Origin: a virus
Strand: one strand, 5' to 3'
Length of the DNA: 38,527 nt
Virus record (IMG/VR): IMGVR_UViG_3300019360_000021
Coordinates: 1 to 38,527 of that record
Shown: one piece after another, positions 1-38,527 of the stretch
Layout of the letters: each line of letters opens with the position of its first letter
How positions within the stretch are numbered: the stretch's first letter is position 1
Program-made: the position numbers and the translations under genes
The notes under the pieces: model-generated
Seen by the model: only the letters and a program-made list of their open reading frames with translations
Database searches by the model: none
Told to the model about the DNA's origin: nothing

Positions 1-115
1 CATCCTGGCGCGCACCGCCGGGTCGGCCCACGCGGCCTTGCTGGCCGCGCTCATCCTGGCGCGCACCGCCGGGTCGGCCCACGCGGCCTTGCGGGCCGCG
101 CTCATCCGCCGGCCT
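1..115. repeat. 51-bp in-frame tandem repeat, left contig end
   Basis: About two units of a 51-bp (17-codon) repeat lie here; the same unit continues at 38285-38527. Units differ by single bases, for example Trp versus Leu in the AAW/AAL position of the encoded repeat. The contig evidently starts and stops in this array because it could not be resolved. Confidence 0.85.
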
Positions 116-129
116 TTGGGCGAGCTCAT
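1..129 (-). CDS. Tandem 17-residue repeat protein, N-terminal part (gene crosses the contig ends)
   Basis: The ATG at 129 overlaps the stop of the 126-503 gene (ATGA). The frame stays open to base 1, beginning MSSPKGRRMSAARKAAWADP. It is built from a repeat close to ADPAVRARMSAARKAA. Bases 1-15 equal bases 38513-38527, and merging this overlap joins the frame exactly to the open frame at 38174-38527, giving about 155 residues with about seven repeats. The Arg/Lys-rich helical repeat resembles by eye the NUMOD3-type DNA-binding repeats found with homing endonucleases, but no nuclease domain is visible. It sits between early regulators and replication genes, so a DNA-binding early protein is an inference. 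The true repeat number may be higher because assemblers collapse such arrays. Confidence 0.7.
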   Translation of the reverse strand, partial: MSSPKGRRMSAARKAAWADPAVRARMSAASKAAWADPAVRARM

Positions 130-503
130 GCCACCTCTCCCAGGCGCTGGCGAATGGCTTCGCCGCAGACGTCGCACAGGTAAGGGCTGGCGCTCAGCTC
201 GCCGCAGTGCGGGCAGATGATCGGCTGCGAGGGCGCGGCCGGCGCGGCCTCGACCGCCGCCGCCGGGATGGCCAGGATCAGCTCGCGCAGGCCCGCGGCG
301 GCGAGCGGCCAGTCGATCGCCGGCGCCGCCGCCACCCGCTCGCACGCCACCACCAGCTGCTGGTACAGCGGCGGCAGGATCTCGTAGACCTCGCGCGCCG
401 CCGGCGCCAGGCGCGCCAGCTCGGCCTGTTGTGCTGGGCCCGGCCGGCTGGCGAAGCCCCCGGCCGCCACCAGCAGCTCGATATGCGGATCAAGCCGCAA
501 CAT
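126..503 (-). CDS. Small zinc-ribbon protein
   Basis: A 125-residue protein from ATG 503 (MLRLDPHIELLVAAGG). A longer frame to 557 exists but would overlap the upstream gene far more. Residues about 1-90 are Ala/Leu-rich and helical; the C-terminus carries CPHCG and CDVCG pairs eleven residues apart, a zinc ribbon. It overlaps the end of the 490-705 gene by 14 bases and its own stop overlaps the start of the repeat protein. It is part of the leftward early operon. Zinc ribbons in such small phage proteins usually serve nucleic-acid or protein binding; the specific role is unknown. Confidence 0.7.
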   Translation of the reverse strand: MLRLDPHIELLVAAGGFASRPGPAQQAELARLAPAAREVYEILPPLYQQLVVACERVAAAPAIDWPLAAAGLRELILAIPAAAVEAAPAAPSQPIICPHCGELSASPYLCDVCGEAIRQRLGEVA

Positions 504-705
504 GTTCCGGCCCCTCGGGCACCGCCTCGAACATCGCCGACAGGCCCATCGCCACACCGCCGTCGTCGAGATCGACGGTCAGCTCGTAGACGCGCGGGCC
601 GTGCTCGCGGCACCAGCGCACCGTCCCGGCGAACGGCGGCTGGCGGAAGAACACCGAGGCCTCCGGCGTCAGCCGCACGCGCGCCCCGGCCGCAAAACAC
701 CGCAT
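490..705 (-). CDS. Small SH3-like/KOW-like phage protein
   Basis: A 71-residue protein. I chose ATG 705 because a GAAAGG Shine-Dalgarno sequence sits seven bases upstream (713-718 on the plus strand); ATG 723 has none. The sequence alternates beta-strand-like hydrophobics (ARVRLTPEAS, GTVRWC, VYELTVDLDD), which suggests a small beta barrel such as SH3 or KOW. Similar short barrel-like proteins are encoded at 1301-1534 and 3308-3517. Function is not recognisable; early operon position suggests host takeover or regulation. Confidence 0.6.
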   Translation of the reverse strand: MRCFAAGARVRLTPEASVFFRQPPFAGTVRWCREHGPRVYELTVDLDDGGVAMGLSAMFEAVPEGPEHVAA

Positions 706-944
706 GCCCGCGCCTTTCAGCATGCGGCATCCGCGGCGGCGGGCCCGCGCGAGCCCGCCGCCTTCCGAGTGTATGAGCGCCGGACTTTATCCCTACGGGC
801 AGTTTGGACCTGACACCGTTCCCAAAGAGTGCTGGGGGCCTCGCGAGCCGTACCAGAGCGCTCTCGCGTGTATCCTGTGGAAAATTCTCGACAAGCGGCG
901 CGCGCGGGCAGGGGGCGTGTCGGAGGTGCCATGGGCATCCGCTC
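706..944. promoter_or_regulatory. Gene-free 239-bp early region with palindromes
   Basis: No credible gene lies here. It contains a perfect 10-bp stem (735-744 with 753-762, 8-base loop) without a T tail, the palindromes CTCGCGAG (840-847) and AGAGCGCTCT (855-864), and GGAAAATTCTCGACA at 879-893. The last motif recurs in inverted orientation at 1215-1229 with one mismatch. A weak minus-strand promoter (TTGTCG, 16 bases, TACACG) overlaps this motif. These could be operators for one of the neighbouring HTH proteins. Confidence 0.35.
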
Positions 945-1304
945 CTAGCGCGCGCCGTTGCTCTTGAGGGGGACGACGCCGGCGACCTCATCGGCGAAGT
1001 CGCGGCCCAGCGCCTGCTGCAGGCGCAGCAGCGCCCAGCCGCCGGGCTCGTTGGCCTCGTTGAGCCAGTTGTAGACGGTGGCGCGGTCGACGGCGCAGAT
1101 CTCGCACACGTCGCGCACGGTCACGCTGACGTTGAGCCGCAGCAGCAGCGCCCGCGCGAAGCGGTGGCGGAAGCCGGCGCGCGCCGGATCGCGGGCGCGT
1201 GAAACTTTTCCTACTGTCGAGGATTTTCCCGCCGCCGGCGTGCCAGTGTGGTGCCCATTCGTTGATGGGGTTGGATCGACGACACGGGCCAGGGCCGCGC
1301 TCAT
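945..1304 (-). CDS. Helix-turn-helix regulator of the early operon
   Basis: A 119-residue protein starting at ATG 1304, overlapping the upstream stop (ATGA). The first 45 residues are disordered and Ser/Thr/Gly-rich. The second half holds an HTH: VRDVCEICAVDRATVYNWLN, followed by WALLRLQQALGRDF. This pattern fits a DNA-binding domain with a recognition helix around residues 75-90. Third gene of the leftward early transcript behind the Cro-like repressor, the position of CII-like activators in lambdoid phages, but homology to CII is not visible. A GGAAAATCCTCGACA motif lies inside its 5' coding part (see the palindrome region). Confidence 0.65.
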   Translation of the reverse strand: MSAALARVVDPTPSTNGHHTGTPAAGKSSTVGKVSRARDPARAGFRHRFARALLLRLNVSVTVRDVCEICAVDRATVYNWLNEANEPGGWALLRLQQALGRDFADEVAGVVPLKSNGAR

Positions 1305-1534
1305 GCGGCCCGCGGGGGTTCGGGCGCGGCCGGACCGGCGCCGCGCCGGCAGTGCGTGGAATGGATGCGGTGCAGCCGCCCGTCGGCCAGCCGCACCATC
1401 AGCAGCTGCCCGCCGGCCAAGGCGCGATAGCTCACGATCTCGCCCGTCTCCAGCCGCCCCGACCGCGACCCGGAAAAACTCACCAGCTGTCCACAGCGGA
1501 ACGGCAGCGCCGCTGCTGGCGCCAACGTCGTCAT
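1301..1534 (-). CDS. Small beta-rich phage protein, unknown function
   Basis: A 77-residue protein from ATG 1534, coupled to the Cro-like gene by a 4-base overlap and to the next gene by another. Core pattern GQLVSFSGSRSGRLETGEIV and LLMVRLADGRLHRIHSTHC alternates hydrophobic residues and looks like a small SH3-type barrel; the C-terminus is Pro/Ala-rich and probably disordered. No catalytic motif is seen. Its position as second gene of the lytic early transcript suggests a regulatory or host-takeover accessory role (inference). Confidence 0.6.
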   Translation of the reverse strand: MTTLAPAAALPFRCGQLVSFSGSRSGRLETGEIVSYRALAGGQLLMVRLADGRLHRIHSTHCRRGAGPAAPEPPRAA

Positions 1535-1761
1535 GCCGCCTCCTCCTGCGTCACAGTTTGGAGCGGGCGGGGCGGATCGTCGATGAAGTCGGTGGCAGTG
1601 ACCGCACCGCCGGTAAAGCCGTGGATACGCTCGACCAGTTCCCAGCTAGGGCGGCTGCGACCGTTGGCGATGCGGCTGATTTGCGAAGGCGAGCGCCTGA
1701 CTGCCGACGCTAGTTCGGCTTGGCGTTTCCGGTTCTGTTTCAACCAATGGGCGAGCTTCAT
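1531..1761 (-). CDS. Cro-like HTH repressor
   Basis: A 76-residue protein beginning MKLAHWLKQNRKRQAELASA at ATG 1761. The HTH is QAELASAVRRSPSQISRIAN, the XRE/YdaS-type fold used by Cro-like anti-repressors. A longer frame reaches 1809 but would start inside the divergent promoter. It is transcribed away from the XRE repressor at 1855, with 93 bp between them, the classic layout of a lysis-lysogeny switch. As first gene of the leftward transcript it probably represses the lysogeny promoter. Its mRNA may be leaderless: a TTGACG box and a -10-like AAGATT place the predicted start at or beside the ATG. Confidence 0.8.
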   Translation of the reverse strand: MKLAHWLKQNRKRQAELASAVRRSPSQISRIANGRSRPSWELVERIHGFTGGAVTATDFIDDPPRPLQTVTQEEAA

Positions 1762-1854
1762 ACACCCCAATCTTGCACGTCGCGCACAAATCGTCAAGTG
1801 GGCTTGCATCTGGTGCCATGGACAGGAGCGCGCAGCGTGCTAGACCTTGCCGCC
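1762..1854. promoter_or_regulatory. Divergent switch promoters and operators
   Basis: Leftward: TTGACG (minus strand, near 1798-1793) with a 17-bp spacer to AAGATT, about seven bases before ATG 1761. Rightward: TGGACA with a 16-bp spacer to TAGACC, about eight bases before ATG 1855. Both predicted starts fall on or next to the initiation codons and neither has a convincing Shine-Dalgarno sequence, so both mRNAs may be leaderless, like lambda cI from PRM. An imperfect dyad TTGCACG-n3-CGCACAA (about 1781-1797) is a possible operator. Confidence 0.5.
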
Positions 1855-2340
1855 ATGCCATTGCATTTGAAGCAAATCCGCGAGGAACGCGGCATCACTC
1901 AAGAGACGATTGCCGCGCTGACCGGCCTAACGGCCGGCCAAATCAGCAAGATCGAAAACGGCAAATCCGACTACAGCGGCTCATTTCTCGAGCGTGCGGC
2001 CGAGGCGTTAGGTGTCACCCCGGCCGAGCTGCTCGGCGGCATCGCGCCGGCGAGTAAGGAAGAAATCGAACTCCTGGAAATCTGGCGTACCGTCCCCTGG
2101 ACGCGTTCGGGCTTGTTCTTGCGGATGGTGATCAGTATTGCCACGGCAATGGAAGTCGCGCCTGAAGAGGAGTACAAGCATCTCGACGAGCTACTCCGCA
2201 AAGCGCGCGCGGGCCTCGTTGGTGCGCGGCGGGACCGCGTAATGCGCTCGAAACAGGAGCGGGACAATGAACTCAGAAAAAAACACGGTGTGGTTGGCTT
2301 CGCTGAAACAGACGATCCCTACTCATGCAGGAAATCTTAG
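1855..2340 (+). CDS. XRE-family prophage repressor (CI-like)
   Basis: A 161-residue protein from ATG 1855 (MPLHLKQIREERGITQ). Residues about 3-58 form a textbook XRE HTH: QIREERGITQETIAALTG, then AGQISKIENGKSDY. The remainder is helical with a charged C-terminus and no visible LexA/S24 peptidase Ser-Lys dyad, so RecA-dependent self-cleavage is unlikely. It is divergent to the Cro-like gene and heads the rightward lysogeny arm. It most likely maintains lysogeny by binding the 1762-1854 operators. The gene has a lower GC feel than the structural module, common for phage immunity genes. Confidence 0.8.
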   Translation: MPLHLKQIREERGITQETIAALTGLTAGQISKIENGKSDYSGSFLERAAEALGVTPAELLGGIAPASKEEIELLEIWRTVPWTRSGLFLRMVISIATAMEVAPEEEYKHLDELLRKARAGLVGARRDRVMRSKQERDNELRKKHGVVGFAETDDPYSCRKS

Positions 2341-2617
2341 CGTGCTTGCCGTGGGCGTTTTGCTTGCCGGCTGCACGACGTATTACTCGAAACCAGGGGC
2401 GACAGAGGCGCAATTCCAGCGCGACCTCTATGAATGCCAGTATCAGGCGGCGGCCCTTCCGTACGCGCCGCCACCGCCGGCGCCGACCGGCCCATATGCC
2501 AGCGCGGGCATGCCTGGATACCAAATGCAGGTCGCTGGGGGCAATCTAGCAGCCGCGGCGAATCGCAAGAAGGTTGAGCAGCAGTGCATGGCCGCACGCG
2601 GCTATAGCACCGAGTAA
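2267..2617 (+). CDS. Phage-encoded lipoprotein in the lysogeny arm
   Basis: A lipobox (VLLAGC) follows a hydrophobic stretch, so the protein is exported and lipidated at Cys; the mature part begins CTTYYSKPGA and is rich in Pro, Tyr and Gln with a conserved-looking DLYECQYQA segment. Two starts compete: ATG 2267 with AGGAG seven bases upstream, giving 116 residues but a 74-base overlap with the repressor gene, and GTG 2342 with AGGAAA, just after the repressor stop. The family resembles small bacterial lipoproteins of unknown function with ECxxQA motifs. Expression with the repressor suggests a lysogenic-conversion or superinfection-exclusion role (inference). Confidence 0.75.
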   Translation: MNSEKNTVWLASLKQTIPTHAGNLSVLAVGVLLAGCTTYYSKPGATEAQFQRDLYECQYQAAALPYAPPPPAPTGPYASAGMPGYQMQVAGGNLAAAANRKKVEQQCMAARGYSTE

Positions 2618-2638
2618 CCTAAAGGGCGGCCCGCTGCA

Positions 2639-2664
2639 ATCCCGCATGCGCGGGATGCACTTTT
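2639..2664 (+). terminator. Intrinsic terminator after the repressor-lipoprotein unit
   Basis: ATCCCGC (2639-2645), loop ATGC, GCGGGAT (2650-2656), extendable by TGC/GCA with one bulge, then CTTTTCCC. It separates the repressor transcript from the promoter at 2674. Confidence 0.7.
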
Positions 2665-2673
2665 CCCTTGCCT

Positions 2674-2700
2674 CTTACATTGCATGTAGTGCAATATAAT
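2674..2700 (+). promoter_or_regulatory. Promoter of the accessory lysogeny operon with operator dyad
   Basis: A perfect TATAAT lies at 2695-2700. The best -35 is CTTACA (2674-2679) with a short 15-bp spacer, so activation or weak basal use is likely. The perfect dyad ATTGCA-TGTAG-TGCAAT (2679-2695) fills the spacer and looks like an operator. The region is AT-rich against very GC-rich surroundings. The predicted start falls in the middle of the adjoining parS site. Confidence 0.65.
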
Positions 2701-2715
2701 GTTTCACGTGAAACA
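2700..2715. promoter_or_regulatory. parS: parS centromere site (ParB/Spo0J box), perfect consensus
   Basis: TGTTTCACGTGAAACA is a perfect 16-bp palindrome (18 bp with flanking A and T, 2699-2716). It matches the bacterial chromosomal parS consensus TGTTNCACGTGAAACA, bound by the CTPase clamp ParB. It shares its first T with the -10 box, so ParB loading would cover the transcription start. No parA or parB is encoded in the window, so host ParB would be the ligand. I saw no second copy among the CACGTG sites in the window. Confidence 0.85.
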
Positions 2716-2728
2716 TTGTGAGGGCACC

Positions 2729-3097
2729 ATGTCCGACCCGACCGACGCCATTCCGACCGAGGTCCTGGGCGACTTGATCGCCGCCCACCCGGAGCGCCGG
2801 CGGCACCAGCCCACGCTGCTGCTGCCGGAGGCCACGCCGGCCGGCGTCTTGCCCATCCTCGAGGAGATCGCCGCCGTGTGCGCCACCGCCGGGTGCGCCG
2901 CGCCGACCGGCCGCCGCGGCCTGGCTACACTCGCCGTCGACGGGGCGCCTCCCGACGCCCTCGACCGCCAGGAGCTGGTGATCGCCGCCGCCGCGCTGGT
3001 CATGGCCGTGGAACGCATCGACCAGGCGGCCCGGCTGCTGCTGCGTACGCTGCCGAACCTCGACGCCGGCGCCCCGCCCTGCGACCAGGAGCACTGA
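2729..3097 (+). CDS. Small lysogeny-operon protein, unknown function
   Basis: A 122-residue protein from ATG 2729 (MSDPTDAIPTEVLGDLIAAH), with GAGG five bases upstream. The frame is also open from ATG 2699, whose first codons (MFHVKH) are simply the translated parS site; I reject that start. The protein is helical and Ala/Leu-rich, with a RRHQPTLLLPEATPAGVLPI segment and C-terminal helices; four cysteines include a C-x4-C pair. It is the first gene after the parS promoter and is followed one base later by a zinc-binding protein gene. No family recognised. Confidence 0.65.
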   Translation: MSDPTDAIPTEVLGDLIAAHPERRRHQPTLLLPEATPAGVLPILEEIAAVCATAGCAAPTGRRGLATLAVDGAPPDALDRQELVIAAAALVMAVERIDQAARLLLRTLPNLDAGAPPCDQEH

Positions 3098-3098
3098 C

Positions 3099-3311
3099 AT
3101 GGATTCCTGGAGCTGCGGCCACATCGCCACCGCGAGTTGCGCCGAATGCTATCGCGCGCTGGCCGCCAAGGCGCACCAGCTGGCCACCGACGGCGCTGCG
3201 ATGCGCGACCTCCTAATCGACTTGAAGATCGCGCGACCGCTGAAACTCTACGGCGAGGCCTGGATCGAACGCATCGAGGCCGTGCTGGCGGGCCAGGAGA
3301 TGCCGGCATGA
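3099..3311 (+). CDS. Small zinc-finger-like protein
   Basis: A 70-residue protein. The N-terminus WSCGHIATASCAECYRAL has spacing C-x-H-x5-C-x2-C, typical of a minimal zinc knuckle seen in many small phage proteins. The rest is helical. It starts one base after the previous stop and overlaps the next gene by four bases, so it is translated as part of the lysogeny operon. Function unknown. Confidence 0.6.
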   Translation: MDSWSCGHIATASCAECYRALAAKAHQLATDGAAMRDLLIDLKIARPLKLYGEAWIERIEAVLAGQEMPA

Positions 3312-3517
3312 CCGCCGCCACCACGCCTTATCTCAACCAGCCCGTGCGCGCGCTCGAGGAGCTCGTGATCGGCCGCCGCGTCGCCGTGGCCCTGGGCGGG
3401 CCGGCCGACGCCCGCGAGCTCGGCACCATCGCCGCCGCCATCCCCGGCCAGTGGCTGGTGCGCTTCGCCAACCGCAGCGAATGGGTACGCCCTGAGCACA
3501 CGGAGTTCGCGGCGTGA
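3308..3517 (+). CDS. Small SH3-like protein
   Basis: A 69-residue protein from ATG 3308, overlapping the upstream stop by four bases (ATGA). The segment GRRVAVALGG, ELGTIAAAIPGQWLVRFAN and SEWVRPEHTEF alternates short strands and loops and resembles a small SH3/tudor-like barrel (a modulating surface for protein or nucleic acid). Its stop overlaps the GTG start of the next gene. No specific family recognised. Confidence 0.6.
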   Translation: MTAATTPYLNQPVRALEELVIGRRVAVALGGPADARELGTIAAAIPGQWLVRFANRSEWVRPEHTEFAA

Positions 3518-3696
3518 GGAGCATCGCCGACGCCTGGCCGCCGGCTTTGCGCGCGCTCGTCGACCGCTGCGGCGAGGTCGAGTTCGTCAACACCGATCCC
3601 CAGGCCAAGCACGTCAAGCGCATCCGCCGCCGCCTGCCCGACGGCCGCTACGAAACCCTGTACATTTATTCCCACGACAAGGAGTTGTTTCCATGA
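3514..3696 (+). CDS. Small basic protein, unknown function
   Basis: A 60-residue protein using GTG 3514, which overlaps the upstream stop (GTGA); there is no ATG alternative at the N-terminus. The C-terminal half is basic and strand-rich (KHVKRIRRRLPDGRYETLYI). It reads like a small nucleic-acid-interacting or modulator protein, but no family is recognised. The stop overlaps ATG 3693 of the exported protein. Confidence 0.55.
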   Translation: MRSIADAWPPALRALVDRCGEVEFVNTDPQAKHVKRIRRRLPDGRYETLYIYSHDKELFP

Positions 3697-4190
3697 CCCG
3701 CATCACCCTGCTCGCCGTTGCCTTCCTGCTGTCGACCGTGAACTGTGGACTGTCGACGGCCGGGGCCCAGGATCTGATCACCAGCTTCGACGGCGACTGC
3801 GCCGGCGCCTCGGAATGCGCCAGCTTCCACGAGGACAACCCGGTGAGCTCGGCCATCGCGCCCGATCTCTCGATCGGGCCGGACGTGTGCGCGGCTTCGA
3901 TCGGCGTCGGGGTGCAGGCCATGGGCTTCGGGCTCAGCGGCGGCGGCCCGGTGTTCGACGAGCACTGCGAGGCCCTGCGCGCGGCCAAGCTGCTGACCGA
4001 TATGGGGCAGGGCCTGGCCGCGCTCTACGTCATGTGCCAGGCCGCCGACGGTCGCTATGTCGGCGCCCTCGGGGCCGGCGGCTTCGACTGCGCCCCCGTC
4101 CTGCGCCAGGCCCAGGAGGAGGAGCAGCAGGCCGCCGCCACGCGCCAGGTCGCCGCCACCACCACGACCCGCCGCGGCAACAACAAATGA
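3693..4190 (+). CDS. Exported six-cysteine protein of the lysogeny operon
   Basis: A 165-residue protein. The first 24 residues are a Sec signal peptide (MTRITLLAVAFLLSTVNCGL) with an AGA-type cleavage site before QD. The mature part has six cysteines, enough for three disulfides, and a Gln/Ala/Thr-rich C-terminal tail ending TTTTRRGNNK. Codons for the second half of the signal peptide lie in a heptameric repeat (3729-3756). Periplasmic location is likely. Together with the neighbouring lipoprotein and a 28-residue membrane peptide it suggests an envelope-modifying lysogenic-conversion function, possibly superinfection exclusion (inference). Confidence 0.7.
   Translation: MTRITLLAVAFLLSTVNCGLSTAGAQDLITSFDGDCAGASECASFHEDNPVSSAIAPDLSIGPDVCAASIGVGVQAMGFGLSGGGPVFDEHCEALRAAKLLTDMGQGLAALYVMCQAADGRYVGALGAGGFDCAPVLRQAQEEEQQAAATRQVAATTTTRRGNNK
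3729..3756 (+). repeat. Heptamer repeat inside signal-peptide codons
   Basis: Four diverged heptamers (GTCGACC, GTGAACT, GTGGACT, GTCGACG) in tandem. They belong to the same family as the intercistronic arrays elsewhere in the window and encode the STVNCGLST part of the signal peptide of the 3693-4190 gene. Confidence 0.6.
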
Positions 4191-4273
4191 GCGCCGGGCT
4201 CTGGCTGCTGATCGGCGCCGCCCCGCTCGGCTTGCTGCTGTGCGCGCTGCTGGTCATCGGTCGTCAGTCATGA
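4187..4273 (+). CDS. 28-residue single-span membrane peptide
   Basis: ATG 4187 overlaps the stop of the exported-protein gene and the stop overlaps ATG 4270 of the next gene. The product (MSAGLWLLIGAAPLGLLLCA and eight more residues) is almost entirely one hydrophobic transmembrane helix with a short polar end. Perfect start/stop overlaps at both ends support that it is a real gene. Small membrane peptides of this kind can modulate holins, transporters or injection; no specific function can be assigned. Confidence 0.6.
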   Translation: MSAGLWLLIGAAPLGLLLCALLVIGRQS

Positions 4274-4545
4274 TCGACCGCACCCTCCTCGACAACGACC
4301 AGGTGGCGGCGCTGCTGCATGTCAGCCGCGACTGGTGGCTGCGCAACAAGGCGGCGCTGATCGCCGCCCACGGCTTCCCGCCGACCGTCGCCGGCATCCC
4401 CAATCGCTGGGACCCGCTGGCGCTCGCCGCCTGGCTCGACGGCCAGCTGCCGCCGGCGCTCACCGTCAGCGTGCGGCCCGTCAACGACGTCACCGACTGG
4501 ACCGCCGAGCTCGACCGCCGTCTCGACGGCGCCCGCACCACGTGA
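4270..4545 (+). CDS. Excisionase/AlpA-like HTH protein
   Basis: A 91-residue protein from ATG 4270. Residues about 7-50 form a winged HTH of the MerR/AlpA/Xis type: NDQVAALLHVSRDWWLRNKA, then GIPNRWDPLALAAWLDG. This pattern (target helix, then R-W-D-x2-A/V-x2-W) is typical of AlpA-like regulators and recombination directionality factors. Location directly before the integrase gene supports an excisionase role. It could alternatively regulate the integrase promoter. The stop is followed by a 43-bp gap filled with heptamer repeats. Confidence 0.7.
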   Translation: MIDRTLLDNDQVAALLHVSRDWWLRNKAALIAAHGFPPTVAGIPNRWDPLALAAWLDGQLPPALTVSVRPVNDVTDWTAELDRRLDGARTT

Positions 4546-4549
4546 TTGA

Positions 4550-4583
4550 CTGCGAACTGACAACCGTGAACGGAGAACTTCCT
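4550..4583 (+). repeat. Heptamer repeat upstream of the integrase
   Basis: Diverged heptamers (GCGAACT, GACAACC, GTGAACG, GAGAACT) occupy the gap between the excisionase-like stop and the integrase ATG; the last unit overlaps the GGAG ribosome binding site. Same family as arrays near 10503, 17344, 20351, 27810 and 29229. Confidence 0.6.
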
Positions 4584-4588
4584 TTCCC

Positions 4589-5704
4589 ATGGCCACCTTC
4601 AAGATCCGCTACTTCGTCGAGAAGCCCGACGGGCGCTGCTACTGGCAGCCGGCGAACGCGTTGCGCCGGCAGGGCTGGCAGCCACGCCGGCTGCCCGCCG
4701 AGCGCCAGGCCGCCATCCTCGAGGCCGAGCGTCTCAACGGCGAGCTCGATGCTTGGCGCAGCCAGGCCTCGAGCCCCGCGCCAGCGGGGATCCTGCCGCC
4801 GCGCGAGCTGGCGCGCACGCTCGCGGCCCTGGTCACGCGCTGGAAGGCGAGCGACGACTGGAAGGAGCTGGCGCCCAAGACGCGCACCACCTACCTCTAC
4901 TGCCTCGAGGCCATCCTGGCGTGGTCGGGCGACGCGCCGGCGGCCAGCCTCACCGGCGAGCTCGTGCGCAAGTTCTACAAGGCGCTGGCCAGGAAGACGC
5001 CGGGCAAGGCGCACGCCACCGTGCGCGTGCTGCGTACCCTGCTGCAGCACGGCATGCGCCTCGACTGGATCAAGGTCAATCCGGCGGCGCGGCCCGGCCT
5101 GGTCGACACCGCCCGCAAAGGCCGGCTGTGGTCGAAGGCGGCGATCGCCGCCTTCGTCGCCGCCGCCGACCGCCTGGGCTGGCACAGCGTCGGCACCGCC
5201 GTGCTGCTCAACGAATGGATCGGCCAGCGCGAGGGCGACGTGATCCGGCTGTCCCGCGCGCAGTACCGCGACGGCACCATCCACGTCCGCCAGGCCAAGA
5301 CCGGCGCCGAGGTGGCGCTGCCGGTCGGCCTGGTGCCGCACCTGGTGGCCCGCCTCGAGGCCGAGCTGCAACGCGCCGCCAAGCTCAAGGTGCAGCCGAC
5401 GACCCTCTTGGTGTGCGAGACCACCGCCGCCCCCTGGAAGGAATACCACTTCCGCCACGTGGTGCAGCAGATCCGGGCCGCCGCCGTCGCGACGTGTCCC
5501 GAGCTCGCCGACCTCTGGTTCATGCATCTGCGCCACACCGCCATCACCCGCCTGGCCGAGGCCGGCTGCAGCAATGGCCTGATCGCCACCATCAGCGGCC
5601 ACAGCCAGTCGACCGTGCAGCTGATGATCGACCGCTACATGATCCGCACCGCGGCCATGGCCCGCGCCGCCTTCCAGGCCCGCCTCGACAAGGAGCGGGG
5701 ATGA
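4589..5704 (+). CDS. int: Tyrosine recombinase (phage integrase)
   Basis: A 371-residue protein. The N-terminal part (about 1-70) is an arm-binding-like domain, about 75-180 the SAM-like core-binding domain (TLAALVTRWKASDDWKEL), and the rest the catalytic domain. Catalytic residues are visible: Arg in GQREGDVI, Lys in the RQAKTGAEV hairpin, the H-x-x-R motif MHLRHTAITRLAEAG, His in ISGHS, and the nucleophile Tyr in DRYMI. Length is normal for the family. It sits beside an excisionase-like gene and about 800 bp from a tRNA-derived attP, so it should integrate the phage into a host tRNA-Arg gene. Its stop overlaps the start of the next gene. Confidence 0.95.
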   Translation: MATFKIRYFVEKPDGRCYWQPANALRRQGWQPRRLPAERQAAILEAERLNGELDAWRSQASSPAPAGILPPRELARTLAALVTRWKASDDWKELAPKTRTTYLYCLEAILAWSGDAPAASLTGELVRKFYKALARKTPGKAHATVRVLRTLLQHGMRLDWIKVNPAARPGLVDTARKGRLWSKAAIAAFVAAADRLGWHSVGTAVLLNEWIGQREGDVIRLSRAQYRDGTIHVRQAKTGAEVALPVGLVPHLVARLEAELQRAAKLKVQPTTLLVCETTAAPWKEYHFRHVVQQIRAAAVATCPELADLWFMHLRHTAITRLAEAGCSNGLIATISGHSQSTVQLMIDRYMIRTAAMARAAFQARLDKERG

Positions 5705-5868
5705 CCCGCGCCGGCCTGGTCACCCTGATCGCCGCCACCCTCGAGCGCGCCCGCCGATCGCAGGTCAGCGACAACGATGACGCCGTCGCCGACATGATCC
5801 TGCGCGACCTGCGCGCCGCCGGCGTCACCCTTCGCGGCCCCGCCAAAGACAAAGAGCCCGGCCACTGA
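5701..5868 (+). CDS. Small protein coupled to the integrase
   Basis: A 55-residue protein from ATG 5701, overlapping the integrase stop (ATGA). Sequence is helical and charged (TRAGLVTLIAATLERARRSQ, then VADMILRDLRAAGV), ending in a basic KDKEP tail. No family recognised. It is the last gene of the rightward arm; behind it the strand carries no credible gene up to 6752. Confidence 0.55.
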   Translation: MTRAGLVTLIAATLERARRSQVSDNDDAVADMILRDLRAAGVTLRGPAKDKEPGH

Positions 5869-5917
5869 GGGCCGAGCTCATGAAGAAAGACCTCCGGTCT
5901 CCAGCCAGCGGGCGACT

Positions 5918-5933
5918 GGCAGCGATCGCTGCC
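5918..5933. repeat. Perfect 16-bp palindrome behind the integrase operon
   Basis: GGCAGCGATCGCTGCC is self-complementary. It may be a protein-binding site (integrase accessory or regulator) or fold as a short hairpin. No T tail follows. Confidence 0.4.
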
Positions 5934-6077
5934 GGCGCTTCGCCTCTGATGGTTGGAAGATCAGAGTTGGCAATTACGAAAGCGCCGGCAATTTTCGATC
6001 GCCCGACTGGTCCAAAAGCCCAACGACAACCAGTCGGTGCACCACGCGGGCGCACCTACAATCTAAAGCAACCCGGG

Positions 6078-6099
6078 GTTAAGACAAGCTTAACTTTTT
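6078..6099 (+). terminator. AT-rich hairpin with T run ending the lysogeny arm
   Basis: GTTAAG (6078-6083), loop ACAAG, CTTAAC (6089-6094), followed by TTTTT and shortly after by a second T run (6105-6111). The hairpin is strikingly AT-rich against the rest of the window. Likely intrinsic terminator; an integrase arm or host-factor (IHF) role for this AT-rich patch is also possible. Confidence 0.6.
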
Positions 6100-6142
6100 G
6101 TAATCTTTTTTGGGGTCGATGTGGCAAGGATGTTGCTTGTAG

Positions 6143-6238
6143 AGACCGGAGTGGGACTCGAACCCACGATGAGGAGGCGTTGAGTCCCCCTTGCGGAATT
6201 GCCATAACCGCGCCCTTCGCCGCTCGGGCCATCCGGTC
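6143..6238 (-). tRNA. Type II (long variable arm) tRNA-like gene, abnormal anticodon arm
   Basis: Acceptor arms GACCGGA (5') and TCCGGTC pair perfectly over 7 bp. The T arm GTGGG-TTCGAGT-CCCAC is perfect. The D arm (GCCC to GGGC) resembles tRNA-Ser, and a roughly 26-base variable arm has a GGGGG/CCTCC stem. The anticodon arm is CGGTT-ATGGCAA-TTCCG, with U33 in place and anticodon GGC (Ala) by position, but two of its five pairs are U-U mismatches. No CCA is encoded (TCTA follows). It could be a decaying tRNA, a modified phage tRNA, or an older attachment-site relic. Confidence 0.55.
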
Positions 6239-6394
6239 GCTGCGCGAATCAGCGCTCAAAGGATACCACCACGATAGCGAAAGGCCAGACCTAAGATTGT
6301 GCCATTTCAATCAAACGCCACAAGGAGTTGTGGGCGGTAGCTCGTGTCAATCCAAGGGTCTCGGGGGCCGGGTATGGGAACGAGCCGGCATGGA

Positions 6395-6426
6395 AAGTTG
6401 GACAGCGCTATTGGATCGAGTTGGAC
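6395..6426. promoter_or_regulatory. Putative integrase arm sites, left of attP core
   Basis: Two direct copies of AGTTGGAC (6396-6403 and 6419-6426) lie 50-80 bp from the tRNA-derived core; a third weaker ATTGGATC lies between them. The same octamer occurs on the other side of the core, once inverted and once direct. This arrangement is typical of arm-type integrase binding sites. Confidence 0.55.
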
Positions 6427-6475
6427 AATTCTGATTTGTTCCTTGCGCACCGTGCGCCAACCCATTGATTAAAAA

Positions 6476-6520
6476 TGGCGACCCCGGCGTGATTCGAACA
6501 CGCGACCACCTGCTTAGAAG
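6476..6520 (-). other. attP: attP core: 3' half of tRNA-Arg(UCU)
   Basis: On the minus strand these 45 bp read from the anticodon loop CTTCTAA through stem GCAGG, variable loop, T arm (GCGTG-TTCGAAT-CACGC), acceptor CGGGGTC, discriminator G and encoded CCA. Upstream of the loop the sequence no longer pairs as a tRNA (no CCTGC strand, no D arm). Sharp loss of identity in the anticodon loop is the signature of an attP that restores the host tRNA gene on integration. Confidence 0.8.
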
Positions 6521-6551
6521 ACGGCGGTAAATCGACCGGAGTCAACGGCCC

Positions 6552-6591
6552 GTCCAACTGATCAACGGCGGAACAGGCGCAAAAGTTGGAC
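6552..6591. promoter_or_regulatory. Putative integrase arm sites, right of attP core
   Basis: GTCCAACT (6552-6559, inverted copy of AGTTGGAC) and AGTTGGAC (6584-6591, direct). They lie 32-71 bp from the core and complement the left pair. Confidence 0.5.
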
Positions 6592-6603
6592 GCTCCCGCA
6601 AGA

Positions 6604-6620
6604 GCGGGCATCATGCCCGC
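6604..6620. repeat. Hairpin at the boundary of attP and lysis module
   Basis: GCGGGCAT and ATGCCCGC (8-bp stem, one-base spacer) form a perfect dyad without a T tail on either strand. It may end leftward late transcription or act in attP architecture. Bases 6621-6752 hold no further recognisable feature. Confidence 0.35.
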
Positions 6621-6752
6621 CTATAGGAATCAAAACCGGAACCGAGTCTCCAGGATCGCGCAGGATGGCCGCCCAGGGCGGCACCGCTCTCTGTGGGTCC
6701 AATGGCCCGCGCACGCCTGGGCGGCGCTCCTGCGAGCGCGGCGCCCCCGGAA

Positions 6753-7139
6753 TTAGAACATCCGCCGCCAGTCGGTGTAGCGCAGGATCTCCTGGTCGAC
6801 CAGGCCGCCGCGCACGCGGTTGTCGATCGCCTTCGGCTTCCCGCCGGGCACGCGGACGATCAGCACGGCGTGGCGCCGCCGGCGCCCCTGGCGCAGTTCC
6901 GTCTTGCAGATCCACAGCTCGAGCAATGCGGGCGGCCAGCCGAGCGCGAGCAGCAGGCGTTTGGCCTCGGCCGCCAGCTCGGTGCAGTCGCCGGGCAGTG
7001 CCGCCCTCCAGCTCACCGTGAGCGGGCTGGCGCGCCAGGCGCGCCGCAGGCTGACCAGCGCGCCGACCGCCGTGAGCTCGTCGAGCGGGCCGGGGTCAGG
7101 CGAGCGCGAGCGTGACCGCCTGGCGGATGAGCGTGGCAT
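6753..7139 (-). CDS. Transglutaminase-like cysteine peptidase (BTLCP-type)
   Basis: The diagnostic C-H-D triad of the bacterial transglutaminase-like cysteine proteinase family is visible: PGDCTELAAEAKRLLLALGW with the nucleophile Cys, then His in HAVLIVRV and Asp in AIDNRVRG, ending EILRYTDWRRMF. The start is uncertain: ATG 7139 overlaps the lysozyme gene by 44 bases and has no clear Shine-Dalgarno; GTG near 7022 would keep all three catalytic residues. It is the last gene of the leftward late transcript. It may process virion proteins, cleave cell-wall peptides with the lysis cassette, or attack host proteins. Confidence 0.7.
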   Translation of the reverse strand: MPRSSARRSRSRSPDPGPLDELTAVGALVSLRRAWRASPLTVSWRAALPGDCTELAAEAKRLLLALGWPPALLELWICKTELRQGRRRRHAVLIVRVPGGKPKAIDNRVRGGLVDQEILRYTDWRRMF

Positions 7140-7506
7140 CGTAGGGCTGCACGCCGTTCTCGTGGCGGATGATCGCCGCCACCAGCTGCGCCAGGCTGTC
7201 GCCGTCGGCCGGCAGCTCGGCGCTCGGCTTGACGCCGACGGCCTGGGCCACGGCCGCGATGTAGGCGGTGGTGTCGTTCTCGCTCGCCGGCGCCCAGCGC
7301 CGGATGATCTGCGCCACCGTGGTCAGGCCGTACTTGCGCCGGTAGTTGCGCAGGATCACGGCCATGGCGCGGATGCCCCACAGCGGGGCCTCGAAGGTGA
7401 AGAAGGCAGCATCGGGCTGGCCCACGGCCAGGCCCTTCCAGCGATCGGCGCTGCGCCGGATGTTGCCGGGGTTGTGGTTGCGGATGCCCCGCGGCGGCCG
7501 GCTCAC
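7096..7506 (-). CDS. Virion/lysis lysozyme-like protein (phage P5-like)
   Basis: A 136-residue protein from GTG 7506, which overlaps the upstream stop (GTGA). The opening RGIRNHNPGNIRRS is the signature of the phage structural protein P5-like lytic family, followed by WKGLAVGQPDAAFFTFEAPL and LRNYRRKYGLTTVAQIIRRW, typical of these muralytic virion or endolysin proteins. Position next to holin and lipoprotein genes indicates that it is the endolysin of the lysis cassette. It lacks a signal peptide, so it depends on a holin for access to peptidoglycan. Confidence 0.85.
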   Translation of the reverse strand: MSRPPRGIRNHNPGNIRRSADRWKGLAVGQPDAAFFTFEAPLWGIRAMAVILRNYRRKYGLTTVAQIIRRWAPASENDTTAYIAAVAQAVGVKPSAELPADGDSLAQLVAAIIRHENGVQPYDATLIRQAVTLALA

Positions 7507-7838
7507 GGCACGCCCTCCGGCGCCTCGATCACCAGCTGGCCGTCGCGCCGGGTCATGGTCACGTCCGGGCCGCCGCCGGCGGCAGCCGGCGCGGCGGGGA
7601 TCGTGGTCGAGCACAGGGTGGCATAGGCGTCCCAGGTGTCGGCGCTCTTGCCGAAGCGGTCGAACACCGGCCCCACCGGCGAGGCCCGGCACAGGTACCA
7701 GATGTTGGTCTCGAGCGCCTCGCTGGCGACGATCTTGGCGCCCTCGCGGAAGGCCGCCTTGCCGGCGAAGTACTCGGCGCAGCCGGTCAAGGACGCCGCC
7801 AGGGGCAGCAGCGCCAGGCCGATCAGAACGATCCTCAT
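7503..7838 (-). CDS. Lysis-cassette lipoprotein (possible outer-membrane spanin)
   Basis: A 111-residue protein from ATG 7838 with a strong AGGAGG site. MRIVLIGLALLPLAASLTGC is a lipoprotein signal with lipobox LTGC. The mature part has AEYFAGKAAFREGAKIVASE, two more cysteines and a disordered Ala/Gly/Pro stretch. Position between holin-like genes and the lysozyme gene suggests an Rz1/u-spanin-like role, but length and sequence are not typical of Rz1, so this is inference. Confidence 0.7.
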   Translation of the reverse strand: MRIVLIGLALLPLAASLTGCAEYFAGKAAFREGAKIVASEALETNIWYLCRASPVGPVFDRFGKSADTWDAYATLCSTTIPAAPAAAGGGPDVTMTRRDGQLVIEAPEGVP

Positions 7839-8098
7839 GTCTGTCCTCCTCGTGGTGGCGGCGGCGCGGCGCCGCCGAAATCGGGCACGCCGTCATGGTC
7901 GAGGTCGACGCGCGCCAGCTGGTGCGCCAGCCAAGCGCCGGCGATCGCCACGATGGCGGTGCACCACAGCTTGACGTCGGGCTGGATCGCCGCCGGCGTG
8001 GCAGCGAAATGGTTGAGGATGTTGCCGGCGGCGCCGCCCAGCTCGAGGCCGGTCAGGCCGCCGATGCCGGCCGGCGCCGCCGTGGTGATGCCGTTCAT
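7835..8098 (-). CDS. Small membrane protein, probable holin
   Basis: An 87-residue protein from ATG 8098 with AAAGGA just upstream. A Gly/Ala-rich hydrophobic first half (GIGGLTGLELGGAAGNI) is followed by a clear transmembrane helix LWCTAIVAIAGAWLAHQLA and an acidic tail with DLDHDGVPDFGG, a calcium-binding-like loop. One or two membrane spans and position in the lysis cassette fit a holin. The neighbouring XhlA-like gene may be the partner or antiholin. Confidence 0.6.
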   Translation of the reverse strand: MNGITTAAPAGIGGLTGLELGGAAGNILNHFAATPAAIQPDVKLWCTAIVAIAGAWLAHQLARVDLDHDGVPDFGGAAPPPPRGGQT

Positions 8099-8113
8099 GG
8101 TCCTTTCCTTTCG

Positions 8114-8440
8114 CTACCAGCCCATCACTTTCGCAAACAGGAAGCCGCACAGGCCCAGCAGCAGCACGATCGTGGTGCCGCCGATGCCCATGAGGGTGTT
8201 CTTGGTACCCGAAATGCGGCCATGCACGGCATTGAAGCTGGCCCCCATCTTGGCCTCGAGCCCCGCCATGCCGAGCGCCATCTCGGCGCGGAAGTCGTGG
8301 CGCTGCTTGCCGGCCTGGCGGCGCTCCTCCAGGCAGTCGTCGAGGTGCGCGCGCAGCGTCTCGCCGATCTGCCCGACCGCGCCTTTCAATTCCGCCGCCA
8401 GCTCCAGGGCGCGGCTGTCGATCTGGTCCTGCGCGCCCAT
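8114..8440 (-). CDS. XhlA-like holin/lysis accessory protein
   Basis: A 108-residue protein from ATG 8440 (GGAG seven bases upstream). The first 80 residues are a charged helix or coiled coil (ELAAELKGAVGQIGETLRAH); the C-terminus is one transmembrane segment TTIVLLLGLCGFLFAKVMGW. A soluble helix plus C-terminal anchor is the layout of haemolysin XhlA-type holin accessory proteins. It follows the tail-fibre gene within the late transcript. Confidence 0.65.
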   Translation of the reverse strand: MGAQDQIDSRALELAAELKGAVGQIGETLRAHLDDCLEERRQAGKQRHDFRAEMALGMAGLEAKMGASFNAVHGRISGTKNTLMGIGGTTIVLLLGLCGFLFAKVMGW

Positions 8441-8441
8441 G

Positions 8442-10487
8442 CTACAGCTCCGCGTCGGCGGTGACGTGCACGGCCAGCTCCTCGCCGACCGCCGTCCCGG
8501 CAGTGCCGGTGGCGGTGACGATGAACTGATTGGCGTCGCCGCTGATCGCCGTCGCCGACAGGTCGGCGCCGTCGGTGACGTTGCGCACCTGCGCGTTGGC
8601 CGCCGCCGGGTTGTAGGTGGTGAAGGTCGGCACCGAGTTCGGCCCCGTGCGCGGTTGCATCGGCACCGGCAGCCGGCCGAAGAAGCGTTGCGTCACGGCC
8701 CCGGCGGCCGAGGCGATGGCCCGCACGGCGCCGGTCAGTCCGGCGTTCTGCGCCGGCGTCACCTGATGGTCGAAGCTCTTCCAGTAGAACCGCTGGCAGC
8801 GCGCCAGCTCGAGCGCGGGGTCGGGCGGTTCGAAGCCGCCGAAACTGTTCTCCTGCGCCAGCTGGAACTGCGCGATCTTCACCACGTCGCTGGCGCCGCC
8901 CATGACGCCGTTCGGGATCTGCAGCTCCACCTGCAGGCCCTTGTCGATGTTGGTGAAGGCGCCGGCGTTGAAGCTGTGGGTCACACGTGTCCAGCTGGCA
9001 TCCGCGCAATTCGGCAACGTCTGGGTCAGGCGATTGACCACGGTGGTGAAATCGTTCTCGCTGTTCGGCGTGCCGACCAGCAGACTGGGCGTGAAGGCGG
9101 CGCCAGTGTTGTTGTAGATGTAGGCCGCGAAGGTCAGCGTGGTCGCATGGCGGTTGTTGGCCTCCAGGCGCGTCCCGATCAGCACCGTGGTCACGCCGCC
9201 GGCGCCGGTCACTTCGAGGCTGTCGGTGCTGCGCGTGTCCGGCGCTTTGATGCCGATCGATTTGCGCTGCGTTACGGCAGCGCCCGATGGATTGACGTAG
9301 AAGCGATCGGCCGTGAACGTGCGGTTGCCCGCCGGCGAACTCACGCTGATGGAAACGTCGCCATACCGTTGCCAGAGATCGAAATTGCTGTTGAGGACCA
9401 GATTGCGCGCGCCGCCTTTCTCGGCCAGCAGCGCGCTGATGCTCTGTCCGTTGATCTGCAGGTCCTGGGCGTTCACCTTGCCGGCGCCGGGGTCGCCGCC
9501 GGTGGCGTTCTTCATGGTCAGGCCTTGCGCCAGCGTCATGCCGACGGCGGCGACGCCGTTCACCAGCGTCTCGAATTCCTGCGCGCTGTCCTCGCTGCCG
9601 GCGCCGCTGTCGACCCACTTGGCGCGGATCTTGGCGACGCTCTCCACGCCGCCGCCGTCGTCCTTGGCGGCGAACTTCAGCACGCCCAAGAGGTCGCCGT
9701 CGGCGCCGGCCTGGTCGCGATTGAGGGTCAGTGTCGGCCCCTCGCCGGCGCCGGCGGTCGTGCTCTTGATCTCCTGGTCGGCGGCGAGGACATTCGCCAG
9801 CGCCAGCATGGCGGCGCCGGCGACGGTGAGCGCGTTGGTGGTCGTGTTCACGCGCCAGATCTCGATCCAGTCGGCGCCGTCCGACTGCTTGATGATCAGG
9901 GTGTTGGCCACCGAGGTGTCGATCCACAGCCGCCCGGTCGAATGGCCGGGATCGACGCCGCTCACCACGATCAGCGTGGTCGAGGCGATCGAGGCCGACA
10001 GGTCGGTGAGCGTGACGTCGCCATTGGCGTCGAAGGCCGCCACCTTGTTGGCGCGCGCCACCGAGGCCGCGAATTGCGCCACGCGCGCGATCGCGTCGCT
10101 GCGCGGGAAGCGCAGCGCCTGCGCCAGGGTCGCGTCCAACTCCTGCACCTGGGCGGCCAGGCGATCGAGAACCTCCTCGTGGGTCGCGGCCGGGAACGTG
10201 CCGCCGGCGGGATAGTCGGCCGACTGCGCGCGGTCGGTCGCCCGCCGCACGTGCCACTCCAGCGCCGCCGCCACCGCCGCCACCGACGTGACGCTGCCGG
10301 TCGCCCCGTCGCCGCCGGCGACGGTGTAGTCGGTCCCCAGCAGCTTCACCGCCTCTGCCCCCGTGGCGATCGTGCGCTCGATCACCACCAGGTCGGCCGC
10401 CGCGAAGAACTGGAAGTCGACGGGCACGGTGATGACGGCGCCGGTGCCGGTGACGGAGGTCCTGGGTGTCGTGGTCGCGAGCGTCAT
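8442..10487 (-). CDS. T7 gp17-like tail fibre / receptor-binding protein
   Basis: A 681-residue protein. Residues about 1-150 match the N-terminal virion-attachment domain of T7-type tail fibres (VPVDFQFFAAADLVVIERTI, LLGTDYTVAGGDG, DYPAGGTFPAATHEEVLDRL). A middle stretch is typical fibre shaft, and the C-terminal half is a jelly-roll-like module (GGARNLVLNSNFDLWQRYGD, then ELARCQRFYWKS) of the kind found in receptor-binding proteins. It sits between the internal virion genes and the lysis cassette. It should bind the host surface receptor. No template/variable repeat or reverse transcriptase was seen, so no retroelement diversification as in BPP-1. Confidence 0.9.
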   Translation of the reverse strand: MTLATTTPRTSVTGTGAVITVPVDFQFFAAADLVVIERTIATGAEAVKLLGTDYTVAGGDGATGSVTSVAAVAAALEWHVRRATDRAQSADYPAGGTFPAATHEEVLDRLAAQVQELDATLAQALRFPRSDAIARVAQFAASVARANKVAAFDANGDVTLTDLSASIASTTLIVVSGVDPGHSTGRLWIDTSVANTLIIKQSDGADWIEIWRVNTTTNALTVAGAAMLALANVLAADQEIKSTTAGAGEGPTLTLNRDQAGADGDLLGVLKFAAKDDGGGVESVAKIRAKWVDSGAGSEDSAQEFETLVNGVAAVGMTLAQGLTMKNATGGDPGAGKVNAQDLQINGQSISALLAEKGGARNLVLNSNFDLWQRYGDVSISVSSPAGNRTFTADRFYVNPSGAAVTQRKSIGIKAPDTRSTDSLEVTGAGGVTTVLIGTRLEANNRHATTLTFAAYIYNNTGAAFTPSLLVGTPNSENDFTTVVNRLTQTLPNCADASWTRVTHSFNAGAFTNIDKGLQVELQIPNGVMGGASDVVKIAQFQLAQENSFGGFEPPDPALELARCQRFYWKSFDHQVTPAQNAGLTGAVRAIASAAGAVTQRFFGRLPVPMQPRTGPNSVPTFTTYNPAAANAQVRNVTDGADLSATAISGDANQFIVTATGTAGTAVGEELAVHVTADAEL

Positions 10488-10502
10488 GGCTCCGCTCCCC
10501 TG

Positions 10503-10530
10503 TCAACTGTGAACTGTGAACTGCGAACCG
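10503..10530 (-). repeat. Heptamer repeat upstream of the tail-fibre gene
   Basis: Plus-strand heptamers GTCAACT, GTGAACT, GTGAACT, GCGAACC fill the gap between the internal virion stop (10534) and the fibre gene's GGGGAGCGGAG ribosome site. Same family as arrays near 4550, 17344, 20351, 27810 and 29229. Confidence 0.7.
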
Positions 10531-10533
10531 CCT

Positions 10534-13032
10534 TCACTGCACCACCTCACTGGGTCGCAGGAAAAAGGTCTGGTTGTTCTCGCGCTTGATGCGCTGCTCG
10601 AAGCGCCGTGCCCAGCCCGGATTCATCGCCTCCTGCAGGTGCCACAGCACCAGGTAGTCGAGCGCCAGGCGGGTGTAGAACAGGTTGACGAACGGCGTGT
10701 GCCCGGTGACGAAGCGCGCCGCCTGCGGCAGCACGTCGAGCGCCTCCTTGTCCGGCCGCACCGCCGCCTCGCGCAGGCCGCCGAAGAGGCGCAGGACCTC
10801 GGCGAGCGTGCCGGCGCTCGGGCCGGCCAGCGTCTCCAGCGCGCCGCCGCCGAAGCGGTTGTACTGCCCGAACAGGAAGTCGCCGTAGATGCCGAGCCCG
10901 CCGCCCTGCTGCATGGCCGCGAACCACGTCCCCAGCGCCAGCGGATCGCGCGGGCTGCGGCCCTTGGCGATGTCCTTGGCGCTCATCGCCAGATAGCCCA
11001 TGGCCGTGGTGCCGGCGATGAGCCCGAGCAGGCCGGCGCCGTCGACCTTGCCGCCGCGCTTCAGCTCGCGCTGCACGTGGCGCACGATGAAGGTGAGCGG
11101 AAACGACTTGAACTGCATCAGCAGCCGCACCGCCTCGCCCGTCGGCGTTCCCGCCTTGGAACCGAAGGTGCGGATCGCCGTCTCGCGCCCGCCGCCGATG
11201 GTCATGGCCTCGTTGACGGCGTCGACGAAGTAGCCGCGCAGCTTGGTGCGCAGCTCGGCGTCGGCCACGCGCTCGCCGGTGATGAACGGCCCGCTCTCGG
11301 TCTCGGTCAGGCCGCTGGCGCGGATGCGGTCCCAATCGAGGTCCTCGATGCCGTGGCGCGCGAGCGCGATCTGCAGCCGCTTCGGCAGCTGGCCGAATTC
11401 CCGGGCCGCGTGCCGCGCCAGGTTGCGGCTGAGGATCAGGCCGGCGCCGGTCTTCATGCTGTCGGTCCACCACGACAGCAGGTTCATGCGGAAGAACAGG
11501 TCCATCAGTTTCGTCATCCGCCCGGGCACGCCGTCGGTGGCGGCGAACTGCGCGAACAGGTGGCCGAGGGCGCCGTCGATGCCGGCCGCCAGATAGTCGG
11601 CGATGGCGCGCTGCTCGCCGGCGCGACGACCCCTGAGCACGCTCTCGAGCCCGTTGGCGAAGCCCTCGAGATAGTTGATGCCGTGGTGGCGCAGCGCGCT
11701 GGCGCGGACGGCGATGTCGGGGATGCTCGACAGCACCACGCCGCCCAGCTTGGCCATGCTCTGGAGGGCGCGCAGGCCTTCGCCCCAGGCGGCGAGCGTG
11801 GGGTTGCCGGGCACGTTGAGGGCGCCGGTCAGGGCGTCGAAATGCGCGCGCGTGAGCCAGCCGCCGAGCTTGTTTTCGGCGGCGACGTCGCCGCGGTCGC
11901 GCGCGCGGCGCCGCAGTTGCTCGAGGTCGGCGTTGAATGCCGCCTCGGGATTGGTGCCCCAGGTCCGCATCAGCGCGGTGTTGCGGGCCGCGGAATGAAG
12001 TCCGGCCTGCACGGCCTCGAACAGCGAGGCCTGCCCGAAGCGCTGGTTGTAGTCGAACCAGTCGTCGGCGCTCCTGAAATGCAGCACGCGCTCGGCGCTG
12101 GCCTTCTTGGCGATGTTGCGCGGGCCGGTGAAGCCGCCCAGCCAGTCGCCGCCGCCGTGGCTCTTGGAATGGTTGCCGCTGACCAGGTTGGCATAGACCT
12201 GGCGCAGGAAGTCGTCGACGTCGCCGACCGCGTCGGGGTCGATGTCCTGCTCGGTGAAGGTGCGACGGTCGAGCTTGGGCAGGATGAAATCGCGCCAGGC
12301 CCGGAAGTCGGCCACCGTGCCGCCGCGCGTGAACAGCCGCCGGCGCAGGCCGCCGCCGCTCGCGTGGGCCAGCCGCCAGGCGTCATGCGACTGCCGCACG
12401 ATCCAGCCCGGCAGCTTGCGGATGAAGGCGCCGGCCTTGTTCTGCATCAGGCGCGCCGCCTCCTGGTACTTGCCGAGGATGCCGGCCACCGCGGCCGCGC
12501 GCGCGTTGCCCGACGCCGGCGCCGCCGGGTCGGACAGCCGCCACAGCTCGCGCGCCACGTCGCGATCGAAGGCGGCGTCGCGCCGGCGGGCCAGCTCGAG
12601 CAGCCCGCCTTGCCGCAGCTCGCCCACCAGTGGCCCGAACAGCTCGGCCAGGATGGCCTGGCGCTCGCGGTCGACCGAGGCGGCCGCGGCCGTCTGCGGC
12701 CCCTCGATGCCGACGTTGATGGCCTGCAGCTCCTGCAGCTCGTGGCCCTGGGCCGCGTCGTAGCGGGCGAAGCGCTCCTGCTTGCGGGCGACGTTGAGGA
12801 GGCGGCTGCGCTTCTCCAGCAATGCGGCGAACTTCTCGCCGGCGCTCAGCTCGCGGGCCGCCGCGTGCAGCGCGTCGGTGGTCGAGCCGAGCGTGGCGCG
12901 CGCCCGCTTGGCCTTCGCGCGGCGCTCGATCGCGCTCAGGATCTGCATGACCTGGTCGTCGGTGAGCTCCACGCCGCCGGCGGCGGCGCGGATCGCGGCG
13001 GCGCAGCTCTTGAAATCGCGCGGCGCCGCCAT
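10534..13032 (-). CDS. Large internal virion protein (gp16-like position)
   Basis: A protein of 832 residues from ATG 13032, which overlaps the upstream stop (TGATG) and has GGGAG seven bases before it; GTG 13035 is an alternative. It is almost entirely helical. The segment YFVDAVNEAMTIGGG, then LLMQFKSFPLTFIVRHVQRE, is conserved in large internal core/ejection proteins of BPP-1-like and related podoviruses. Hydrophobic segments near residues 700-720 (LLGLIAGTTAMGYLAMSA) could insert in the membrane during DNA ejection. Location between two other internal virion genes and the tail fibre supports this role. Confidence 0.75.
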   Translation of the reverse strand: MAAPRDFKSCAAAIRAAAGGVELTDDQVMQILSAIERRAKAKRARATLGSTTDALHAAARELSAGEKFAALLEKRSRLLNVARKQERFARYDAAQGHELQELQAINVGIEGPQTAAAASVDRERQAILAELFGPLVGELRQGGLLELARRRDAAFDRDVARELWRLSDPAAPASGNARAAAVAGILGKYQEAARLMQNKAGAFIRKLPGWIVRQSHDAWRLAHASGGGLRRRLFTRGGTVADFRAWRDFILPKLDRRTFTEQDIDPDAVGDVDDFLRQVYANLVSGNHSKSHGGGDWLGGFTGPRNIAKKASAERVLHFRSADDWFDYNQRFGQASLFEAVQAGLHSAARNTALMRTWGTNPEAAFNADLEQLRRRARDRGDVAAENKLGGWLTRAHFDALTGALNVPGNPTLAAWGEGLRALQSMAKLGGVVLSSIPDIAVRASALRHHGINYLEGFANGLESVLRGRRAGEQRAIADYLAAGIDGALGHLFAQFAATDGVPGRMTKLMDLFFRMNLLSWWTDSMKTGAGLILSRNLARHAAREFGQLPKRLQIALARHGIEDLDWDRIRASGLTETESGPFITGERVADAELRTKLRGYFVDAVNEAMTIGGGRETAIRTFGSKAGTPTGEAVRLLMQFKSFPLTFIVRHVQRELKRGGKVDGAGLLGLIAGTTAMGYLAMSAKDIAKGRSPRDPLALGTWFAAMQQGGGLGIYGDFLFGQYNRFGGGALETLAGPSAGTLAEVLRLFGGLREAAVRPDKEALDVLPQAARFVTGHTPFVNLFYTRLALDYLVLWHLQEAMNPGWARRFEQRIKRENNQTFFLRPSEVVQ

Positions 13033-14834
13033 CACACCGCTCCCACCAGGCAGCGGGCGCCGGCGTCATAGGCGCCGGCGACGCCCTCGGCCGCGGCGAT
13101 CAGCTCGTCGGCTTCGTCGAGATAGCGCTGCTCGTCTTCGGCCAGCCCGCCCGGCCCGCGTTCGCCGGCGGGCGGCTCTACGTCGCCGGTTTCTTGTCCG
13201 CCGGCGGCGGTGTCGGCGCCTCGGCCTTCGAGTTGGCTCTCCAGCTCGGCGATCTCCTGCTCGAGTGCCCGGCTCTCGGCGTCGATCGCCTCCGGCTGCC
13301 GCAGTGTGGCCTGCACCTGACCGTCGATGGCGGCCGCGGCGGCCTGCTCGTCGGCGTCCCAGAAGGCCGCCTCCTGCGCTGCGATGCGGTCGAGCTCGGC
13401 CGCCCGGTCGGTCACCTCGAAGGCGAAGCGCGGCCGCCGGCCGTGCACGCGCTCGCGCCGGGCCTCCAGGAGGTCGCGCGCGGCCGCCGCGCGCAGCGCG
13501 CGCGCGCGCCCCATCAGCTCCAGCGCCACCCGCGCCTCGTGCGCGCCCAGCGCCTCGCCGGCCAGCAGCTTGCGGCCGGTGCGCTGCACCAGCTCGGTCG
13601 TCACCTTGTCGCCCGCACGGTTCATATCCTGGAACCACTTCGGGAAGGTGCCCTTGCTGGCGATCACCGTGCTGCCGGGCGCGTCCTCGTTGTAGAGCAG
13701 CAGGCGGCTGCCCGGTTCGGCCTGTTCCACCTCCGCCACCGCGCCTTCGAGCCACTGGCGGTCGCCCGGCCTTGGCTTCGTGTAGTCGGCATAGCGAACG
13801 CGCGCGCCTTCGCCGGCGGCGGCGCCCAGCTCGAAGCCGGGCGCCGCCGGCGCCCGGCCCAGCAGCCCCGGCGCCGTCAGCTCGTCGCCGCCGCCGAATA
13901 GCGTGTCGTCGCCCACGGGGCGGCCTTCGCCGGCGGCCAGGCGATCGAACTCGCGCCCCGCCGGATCGCTCTCCGCCAGCGCCTCGGCCACCCGCACCGG
14001 CCGCCCTTCGGCCACTGCCGCGACGGCACCGCGCAAGGCCGCCTCTCTGGTCCCGGCGCCGGCGGCATCGGCCGTGGCCTCCAGCGCGGACGGGGCGCGT
14101 CCCGCGAGGCGGTCGGCCAGCCAGCCGGCGCCGAGATGGAGGCCCCCGCCGAGGGCCGTGCCGAAGGCCAGGTTCAGCAGGCTGTCGGCGGCGCCGTAGT
14201 CGGCCTGCTCCGCGCGCGCGCCGGCGTAGATGATGGGCTCCACCGCGGCGGCGCCCACGGCGCCCTCGAGCGCGCCCCGTGCCAGCCGCGCGCCCGGCTT
14301 GCCCAGCCGCGCCGCCCACAGCGCATAGCGCGAAGGCCCGACGACGGGAATGAAGGCGCTGGCGATGTTCAGGGGATCGAGCGCCGAGACCGCCAGTCCG
14401 ACCCCCAATTGCCCGGCCGTCTCCAGCAGGCCGCCGCGGGCGCGCCGGAACACGCTGCGCCGCTGCAGCTCGCCGCGCTTGAGGTCGCGCAGCTGCTCGG
14501 CGCTGCCGCGCGCGATCGGGGCGTCGAAGGTCAGCTCGCCGGGGATGCCGTAACGCGCCGTCGCCTCCTCCGCCGTCAGCAGACTGTCGGGGTCGTAGCC
14601 GCGGATCGGCACCGGCCCGCCGCGCGTGAGCGCGAAGGGCCGCGTCTCGGCCTCGAATTCCTGCCGCTCGAGGAAACGGTAGATCGTCGGCAGCGGATTG
14701 CGGATGAACGCTTCTTCCGCCGTGGCCCCCAGCACCTCGCCGGTCGAGGTCGGATAGGCATCGATGCCCAGCGCTCGCACGCCCGGCGTCGGCTCGATGG
14801 CCTGGGTGACGAGGCCGGTGACGAGGCCGGTCAT
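13032..14834 (-). CDS. Internal virion protein (ejection protein)
   Basis: A 600-residue protein from ATG 14834, which overlaps the preceding stop (ATGA); a frame upstream to 14966 is rejected. Features are a Gly/Ala-rich central region with glycine-zipper-like hydrophobic stretches (GVGLAVSALDPLNIASAFIP), then a long charged helical C-terminal half with coiled-coil patterns (ALEQEIAELESQLEGRG). Such proteins form the inner core or the ejected channel in podoviruses. Its place in the run of four internal virion genes supports this; sequence family not confidently named. Confidence 0.65.
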   Translation of the reverse strand: MTGLVTGLVTQAIEPTPGVRALGIDAYPTSTGEVLGATAEEAFIRNPLPTIYRFLERQEFEAETRPFALTRGGPVPIRGYDPDSLLTAEEATARYGIPGELTFDAPIARGSAEQLRDLKRGELQRRSVFRRARGGLLETAGQLGVGLAVSALDPLNIASAFIPVVGPSRYALWAARLGKPGARLARGALEGAVGAAAVEPIIYAGARAEQADYGAADSLLNLAFGTALGGGLHLGAGWLADRLAGRAPSALEATADAAGAGTREAALRGAVAAVAEGRPVRVAEALAESDPAGREFDRLAAGEGRPVGDDTLFGGGDELTAPGLLGRAPAAPGFELGAAAGEGARVRYADYTKPRPGDRQWLEGAVAEVEQAEPGSRLLLYNEDAPGSTVIASKGTFPKWFQDMNRAGDKVTTELVQRTGRKLLAGEALGAHEARVALELMGRARALRAAAARDLLEARRERVHGRRPRFAFEVTDRAAELDRIAAQEAAFWDADEQAAAAAIDGQVQATLRQPEAIDAESRALEQEIAELESQLEGRGADTAAGGQETGDVEPPAGERGPGGLAEDEQRYLDEADELIAAAEGVAGAYDAGARCLVGAV

Positions 14835-16852
14835 GGGACGATCACGTCGGTGGTGCGGCCGCGGCCGCCGCGGCGCTGCACGATGCCCATGTCGCGGAAC
14901 TTGATTTCCACCGGCTTGCCGTTGGCGAGCGTCGCCGGGTCGCCGATGCTGTCGAGCAGGATCCAACCGTCGTCGGTCGGATTGGTCACCCAGGTGCCGC
15001 GCTTGACCTGCTCGAGATAGAGCGCGCGCCGCTGGTCGGGCGTCAGCAGCTGCGCCTCCGGCGTCACGCCGCCGATGTCCGGCATGTCCTCGGCGGTCAG
15101 CCGATCGAGCGTCACGCGCGCGACGTCGGCGGCGCGGTCGCCTTCGCCCCGCGGCGCGCGCGCGTTGTAGCCGTCATCGACGACGAAATCCCACTGGCCC
15201 CACAGCTCCTGCGCCGCGCGCGCGGCGGCGCCGCCGGCGTCGGCGGTCGCGCCGTAACGGTAGCCGAGCGACAGCGCCAGCTCGCGCATGGCCGCGGCCT
15301 TGTCGGGGGCGTTGACCAGCGTGGCCGCCAGCGGCGCGATCGCGGCATCGATGCCCTCCTCGATGTCGCCCGCCTTGTCGCCGGCCAGCTTCTTGAGGTC
15401 GGCCTGCGGCACGGCCAGGGCCTCGCCGGCATTCTTGCGCGCCACCGGATCGCCGATCGTCGCCAGCATCTGGTATTCGGCCGGCAGGCCGGCGCGCACC
15501 AGCTCGCGGTAGACGCCGTTCCAGGCCGACCCGTAGGCCGCCGCCTCCTGCTGCAGCAGGTCGCCGGCGCGCGCCGGATCGGCCTTGATCTTGCCGGCGA
15601 GCGCCGTGGCCTGCGCCGCGGACAGCGCCCGCGTCTGCTCCTCCGCCACGCCCGCCTGCAGCTGCACCGCGCGCGACAGCTCCACCGCCCGCTGCAGGTC
15701 CTCGGGCGTCTGCGCCCCCGCATAGGCCTGCGCCACCGCCGGCGAGTAGGCCAGTGCGTAGGCGGCGGGGTCGGCGGCCAGCTGTGCCCGCAGGTTGGCC
15801 AGGGTCTTGCTCATGGCCTCGTGGCGGCCGGCCTCGGCGGCGAAGTTCTCGCCGCCCGGCTGGTAGCTGGCGACCAGTGCCTGCTGCTCGGCCGGCGCCA
15901 GCAGCGCCAGGGCCGTGGCGTCGGCGTACAGCTGGGAGGCCGCCTGCAACTCCGCCACCACCGCGCCGCCCTTGTCGGACCCGAGGGTCGTCACGATCTC
16001 GGCGTCCGACAAGCCCGCGCTCGTGCCTTGCGCGCGCGCCACCTCCTCGTCGCGCAGGCGCGGCGCGAACTCCGCCAGGGTGGCCGCCCGCGCTTCCGCC
16101 GCCCGCGCGCGCGCCTCCACTTCGCGCCGGCGCTGCTCGACGTCGGCGGCGTTGAGCAGGCTTTCCATCTGCGCCGGCGTGAGGGCGCCGGCCCAGCGGC
16201 CGTCGAGGATGGCCTGGCGCGCGCTGCCGGGGTTGCGGTCGATCAGCGCGTTGACCTGGCCCACGGCGAGCGTGCTGCGGGCCTCGCGCGCGATCTCGTC
16301 CTTGTCGGCCGCCGCCAGCTCGCTCACTGCGATCGCGGCCAGCTGCTCGGCCAGGATGTCGTCGTACTGGCCGGGATCGGCGCGCACCGTGGCGGCGTTG
16401 ACCGCCAGATTGTCGGACAGCTGCGCGCGCCGGTGGCGGCTGCGCTCGTTACCCTCGAAGACCAGCGCGTCGGAGGCCAGGGCCTCGCGCACCAGCGCCA
16501 GCCTTTCTTCGGCCATGGCGCGCGCCTCGGGCGAGGGCGCGCTCTCCAGCAGCGGTCCCACGGCCTGGTCGAAGCGGCCCATGAAGCCGCTGGTGAAGTC
16601 GGGCGCGCCGGACGCCGCCTGCTCGCGCGCTTTGATCAGCTCCTGGGTCCAGCTGCCGCGGGTGCGCGCGATGGTGCCCGACGCCCAGCTGGCGTCGTCG
16701 CGCTGCTTCTGCTCCTCGAGCCGGCGGCCGGCCCACAGCGCCACGCCTTCGCCCAGCCGCGCCAGCTCCGGGAAGCCGGCGGCGGCGGCCTCGACCGACG
16801 GGTATACCGGTCCCGGCAGGCCCGGGCGGTCATAGGTGGGAATGCGCGGCAC
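14831..16852 (-). CDS. Internal virion protein (gp15-like position), helical
   Basis: A 673-residue protein from GTG 16852, with GGGAG eight bases upstream and only zero to one bases between it and the upstream stop. It opens MPRIPTYDRPGLPGPVYP and is otherwise an all-helical, Ala/Glu/Arg-rich protein with a basic C-terminus. Position and composition match the T7 gp15-like ejection proteins found between gp14-like and gp16-like genes. There is a two-to-four base overlap with its downstream neighbour. No enzymatic motif visible. Confidence 0.7.
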   Translation of the reverse strand: MPRIPTYDRPGLPGPVYPSVEAAAAGFPELARLGEGVALWAGRRLEEQKQRDDASWASGTIARTRGSWTQELIKAREQAASGAPDFTSGFMGRFDQAVGPLLESAPSPEARAMAEERLALVREALASDALVFEGNERSRHRRAQLSDNLAVNAATVRADPGQYDDILAEQLAAIAVSELAAADKDEIAREARSTLAVGQVNALIDRNPGSARQAILDGRWAGALTPAQMESLLNAADVEQRRREVEARARAAEARAATLAEFAPRLRDEEVARAQGTSAGLSDAEIVTTLGSDKGGAVVAELQAASQLYADATALALLAPAEQQALVASYQPGGENFAAEAGRHEAMSKTLANLRAQLAADPAAYALAYSPAVAQAYAGAQTPEDLQRAVELSRAVQLQAGVAEEQTRALSAAQATALAGKIKADPARAGDLLQQEAAAYGSAWNGVYRELVRAGLPAEYQMLATIGDPVARKNAGEALAVPQADLKKLAGDKAGDIEEGIDAAIAPLAATLVNAPDKAAAMRELALSLGYRYGATADAGGAAARAAQELWGQWDFVVDDGYNARAPRGEGDRAADVARVTLDRLTAEDMPDIGGVTPEAQLLTPDQRRALYLEQVKRGTWVTNPTDDGWILLDSIGDPATLANGKPVEIKFRDMGIVQRRGGRGRTTDVIVP

Positions 16853-17326
16853 TCAGTACACTCCCGGCACGCCGGTCTGCGTCAGCCGCTGCGGCCGCGG
16901 CAGCTGCGGCGCGCCCGGCTGCAGCAGGTTCTGGCCCCACGACGTGACGCCCGTGAGCAGCGCGCCGCCGGCGCCGCCCAGGCCGCCGACCAGGGCCGAC
17001 GTGCCGGCGCTGCGGAACGCTTCCGCGCGCTGGCGTCCGCCCCAGCGAATGGCGAGCGCATCGATTTCCTGTTGCGCGGCGGTGTCGGCCGCCACCTCGA
17101 GCGGGCTGCCTTCCGGCGTCACCCCGGCCTTGGCGTAACCGACGCGCTGCGCCGCCAGCAGCCGCCGCGCCTGCTCGCGCGCGCGGTCCTCCTCGAACGC
17201 CGCCTCCCGCCGTGCCGTGCGCGCGTTGGCCTGCGCCTGCTGGTACTGCATGACGCCGCCGCCGATCGACGCCGCCGCCGAGACGACGGTGCCGGCGATC
17301 GCCGCCGCGGTGAGGAAGTCACACAT
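16853..17326 (-). CDS. Internal virion protein B-like (gp14-like)
   Basis: A 157-residue protein with GGAG six bases before ATG 17326. It starts MCDFLTAAAIAGTVVSAAAS, a Gly/Ala-rich membrane-active helix, continues with a charged coiled-coil (QYQQAQANARTARREAAFEE) and the conserved block GSPLEVAADTAAQQEIDALA, IRWGGRQRAEAFRSAG. This is the standard pattern of podovirus gp14-like internal virion proteins that form the outer-membrane channel on infection. Its leader contains a heptamer repeat array. Confidence 0.8.
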   Translation of the reverse strand: MCDFLTAAAIAGTVVSAAASIGGGVMQYQQAQANARTARREAAFEEDRAREQARRLLAAQRVGYAKAGVTPEGSPLEVAADTAAQQEIDALAIRWGGRQRAEAFRSAGTSALVGGLGGAGGALLTGVTSWGQNLLQPGAPQLPRPQRLTQTGVPGVY

Positions 17327-17340
17327 GGGCGTCTCCGGCG

Positions 17341-17372
17341 CAGCTGACAGCCGATAGCTGACAGCTGATGGC
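17341..17372 (-). repeat. Heptamer repeat upstream of the gp14-like gene
   Basis: On the minus strand: ATCAGCT, GTCAGCT, ATCGGCT, GTCAGCT. The array occupies the gap between the tail tube B stop (17377) and the GGAG site of the gp14-like gene. Confidence 0.7.
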
Positions 17373-17376
17373 TTTC

Positions 17377-19719
17377 CTATCCCGCATTCACCGTCTCCGT
17401 CGGCACGATCGCCGCCACCGTGCAGGGCAGCGGCGCGTCCTGCGTCACCAGCACCCGCGCTTCCCGGTCGAAGCCCTTGGGGAACTCGACCACTTTGTCG
17501 CCCGTGAACAGCGGCGGGCTCTCGTCCATGGCGTGCCCGGCCTCGCGGAAGTCGACGATGTCAAGGTGGGCGTCGTCGAAGCCCACTCTGGCCCCGACGG
17601 TGTCGACGAACTTGACCGCCGCCTTGTGCAGCCGCTTGGCCTTGCCGAGCGCCGCGCCCTCCGGATTGCCGGTCTCCAGGTTCACGGTCTCCAGCCGCGC
17701 CGGGCAGGCCAGGCCGACCTGCACGCGGCCGGCCGCGGACGCCAGCTGGATCAAGCCGCCGGCGACCACGCGATCGGGATGCTCGGCGCCGTCGGCCAGC
17801 ACCTGCACGGTCTCGCCCTCGAGATGATCGAGGCCGCTCACCTGCGTCGCGCTGATCCGCCAGCCGCCGGCCGCCACCGGCGAGGCCGCGGCCGGGAAGG
17901 GTGTCAGGATGCGGCAGCGCACGTTGAAGCTGTCGACGATGGCCGTGATCTCGGCGCGGCCGCGGCCGAGCCGGCTGTCGCCCGGAAGATCGCCGGCGAT
18001 CACGTAGGGCACGTGGATCTGCCGGCCGGGCGTCACGCTCGCGAAGCTCGAGCTCGAGCTGGCGAACGGCACATCCAGGTTGCCGATCTGCGCCGCGTCG
18101 GCCGAATAGGTGAGCACGGCCGCCTGCGACCCGTCGTAGGACAGGCCGCTGTCGACGAACCACGCCCCGTCCTTGTCGTCGATGTTGATCGGCGCGAACT
18201 CGTATTCGAGATACTCGACATAACGCACCGTCGCCCCGTTGATCCGCCGCTCCACCACCAGCCACAGCTCGTCCTGGCCGGCGCCGGGGATCACGCTCAG
18301 CGACAGCGCCTTGCCGAAGGCCTGCGTCACGTTCATGGCATCGACGTGCCGCCCGCCCAGCGGATGCCGGTGCCAGCCGTTCACCTGCTGGTCCGGCATG
18401 TAGGTGGTGGCCACCAGGAGGCCGGAGGAGAGCGCGGCCCAGATCAGGTCGTCGGGCTCCTCCTGGTGGTCGATCGCGGCCACGCCGGCGGCCGTCAGGT
18501 GGCGGCTCAGGAGCGACAGCTCGGGCGCCACATAGCCGCCGCTGTTGCCGAGATCGAAGCGGTAGGCGAGCGCGTGCAGCTGCTTGCCGCCGCGGCTGAC
18601 GAAGATGGTCTCGTTGTCGATCCGCAGCGGCGCTTGCGCGTCCGCCTTCTTGGTGGACACCCGGCGCGCGTTGATGTTGGTCGGCGTGATGGCCTCGTTG
18701 AGCGTGGTGGCGCGCACCTCGAACGGCCCGGAGTTGGTGCCGGCGATCAGCGTCTCGCCGGCGGACAGCCAGCGGATGGCGTTCACCTTGGCATCGGAGA
18801 TGGTGAAGCTGACCGCGCTGTCGTCGCTCACCACGCCGGCGGCCGAGCTGGGCGCGAAGTTGCTGAACTCGCCGGACACGCTGCCCCACTTGGTCTGCGG
18901 CTGGGCGACCGTGCCCGCGAACCACAGCCGCTCCTCGAAGAAGGCGACGGCCTGCGGCCAGCCCGTGGTGTCGCTCCACGCGCCCAGCCGCCAGGTCGCC
19001 TTGGCCGCCACCGACGTCCAGGTCGTGATGATGGTGACCGTCACCACCGTCGGCGACGTCCAGCCTGTGATCTTGGCGTAGCCCCACACGCCGGTTTGCA
19101 GGACGCGGATGAGGCGGCCGACGTCGGTGGCGAGGAAGCCCTGGCCGCCGTTGATGCCCGTGGTCGACGAGGCCGTCACCGTCACGCCGGCGCCGGGCGC
19201 GAAGGCGCTCGGGGTCAGTGTGGTCGCCGTCGTGTTGACTTCCTGATAGGGGCCGTCGAGGAAATCGAACAGGCTCAGCGTCCAGCTGATGTGCGACGTG
19301 CGCGCCAGCAGCCGCTGCTGCAGCGTCGGCTGGCACAGATAGAGGATGTCGGCCGACTGCGCCCATTGCAGCCCGGCCAGCATGGCCTCGGTGTAGGGCG
19401 TGGCCAGCTCCACCGGCAGCGCGCCGGCGACGATGATGCCGCGATCCCTGTAGAAGCGGAACAGCAGGTCGGTGGCCTCGACCTGGTAGGCCTGCAGCGT
19501 CGAAAACTCGAACGGGATCAGCCGCGCCACCTTGTTGTCCTTGGTCGCCGTCACGTGGTGCGTGCCTGGCCGCCGCCCCGCCGGCCCCTGCGCCTTCGGG
19601 ATGAAGTTCTGCAGGCGACGGCAGGCGTTGGGATACTTGGCCAGGTCCGGCCGCCCCCACAGCAGCGGATCCCACTCGCCGGCGTTGAACGTGGTCAGCT
19701 GGGGCGAGGTCCTAGCCAT
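17377..19719 (-). CDS. Tail tubular protein B / nozzle protein (gp12-like)
   Basis: A 780-residue protein from ATG 19719 (MARTSPQLTTFNAGEWDPLL). That opening (N-F-x-x-G-E-x-x-P-x-L-x-G-R-x-D-x-x-K-Y), followed by CRRLQNFIPKAQGPAGRRPG, is the hallmark of the podovirus tail nozzle family. Long beta-rich body with FEFSTLQAYQVEATD and LPLSxxx-like repeats. Follows tail tube A with a 10-base gap; the ATG 19764 alternative would overlap that gene. It forms the distal part of the short tail through which DNA is ejected. Confidence 0.9.
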   Translation of the reverse strand: MARTSPQLTTFNAGEWDPLLWGRPDLAKYPNACRRLQNFIPKAQGPAGRRPGTHHVTATKDNKVARLIPFEFSTLQAYQVEATDLLFRFYRDRGIIVAGALPVELATPYTEAMLAGLQWAQSADILYLCQPTLQQRLLARTSHISWTLSLFDFLDGPYQEVNTTATTLTPSAFAPGAGVTVTASSTTGINGGQGFLATDVGRLIRVLQTGVWGYAKITGWTSPTVVTVTIITTWTSVAAKATWRLGAWSDTTGWPQAVAFFEERLWFAGTVAQPQTKWGSVSGEFSNFAPSSAAGVVSDDSAVSFTISDAKVNAIRWLSAGETLIAGTNSGPFEVRATTLNEAITPTNINARRVSTKKADAQAPLRIDNETIFVSRGGKQLHALAYRFDLGNSGGYVAPELSLLSRHLTAAGVAAIDHQEEPDDLIWAALSSGLLVATTYMPDQQVNGWHRHPLGGRHVDAMNVTQAFGKALSLSVIPGAGQDELWLVVERRINGATVRYVEYLEYEFAPINIDDKDGAWFVDSGLSYDGSQAAVLTYSADAAQIGNLDVPFASSSSSFASVTPGRQIHVPYVIAGDLPGDSRLGRGRAEITAIVDSFNVRCRILTPFPAAASPVAAGGWRISATQVSGLDHLEGETVQVLADGAEHPDRVVAGGLIQLASAAGRVQVGLACPARLETVNLETGNPEGAALGKAKRLHKAAVKFVDTVGARVGFDDAHLDIVDFREAGHAMDESPPLFTGDKVVEFPKGFDREARVLVTQDAPLPCTVAAIVPTETVNAG

Positions 19720-19729
19720 GGCGCACCAT

Positions 19730-20326
19730 TCAGTACCGGCTCTCCAGCCACCCCATCGGCGCATTGTCGGGATCCGGCCCGAACGGCTCGGGCGACCCCT
19801 CCTGGGCGTCGATGGCGCGCGCCTCGCGGATCATGCCGGCGTAGACGCGCCACTTGTCCTCGGCCACGCCGGCGCTGCCGGTGCGGTCGTAGGCCAGCGT
19901 CGCCGCCAGGCGCTGGGCGATGGCGTCGGTCACCAGCGCGTCCATGGCGGCCACGTTGGTGAGGTCGAAGATGTATTCGATGTTGAGCGAGCTCGGCGCA
20001 TCCTCGGTCATGATCAGGCGGCCGACGATGCGGTAGCGTTTGTTGAAATCGCGCTCGCCGTCGATCGTCACCAGCCGCAGCCAGTCGTCCGGCAGCTTGA
20101 AGGCCCGCGCGAAACGCCATTTCGGCGCGTCCGTCTCCGCCGGCAACGTCTCCAGCTTGGTCGCGCAGTTCCAGGGATAGGCGCGCAGCGCCGCCTTGCG
20201 CGCGATGTCGTAGTTGTCGCGGCAGCGCACCGCCACGATCGAATTGTCGGCGGCGAAATCGGTGATCCGGTCGACCCCGATGCGCGTCAGCGCCGCGTTG
20301 CAGATTTCGGTGACGGTGTTCGCCAT
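19730..20326 (-). CDS. Tail tubular protein A (gp11-like adaptor)
   Basis: A 198-residue protein from ATG 20326 (MANTVTEICNAALTRIGVDR). The opening and the RDNYDIARKAALRAYPWNCA block match the podovirus tail tube A/gatekeeper family, and LPDDWLRLVTIDGE and MDALVTDAIAQRLAATLAYD are further family-like blocks. It forms the ring joining portal and nozzle. The leader upstream contains a 15-bp hairpin made of heptamer repeats. Confidence 0.88.
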   Translation of the reverse strand: MANTVTEICNAALTRIGVDRITDFAADNSIVAVRCRDNYDIARKAALRAYPWNCATKLETLPAETDAPKWRFARAFKLPDDWLRLVTIDGERDFNKRYRIVGRLIMTEDAPSSLNIEYIFDLTNVAAMDALVTDAIAQRLAATLAYDRTGSAGVAEDKWRVYAGMIREARAIDAQEGSPEPFGPDPDNAPMGWLESRY

Positions 20327-20350
20327 GGCTCGCTGCCGCTCGCGTTCTCC

Positions 20351-20394
20351 GTCGTCAGTCGTCAGCTGAAAACTGACGACTGACGACTGACGAC
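20351..20394. repeat. Heptamer array forming a 15-bp perfect hairpin
   Basis: GTCGTCAGTCGTCAG (20351-20365) pairs perfectly with 20373-20387 across a 7-base loop; one more TGACGAC follows, then TTTCTT on the plus strand. The array lies between the 167-residue head protein gene and tail tube A. It could slow transcription, protect the mRNA end or set stoichiometry between abundant head and scarcer tail proteins. Confidence 0.7.
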
Positions 20395-20411
20395 TTTCTT
20401 CTATCGCCGGC

Positions 20412-20915
20412 CTAGTCGCCGACCATCGCCTGCATGCGCATGGAGATGGTGCCGGCGGCCGTGCCGATGGTGTTCGCCCGCAGCACCACGTCGTAGAAGC
20501 GGTTCGGGTCGCTGGCGTCGCCGGCATCCTGCCAGACGCGCTTCTCCATCTGGTCGATGTTGCGGGCCTCGAAGGTGACGTCGAGCGGCACCACGCGCGC
20601 CGTCGACATGTCCACCACCGAAGCATAGGCCGTGGCGGCCTTGACCGCCCCGCCGTTCTCGGCCGTCTGATAGAGGCCGACGTCGTAGGACGTGCCGGCG
20701 GTGATGGCATCGTTGAAGACCTCGAGCCGGCTGATCAGCCAGCTCGAATGCACGCGAAACATGCGGAGGGTCGAGCCGTCGTCGTCGGCCGCCGCCACCT
20801 CGACGGTGGCGTGGAAGCCCTTCAGCCGGCCGCCGTCCAACACGTTGTCGTTGGCCTTGGGCGGCGTCGCGTCCTTGTTGGTGACGATGGTGCTCTTGGT
20901 GTTCACAACTGCCAT
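20412..20915 (-). CDS. Head-associated protein (decoration-like), unknown family
   Basis: A 167-residue protein with AGGAGAG before ATG 20915 (MAVVNTKSTIVTNKDATPPK). Beta-rich; an FHATVEVAAADDDGSTLRMF segment and a long strand-loop pattern suggest a beta-sandwich. It is directly downstream of the major capsid protein, as decoration or head-stabilising proteins are in many podoviruses. A REP-like palindrome lies between the two genes. Name is positional, not by homology. Confidence 0.6.
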   Translation of the reverse strand: MAVVNTKSTIVTNKDATPPKANDNVLDGGRLKGFHATVEVAAADDDGSTLRMFRVHSSWLISRLEVFNDAITAGTSYDVGLYQTAENGGAVKAATAYASVVDMSTARVVPLDVTFEARNIDQMEKRVWQDAGDASDPNRFYDVVLRANTIGTAAGTISMRMQAMVGD

Positions 20916-20930
20916 GGCAGTCTCTCCTCG

Positions 20931-20955
20931 TGTAGGGGCGCGCGGCGCGCGCCCG
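20931..20955 (+). repeat. REP-like palindrome 1 (TGTAGGGGCG head)
   Basis: TGTAG followed by a 9-1-9 perfect palindrome of G, C (20936-20954). Two more copies with the same TGTAGGGGCG head and orientation lie at 29976 and 30165. On the coding (minus) strand it ends just before the AGGAGAG site of the head protein gene. It may act as terminator-like or mRNA-stabilising hairpin. Confidence 0.6.
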
Positions 20956-20978
20956 TGTTTTCGATCGAGCGGTGCGGC

Positions 20979-21866
20979 TTACACTTCGTTGCAGGCCACC
21001 TCGACCACCTGCACCTCCTCGATGCGCGTGGCGTCGATCTGCTGCATGACGTAGGCCTGCGTCGCATGCCGCTTGTCGGCCCGCTCGCTGATGCGCGTCA
21101 CCGCGTCGATGCCGACGGCCGCCCCGATGGCGCCCTGGACGTAGCCGTAGCAGAGGCGGCTGGGCGTGGCGTCCAGCTTCAGCCGTTCCGTGCGCTTGAA
21201 CTTGAAGCCGAGGAAGGTGTCGATCTTGCCTTCCACCAGCGCCCGCACGGTGTTGTAGTCGGCTGATTTCACCTCGGTCGTGTTCAGCAGCGTGGTCAGG
21301 TTCTTGGCCGTGGCCAGGAAATAGCGCGTCAGCTCCTCGTCGACGTCGGCGCCGTCGAGGATCTCCCGCGCCGTCAGCAGCTTGGCGAGCGTCAGGCCGG
21401 TGCCGCCCACCGCGATCTTCTGCGCCGCCGGCAGCGGCACGTTGGTGCCGACCAGATTCTCGTCGATCGACACCGCATTGCCGCCGAGGGCGTTGATGAT
21501 CTTGTCGTCTTTCTTCCGGTTCATCGCCATCATGGCGAGCTGCGCGTACTTGGTGGCCATGGCGCTGTCGCTGCGGCCCATGCGCACGGCGTCCTGCTTG
21601 TCCACCAGCTTGCCCCAGTCGACGTCGACCAGGCCGATGCGGCGGCGGGAATGCGGAACGTCGATATTGGGCGTGTCGGCGTTGCGCGGCAGGCCTTCCT
21701 GGGCTTCGGTGGCGCCGAGGCGGTCGAAATAGCCGAAGATGCCCTGCAGATAGTCGGGATCGTCGCGCACCGTCTCCCACAGCCGCGCATTCTTCTGCTG
21801 CGAGAGGATGATGAACTCGTCATGGAACATGTGTTGGAAGACAATCGGGATCTGCGTATCAGCCAT
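20979..21866 (-). CDS. Major capsid protein
   Basis: A 295-residue protein beginning MADTQIPIVFQHMFHDEFII. The FHDEFIILSQQKNARLWETV start, DVPHSRRRIGLVDVDWGKLV and the central MATKYAQLAMMAMNRKKDDK block are characteristic of HK97-like podovirus coat proteins related to the BPP-1/N4-like and Phage_capsid_2 group. It lies between scaffold and decoration/tail genes. GGAG nine bases before ATG. No protease-cleavable prodomain is visible. Expected to assemble an icosahedral head with the separate scaffold protein. Confidence 0.88.
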   Translation of the reverse strand: MADTQIPIVFQHMFHDEFIILSQQKNARLWETVRDDPDYLQGIFGYFDRLGATEAQEGLPRNADTPNIDVPHSRRRIGLVDVDWGKLVDKQDAVRMGRSDSAMATKYAQLAMMAMNRKKDDKIINALGGNAVSIDENLVGTNVPLPAAQKIAVGGTGLTLAKLLTAREILDGADVDEELTRYFLATAKNLTTLLNTTEVKSADYNTVRALVEGKIDTFLGFKFKRTERLKLDATPSRLCYGYVQGAIGAAVGIDAVTRISERADKRHATQAYVMQQIDATRIEEVQVVEVACNEV

Positions 21867-22040
21867 AGCGGCTCACTCCGTTTGCTTGCGTTGACAACAA
21901 GCGGAGCGGACACCCCCATCGATGGATGGGACCCACACCTTGGCGCTGCCGCGCGCCCTGCGGGCTGCTTTCAGCCTGTCACCGGACCGCCGCGCGAATT
22001 CGCCCTTGCGATCGTCGCGACGACACCCCGGATTTCGATC
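21867..22040. promoter_or_regulatory. 174-bp leader of the capsid gene
   Basis: Gap between scaffold and capsid genes, unusually long for this genome. CTCCG-TTTG-CTTG and CAAG-CGGAG (21879-21908) form an interrupted stem near the capsid start. No convincing promoter was seen. The leader may boost or process capsid mRNA. Confidence 0.35.
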
Positions 22041-22949
22041 CTATGCGCCCGACCCCTCCGGGTAGGCGATCTTGTAAAGGCCGGCGTGCTTCTCGCGGGC
22101 CGCCCTGTAGCCAGGATGACGCTTGTCGTTGTAGGCCGCGGCCCACTCCTTGTCGGCGCGCAGGCGTTCGATTTCCCCCTTGGCCTGCTCCGGCGTCAGG
22201 CCGCCGCCGCGCGCCCCGCCGCCGATAAGATTGTCTTCCTGGTAGTGCAGGCGGCCCACCATCGCCAGCAGCTTGGCGATGCCGGTCGCGCTGTCGAGCT
22301 TGAGCGTCTTCAGCTCCTGGTGCAGCTCGGGGATGTTGAGTTTGCGCGCGGGGTCGGCCAGCGCCCGGTTGGCGAACTCCAGGTTCTCGTCGAAGCTCTT
22401 GCCCCAGGCCTCGGTCAGCGCCGCGCGCCCCTTCGTATGGCGCTCACCCTCGGCCGTCTCCGCCGCCTTGAAGGCAGCGGCCATGTCGGCCACGTACCAG
22501 TCATGCATGGCCGCCGCCGCCGCCTGCGTGACCCCGGCCTTGTGCGCCGCCGTGGCGAAAGCCTTGGCCACCTCGTCGCTGTACCAGGCGGCGCCGTCCG
22601 GCTTCTTCAACTGGTAGCCCTCGGCCTTCTCCGGCCGGCCCAGCCGGTTCCACACCGGGTCCCACTCCTCCGCCTTGGCGTCCTTGCCCGGCAGCGCGAT
22701 CTTGTCGGCGCCGAACTGGCGCTGGAAGTTGTCGTGCGCCTTCACCAGATCGCCCAGCGACTTGTAGCCGTTCTTGGCGATCGAGGCCTTCCCGGCATCG
22801 TCGAGGCCGGCAGTCCACTCGGCGGCGCCGCCCTGGCCGCCGTCGGCGCCGCCCTGGCCGCCGTCGGCGCCGCCCTGGCCGCCGGCAGCGCCGAGCAGCG
22901 CGCCGCCGCCGTCGCCCGTATCGGGGGCGAAATTGATCCTGATCCGCAT
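22041..22949 (-). CDS. Scaffolding protein
   Basis: A 302-residue acidic/helical protein. The N-terminus holds three tandem copies of a GGQGGAD heptapeptide (21-bp DNA repeat near 22824-22886), a flexible Gly-rich linker. The body contains WTAGLDDAGKASIAKNGYKS, YKSLGDLVKAHDNFQRQFGA and LPGKDAKAEEWDPVWNRLGR, typical of podovirus scaffolds of the BPP-1 group (with the phrase that the head assembly chaperone occurs right before the capsid gene). Helical C-terminus ends with KIAYPEGSGA. It should guide procapsid assembly and then exit the head. Confidence 0.82.
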   Translation of the reverse strand: MRIRINFAPDTGDGGGALLGAAGGQGGADGGQGGADGGQGGAAEWTAGLDDAGKASIAKNGYKSLGDLVKAHDNFQRQFGADKIALPGKDAKAEEWDPVWNRLGRPEKAEGYQLKKPDGAAWYSDEVAKAFATAAHKAGVTQAAAAAMHDWYVADMAAAFKAAETAEGERHTKGRAALTEAWGKSFDENLEFANRALADPARKLNIPELHQELKTLKLDSATGIAKLLAMVGRLHYQEDNLIGGGARGGGLTPEQAKGEIERLRADKEWAAAYNDKRHPGYRAAREKHAGLYKIAYPEGSGA

Positions 22950-22953
22950 GGCT

Positions 22954-23280
22954 CTACCTCACTTTCATGCGCGCGATCAACACGTCGCGCTGGACCGCCA
23001 CGGGCTCCGGCAATCCCGGCAGCATCTCCAGCAGGCGCACGAGCTCGGGCACCCAGCGCGTCGGGTCGACGGTCCGCGCCAGCGCCAGCGCGTCAGCTGC
23101 CTGCTGCGTCGCCCGCTGCAGCCCGGCGCTGTGGCGCGCCTGTTCCTCCTCGATCGCCGTAAAGCGGCCCTCGAGCTCGTTGCTGGCGCGCACCTGCGCC
23201 GCCAGCGACGGCGGTTCTGGCGTCTCCGCCGCCGCCGGCGGTTCTGGCGTCTCCGCCGCCGTTGTCTTTTCCTTGCTCAC
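22954..23280 (-). CDS. Small head-module protein with PEPP repeats
   Basis: A 108-residue protein from GTG 23280, which overlaps the upstream stop (GTGA). The N-terminus repeats AAETPEPPA twice (a 27-bp DNA direct repeat near 23210-23260), giving a flexible Pro/Glu arm; the rest is a helical coiled-coil-like region with a basic C-terminus (VLIARMKVR). Between the Bbp19-like gene and the scaffold; might be a scaffold partner or head completion protein. Family not recognised. Confidence 0.6.
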   Translation of the reverse strand: MSKEKTTAAETPEPPAAAETPEPPSLAAQVRASNELEGRFTAIEEEQARHSAGLQRATQQAADALALARTVDPTRWVPELVRLLEMLPGLPEPVAVQRDVLIARMKVR

Positions 23281-23570
23281 AGTCCCTCCTCCGTGGCGGC
23301 CAGCAGGTCCGCCGGTTCCAGTCCGGCCACACGCCGGATGTGCAGATAAACGGCGCGCATGCCCTCGGCCGCGAATACCTCGCGGTCGCTGCCGGCGCCC
23401 TCCATGGTGCTGTCGTCGACGAAGCAGAACTTGCGCAGATCGGCCAGCACCAGCTCGCCCCCGTCATTGCCGCCGGCGAACAGCGCCGCATAGGCGCCCG
23501 CCACCGCGGCCCGCTCCTCGCGCGTCCACTTGCTCCGCAGCCATGCCGCCGCGCGTTTCATCGGGATCAT
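23277..23570 (-). CDS. Bbp19-like phage protein
   Basis: A 97-residue protein from ATG 23570, overlapping the portal stop (ATGA). YAALFAGGNDGGELVLADLR, FCFVDDSTM and GMRAVYLHIRRV match the pattern of the Bbp19-like family (F-x3-G-x2-G-x2-VL-x-DL) that lies directly behind the portal gene in BPP-1 and many related podo- and siphoviruses. Structural or assembly role is presumed; the biochemical function of this family is unknown. Confidence 0.78.
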   Translation of the reverse strand: MIPMKRAAAWLRSKWTREERAAVAGAYAALFAGGNDGGELVLADLRKFCFVDDSTMEGAGSDREVFAAEGMRAVYLHIRRVAGLEPADLLAATEEGL

Positions 23571-25198
23571 GCCGCCTTCCTCACTTCCTGTCCGATCTGC
23601 ACCGCCTCCGTCGCCGCCTTGAGGCCCTGGCCGGCCGGCGCCGCCAGCTGCGCCATCTGCGCCGCCATCTGCAGTTGCCGGCGCTGCTGGCGGAGCGCCG
23701 CCACCGCGCGCGGATCGCGCATGATGCCGGCCGGCACGGCGAAGCCTTCGGCGATCTGCCGCGCCGTCTTGTCGGCGTCGAAGTTGTCCCAAACGTCGCC
23801 GTTCTGCGAGGCCAGCGGCGTGATGCCCTCGATCGAGCGCAGGATCGCGTTCGCCTCGCTGGCCTTCTGCGCCCGCGCCAGCGGGCTGGTGTAGACCACG
23901 CGCAGGCCCGGATACTGCCGCAGGATCGCCGGCGGCGGCGGGAAGGCGCCGGCGCGGAACAGCAGCATGAACATGCGGTCGATGAAGGGCGACAGGAATT
24001 CGCTCGTCACCCGCCCCAGGTGCGGTCCCATGAGCCGCAGCTTCTCCTCCTGCCGGCCCAGGAATTCCGTCGCCGTCATGTTCGGCTGCTGCACCATCAG
24101 CAGCAGGCTCCAGTGGTAGCCCTCGCGGATGGCCTGCCGCCGCTGCTCCTCCATCTCGAGCCCCAGGTTGACGTTCGGGTTGGTCAGCAGCGGCTCGAGC
24201 AGCCGCCGCCCCGTCGTCGGATCGATGCCGCCGTAGATCGGCTGCCCCGGCGTGGCGCGGATGCCGCGCATGGCGAACTCGTCCGCCGCCAGGATGGGCG
24301 GGTCCACCGCCTTCTGCGCCGCGATGATCGTGGTCTTGCTCATCTGGTTGAGCATCTTCACGTCCGGCAGCACCAGCATGGCCGGGCTGTCGCCGTACAC
24401 GTCGCCGCTCAGGGTGCTCCAGCGCGGCACCTGGTAGGGGAACTCGAAATAGCCCTGCCGTCGCCAGTCATTGAGCGTGCTCTTGCCGTCCACCTCCATG
24501 TAGACCGAGCCGAAGGGGCGGCCGGCCGGCAGCTCGAGATCCAGCTCGGCCGCCGGCAGCACGCTGTGCTGAAACCAGAATTTCTGCTCGGGCGTCTTCT
24601 CCGCCGCCGCCGCCACTTTGCCCCCGATACCGGGCCACTGCTTCACCGCCTGGCGGGCCGTGAACTGGAAGCGCCGGTGCAGGCCGTCCACCTGCTCGAA
24701 CTGGTTCTGCTCGATGCAGCATTCCGACAGCCGCCGGGTGCTGTAATAGAAGCGCCGGGTCCCGACGATCTGCTCGCTATAGAAGGCGCTGGTTCCGAAG
24801 GTCGAAAGATCGCCGTACTGATCGAAGACGCGGTTGTAGAAGGCGTCGCCCTCGGCGGCGAGCACATTGAGCGTGATGTTGGATACCGTCGCCATCCATT
24901 GTTGCGCGTCATATTCTTCGTTCAGCTCGTCGATCTCATGCGCGTAGTGCATCCACTTGTTGGCGGGGTTGCTCACCATGCCGTAGATCCCGGCCGCCAG
25001 GTTCTCGTTGGCCATCCCGGCGGTGCCGTCGTAGATCTGGCTGGTGCGTTTGGTCCTCGGCGTCACCGTCGTGGTGAACTCGTTGCGCAGCGGCCGCGTC
25101 AGGTCGGCCAGCTCCTGCCAATGGCTCTCCCACGTCCCGCGCTCGCCCTTGAGCCGGTCGTGACGGTCCAGCAGCAGCTTGGCGACGTCGTCAGCCAT
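23567..25198 (-). CDS. Portal (head-tail connector) protein
   Basis: A 543-residue protein from ATG 25198. HWQELADLTRPLRNEFTTTV, IYDGTAGMANENLAAGIYGM, and the RFQFTARQAVKQWPG segment are typical of the T7/BPP-1-like head-to-tail connector family (PF12236 type); the QVPRWSTLSGDVYGDSPAML and LLMVQQPNMTATEFLGRQEE blocks are also conserved. Length fits (500-560). Lies between the esterase gene and the Bbp19-like gene. It nucleates the procapsid and is the docking ring for the terminase. Confidence 0.92.
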   Translation of the reverse strand: MADDVAKLLLDRHDRLKGERGTWESHWQELADLTRPLRNEFTTTVTPRTKRTSQIYDGTAGMANENLAAGIYGMVSNPANKWMHYAHEIDELNEEYDAQQWMATVSNITLNVLAAEGDAFYNRVFDQYGDLSTFGTSAFYSEQIVGTRRFYYSTRRLSECCIEQNQFEQVDGLHRRFQFTARQAVKQWPGIGGKVAAAAEKTPEQKFWFQHSVLPAAELDLELPAGRPFGSVYMEVDGKSTLNDWRRQGYFEFPYQVPRWSTLSGDVYGDSPAMLVLPDVKMLNQMSKTTIIAAQKAVDPPILAADEFAMRGIRATPGQPIYGGIDPTTGRRLLEPLLTNPNVNLGLEMEEQRRQAIREGYHWSLLLMVQQPNMTATEFLGRQEEKLRLMGPHLGRVTSEFLSPFIDRMFMLLFRAGAFPPPPAILRQYPGLRVVYTSPLARAQKASEANAILRSIEGITPLASQNGDVWDNFDADKTARQIAEGFAVPAGIMRDPRAVAALRQQRRQLQMAAQMAQLAAPAGQGLKAATEAVQIGQEVRKAA

Positions 25199-25883
25199 CA
25201 GACCCGCCCTGTTGCAGCAGTCCCCACGCCGCCAGGATCACGCCCGTCGTGTCGTGGCCGGTGCCGAAGTCCCAGCGGTGGACGCCGCCGGGGATCATAC
25301 GCACCTCGACGGGATCATATCCAGCGTCGCGGAAACGCTGGATGCCCGGCGCGCCGGGAAGCCCGCCGCCCCCGGATCCGCCGCCATTGAATGGCTCGAT
25401 CCAGTCGGCGTCCCCGTGCAGGTGCAGGATCGACGTGCAGGTCTGCCCGCAGCTGATGGTGGGGTCGCTCGGCACGCCGGCTACGCTCGCCATGCCCATG
25501 AGCATCGCCGTGTCGCCGGCCAGGTGGTAGGCGAAGCGGCCGCCGTTGGAGATGCCGCACGCATAGACCAGGTTCGACGACAGCCGCTCGCGCGCCAGCA
25601 GGTCGCGGAGGAAGGCGATGTCGTCGATCGCCTGCTCCTCGGCCCAGGTGGTCGGCGGCTCGCTGCCGGCGTTCCAGCTCGGGATGAGGCCGGCTCCCTG
25701 CGGGTAGATAACCGCCGCGCCAGGGGCGCGCTCATGCAGCAGCGCCTCGGCCGCGAACGCCGCCGCACTCTGCCCCTTGCCGTGCAGGCCCAGGATCACC
25801 ATCTCGCCGATGATGCCGGGGTCGGCAATCAGATATTTCCTCCGCCGTCCCTGGAAGGGATAGGCGCGTTCGCTCAGCATCAT
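25191..25883 (-). CDS. Alpha/beta-hydrolase, LpqC/PHB-depolymerase-like esterase
   Basis: A 230-residue protein from ATG 25883 (ATGA overlap with upstream stop, GGAGG four bases upstream). The nucleophile elbow GISNGGRFAYHLA has the Ser of the G-x-S-x-G motif; Asp in LHLHGDADWIEPF and His in IPGGVHRWDFG complete the triad; MVILGLHGKGQ is the oxyanion region. This is the layout of the poly(3-hydroxybutyrate) depolymerase/LpqC esterase family. There is no signal peptide. Sitting between the portal and two exported proteins in the head module, it may be a virion-associated esterase deacetylating surface polysaccharide, or an auxiliary metabolic gene. Confidence 0.8.
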   Translation of the reverse strand: MMLSERAYPFQGRRRKYLIADPGIIGEMVILGLHGKGQSAAAFAAEALLHERAPGAAVIYPQGAGLIPSWNAGSEPPTTWAEEQAIDDIAFLRDLLARERLSSNLVYACGISNGGRFAYHLAGDTAMLMGMASVAGVPSDPTISCGQTCTSILHLHGDADWIEPFNGGGSGGGGLPGAPGIQRFRDAGYDPVEVRMIPGGVHRWDFGTGHDTTGVILAAWGLLQQGGSDG

Positions 25884-26689
25884 CCGGCCTCCCTCCATCG
25901 CGCGCGGTTGTCATTGGCGGGCCGCTCACCGACGCCGAGCAGCGGCAGCAGCGACGGAGCGCCGCCGGCCGGCGCCGACGCGTCCAGCTCGACGCCGATC
26001 GCCGTCCAGGCCGATGCAGAGTTGCTGCCCCAGGTCACGCCGGTTCCCGTGAAGCCACTATCGCGGCTGGCCGTCTCCAGGCCGGTGGCCGGCGTGTTGA
26101 AGCCGATGTCGTGGCGCTCGGTCCAATTCGTCGGCGCCGTCATGCCGGCCGGGTTGGTGCTGTTGTTGAGCGCCACCACGGTCGGGTTGCTGGTCGTCAC
26201 GCTCGACGCGAAGGTGACCGTAGGTGTCGCCGCCGCCAGTCCGGTATCAATATCGAACTGGACGACGGCCGCTGACCCGGTGTTGGTCATGCCGCTGACG
26301 CGCAGCACGCTGAGCGCGATGCCCGTGCCCGCGGCGCCGGTCACATCGACCGAGACGGTCATGCTGACATTGGTGGCGAGCGAGTTGGCAACGAAGGCAT
26401 ATTCCACCGTGCCGCTGGCCGCGACCTGCGTGAAGGCGATGCTGGTCGAGGTCGTCACCGTCGGCGCCTGCGCGGTTCCGGTGACCTTGAAAAATACGAA
26501 CAGCAGATCGTTCGCGGCCGGTGTGAACGAACCGGTGGTGTAGACCGAAAGGGCGCTGGTGTTGGCGAGGCTGACCCCGGCGACGACAGCGGCGGCCCAG
26601 GCCTGCTCGACGAGGGCCAGCCACAGCAGCGCGGCGAACAGCAGGCGGCGGACCTGCCCGCCGAAGCGCGGCGCGCGAAGGCGGGTCAT
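25880..26689 (-). CDS. Exported beta-rich protein in the head module
   Basis: A 269-residue protein from ATG 26689, overlapping the upstream stop (ATGA). It begins with a clear Sec signal: basic residues, the hydrophobic core RRLLFAALLWLALVEQAWA and cleavage near AWA-AAV. The mature part is Ser/Thr/Val-rich and beta-stranded (SLANTSALSVYTTGSFTPAA, then WGSNSASAWTAIGVELDAS), like the concanavalin-type or adhesin domains in some phage virion and surface proteins. Signal peptides are unusual for virion proteins, so it may instead be secreted by the lysogen or infected cell. Family not recognised. Confidence 0.65.
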   Translation of the reverse strand: MTRLRAPRFGGQVRRLLFAALLWLALVEQAWAAAVVAGVSLANTSALSVYTTGSFTPAANDLLFVFFKVTGTAQAPTVTTSTSIAFTQVAASGTVEYAFVANSLATNVSMTVSVDVTGAAGTGIALSVLRVSGMTNTGSAAVVQFDIDTGLAAATPTVTFASSVTTSNPTVVALNNSTNPAGMTAPTNWTERHDIGFNTPATGLETASRDSGFTGTGVTWGSNSASAWTAIGVELDASAPAGGAPSLLPLLGVGERPANDNRARWREAG

Positions 26690-27888
26690 GGCGCGGTGAA
26701 CCCCGCGGCACAGACCCGCATGGTCGTCACACCGGCCGCGCTGGCGAAGTTGAAGGCCGTGTTGGCGGTCGTGCGCAGCGGCACCGGCAGGGTGACGATG
26801 GCGCCGCCGATGGCACTGCTGCTGGCTGGTGCCGCGATCTCGTAGAGCGCCGTGCTGCCGTCCTTCATGGTGACGTAGGTCGAGGTCGAGCTGGTGTTGA
26901 TGACCGAGATCGATGTGATGTAGTTCCTGACGCCGGAACCGGCGGCCGCGATGACGGCCGTATCGCTGGTGCCCGTGGCGTTTCCGCAGCCGCGCACCAC
27001 GTTGTCGTAAAGCGTGTACGGAGCGACCACCTGGCGCCCGATGACGTCGAACTGCGCATCGACGCGGTCGTCGTTGGCGACGGCGGTGACGTTGCTGGTT
27101 CTGGCGCGACCGCCGATCTTGACCGGGTTCTGGCCATCGGCGCTGTCGTGCGCGATCGTCCCCTGCACTTCGAACGCCGAGCCGTCGACCGGCCCGGTGA
27201 CCACGTCCACATTGCCCATGTTGTTGTCGCCGGCGGCAATGGTCGCAACATCGACGTCGCCGATGTTGTTGCTGCCAGCCGGGATCGCCGACACCAGGTC
27301 GACGTCCAGTTCGCGGTCGTTGCCGCACTTGACGGCGCCGACGTCGCCGGCGTCCATCGTATCGGTCGCCTCGATGCAGCCCATGGCGACGATATTGGTG
27401 GTGCCGACGGTGAAGGTTCCATCGTCGGCCAGCGGGATGTTGTCGATGATCTGCAGCGCCGTCGTTTGCGTCTGCTGTTCGGCGAAAGTCGAGGCACCCG
27501 TGGGCAGGGGCAGCGAGGAGGCATCGATCGTGAGCGAGCCCCCGTTGTCGTCCACCGAGAGAACGCCGGTCGAATCGTTGGCGACGGTCACCCTGAGCGC
27601 CGTGGCCTCGGTGCCGCCGCCGCTGGTGGAGAGGGGCGCCGGCACCGACACAAAGACGCGCCCCTGCGCGTCGCAAGCGAAGGGCGAGTAATCCCCGTTG
27701 GCCGAGGTGAAGGTGGCGCCGGCGCTGTCGTTGCGCACGCACAGCCCGAAGCTGCCGACGTGCCCGGACACGTGCTGCGTGTCCTCGGTCTTCTGGTCCT
27801 GCGCCCAGCTGACAGCTGACAGCTGACAGCTGACAGCCAAGGCGAGCCGGGCGAGCCACTGGCGCGGTCGCGCGATTGGGGGCCGCAT
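26686..27888 (-). CDS. Exported repeat-rich structural-like protein
   Basis: A 400-residue protein from ATG 27888. The first about 30 residues are a signal peptide (basic MRPPIARPRQWLARL, core LALAVSCQLSAVSWA) whose hydrophobic core is encoded by a heptamer DNA repeat. The mature part is beta-rich with many D-x-V/D-V-D strings (NNIGDVDVATIAAGDNNMGN), resembling phage proteins annotated as structural or neck/tail spike-like in related genomes. It overlaps its neighbours by a few bases on both sides. Role unknown; either virion surface or secreted. Confidence 0.6.
   Translation of the reverse strand: MRPPIARPRQWLARLALAVSCQLSAVSWAQDQKTEDTQHVSGHVGSFGLCVRNDSAGATFTSANGDYSPFACDAQGRVFVSVPAPLSTSGGGTEATALRVTVANDSTGVLSVDDNGGSLTIDASSLPLPTGASTFAEQQTQTTALQIIDNIPLADDGTFTVGTTNIVAMGCIEATDTMDAGDVGAVKCGNDRELDVDLVSAIPAGSNNIGDVDVATIAAGDNNMGNVDVVTGPVDGSAFEVQGTIAHDSADGQNPVKIGGRARTSNVTAVANDDRVDAQFDVIGRQVVAPYTLYDNVVRGCGNATGTSDTAVIAAAGSGVRNYITSISVINTSSTSTYVTMKDGSTALYEIAAPASSSAIGGAIVTLPVPLRTTANTAFNFASAAGVTTMRVCAAGFTAP
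27808..27838 (-). repeat. Heptamer repeat inside signal-peptide codons
   Basis: Four or more exact GCTGTCA units in tandem on the minus strand (CAGCTGA on plus), encoding AVSCQLSAVS of the signal peptide of the 26686-27888 gene. It is the purest array of the family in the window. Confidence 0.75.
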
Positions 27889-28274
27889 CAGTCGAACTCC
27901 TCGCGGTAGCCGACCAGGGTGGAGCCCGCGGCCACGATGCCGCGCACCTCGCCGGTCACCTCCAGCACCAGCTCGCGGCCGGGCGCCGCGAACATGCGCC
28001 AGCCCACGCCGGCGCCGCTCGCCGTCACGCCGCTCTTGCCGATGAACACGTCCATGTCTCCCGTGAGCAGCTGCACCACGATGCGCCGGCGCGTCGCCCG
28101 CGCCGCCGCGATGACGACGCCGCCGACAGTGGTGTCGATCGTGGCTTCGCCGTAGGCGTAGTCGCCGGCGCCGCGGCTGCGCTCGATGTCCTTGGTGGGG
28201 ATGTGCTCGCCGCCATCGACGCGCGAGCGCATGGTGATGGTGGTGCCGGCCGCATCTTTGACGTCATAGGCCAC
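27888..28274 (-). CDS. Small structural protein of the head module
   Basis: A 128-residue beta-rich protein from ATG 28274 (MAYDVKDAAGTTITMRSRVD). The start, and the pair DMDVFIGKSGVTASGAGVGW and GRELVLEVTGEVRGIVAAGS, are typical of small phage beta-sandwich proteins found near tail completion genes. It overlaps the next gene's ATG by one base. Similar in style to the 28908-29222 product (structural, possibly a fibre or head-surface decoration). No family is confidently assigned. Confidence 0.6.
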   Translation of the reverse strand: MAYDVKDAAGTTITMRSRVDGGEHIPTKDIERSRGAGDYAYGEATIDTTVGGVVIAAARATRRRIVVQLLTGDMDVFIGKSGVTASGAGVGWRMFAAPGRELVLEVTGEVRGIVAAGSTLVGYREEFD

Positions 28275-28277
28275 AAG

Positions 28278-28409
28278 CTAGAACCCCGCCGCTATCCAGC
28301 CGCTTTGATCCGGATCGCTGAAATCCAGCTGTCCCGGCTTGCCGCCCGGCGCCGGCGGCGCGAAGAAGTCACGGTTGAGCAGATGACAAAGCCGCACCAG
28401 GAAGGCCAT
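28278..28409 (-). CDS. 43-residue small protein
   Basis: ATG 28409 opens four bases behind the upstream stop (28414) and the frame closes with TAG at 28278, four bases before the next start, filling the gap tightly. The product begins MAFLVRLCHLLNRDFFAPPA and ends DPDQSGWIAAGF. No other frame fits this gap, so I consider it likely real. The ribosome site is weak (GAGG only two bases from ATG), suggesting translational coupling. Function unknown. Confidence 0.5.
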   Translation of the reverse strand: MAFLVRLCHLLNRDFFAPPAPGGKPGQLDFSDPDQSGWIAAGF

Positions 28410-28413
28410 GGCC

Positions 28414-28911
28414 TCACCGCCCCACGATGGCCGACAGCTGATTGAGCTTGTCCTGGTACTCCTGCTCGCGCGCCGCCGCCGTGTGCTCGCGGGCTCGCAA
28501 CCGCTCCTCGCGCTCGTCGAGGGCGGCCTGGCGGCTCTCGATCGCGCGCTCGCGCTGCGCCAGCGCCGCCGCCGTGGCCGCGGCCGCCTTCACCTGCTCG
28601 TCGAGCGCCCGCCGCTCGGTCTTGCTGCGCGCCGCGAAGGCCGCCTGGTCTTCGGCCAGCTTGGCGGCCTGGCCCTCGACGGTGCGCGCGCGGTTGCCGA
28701 CCTCCAGCGCCTTGGTCGCCACCGTCTGCTCGCGTTCCCTCAAGTTCACCTCGAGCGCGCGCAGCTCCTCGAGGCGCGCGCCGGCCTCGCTCGACAGCGC
28801 GTGCAGTTCCCGGGCGCGCTGGGTGCAGCGGTTGACATCGGTCAGCAGCGCCAGCAGCGCGAACACGCCGGCCTCGTCCGCCGGCGTCGAATTCGGAGCC
28901 ATCCCCATCAT
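28414..28911 (-). CDS. Coiled-coil protein of the structural module
   Basis: A 165-residue protein from ATG 28911, which overlaps the upstream stop (ATGA). After a short N-terminus it is a continuous charged helix (ELHALSSEAGARLEELRALE, later ALDEREERLRAREHTAAARE), clearly a long coiled coil. No membrane segment or signal is seen, which argues against a spanin. It might be a tail-length or chaperone-like scaffold for nearby surface proteins. Family not recognised. Confidence 0.65.
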   Translation of the reverse strand: MMGMAPNSTPADEAGVFALLALLTDVNRCTQRARELHALSSEAGARLEELRALEVNLREREQTVATKALEVGNRARTVEGQAAKLAEDQAAFAARSKTERRALDEQVKAAAATAAALAQRERAIESRQAALDEREERLRAREHTAAAREQEYQDKLNQLSAIVGR

Positions 28912-29222
28912 GTCGCCACTCCCACCTTCAGCCCGCCGGCGACGCTGCCGACCGCGCCCAGGATGCGGTTGCTGCCGGCGGCCATGCGGAACCGCGTGCC
29001 CACGTTGGTGCCGTCGGGATTGGCGCCGACGGCGACGTGGCAGTTGGCGTCGCAGGTCAGCTCGATGAAGCGCGTATCGGTGTTGAGCGCGGCCGACTGC
29101 GCGTTGCCGGCCCCGATCGCCACCTCCTGGGTGGTGATGGCCGGCGCCTGCACGGTCTGCGCCGTCGACCCCCAATCGCGCGACCGCGCCAGTTCCCGAT
29201 ACTCCGCGATGTAGAGCGGCAT
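28908..29222 (-). CDS. Small structural protein, beta-rich
   Basis: A 104-residue protein beginning MPLYIAEYRELARSRDWGST. The pattern PAITTQEVAIGAGNAQSAAL, FIELTCDANCHVAVGAN and RFRMAAGSNRILGAV resembles small phage proteins of head-tail modules, where such beta-sandwich proteins decorate the virion. GAGGAAAAA precedes the ATG, and a heptamer repeat fills the leader. Two cysteines (CDANC) could form a loop disulfide or metal site. No family assigned. Confidence 0.6.
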   Translation of the reverse strand: MPLYIAEYRELARSRDWGSTAQTVQAPAITTQEVAIGAGNAQSAALNTDTRFIELTCDANCHVAVGANPDGTNVGTRFRMAAGSNRILGAVGSVAGGLKVGVAT

Positions 29223-29228
29223 TTTTTC

Positions 29229-29265
29229 CTCACTGCAAACTGTGAACTGTCAACTGTTCACTGCC
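29229..29265 (-). repeat. Heptamer repeat upstream of the 104-residue structural gene
   Basis: Plus-strand heptamers GCAAACT, GTGAACT, GTCAACT, GTTCACT in tandem, containing the dyad GTGAAC-n8-GTTCAC. They fill the gap between the stop at 29267 and the GAGG site of the 28908-29222 gene. Confidence 0.7.
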
Positions 29266-29266
29266 C

Positions 29267-29452
29267 TCACTGCCCCAGCAACGCCTTCGCCGCCACCGGC
29301 GCCGGCGACGCATCGCCGAGGCCGCCGGTCAGGATGGTGCTGGCCCGCCCGCGCGCGGCATAGGCGCGCCGGCGCTCCTCCAGCGCTGCCTGCTGCACGG
29401 CCGCATCGTCACGCCGCGGCGGCGCCGGGCTCGGGCTGCTGAAGAAGCACAT
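29267..29452 (-). CDS. Small podovirus protein (CFFSSP type)
   Basis: A 61-residue protein. I chose ATG 29452 (MCFFSSPSPAPPRRDDAAVQ) since AGGAG lies six bases before it, while ATG 29458 touches the Shine-Dalgarno. The MCFFSSP start, the ARGRASTILTGGLGDAS motif and the terminal KALLGQ are typical of a small conserved podovirus protein next to gp13/gp14-like genes. Function unknown, presumed minor virion component. It overlaps the gp13-like gene's end by 44 bases. Confidence 0.65.
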   Translation of the reverse strand: MCFFSSPSPAPPRRDDAAVQQAALEERRRAYAARGRASTILTGGLGDASPAPVAAKALLGQ

Positions 29453-29966
29453 CGCCATCTCCTGTAGGCGTGGGTCTCAGATCCGCCCTGTCGCATGACC
29501 GCCACGCATAGCGGATGAAGCTCTCGCCGTTCTTGCCGAAGTCGAGCACCACCGCCTCGCGCGCCGCCCCCAGATACTCGAGGAAGGCGTGGGCGTCGCG
29601 GTGATCGGCCAAGCTGTGGCATTCCGCGCGGATGGCGCCGCGCGCGCGCAGCTCCGGGATCAGCTCGCGCTTGATGTAGCGGCAGGCCTGCAAGGCCACC
29701 TCGAGCCAGCGGTCGGTCGCGAACATGGCCACGCCGTACACACGCGGCCACAGTTCCTTGGCCGCCACCACCGCCACCGGCGCGAAGGGCGCCTGCAGGG
29801 TGGCGATCACCGCCCCGCAGTTCGCCAGCAGGCTCTCGTCGGCGATGCGCTCGAAGGCCGTTTCGGACGGCTCCTCCCAGCGCGTGGCGAAGATCTCGCG
29901 CCGGTCGATCGCGCGCATATGCCGCGCCACCTCCAGCACCAGCCCCCGCGACAACCCCAGGATCAT
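29409..29966 (-). CDS. Internal virion protein A-like (T7 gp13 / DUF2833-like)
   Basis: A 185-residue protein from ATG 29966 (GGGGG a few bases upstream). The sequence VARHMRAIDRREIFATRWEE, VAMFATDRWLEVALQACRYI and DAHAFLEYLGA closely follows T7 gp13-like internal proteins (GNAT-like fold) that are conserved in podoviruses. C-terminus extra, ending QQPEPGAAAA. A REP-like palindrome and a terminator sit right upstream. T7 gp13 is needed for infectivity but is not abundant in virions; exact role unknown. Confidence 0.75.
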   Translation of the reverse strand: MILGLSRGLVLEVARHMRAIDRREIFATRWEEPSETAFERIADESLLANCGAVIATLQAPFAPVAVVAAKELWPRVYGVAMFATDRWLEVALQACRYIKRELIPELRARGAIRAECHSLADHRDAHAFLEYLGAAREAVVLDFGKNGESFIRYAWRSCDRADLRPTPTGDGDVLLQQPEPGAAAA

Positions 29967-29975
29967 CCGACCCCC

Positions 29976-30000
29976 TGTAGGGGCGCGCCGCGCGCGCCCG
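29976..30000 (+). repeat. REP-like palindrome 2
   Basis: TGTAGGGGCG head, 8-bp stem GGGCGCGC/GCGCGCCC with loop CGC (29981-29999). Nearly identical to the copy at 20931, and also directly upstream of a ribosome binding site on the minus strand. Confidence 0.65.
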
Positions 30001-30010
30001 CCTGCACGCA

Positions 30011-30067
30011 AACGAAAAGCCCCAGAGACACACTTCGCGCGCCGCGCGGAATGTATCTCTGGGGCTT
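30011..30067 (-). terminator. Strong intrinsic terminator (tR'-like)
   Basis: A 12-bp perfect stem (30017-30028 with 30056-30067, CCCCAGAGA core) enclosing a GC-rich inner part; on the minus strand it ends GGGG-CTTTTCGTTT. Located about 60 bp downstream of a minus-strand promoter. Confidence 0.75.
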
Positions 30068-30125
30068 CGTAAGATCGGCTGGCGGCTCGGCGCCCGAAAT
30101 GGGCTCCGCCTCGACCTGGGGCGGG

Positions 30126-30155
30126 AAGCTACAGCTTGTGACTATCTCGTGTCAA
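30126..30155 (-). promoter_or_regulatory. Putative late promoter with perfect -35 box
   Basis: Minus strand: TTGACA at 30155-30150, 18-bp spacer, TAGCTT at 30131-30126 (3/6 match). The predicted start near 30119 lies just before the terminator at 30067-30011, so the default product would be an RNA of roughly 105 nt. Confidence 0.5.
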
Positions 30156-30164
30156 CGCCCCACT

Positions 30165-30190
30165 TGTAGGGGCGGCCGGCAGCCGCCCGC
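30165..30190 (+). repeat. REP-like palindrome 3
   Basis: TGTAGGGGCG head with a 7-bp stem GGGCGGC/GCCGCCC and loop CGGCA (30169-30187). Lies between the stop of the 30203 gene and the promoter at 30155. Confidence 0.55.
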
Positions 30191-30202
30191 GCTGCGCCGC
30201 CG

Positions 30203-30658
30203 TCAGAACGGCAGCTCCTCCGCCTCTTTGCCGGGAAACTGGCGCAGCACGATGGCGCACGCCGGCGCCGGCGGCGGCCACGCATCCGTCAGCGTGTAGC
30301 CGGCCGTGATCGCCCGATAGATCGCCTCCATATGCAGCCTCGCCTCGGCTGCGCAGTGCTCCCGCCATTGGCGGCGGGTGGCCTTCAGCATCTCGCCCTT
30401 GAACTTGGTTTCCATGTCCTGGCCGGCGCGGAACCGTTCCGGGAGGTATCTGACGTCGAACGCCTGCCGCCACCATGCCGCTGGCGCCTCAGGGTGTTCG
30501 TGGAAGGCGCCTTCGCGCGTCACTGCGTACCAGAAGCTGCGCAGCACGCCCTGCGGATTGCCGTCCTTGAAGACGTGATAAATCTCCGTGCCGTTGGGAT
30601 GCCGCATGAACCGCAGGGCGCACGCCAACTGGATGCTGTCGCATTCTGTCATGGTCAT
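30203..30658 (-). CDS. Conserved-looking phage protein, unknown function
   Basis: A 151-residue protein from ATG 30658 (ATGA overlap; a second ATG at 30652). It contains MRHPNGTEIYHVFKDGNPQG, an aromatic-rich middle (AWWRQAFDVRYLPERFRAGQ) and a helical segment KGEMLKATRRQWREHCAAEA. No catalytic signature or membrane segment. Last gene before the promoter/terminator pair that separates the packaging from the structural part. Not recognised. Confidence 0.55.
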   Translation of the reverse strand: MTMTECDSIQLACALRFMRHPNGTEIYHVFKDGNPQGVLRSFWYAVTREGAFHEHPEAPAAWWRQAFDVRYLPERFRAGQDMETKFKGEMLKATRRQWREHCAAEARLHMEAIYRAITAGYTLTDAWPPPAPACAIVLRQFPGKEAEELPF

Positions 30659-30849
30659 GCCTCGCCGGGGACGTACGTCGCGCCCGGCTGATAGACGAGC
30701 TGCCCCGCCGCCAGCGCCGCCGGATCCCAGATCTCGCACACCGCCCCGACGCAGGCGCTGCACATGCCGGCGGCGACCCAATGGCACGGCCCATCGTCGG
30801 TGACGCAGGCCGCCAGCTGCGAGCAGCCGCAGATGACGCAGCGTCTCAT
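30655..30849 (-). CDS. Small Cys-rich zinc-binding protein
   Basis: A 64-residue protein from ATG 30849 (ATGA overlap with upstream stop; the frame open to 30882 is rejected). MRRCVICGCSQLAACVTDDG, then CHWV and GMCSACVGAVC: seven or more cysteines and a histidine in a pattern common in tiny phage zinc proteins (C-x2-C-x-C ... C-x-W ... C-x2-C). Function unknown; may be a nucleic-acid binding accessory. Confidence 0.6.
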   Translation of the reverse strand: MRRCVICGCSQLAACVTDDGPCHWVAAGMCSACVGAVCEIWDPAALAAGQLVYQPGATYVPGEA

Positions 30850-31082
30850 GACCGCGTCCCGATCTGAATGGCAAGATTCCACAGCGCTTCATCCGCCGCC
30901 GCCGGCAACTTCACCGGCAAGGCATCGGCGAGGGCGTCCAGCTGATCGGCCTGCTGCCGCATGCGCTGCGCCTTCTCGCGCAGCACGGCCACCCCCGTCA
31001 TGCGCATGGCGGCGCCCGCGCCTTCCATCACCCGCGGCCCGCCATCGGTTGCGTTCAAGACGCTCGTCGTTCTCTCACACAT
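30846..31082 (-). CDS. Small helical protein downstream of TerL
   Basis: A 78-residue protein from ATG 31082, with AGGAGG five bases upstream; the frame extends to 31103 without a ribosome site. The core AVLREKAQRMRQQADQLDAL is a short coiled coil; C-terminus is helical. It starts 15 bases after the TerL stop. Family not recognised; possibly a small head or terminase accessory. Confidence 0.6.
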   Translation of the reverse strand: MCERTTSVLNATDGGPRVMEGAGAAMRMTGVAVLREKAQRMRQQADQLDALADALPVKLPAAADEALWNLAIQIGTRS

Positions 31083-31096
31083 CGTCGCCTCCTGTT

Positions 31097-32644
31097 TCAC
31101 CACTGATAAGGATCATATTCCTGCGCCGGCTCGCGGCCGCGCATCGCCGCCGCCCGCTCGCGCTTCTCGCGCCGGCCGGTGACCTCCATGAACTCGCCGC
31201 CGCCGAGCAGCAGGTACTGGCCGGCGTCGTGCACGTGCGACCATTCGTTCTTCTCGGGCTTGTCGTCCCAGCGGTCGGCGCCGGCGAGCTGCAGCTTGCG
31301 GAAGCGGTAGCCGGCGGCGAAGCCCTCGATCAGCACGACGCAGTTGGGCGAGATCAGCAGCCCGCGCTGGCCGCCCTCGATCGGCCGCACCAGCGCCTGG
31401 CGCACGGCGTCGTGGCGCGGCGCCAGCTCGTTGCCGCCGGGCGCCGGCTTGATCGGGATCTGCGTCTTCGCCGCCACCACCTCCATCCACGACTTGTCGC
31501 CCGCCTCCGTGTCGCCGCCGTAGAAGGCGGCCGGGTCGCCCCAGCCGACGATCGGCTTGGCGAACTCGCCGTCGCCGCGGCGCAGCCAGAAGCCCTCGGT
31601 GACGGCGCGGTAGCGCGGCGTCGCCAGCAGGGCGTTGATGTATTCGGCCAGGCGCGTCGGCCCGGTGGTCTTGTCGGCCGGCGTCACGATCTCGTCATAG
31701 ATGCGCCACTGCGCGTTCGGCATCTTCTGGCCGATCAGCACCGCCGGCGTGCCGCCGCCGTCGAGGCCGAGCTCGAGCGGGATGCCCGGCACCGGCGACA
31801 GGATCGTCTTCGACACGTTCAAATTGGGGTCGAAGTCGTCGTAGACCGGCTTGCCGGCGCGCGAGTAGCCGGGCTTGTTGTCGACGTAGCGCGCCACCCA
31901 CCAGGGCGGATTGCGCAGCGCCAGGTCGTCGTAGTATTCGCGCCCGCCCTTGAGGTGCGTCAGGTTCTCGGCCTCGGGATCGCGCCCGCCCGGCTGGCGG
32001 AAGAACTCCTCGCCCGGCAGCAGCGGCCCCTTGATGAAGCGCTTGTAGCACCAGTTCTCGGTGTTGGGCGCGTTGAAGTCGAGCGACACGCCGGCCCAGT
32101 CGGCGCCGGCGCCGGTGGCGGCGTCGGTCGGCGGGTAGCGGCCCTTGCGGCCCAGCAGGTAGGTGAGCAGCTCCTCGGCGCATTTGTCGGCCGCGTTGAT
32201 GAAGGCCGAGGTGAACTCGAAGCCGTCGAGCGCGGTGTCGATCGCCTGCTCGTTGAGGCCGACGAATTCGACGATGTACTCCAGCCGATAGTCGCTGCCC
32301 TTCTGCTCCCAGGTCATGGTGTGCTTGGCCGGCCGCCCGCCCTCGCCGCCGACCCATTCGAGGCCCTCGCCTTTCTTCGGGAACCAGCGCACCCAGGTCG
32401 GAATGGTGGTTTTCTCGAGCTGGCGGAAGGTGTCGCGCACGACCAGCGTCTTCCAGCGCCGCCAGCCGTCCGGCTGCACGCGCGACGTCTGCGCCTTCAT
32501 CACGGGATCGATCAGGCAGGTCGAGGTCTTGCCGCTGCCGTACGGCCCCATGATCGCCCGCACGGTCGCCGTCGAGGTGAGGAACCGCGCCGCCACCTTC
32601 CCCGGCGGCGCATAAGGCACAACCCCGGACGCGGCGCCGGTCAT
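31097..32644 (-). CDS. terL: Terminase large subunit (TerL)
   Basis: A 515-residue protein from ATG 32644 (ATGA overlap). Walker A is MGPYGSGKTSTC at about 31-42, followed by an adenine-binding-type region and RDTFRQLEKTTIPTWVRWFP; the ATPase motor is about 1-230. The C-terminal RNase-H-like nuclease has a first acidic residue in LELGLDGGGTPAVLIGQ (V-G-x-D-x-G-x-x-P-A type), and later WGDPAAFYGGDTEAGDKSWM with a further Asp. This is the packaging motor and headful nuclease. Directly next to an RHH gene and, farther up, a small-terminase candidate. Confidence 0.92.
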   Translation of the reverse strand: MTGAASGVVPYAPPGKVAARFLTSTATVRAIMGPYGSGKTSTCLIDPVMKAQTSRVQPDGWRRWKTLVVRDTFRQLEKTTIPTWVRWFPKKGEGLEWVGGEGGRPAKHTMTWEQKGSDYRLEYIVEFVGLNEQAIDTALDGFEFTSAFINAADKCAEELLTYLLGRKGRYPPTDAATGAGADWAGVSLDFNAPNTENWCYKRFIKGPLLPGEEFFRQPGGRDPEAENLTHLKGGREYYDDLALRNPPWWVARYVDNKPGYSRAGKPVYDDFDPNLNVSKTILSPVPGIPLELGLDGGGTPAVLIGQKMPNAQWRIYDEIVTPADKTTGPTRLAEYINALLATPRYRAVTEGFWLRRGDGEFAKPIVGWGDPAAFYGGDTEAGDKSWMEVVAAKTQIPIKPAPGGNELAPRHDAVRQALVRPIEGGQRGLLISPNCVVLIEGFAAGYRFRKLQLAGADRWDDKPEKNEWSHVHDAGQYLLLGGGEFMEVTGRREKRERAAAMRGREPAQEYDPYQW

Positions 32645-32868
32645 GCGAAGCGCCCCTTTGACAACCAAGCCAGGATGTCCCGCCGCGACATTTTGTCGAC
32701 TGAGGGTGCATGCCTCAGCCCCCACCAAAGCAGTTGGTGGATCTCTCTCGAGAGCGGCTGCCCATGTTTCTGTGCGCGGACTTCAAGCGCTGCGCGAAGC
32801 TCAGATGATGCGCGGATGCACAGCACTGCATCTTGGCGAGGACCTCGCCCGATTGGGCCGCGCTTCAT
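32641..32868 (-). CDS. Arc-like ribbon-helix-helix protein
   Basis: A 75-residue protein from ATG 32868 (ATGA overlap). The segment DAVLCIRASSELRAALEVRA followed by GQPLSREIHQLLWWGL is a classic Arc/MetJ ribbon-helix-helix: a DNA-contacting strand, then two helices. Usually a dimeric repressor. Inserted between a zinc-finger protein and TerL, it may autoregulate the packaging/late operon or bind pac/cos. Confidence 0.75.
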   Translation of the reverse strand: MKRGPIGRGPRQDAVLCIRASSELRAALEVRAQKHGQPLSREIHQLLWWGLRHAPSVDKMSRRDILAWLSKGRFA

Positions 32869-33233
32869 GACTGTGGCCCCAATTCGCGGCCGTCTTTGAG
32901 GCCGCGCGCATAGCCTTGCTCCTCAGCGCGGATCAGGGCGCGCGCGTGATCGGCCTGCATCGCCGCCATGGCGCGGTCGGCGTCGCTGTCCTCGGCCCGA
33001 TAGCGCGCCAGCTGCTCCTCGGCGCGGCGCAGCGCCATGACCAGGCCACGTTCTTCGCCCGCCTTGATACGGCAGGCCGCATCGGCCAGCGGATCGGCGC
33101 CGAAGTGATCGCGGGCGGCACCCGGCGTCGTGAACGTCTCGCCGCAGAAAAAGCACGTCCAGCCATGCCCCGGCTTCGGGTAGGTGCCGCGCTCGCCCAC
33201 CGGCCGGCCCAGGACGTCGGTGTCCGCGCTCAT
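32865..33233 (-). CDS. C2H2-like zinc finger and coiled-coil protein
   Basis: A 122-residue protein; ATG 33233 (MSADTDVLGRPVGERGTYPK) is preferred over the far longer frame to 33575 that would run through the hairpin region and overlap terS. Finger: WTCFFCGETFTTPGAARDHF (C-x2-C, x12, H). Then a charged helix (ALRRAEEQLARYRAEDSDAD). This layout is common in small phage proteins next to terminase genes. Probably a DNA-binding accessory; function unproven. Confidence 0.65.
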   Translation of the reverse strand: MSADTDVLGRPVGERGTYPKPGHGWTCFFCGETFTTPGAARDHFGADPLADAACRIKAGEERGLVMALRRAEEQLARYRAEDSDADRAMAAMQADHARALIRAEEQGYARGLKDGRELGPQS

Positions 33234-33534
33234 GCCCCTGCCCGCGCCCTTGCCGTCGCCCGGTGCCCGGTGCCCGATGCCCCGGCCCGTCCGATTGCTC
33301 CGGATTTTTTGGTTCGCGTCAGAAAACCCCCAAACGCAGGCCGGGTGTTTTCGCAGGGGCGTGGCGAGAGAACGCGGCGCGCGAAAAACCGGGTAGGGGG
33401 GGTCGCCGGCGAGCGCGCGCATCGCCCTCGGATGGCCACCCCCCCTGCCCTGCGGCGCCGGCCTGCGGCTGCGGCAGCGCCTCGCCTCGGCTGCTGGATG
33501 AGCAGCGGGTCGGCATGGGAATTCGTTCGCAGGA
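33234..33534. promoter_or_regulatory. Non-coding gap with G-run/C-run inverted repeat (cos/pac candidate)
   Basis: This 301-bp gap lies between the small-terminase candidate and the terminase operon. It contains a 13-bp inverted repeat, 33391-33403 (GGGTAGGGGGGGT) with 33438-33450 (ACCCCCCCTGCCC), pairing perfectly with one G-U, and a 34-bp spacer. A T/A hexamer run (33305-33310) and CCCGGTG repeats (33259-33283) lie nearby. The frame open here on the minus strand lacks coding character. Position beside terminase genes suggests a packaging site or a strong attenuator. Confidence 0.4.
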
Positions 33535-34071
33535 TCAATCGCTTGGCGCATCTTGTCCAACTCCGTCTTGTCCAACTCCGGGATCCTCGGCGGTGCTAAC
33601 CCCTTGATCCCCCTCGATAACCAGCCGCACCGGCCCGGCCTGGTCGGCGCCCGCCTCGCCGGTCAGCTTGGCCGGGTCCAGCATGGCGAACAGCAGCGCG
33701 CCTTTGCCCTCGACGTTGAGGTCGCGCGGGAGCTGCTGCTCGGTGTAGGGCAGCAGCGCGATCGCGGCCATGCGCTGCTCGGCCAGCGCGTCCGCCCGCT
33801 TGATGCCGAGCCGTTCCGACAGCTTGGCCGTGTCCTCGTTGTAGAGATCGTACAGCCACAGGCCCGGCATCTTGCCGCCGCGCGCGGCCAGCTCGCGCCG
33901 GAACTCCTCGGTCCGCCGCCCCCGCGCCCCGAGCGGCCGCCCTGGTTTCCGCGCCCCTTCGACCGGCGCGCGCGCGCCATCGGCCGGCGCCAGCAGCTCG
34001 CCCTGGCGCGCCTCGGGCACGACGCCCCCCGCGTCCGCCAGCGCCTGCTCGATCCCTGCTATCCGCGCCAT
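33535..34071 (-). CDS. terS: Putative terminase small subunit
   Basis: A 178-residue protein from ATG 34071. After a disordered N-terminus (GARKPGRPLGARGRRTEEFR), the core RELAARGGKMPGLWLYDLYN, KLSERLGIKRADALAEQRMA and LLPYTEQQLPRDLNVEGKGA is helical, with a possible HTH at the LGIKRADAL region. It lies immediately beside the origin-like array and two genes away from TerL, the place of terS in BPP-1-like phages. C-terminus carries a GVGQD duplication. Assignment is largely positional; another DNA-binding protein remains possible. Confidence 0.5.
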   Translation of the reverse strand: MARIAGIEQALADAGGVVPEARQGELLAPADGARAPVEGARKPGRPLGARGRRTEEFRRELAARGGKMPGLWLYDLYNEDTAKLSERLGIKRADALAEQRMAAIALLPYTEQQLPRDLNVEGKGALLFAMLDPAKLTGEAGADQAGPVRLVIEGDQGVSTAEDPGVGQDGVGQDAPSD

Positions 34072-34094
34072 TTATTCCCCTTTGTCAATTGGAT

Positions 34095-34370
34095 CAAGGC
34101 TGAGACGCGCGTCTCTTACAGCGTCTCACCCCGTCTCGCCTGACAACCCTTTGATTAGACGTATGTTTGAAAGAGTGTGAGACGCTTGAGACGCTTGAGA
34201 CGCTACGCGCGCGCGTATGCGCCTGCGCCCGCGCCCGCACACGCGCGCTCACGCGCGGGCGAGGGTCGGAGCGTCTCAAGCGTCTCACCTCCCTCGAAAA
34301 GCGCGCAAGTTCAAGGCCTTGCCGCCTGAGACGCTGTGAGACGCTGTAAGAGACGCGCGTCTCAGCCTTG
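34095..34370. other. ori: Candidate replication origin: nested inverted repeats with GAGACG iterons
   Basis: A perfect 35-bp inverted repeat (34095-34129 with 34336-34370) encloses a perfect 19-bp inverted repeat (34177-34195 with 34270-34288). Both are made of GAGACGCT(T/G) units; I count 13 GAGACG copies (7 forward, 6 reverse). The centre (34201-34260) is alternating purine-pyrimidine GC sequence that could form Z-DNA. It sits in the only noncoding gap beside the helicase and primase genes. This looks like an initiator-bound iteron origin. Confidence 0.7.
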
Positions 34371-34374
34371 TGAT

Positions 34375-34391
34375 TGCAGGACAATCCTGCA
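34375..34391 (-). terminator. Hairpin directly behind the helicase gene
   Basis: TGCAGGA and TCCTGCA pair perfectly around a 3-base loop, one base beyond the helicase stop. There is no T tail; it may stabilise the mRNA end or be part of the origin. Confidence 0.4.
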
Positions 34392-36236
34392 TTACGCCCC
34401 TCCCTTGCCCTTGGCCGGGGGCAGAACAGTCGCCAGCGGCAGCCTGGTCGAGCGCGCCTCCACCCCGTTGAAGCGGTCCTTGCCGGCCACGGCACCCGGC
34501 AGGCGGCGCAGCGCCTGCATCCACACGCCCGCCGCGCCGGAGCGCGCCGCCCAGTGGGTGGCGCCGAACAGCTTGGCCAGGCCCTGATGCGAATTGGCGA
34601 CCGCCAGCCACTCGCCGACAGCGTCGCGCTGCACCTTGAGGCCGTGGTTGCCGAGCGCCTTCTCGGCCTCGCCCTGGCTGTAGCCCATGTTCGACTGCGC
34701 GCCGCTCTCGCGGGCGTCGCGGATCCAGTCGGCCACGGTGGTCTTGGCGCCGGCGCGGTAGACCTCGAGCTCCGAGGTCAGCAGATGCGCCAGACAGCGG
34801 GCATGGTCGGGCGCGGCGTCGTCGCGCTCGGCCATGGCGTCCGCCGTCAGCAGAGCGCAGATCTCGCTCCGGCAGTCGCTCGAGGGCGGATGGTCGTGCA
34901 GCGCCAGGTCGGCGCAGGCCAGCAGGGTGCCGAGCTGGTCGGCGCCGCGGCCGCCATGGCCCACCTGCAGCAGCGCTTGCCGCCAGGTCTCCAACCGCTC
35001 GGGCAGCTGCGGCCACATCTCGATCATGCGGCGCCGCAGCGCCCGCCCGAGCGCCAGCAGGCGCGCCGGCGAGAGGTCGGGCGCCGCGCGCGGCGTGTCG
35101 TCGGCGTTCTTGCCGGGCAGTTCCTCGAGGTCGAGGATGGCGAGCCGCGAGCGGTCCTGGTTGAGCAGCGGCGGGATCAGGATCGACGAGAACAGGAATG
35201 AACTCCTGGCCGTGAATTCCGTAGACTTGTGGTCGCTGCCGCCCCGCATGATGCGGCCGCCGCTGGCGGCCTGGCGGGCCAGCGTGACGATCGCCTGGGC
35301 GCGGCGCGGATCCTCCTGGGCCTCGAGCTCGTCGAAGGCGACCGGCAGCGCGCTGTAGCCGAGCGTCTGCCAGATGCCGGCGGCCGAGGCGTCGGACGTC
35401 GTCAGCAGGCCGCCGGCGAACAGGCCGCCGACGCAATCGACCAGCAGCGTCGACTTGCCGGTGCTGGCGTCGCCGGTGACCCAGCACATGCTGCGCCAGG
35501 TGAGCGCCGCGCCCAGCATGGCCGAGACGATCCAGCCCAGCAGCAGGCGGGCGTCGACGTCGGCGCTGTCTCCCTGCGAATTACGCCGCGCGCGGCGGCG
35601 CCATGGCCAGGTCGTGAGCAGCTTGAGTGTTGTCGCGCCCGCCTGGCGCGACAACTCCATATCGTCATCGGGCCGGGGCAAGGGCGCGGACGCCGGGTAG
35701 ACGTGGCGGCCGAAGCGGCCGGGTGGCTTCCAGGCGCCCGCCGCCAGGACGGCGTCGCCGCAATGCAGGATCAGCTCGCCGGCGTCGCCGCGCCAGGCGC
35801 CGCCGCCGCGGATGGTCTCCAGCGGGTTCCACAGCGGCAGGCGCGCCGCCGCCACCTTGAGCGCCCGCCCCGCCGCCTCCGGCCGCCAGCCGACGATGAC
35901 CCAGTTGTCGTCGATCAGCTTCTTGCGCGGGAACCACTCCTCGAGGCGGCCGGCCTGGCGCCCGAACAGCGCCTCGAGCGCGGCCCGCCCGAGCTCCTGG
36001 GCGCCGAGCTGGATGTACTGCCGGCGCTCGTCGAGGAAGTGGTACTGCTGCCCCGTCACGCCCAAGGGCTCTACCGGACAGTTGGGCGGCAGGGTGACGT
36101 CGCGCTCCGGCGGCGCGCCGCCGCCCTGCCGATGATCGCCGACGTCATCGTCGGGCGCCGGCGGCGGCGCCAGCTCGCCGTTGTCGATCACCAGGCGGAC
36201 GGGTCCGCTCTCTGGCCCTGATTTTGGGGTGGTCAA
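34392..36236 (-). CDS. SF3-like replicative helicase / DUF927-type ATPase
   Basis: A 614-residue protein from TTG 36236 (AAAGG nine bases upstream; no ATG is available nearby). Walker A is CWVTGDASTGKSTLLVDCVG (about 253-271), Walker B-like LPVAFDELEAQED, and a sensor/arginine region around RSSFLFSSILIPPLLNQDRS. This arrangement resembles D5/SF3-type helicases of phage and plasmid primase-helicase systems. Coupled with the primase gene upstream and the iteron array downstream. It should unwind the phage origin. The N-terminal about 200 residues are of unknown fold. Confidence 0.82.
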   Translation of the reverse strand: MTTPKSGPESGPVRLVIDNGELAPPPAPDDDVGDHRQGGGAPPERDVTLPPNCPVEPLGVTGQQYHFLDERRQYIQLGAQELGRAALEALFGRQAGRLEEWFPRKKLIDDNWVIVGWRPEAAGRALKVAAARLPLWNPLETIRGGGAWRGDAGELILHCGDAVLAAGAWKPPGRFGRHVYPASAPLPRPDDDMELSRQAGATTLKLLTTWPWRRRARRNSQGDSADVDARLLLGWIVSAMLGAALTWRSMCWVTGDASTGKSTLLVDCVGGLFAGGLLTTSDASAAGIWQTLGYSALPVAFDELEAQEDPRRAQAIVTLARQAASGGRIMRGGSDHKSTEFTARSSFLFSSILIPPLLNQDRSRLAILDLEELPGKNADDTPRAAPDLSPARLLALGRALRRRMIEMWPQLPERLETWRQALLQVGHGGRGADQLGTLLACADLALHDHPPSSDCRSEICALLTADAMAERDDAAPDHARCLAHLLTSELEVYRAGAKTTVADWIRDARESGAQSNMGYSQGEAEKALGNHGLKVQRDAVGEWLAVANSHQGLAKLFGATHWAARSGAAGVWMQALRRLPGAVAGKDRFNGVEARSTRLPLATVLPPAKGKGGA

Positions 36237-36271
36237 GGGGCCGCGCCTTTCTGGCGTATCGCCCCAATCAT
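36233..36271 (-). CDS. 12-codon bridging ORF between primase and helicase
   Basis: ATG 36271 overlaps the primase stop (TGATG), reads MIGAIRQKGAAP and its TGA overlaps the TTG start of the helicase (TTGA). Such an exact bridge lets ribosomes re-initiate from primase to helicase. It may be only a coupling device, without a functional peptide. Confidence 0.3.
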   Translation of the reverse strand: MIGAIRQKGAAP

Positions 36272-37323
36272 CACGCCGCCCCCTTGGTCAGCAGCTCGTT
36301 GATGTCCTTCACGGCCGCCGGCGGGCGGTGGAAGAAGACCTCGTGGCCCTTCTGCTGCAGCGCGCGCACGGCCTGGTCGCGCTGCGCCAGCGTCTTGGGG
36401 TTGCTGTCGTTTTGCAGCAGCAGGTGCAGCCGCTTGAAGCGGCCCACCTCGAGATTGCCGATGTTGCACAGGCTGACGGCGGCGATGATGCGCAGCTCGG
36501 GCGCCGCCAGCGCGGCGGTGAGGCCGTCCTCGATGCCCTCGGAGATCCACAGCTCTTCGCCGGCGGACGCCTGGGCCAGGCTCTTGCCGGAGCATCCGCG
36601 CGCCAGGCGGATGAAGCCGCCGTGATAGGCCGGCCACACCATCTTGTTCGGCATCGGCGCCTTGACGACGTTGTCAGCCGTGATCTGCAGCCAGGTGCGA
36701 TGCACGGCCAGGAAGCGGCCGTGGTGGTCCGCGATCGCCGCCACCATGGCCGGCCAGTGCCGCCGGGTCGGCCGGTGCCAGAGATCGGGATGGAAGCGGA
36801 TGGCGCCCGGCAGCCGCGGCAGCGCGCGCAGGTCGATGCCGCGCCCGCGCAGGTAGCGGTCGACCGGCGATCCCAGCAGCTGCTCGCCCTCGCGGCCGGC
36901 CAGCCAGATGCCGTGCGCGCTCTTGCGGTCCTTCTCGGCCTGCGCGGCCTCGCCCTCGGTGTCGCGCGGCGGCCCCATGGCGCCCAGGCCCGGGCGGGTC
37001 GCCCTGGGCGCCATGGCGCCGCCGACGTCATACCCCAGCCAGCGCAGCGACCACTGCACCGCCTGGCGCTTGTCGCCCATGAACAGCGCCTGCGCGACCA
37101 GGTCGAGGGCATCGCCGTACTCGCCGGTGGCGTAGTCCTTCCAGTGGCCGCGCCGCGCGCCGGCGAGATAGATGGCCAGCGACTGCCCGGCCTCGCCGGC
37201 GAGCGAGCCGACCTGGCAGTAGCGCCCGTTGAAGCGGCCCTTGGGAAAGAATTCAGCGCACAGGGCCTCGATGCGCAGCGTGAGCTGCGCGACGACGTCC
37301 TTGATGTCGACGGGGCGGGTCAT
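36271..37323 (-). CDS. Toprim-domain DNA primase
   Basis: A 350-residue protein from ATG 37323 (ATGA overlap). The N-terminus has YCQVGSLAGEAGQSLAIYLA and GHWKDYATGEYGDALDLVAQ, the fold typical of the DUF7146-type region preceding Toprim. The Toprim domain is LWISEGIEDGLTAALAAPEL (with the catalytic Glu in E-G-I-E), a later acidic motif is LQNDSNPKTLAQRDQAVRAL. It lacks a CHC2 zinc finger. Together with the helicase it forms a phage primase-helicase pair for origin-dependent replication. Confidence 0.82.
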   Translation of the reverse strand: MTRPVDIKDVVAQLTLRIEALCAEFFPKGRFNGRYCQVGSLAGEAGQSLAIYLAGARRGHWKDYATGEYGDALDLVAQALFMGDKRQAVQWSLRWLGYDVGGAMAPRATRPGLGAMGPPRDTEGEAAQAEKDRKSAHGIWLAGREGEQLLGSPVDRYLRGRGIDLRALPRLPGAIRFHPDLWHRPTRRHWPAMVAAIADHHGRFLAVHRTWLQITADNVVKAPMPNKMVWPAYHGGFIRLARGCSGKSLAQASAGEELWISEGIEDGLTAALAAPELRIIAAVSLCNIGNLEVGRFKRLHLLLQNDSNPKTLAQRDQAVRALQQKGHEVFFHRPPAAVKDINELLTKGAA

Positions 37324-38177
37324 GCGTCGTCGACCAGGAATTCGATGAACCAGAACTTGTCGACCTTGCGCAGATCGATGCGCGCCGCGTTCTCGACGAT
37401 GAAACTGCGGACGTTGCGGCGATGGATCCACCATTGATCGCCGCCCTGCTGCGGGGTGCGCTCGGTGCCGCGCTTGGTGGCCTTGATCCAGCCCTTCTCG
37501 CACCAGTTCGCAACCGTGGACCCGTCCAGTCCCAAGCACACCGCCAGCCCGGTCGCGGTAAAATGGTTGGGATCATGGCGATCGAGCCGGAGGCGTTTCA
37601 CCTTGTTGTGGATCGCCGCCTCCGAACGATGGAAGCCGCGATTGCGCAGCAGGCGCTGCAAGACTGCATCGGACTTGTGTGCATTTGCCTCGAGCACGTC
37701 CTCTTCGGCCCCCGTCCAATCGGGTTGCTTGAAGCGGGGTGCGACGAGGCCAAGCTGGCGGGCGCGGCCACTTACCCACCAGCGCGGCCGTTGCAGGCGG
37801 GTTGCAAGTTCATTGACCTCGCCGCGGCCGATCCTGTCGCTCTGGTAGACGCGTCGGATCTGTTCATCGATCTCCGGCGATGGCGGCCACGCGTTGAGCG
37901 GGTGGTCGGAACGCTTGGCGGATTTGAGCCCGAGAATATTGGCGCGCGCATAGATCGAAATCGGCGAGCGGTTAGGCAGCAACGGCATGCAGGCCCGTAG
38001 CCCACCATTTGGGTAGTGCTCGCGCAGAATTTTTTCCTCGCGCGTCGTCCAGTAGTAGCGGCGACGTTGTGGCATCACCGCCGGCAGTGTCGTGATCGCT
38101 TCGGACGTCGACGTCGACGGCGACTGGGCGAATTCGCTCATGCTGCCTGCTGCAGGCCCGTCGACCGGCCGGCTCAT
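37320..38177 (-). CDS. DNA-binding protein with Myb/SANT-like repeats
   Basis: A 285-residue protein from ATG 38177 (ATGA overlap); another ATG is at 38141. Two Myb/SANT-like motifs are visible: YYWTTREEKILREHYPNGGL, followed by SPISIYARANILGL, and later DWTGAEEDVLEANAHKSDAV with AAIHNKVKRLRL. A further HTH-like segment, ATGLAVCLGLDGSTVANWCE, follows. Such proteins in phage replication modules bind DNA as regulators or origin recognition factors. Being just upstream of primase, helicase and iterons, it is the best candidate initiator. Confidence 0.7.
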   Translation of the reverse strand: MSRPVDGPAAGSMSEFAQSPSTSTSEAITTLPAVMPQRRRYYWTTREEKILREHYPNGGLRACMPLLPNRSPISIYARANILGLKSAKRSDHPLNAWPPSPEIDEQIRRVYQSDRIGRGEVNELATRLQRPRWWVSGRARQLGLVAPRFKQPDWTGAEEDVLEANAHKSDAVLQRLLRNRGFHRSEAAIHNKVKRLRLDRHDPNHFTATGLAVCLGLDGSTVANWCEKGWIKATKRGTERTPQQGGDQWWIHRRNVRSFIVENAARIDLRKVDKFWFIEFLVDDA

Positions 38178-38527
38178 CCCAGCACCGCGGCGAGCGCGGC
38201 CTCCCGCCCGATGATCGGCCGCAGTTTCGCGTATAGCTTCCGCACGGCCGCATCCATGGCCGGCAGGAGCCGAGCGCTTTCGGCCCACGCGGCCTTGCGG
38301 GCCGCGCTGATCCTGGCGCGCACCGCCGGGTCGGCCAACGCGGCCTTGCTGGCCGCGCTCATCCTGGCGCGCACCGCCGGGTCGGCCAACGCGGCCTTGC
38401 GGGTCGCGCTCATCCTGGCGCGCACCGCCGGGTCGGCCAACGCGGCCTTGCGGGCCGCGCTCATCCTGGCGCGCACCGCCGGGTCGGCCAACGCGGCCTT
38501 GCGGGCCGCGCTCATCCTGGCGCGCAC
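38174..38527 (-). CDS. Tandem 17-residue repeat protein, C-terminal part
   Basis: Continuation of the gene at 1-129 after the contig is circularised (15-bp terminal overlap). Here five repeats of the type ADPAVRARMSAARKAAL are followed by a unique C-terminal tail, ESARLLPAMDAAVRKLYAKL then IGREAALAAVLG, which looks like a short helical bundle. Stop TGA overlaps the next start. The open 5' end (GTG at 38527) is not a true start. Its repeats are near-identical DNA, so length variation by slippage is expected. Confidence 0.7.
   Translation of the reverse strand: MRARMSAARKAALADPAVRARMSAARKAALADPAVRARMSATRKAALADPAVRARMSAASKAALADPAVRARISAARKAAWAESARLLPAMDAAVRKLYAKLRPIIGREAALAAVLG
38285..38527. 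repeat. 51-bp in-frame tandem repeat, right contig end
   Basis: About five near-identical units (the last incomplete) of the repeat that also covers 1-115. Every unit keeps the frame, and substitutions are mainly at single bases, so recent expansion or collapse is likely. Confidence 0.85.

Follow-up and report, generated by a model that had tools for sequence, protein, structure and literature searches.

The repeat array at 34102-34363 of the window, by which we mean the whole 38.5-kb IMG/VR virus record analysed here, is very probably (we would put it at roughly 0.87) the replication origin of this temperate phage, and the neighbouring helicase would open it. This reading is supported by the conserved layout of the array, its match to the P4 type I half-site and the adjacent helicase of the self-loading type, not by the evidence on which a preliminary description of this DNA had proposed an origin. 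That description called the array novel-looking; its sequence is new to phage and plasmid collections, but its layout is a variant of the P4 and PICI origins. Phage origins of this kind may have been described earlier, the literature covered being open PubMed Central.

The array and its genomic setting

The window has the appearance of a temperate phage, and its structural set, with tail and adaptor proteins and the major head protein, is podovirus-like. The features used below are the following.

4589-5704: integrase
31097-32728: large terminase (TerL)
33535-34071, minus strand: small-terminase-like (TerS-like) gene with a GRPxGSxNK motif, the next gene after the array; assigned from a family built from the loci and from its position before TerL
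34102-34137: left outer iteron block, from exact GAGACG matches and layout; units 34102-34107 (+), 34110-34115 (-), 34122-34127 (-) and 34132-34137 (-)
34138-34178: left spacer of 41 bp; most relatives have 35-41 bp, P4 has 37-39 bp
34179-34202, plus strand: left inner iteron block, with three units in tandem every 9 bp (34179, 34188, 34197)
34203-34271: core, presumed unwinding element; 82% GC, 73% alternating purine-pyrimidine
34272-34286, minus strand: right inner iteron block, with two units in tandem (34272, 34281)
34328-34363: right outer iteron block; units at 34328, 34338 and 34350 (+) and 34358 (-)
34392-36236, minus strand: D5/SaPI5-Rep-like AAA+ helicase, presumed initiator (phrog_21086, phrog_35358)
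36271-37323, minus strand: DUF7146 + Toprim primase gene (Pfam), probable ATG start at 37323
37320-38177: Myb/SANT-like gene (phrog_323, D5-like regulator), overlapping the primase start

Minus-strand transcription would pass the Myb-like gene, the DUF7146/Toprim primase, the AAA+ helicase, the array, the small-terminase-like gene and the large terminase in this order. The array is intergenic, as the preliminary description had noted in placing it in noncoding DNA beside the primase and helicase genes. It is located between the ends of the flanking helicase and TerS-like genes, directly 3' of the Rep-type helicase gene, with 29 bp from the helicase stop to the first unit; a few ORFs run across it in overlapping frames and were not counted as genes.

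The 13 GAGACG units in both orientations and the nested perfect inverted repeats reported earlier were all recovered. Exact matches of GAGACG or CGTCTC number 13 within the 262 bp, where about 0.2 are expected (32.6 per 38.5 kb), and with a Poisson score of 18 (-log10 p) the array is the strongest 6-mer cluster of the window. The arms of the 35-bp repeat are at 34095-34129 and 34336-34370 and extend imperfectly to 60 bp at 83% identity, while those of the 19-bp repeat are at 34177-34195 and 34270-34288. The layout reads '>4<7<5< [41] >4>4> [71] <4< [41] >5>7>4<', that is, two iteron sets flanking a central region. This is the single iteron array of the window, which has no two separate sites such as the ori and crr of P4.

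Cumulative GC-skew had been proposed as a check on the origin. Its minimum in the window falls at 34709 but is weak, and among four relatives a detrended minimum near the array was found only in Acjo_20; being weak and inconsistent, skew was dropped as evidence for the origin.

Direct DNA similarity search with the array gave no match in phage and plasmid collections, and exact 17-mer search in genomes gave scattered matches, nearly all outside dense GAGACG arrays. The word itself was seen elsewhere. In one phage (L006, 3770-4030), about 12 GAGACG units stand just 3' of an unrelated PrimPol/RepA-like helicase gene; the layout differs, being mostly direct repeats, so that the same word occurs in an unrelated replicon. 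A Nitrososphaera contig (L053, 208-400) has seven GAGACG units in about 200 bp.

Conservation of the layout in related loci

The helicase has distant homologues in known phages. Scanning with an alignment of four helicase sequences led to 80 viral loci, unlike single-protein helicase scans of viral and genome contigs, which gave no match; a query from locus L215 returned already known contigs only. Most of the 80 loci have one strongly enriched word of 5-6 bp, whose copies form one array that usually follows the helicase gene on its 3' side. The preliminary description had taken absence of the repeats from relatives that keep the replication genes as evidence against an origin. GAGACG is indeed absent there, yet another word stands in the same layout, which recurs in some 60 related viral loci as well as in several known phages. 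Between them, 54 loci use twenty words, such as GTTAC, AGAAC, GGAAC, GGGAC, AGACA, GCTAC and GCAAC. By a helicase-core tree of these loci, from which the reader domain was left out, the word changed at least 28 times, or at least 25 times when strand is ignored, and the layout was retained.

The conserved layout consists of an outer block, a spacer, an inner block, a core and then the mirror image. The spacer is 35-41 bp in most loci and 47-52 bp, about one helical turn more, in some; the inner blocks have two or three units at 8-9 bp pitch; and the core is mostly 45-100 bp. In a few loci, e.g. L138, L141 and L157, the layout deviates on one side. A word-free template built on spacing and orientation only, and derived from the same loci that it first scored, gave 16 for the window and 13.5-16 for most loci, against a maximum of 7.5 in 90 dinucleotide shuffles. 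As a held-out check, seven loci were fetched later: six of them carry arrays of this kind, two of which deviate, with template scores no higher than the best shuffle. About ten helicase relatives have no array in the fetched DNA. Lineages differ in how the word is oriented relative to the core: it reads AGAAC in L189, for example, and GTTCT in L131.

The window copy is strongly palindromic (fold z -14.5), and this could reflect a structural palindrome or a repeat expansion without any function as protein sites. Such an origin of the array leaves unexplained why relatives keep the spacing while the letters change; because the layout is conserved, this explanation is contradicted and its probability is negligible. 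Since the relatives keep the order and spacing of the sites, the cruciform seems to be a mere consequence of the symmetry of protein sites.

Composition of the core

The core had been described as a 60-bp alternating purine-pyrimidine stretch. The alternation is strong, being reached by only 0.07% of same-length stretches of the window, but the core is really 69-71 bp long, with 73% of its steps alternating and a longest run of 19 nt. Over 50 distinct cores of the group, the mean GC content is 62%, and four are AT-rich (below 45% GC). Alternation exceeds that of letter shuffles (mean z 2.6), an alternating run of significant length occurs in 43 of the 50, and comparison with same-length windows of their own locus places 28 of 45 in the top 5% for alternation. 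The alternating core is thus a feature of the group, though not a universal one.

CCTC near the left inner block, or GAGG near the right one, was observed in 27 of the 50 cores, where 12.5 are expected and the shuffle maximum was 22. It is possible that this is a strand-specific element.

Candidate reader of the repeat word

The AlphaFold2 model of the helicase has a pLDDT of 90.6. Its best PDB matches by Foldseek are the helicase of NrS-1 PrimPol, the poxvirus/asfarvirus D5-type proteins (D5/E5) and SaPI5 Rep (7ola, E 1.9e-6), and no PDB match was found for the window helicase at the sequence level. By its predicted fold, the initiator candidate is a D5-type AAA+ helicase, as in PICIs. The C-terminal domain, about residues 480-605, is the presumed reader of the iterons. 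Its strand-helix order in the model, read by eye, is that of a winged helix; the domain has no significant PDB match, including to the P4 origin-binding domain 1ka8, and a P4-type fold for the C-terminus was dropped on this ground.

Among 46 loci, the Mantel correlation with the word was 0.239 for the C-terminal domain, 0.151 for the AAA domain and 0.073 for the N-terminal part, and it was 0.19-0.20 for TerS distance; the gaps between these values are modest, and some effect of relatedness is still in them. The histories of helicase and TerS part in three loci. L197 and L201 share TerS at 88% and differ in word, whereas L201 and L211 share the word and have TerS proteins only 23% identical. 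Judged from these sequences, the word follows the helicase, not TerS, where the two can be told apart. The changes specific to L197 are densest in the helicase C-terminal domain, at 0.118 per site vs 0.05-0.08 in the other parts. Among the positions affected, in window numbering, are 577, 585-586 and 593-595, which surround the putative recognition helix and wing. This is suggestive of C-terminal changes tracking the word, in one comparison with 11 changes.

The same comparison bears on the idea that the array is a packaging site (cos or pac), at which the TerS-like protein would bind the repeats and mark the terminase cut, as at lambda cosB beside nu1. As a rule, just 20-100 bp separate the array from the TerS-like gene, in 43 of 55 cases the array being within 100 bp upstream of it, and TerS distance also correlates with the word. 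In L174, L176 and L206, the array is not after the helicase but together with the TerS-like gene on the upstream side of primase and helicase. However, the TerS-like protein does not co-vary with the word in L197, L201 and L211, even though a weak overall correlation exists, and in phi1422 and Acjo_20 the arrays are beside replication genes, at about 7 kb from TerL in the former and about 4 kb from the terminase in the latter. Because word and TerS dissociate and these two arrays are far from the terminase, a packaging site is quite improbable, and the P4 half-site layout is that of a replication origin. Lambda cosB/cosN likewise has repeats upstream of the small terminase gene, but it differs from the arrays described here in that their word is not tied to TerS identity, their halves are symmetric and some of them are far from the terminase.

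The preliminary description had pointed to the Myb/SANT-like protein as a possible initiator. No homologue of it was detectable in the relatives' flanks searched, whereas homologues of the Toprim primase are present in 58 loci, and the word changes go with the helicase. We rejected the Myb-like protein as an unlikely initiator, since it is not conserved.

Relation to known origins

Outside these phages, the layout is known from small satellite elements such as phage P4, whose type I iterons are read by its alpha protein. The P4 record annotates 'ori type 1 repeats', whose word is GTGAA. The P4 crr reads '<4< [37] >6>2>10<' and the P4 ori '>5>6>18< [37] >5>', and each half of the window array has the same half-site layout: an inner pair at 9-10 bp pitch in P4, a spacer of 37-39 bp there, and an outer group in which one unit is flipped. 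Another example of such a half is the right one of L130, '<3< [36] >8>18<3<'. In P4, AT-rich DNA is on the core side of the inner pair. P4 has single half-sites at two places (ori, and crr as a tandem pair), whereas the window array combines two that face each other; its alpha protein fuses primase and helicase and has a winged-helix origin-binding domain, while primase and helicase are separate genes in the window; and no fold match was found between the DNA-binding domains. P4 alpha matches SaPI5 Rep by sequence. The phage arrays resemble a pair of P4-type half-sites in head-to-head arrangement.

Another reading would make the array a regulatory or partition site, where a repressor, a ParB-like or a ribbon-helix-helix protein would control the late operon, incompatibility or segregation. 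The array does border the block of terminase and structural genes on its 5' side, and a small ribbon-helix-helix-like ORF was seen by eye just after the arrays of L006, L134 and L136. Mirror symmetry around a core and a P4 half-site match would be unexpected of an operator, however; arrays occur both upstream and downstream of the helicase, and no such regulator was seen common to all loci. We regard this explanation as very improbable. A role of the ribbon-helix-helix-like ORF in copy control is possible.

Comparison with SaPI and PICI origins was made via published descriptions only. PICI origins follow rep on its 3' side and have a central region with an iteron set on either side (PMC6092414), and in the related Cch2 it is the C-terminal domain that binds a direct-repeat region with 5-nt iterons (PMC7581432). 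The window array is likewise directly 3' of a D5-like helicase gene with a predicted SaPI5 Rep fold and has two sets of short iterons around a central stretch. It differs in that this stretch is alternating and 82% GC, whereas that of PICIs is AT-rich, and in that the carrier is a phage that has virion genes of its own.

Iteron plasmid origins have a Rep protein, a DnaA box, an AT-rich DUE and direct repeats of about 20 bp. They share with the array repeated initiator sites beside an opening region, but the units in the window are of 5-6 bp in mirror symmetry, and the mechanism proposed below would need no DnaA-type loader.

Proposed mechanism and implications

We propose the following mechanism for the replication origin. 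The AAA+ helicase (34392-36236) would bind the GAGACG units via its C-terminal domain, and each half, composed of outer block, spacer and inner block, may nucleate one helicase ring. The mirror-image halves would bring two rings face to face, with the alternating core between them. Melting of the core would then allow two forks to leave in opposite directions, and the Toprim primase encoded next door would prime both.

It is possible, though we hold it at a little under an even chance, that a large group of tailed phages uses one rigid origin architecture of two inverted P4-type half-sites. Its opening element would be alternating and GC-rich (Z-DNA- or cruciform-prone) rather than AT-rich, and the word and the helicase reader domain would change together, making a recognition code readable from sequence.

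The origin organisation that has been called unique to PICIs (PMC6092414) occurs in phages with their own virion genes, provided that the arrays are origins, and the P4-like half-site spacing in phages would link satellites and phages by replicon type. A conserved alternating core that is not AT-rich challenges the usual AT-rich opening element in GC-rich replicons. The natural word switches, at least 25 in number, may serve as ready pairs for studying how a self-loading helicase chooses its origin.
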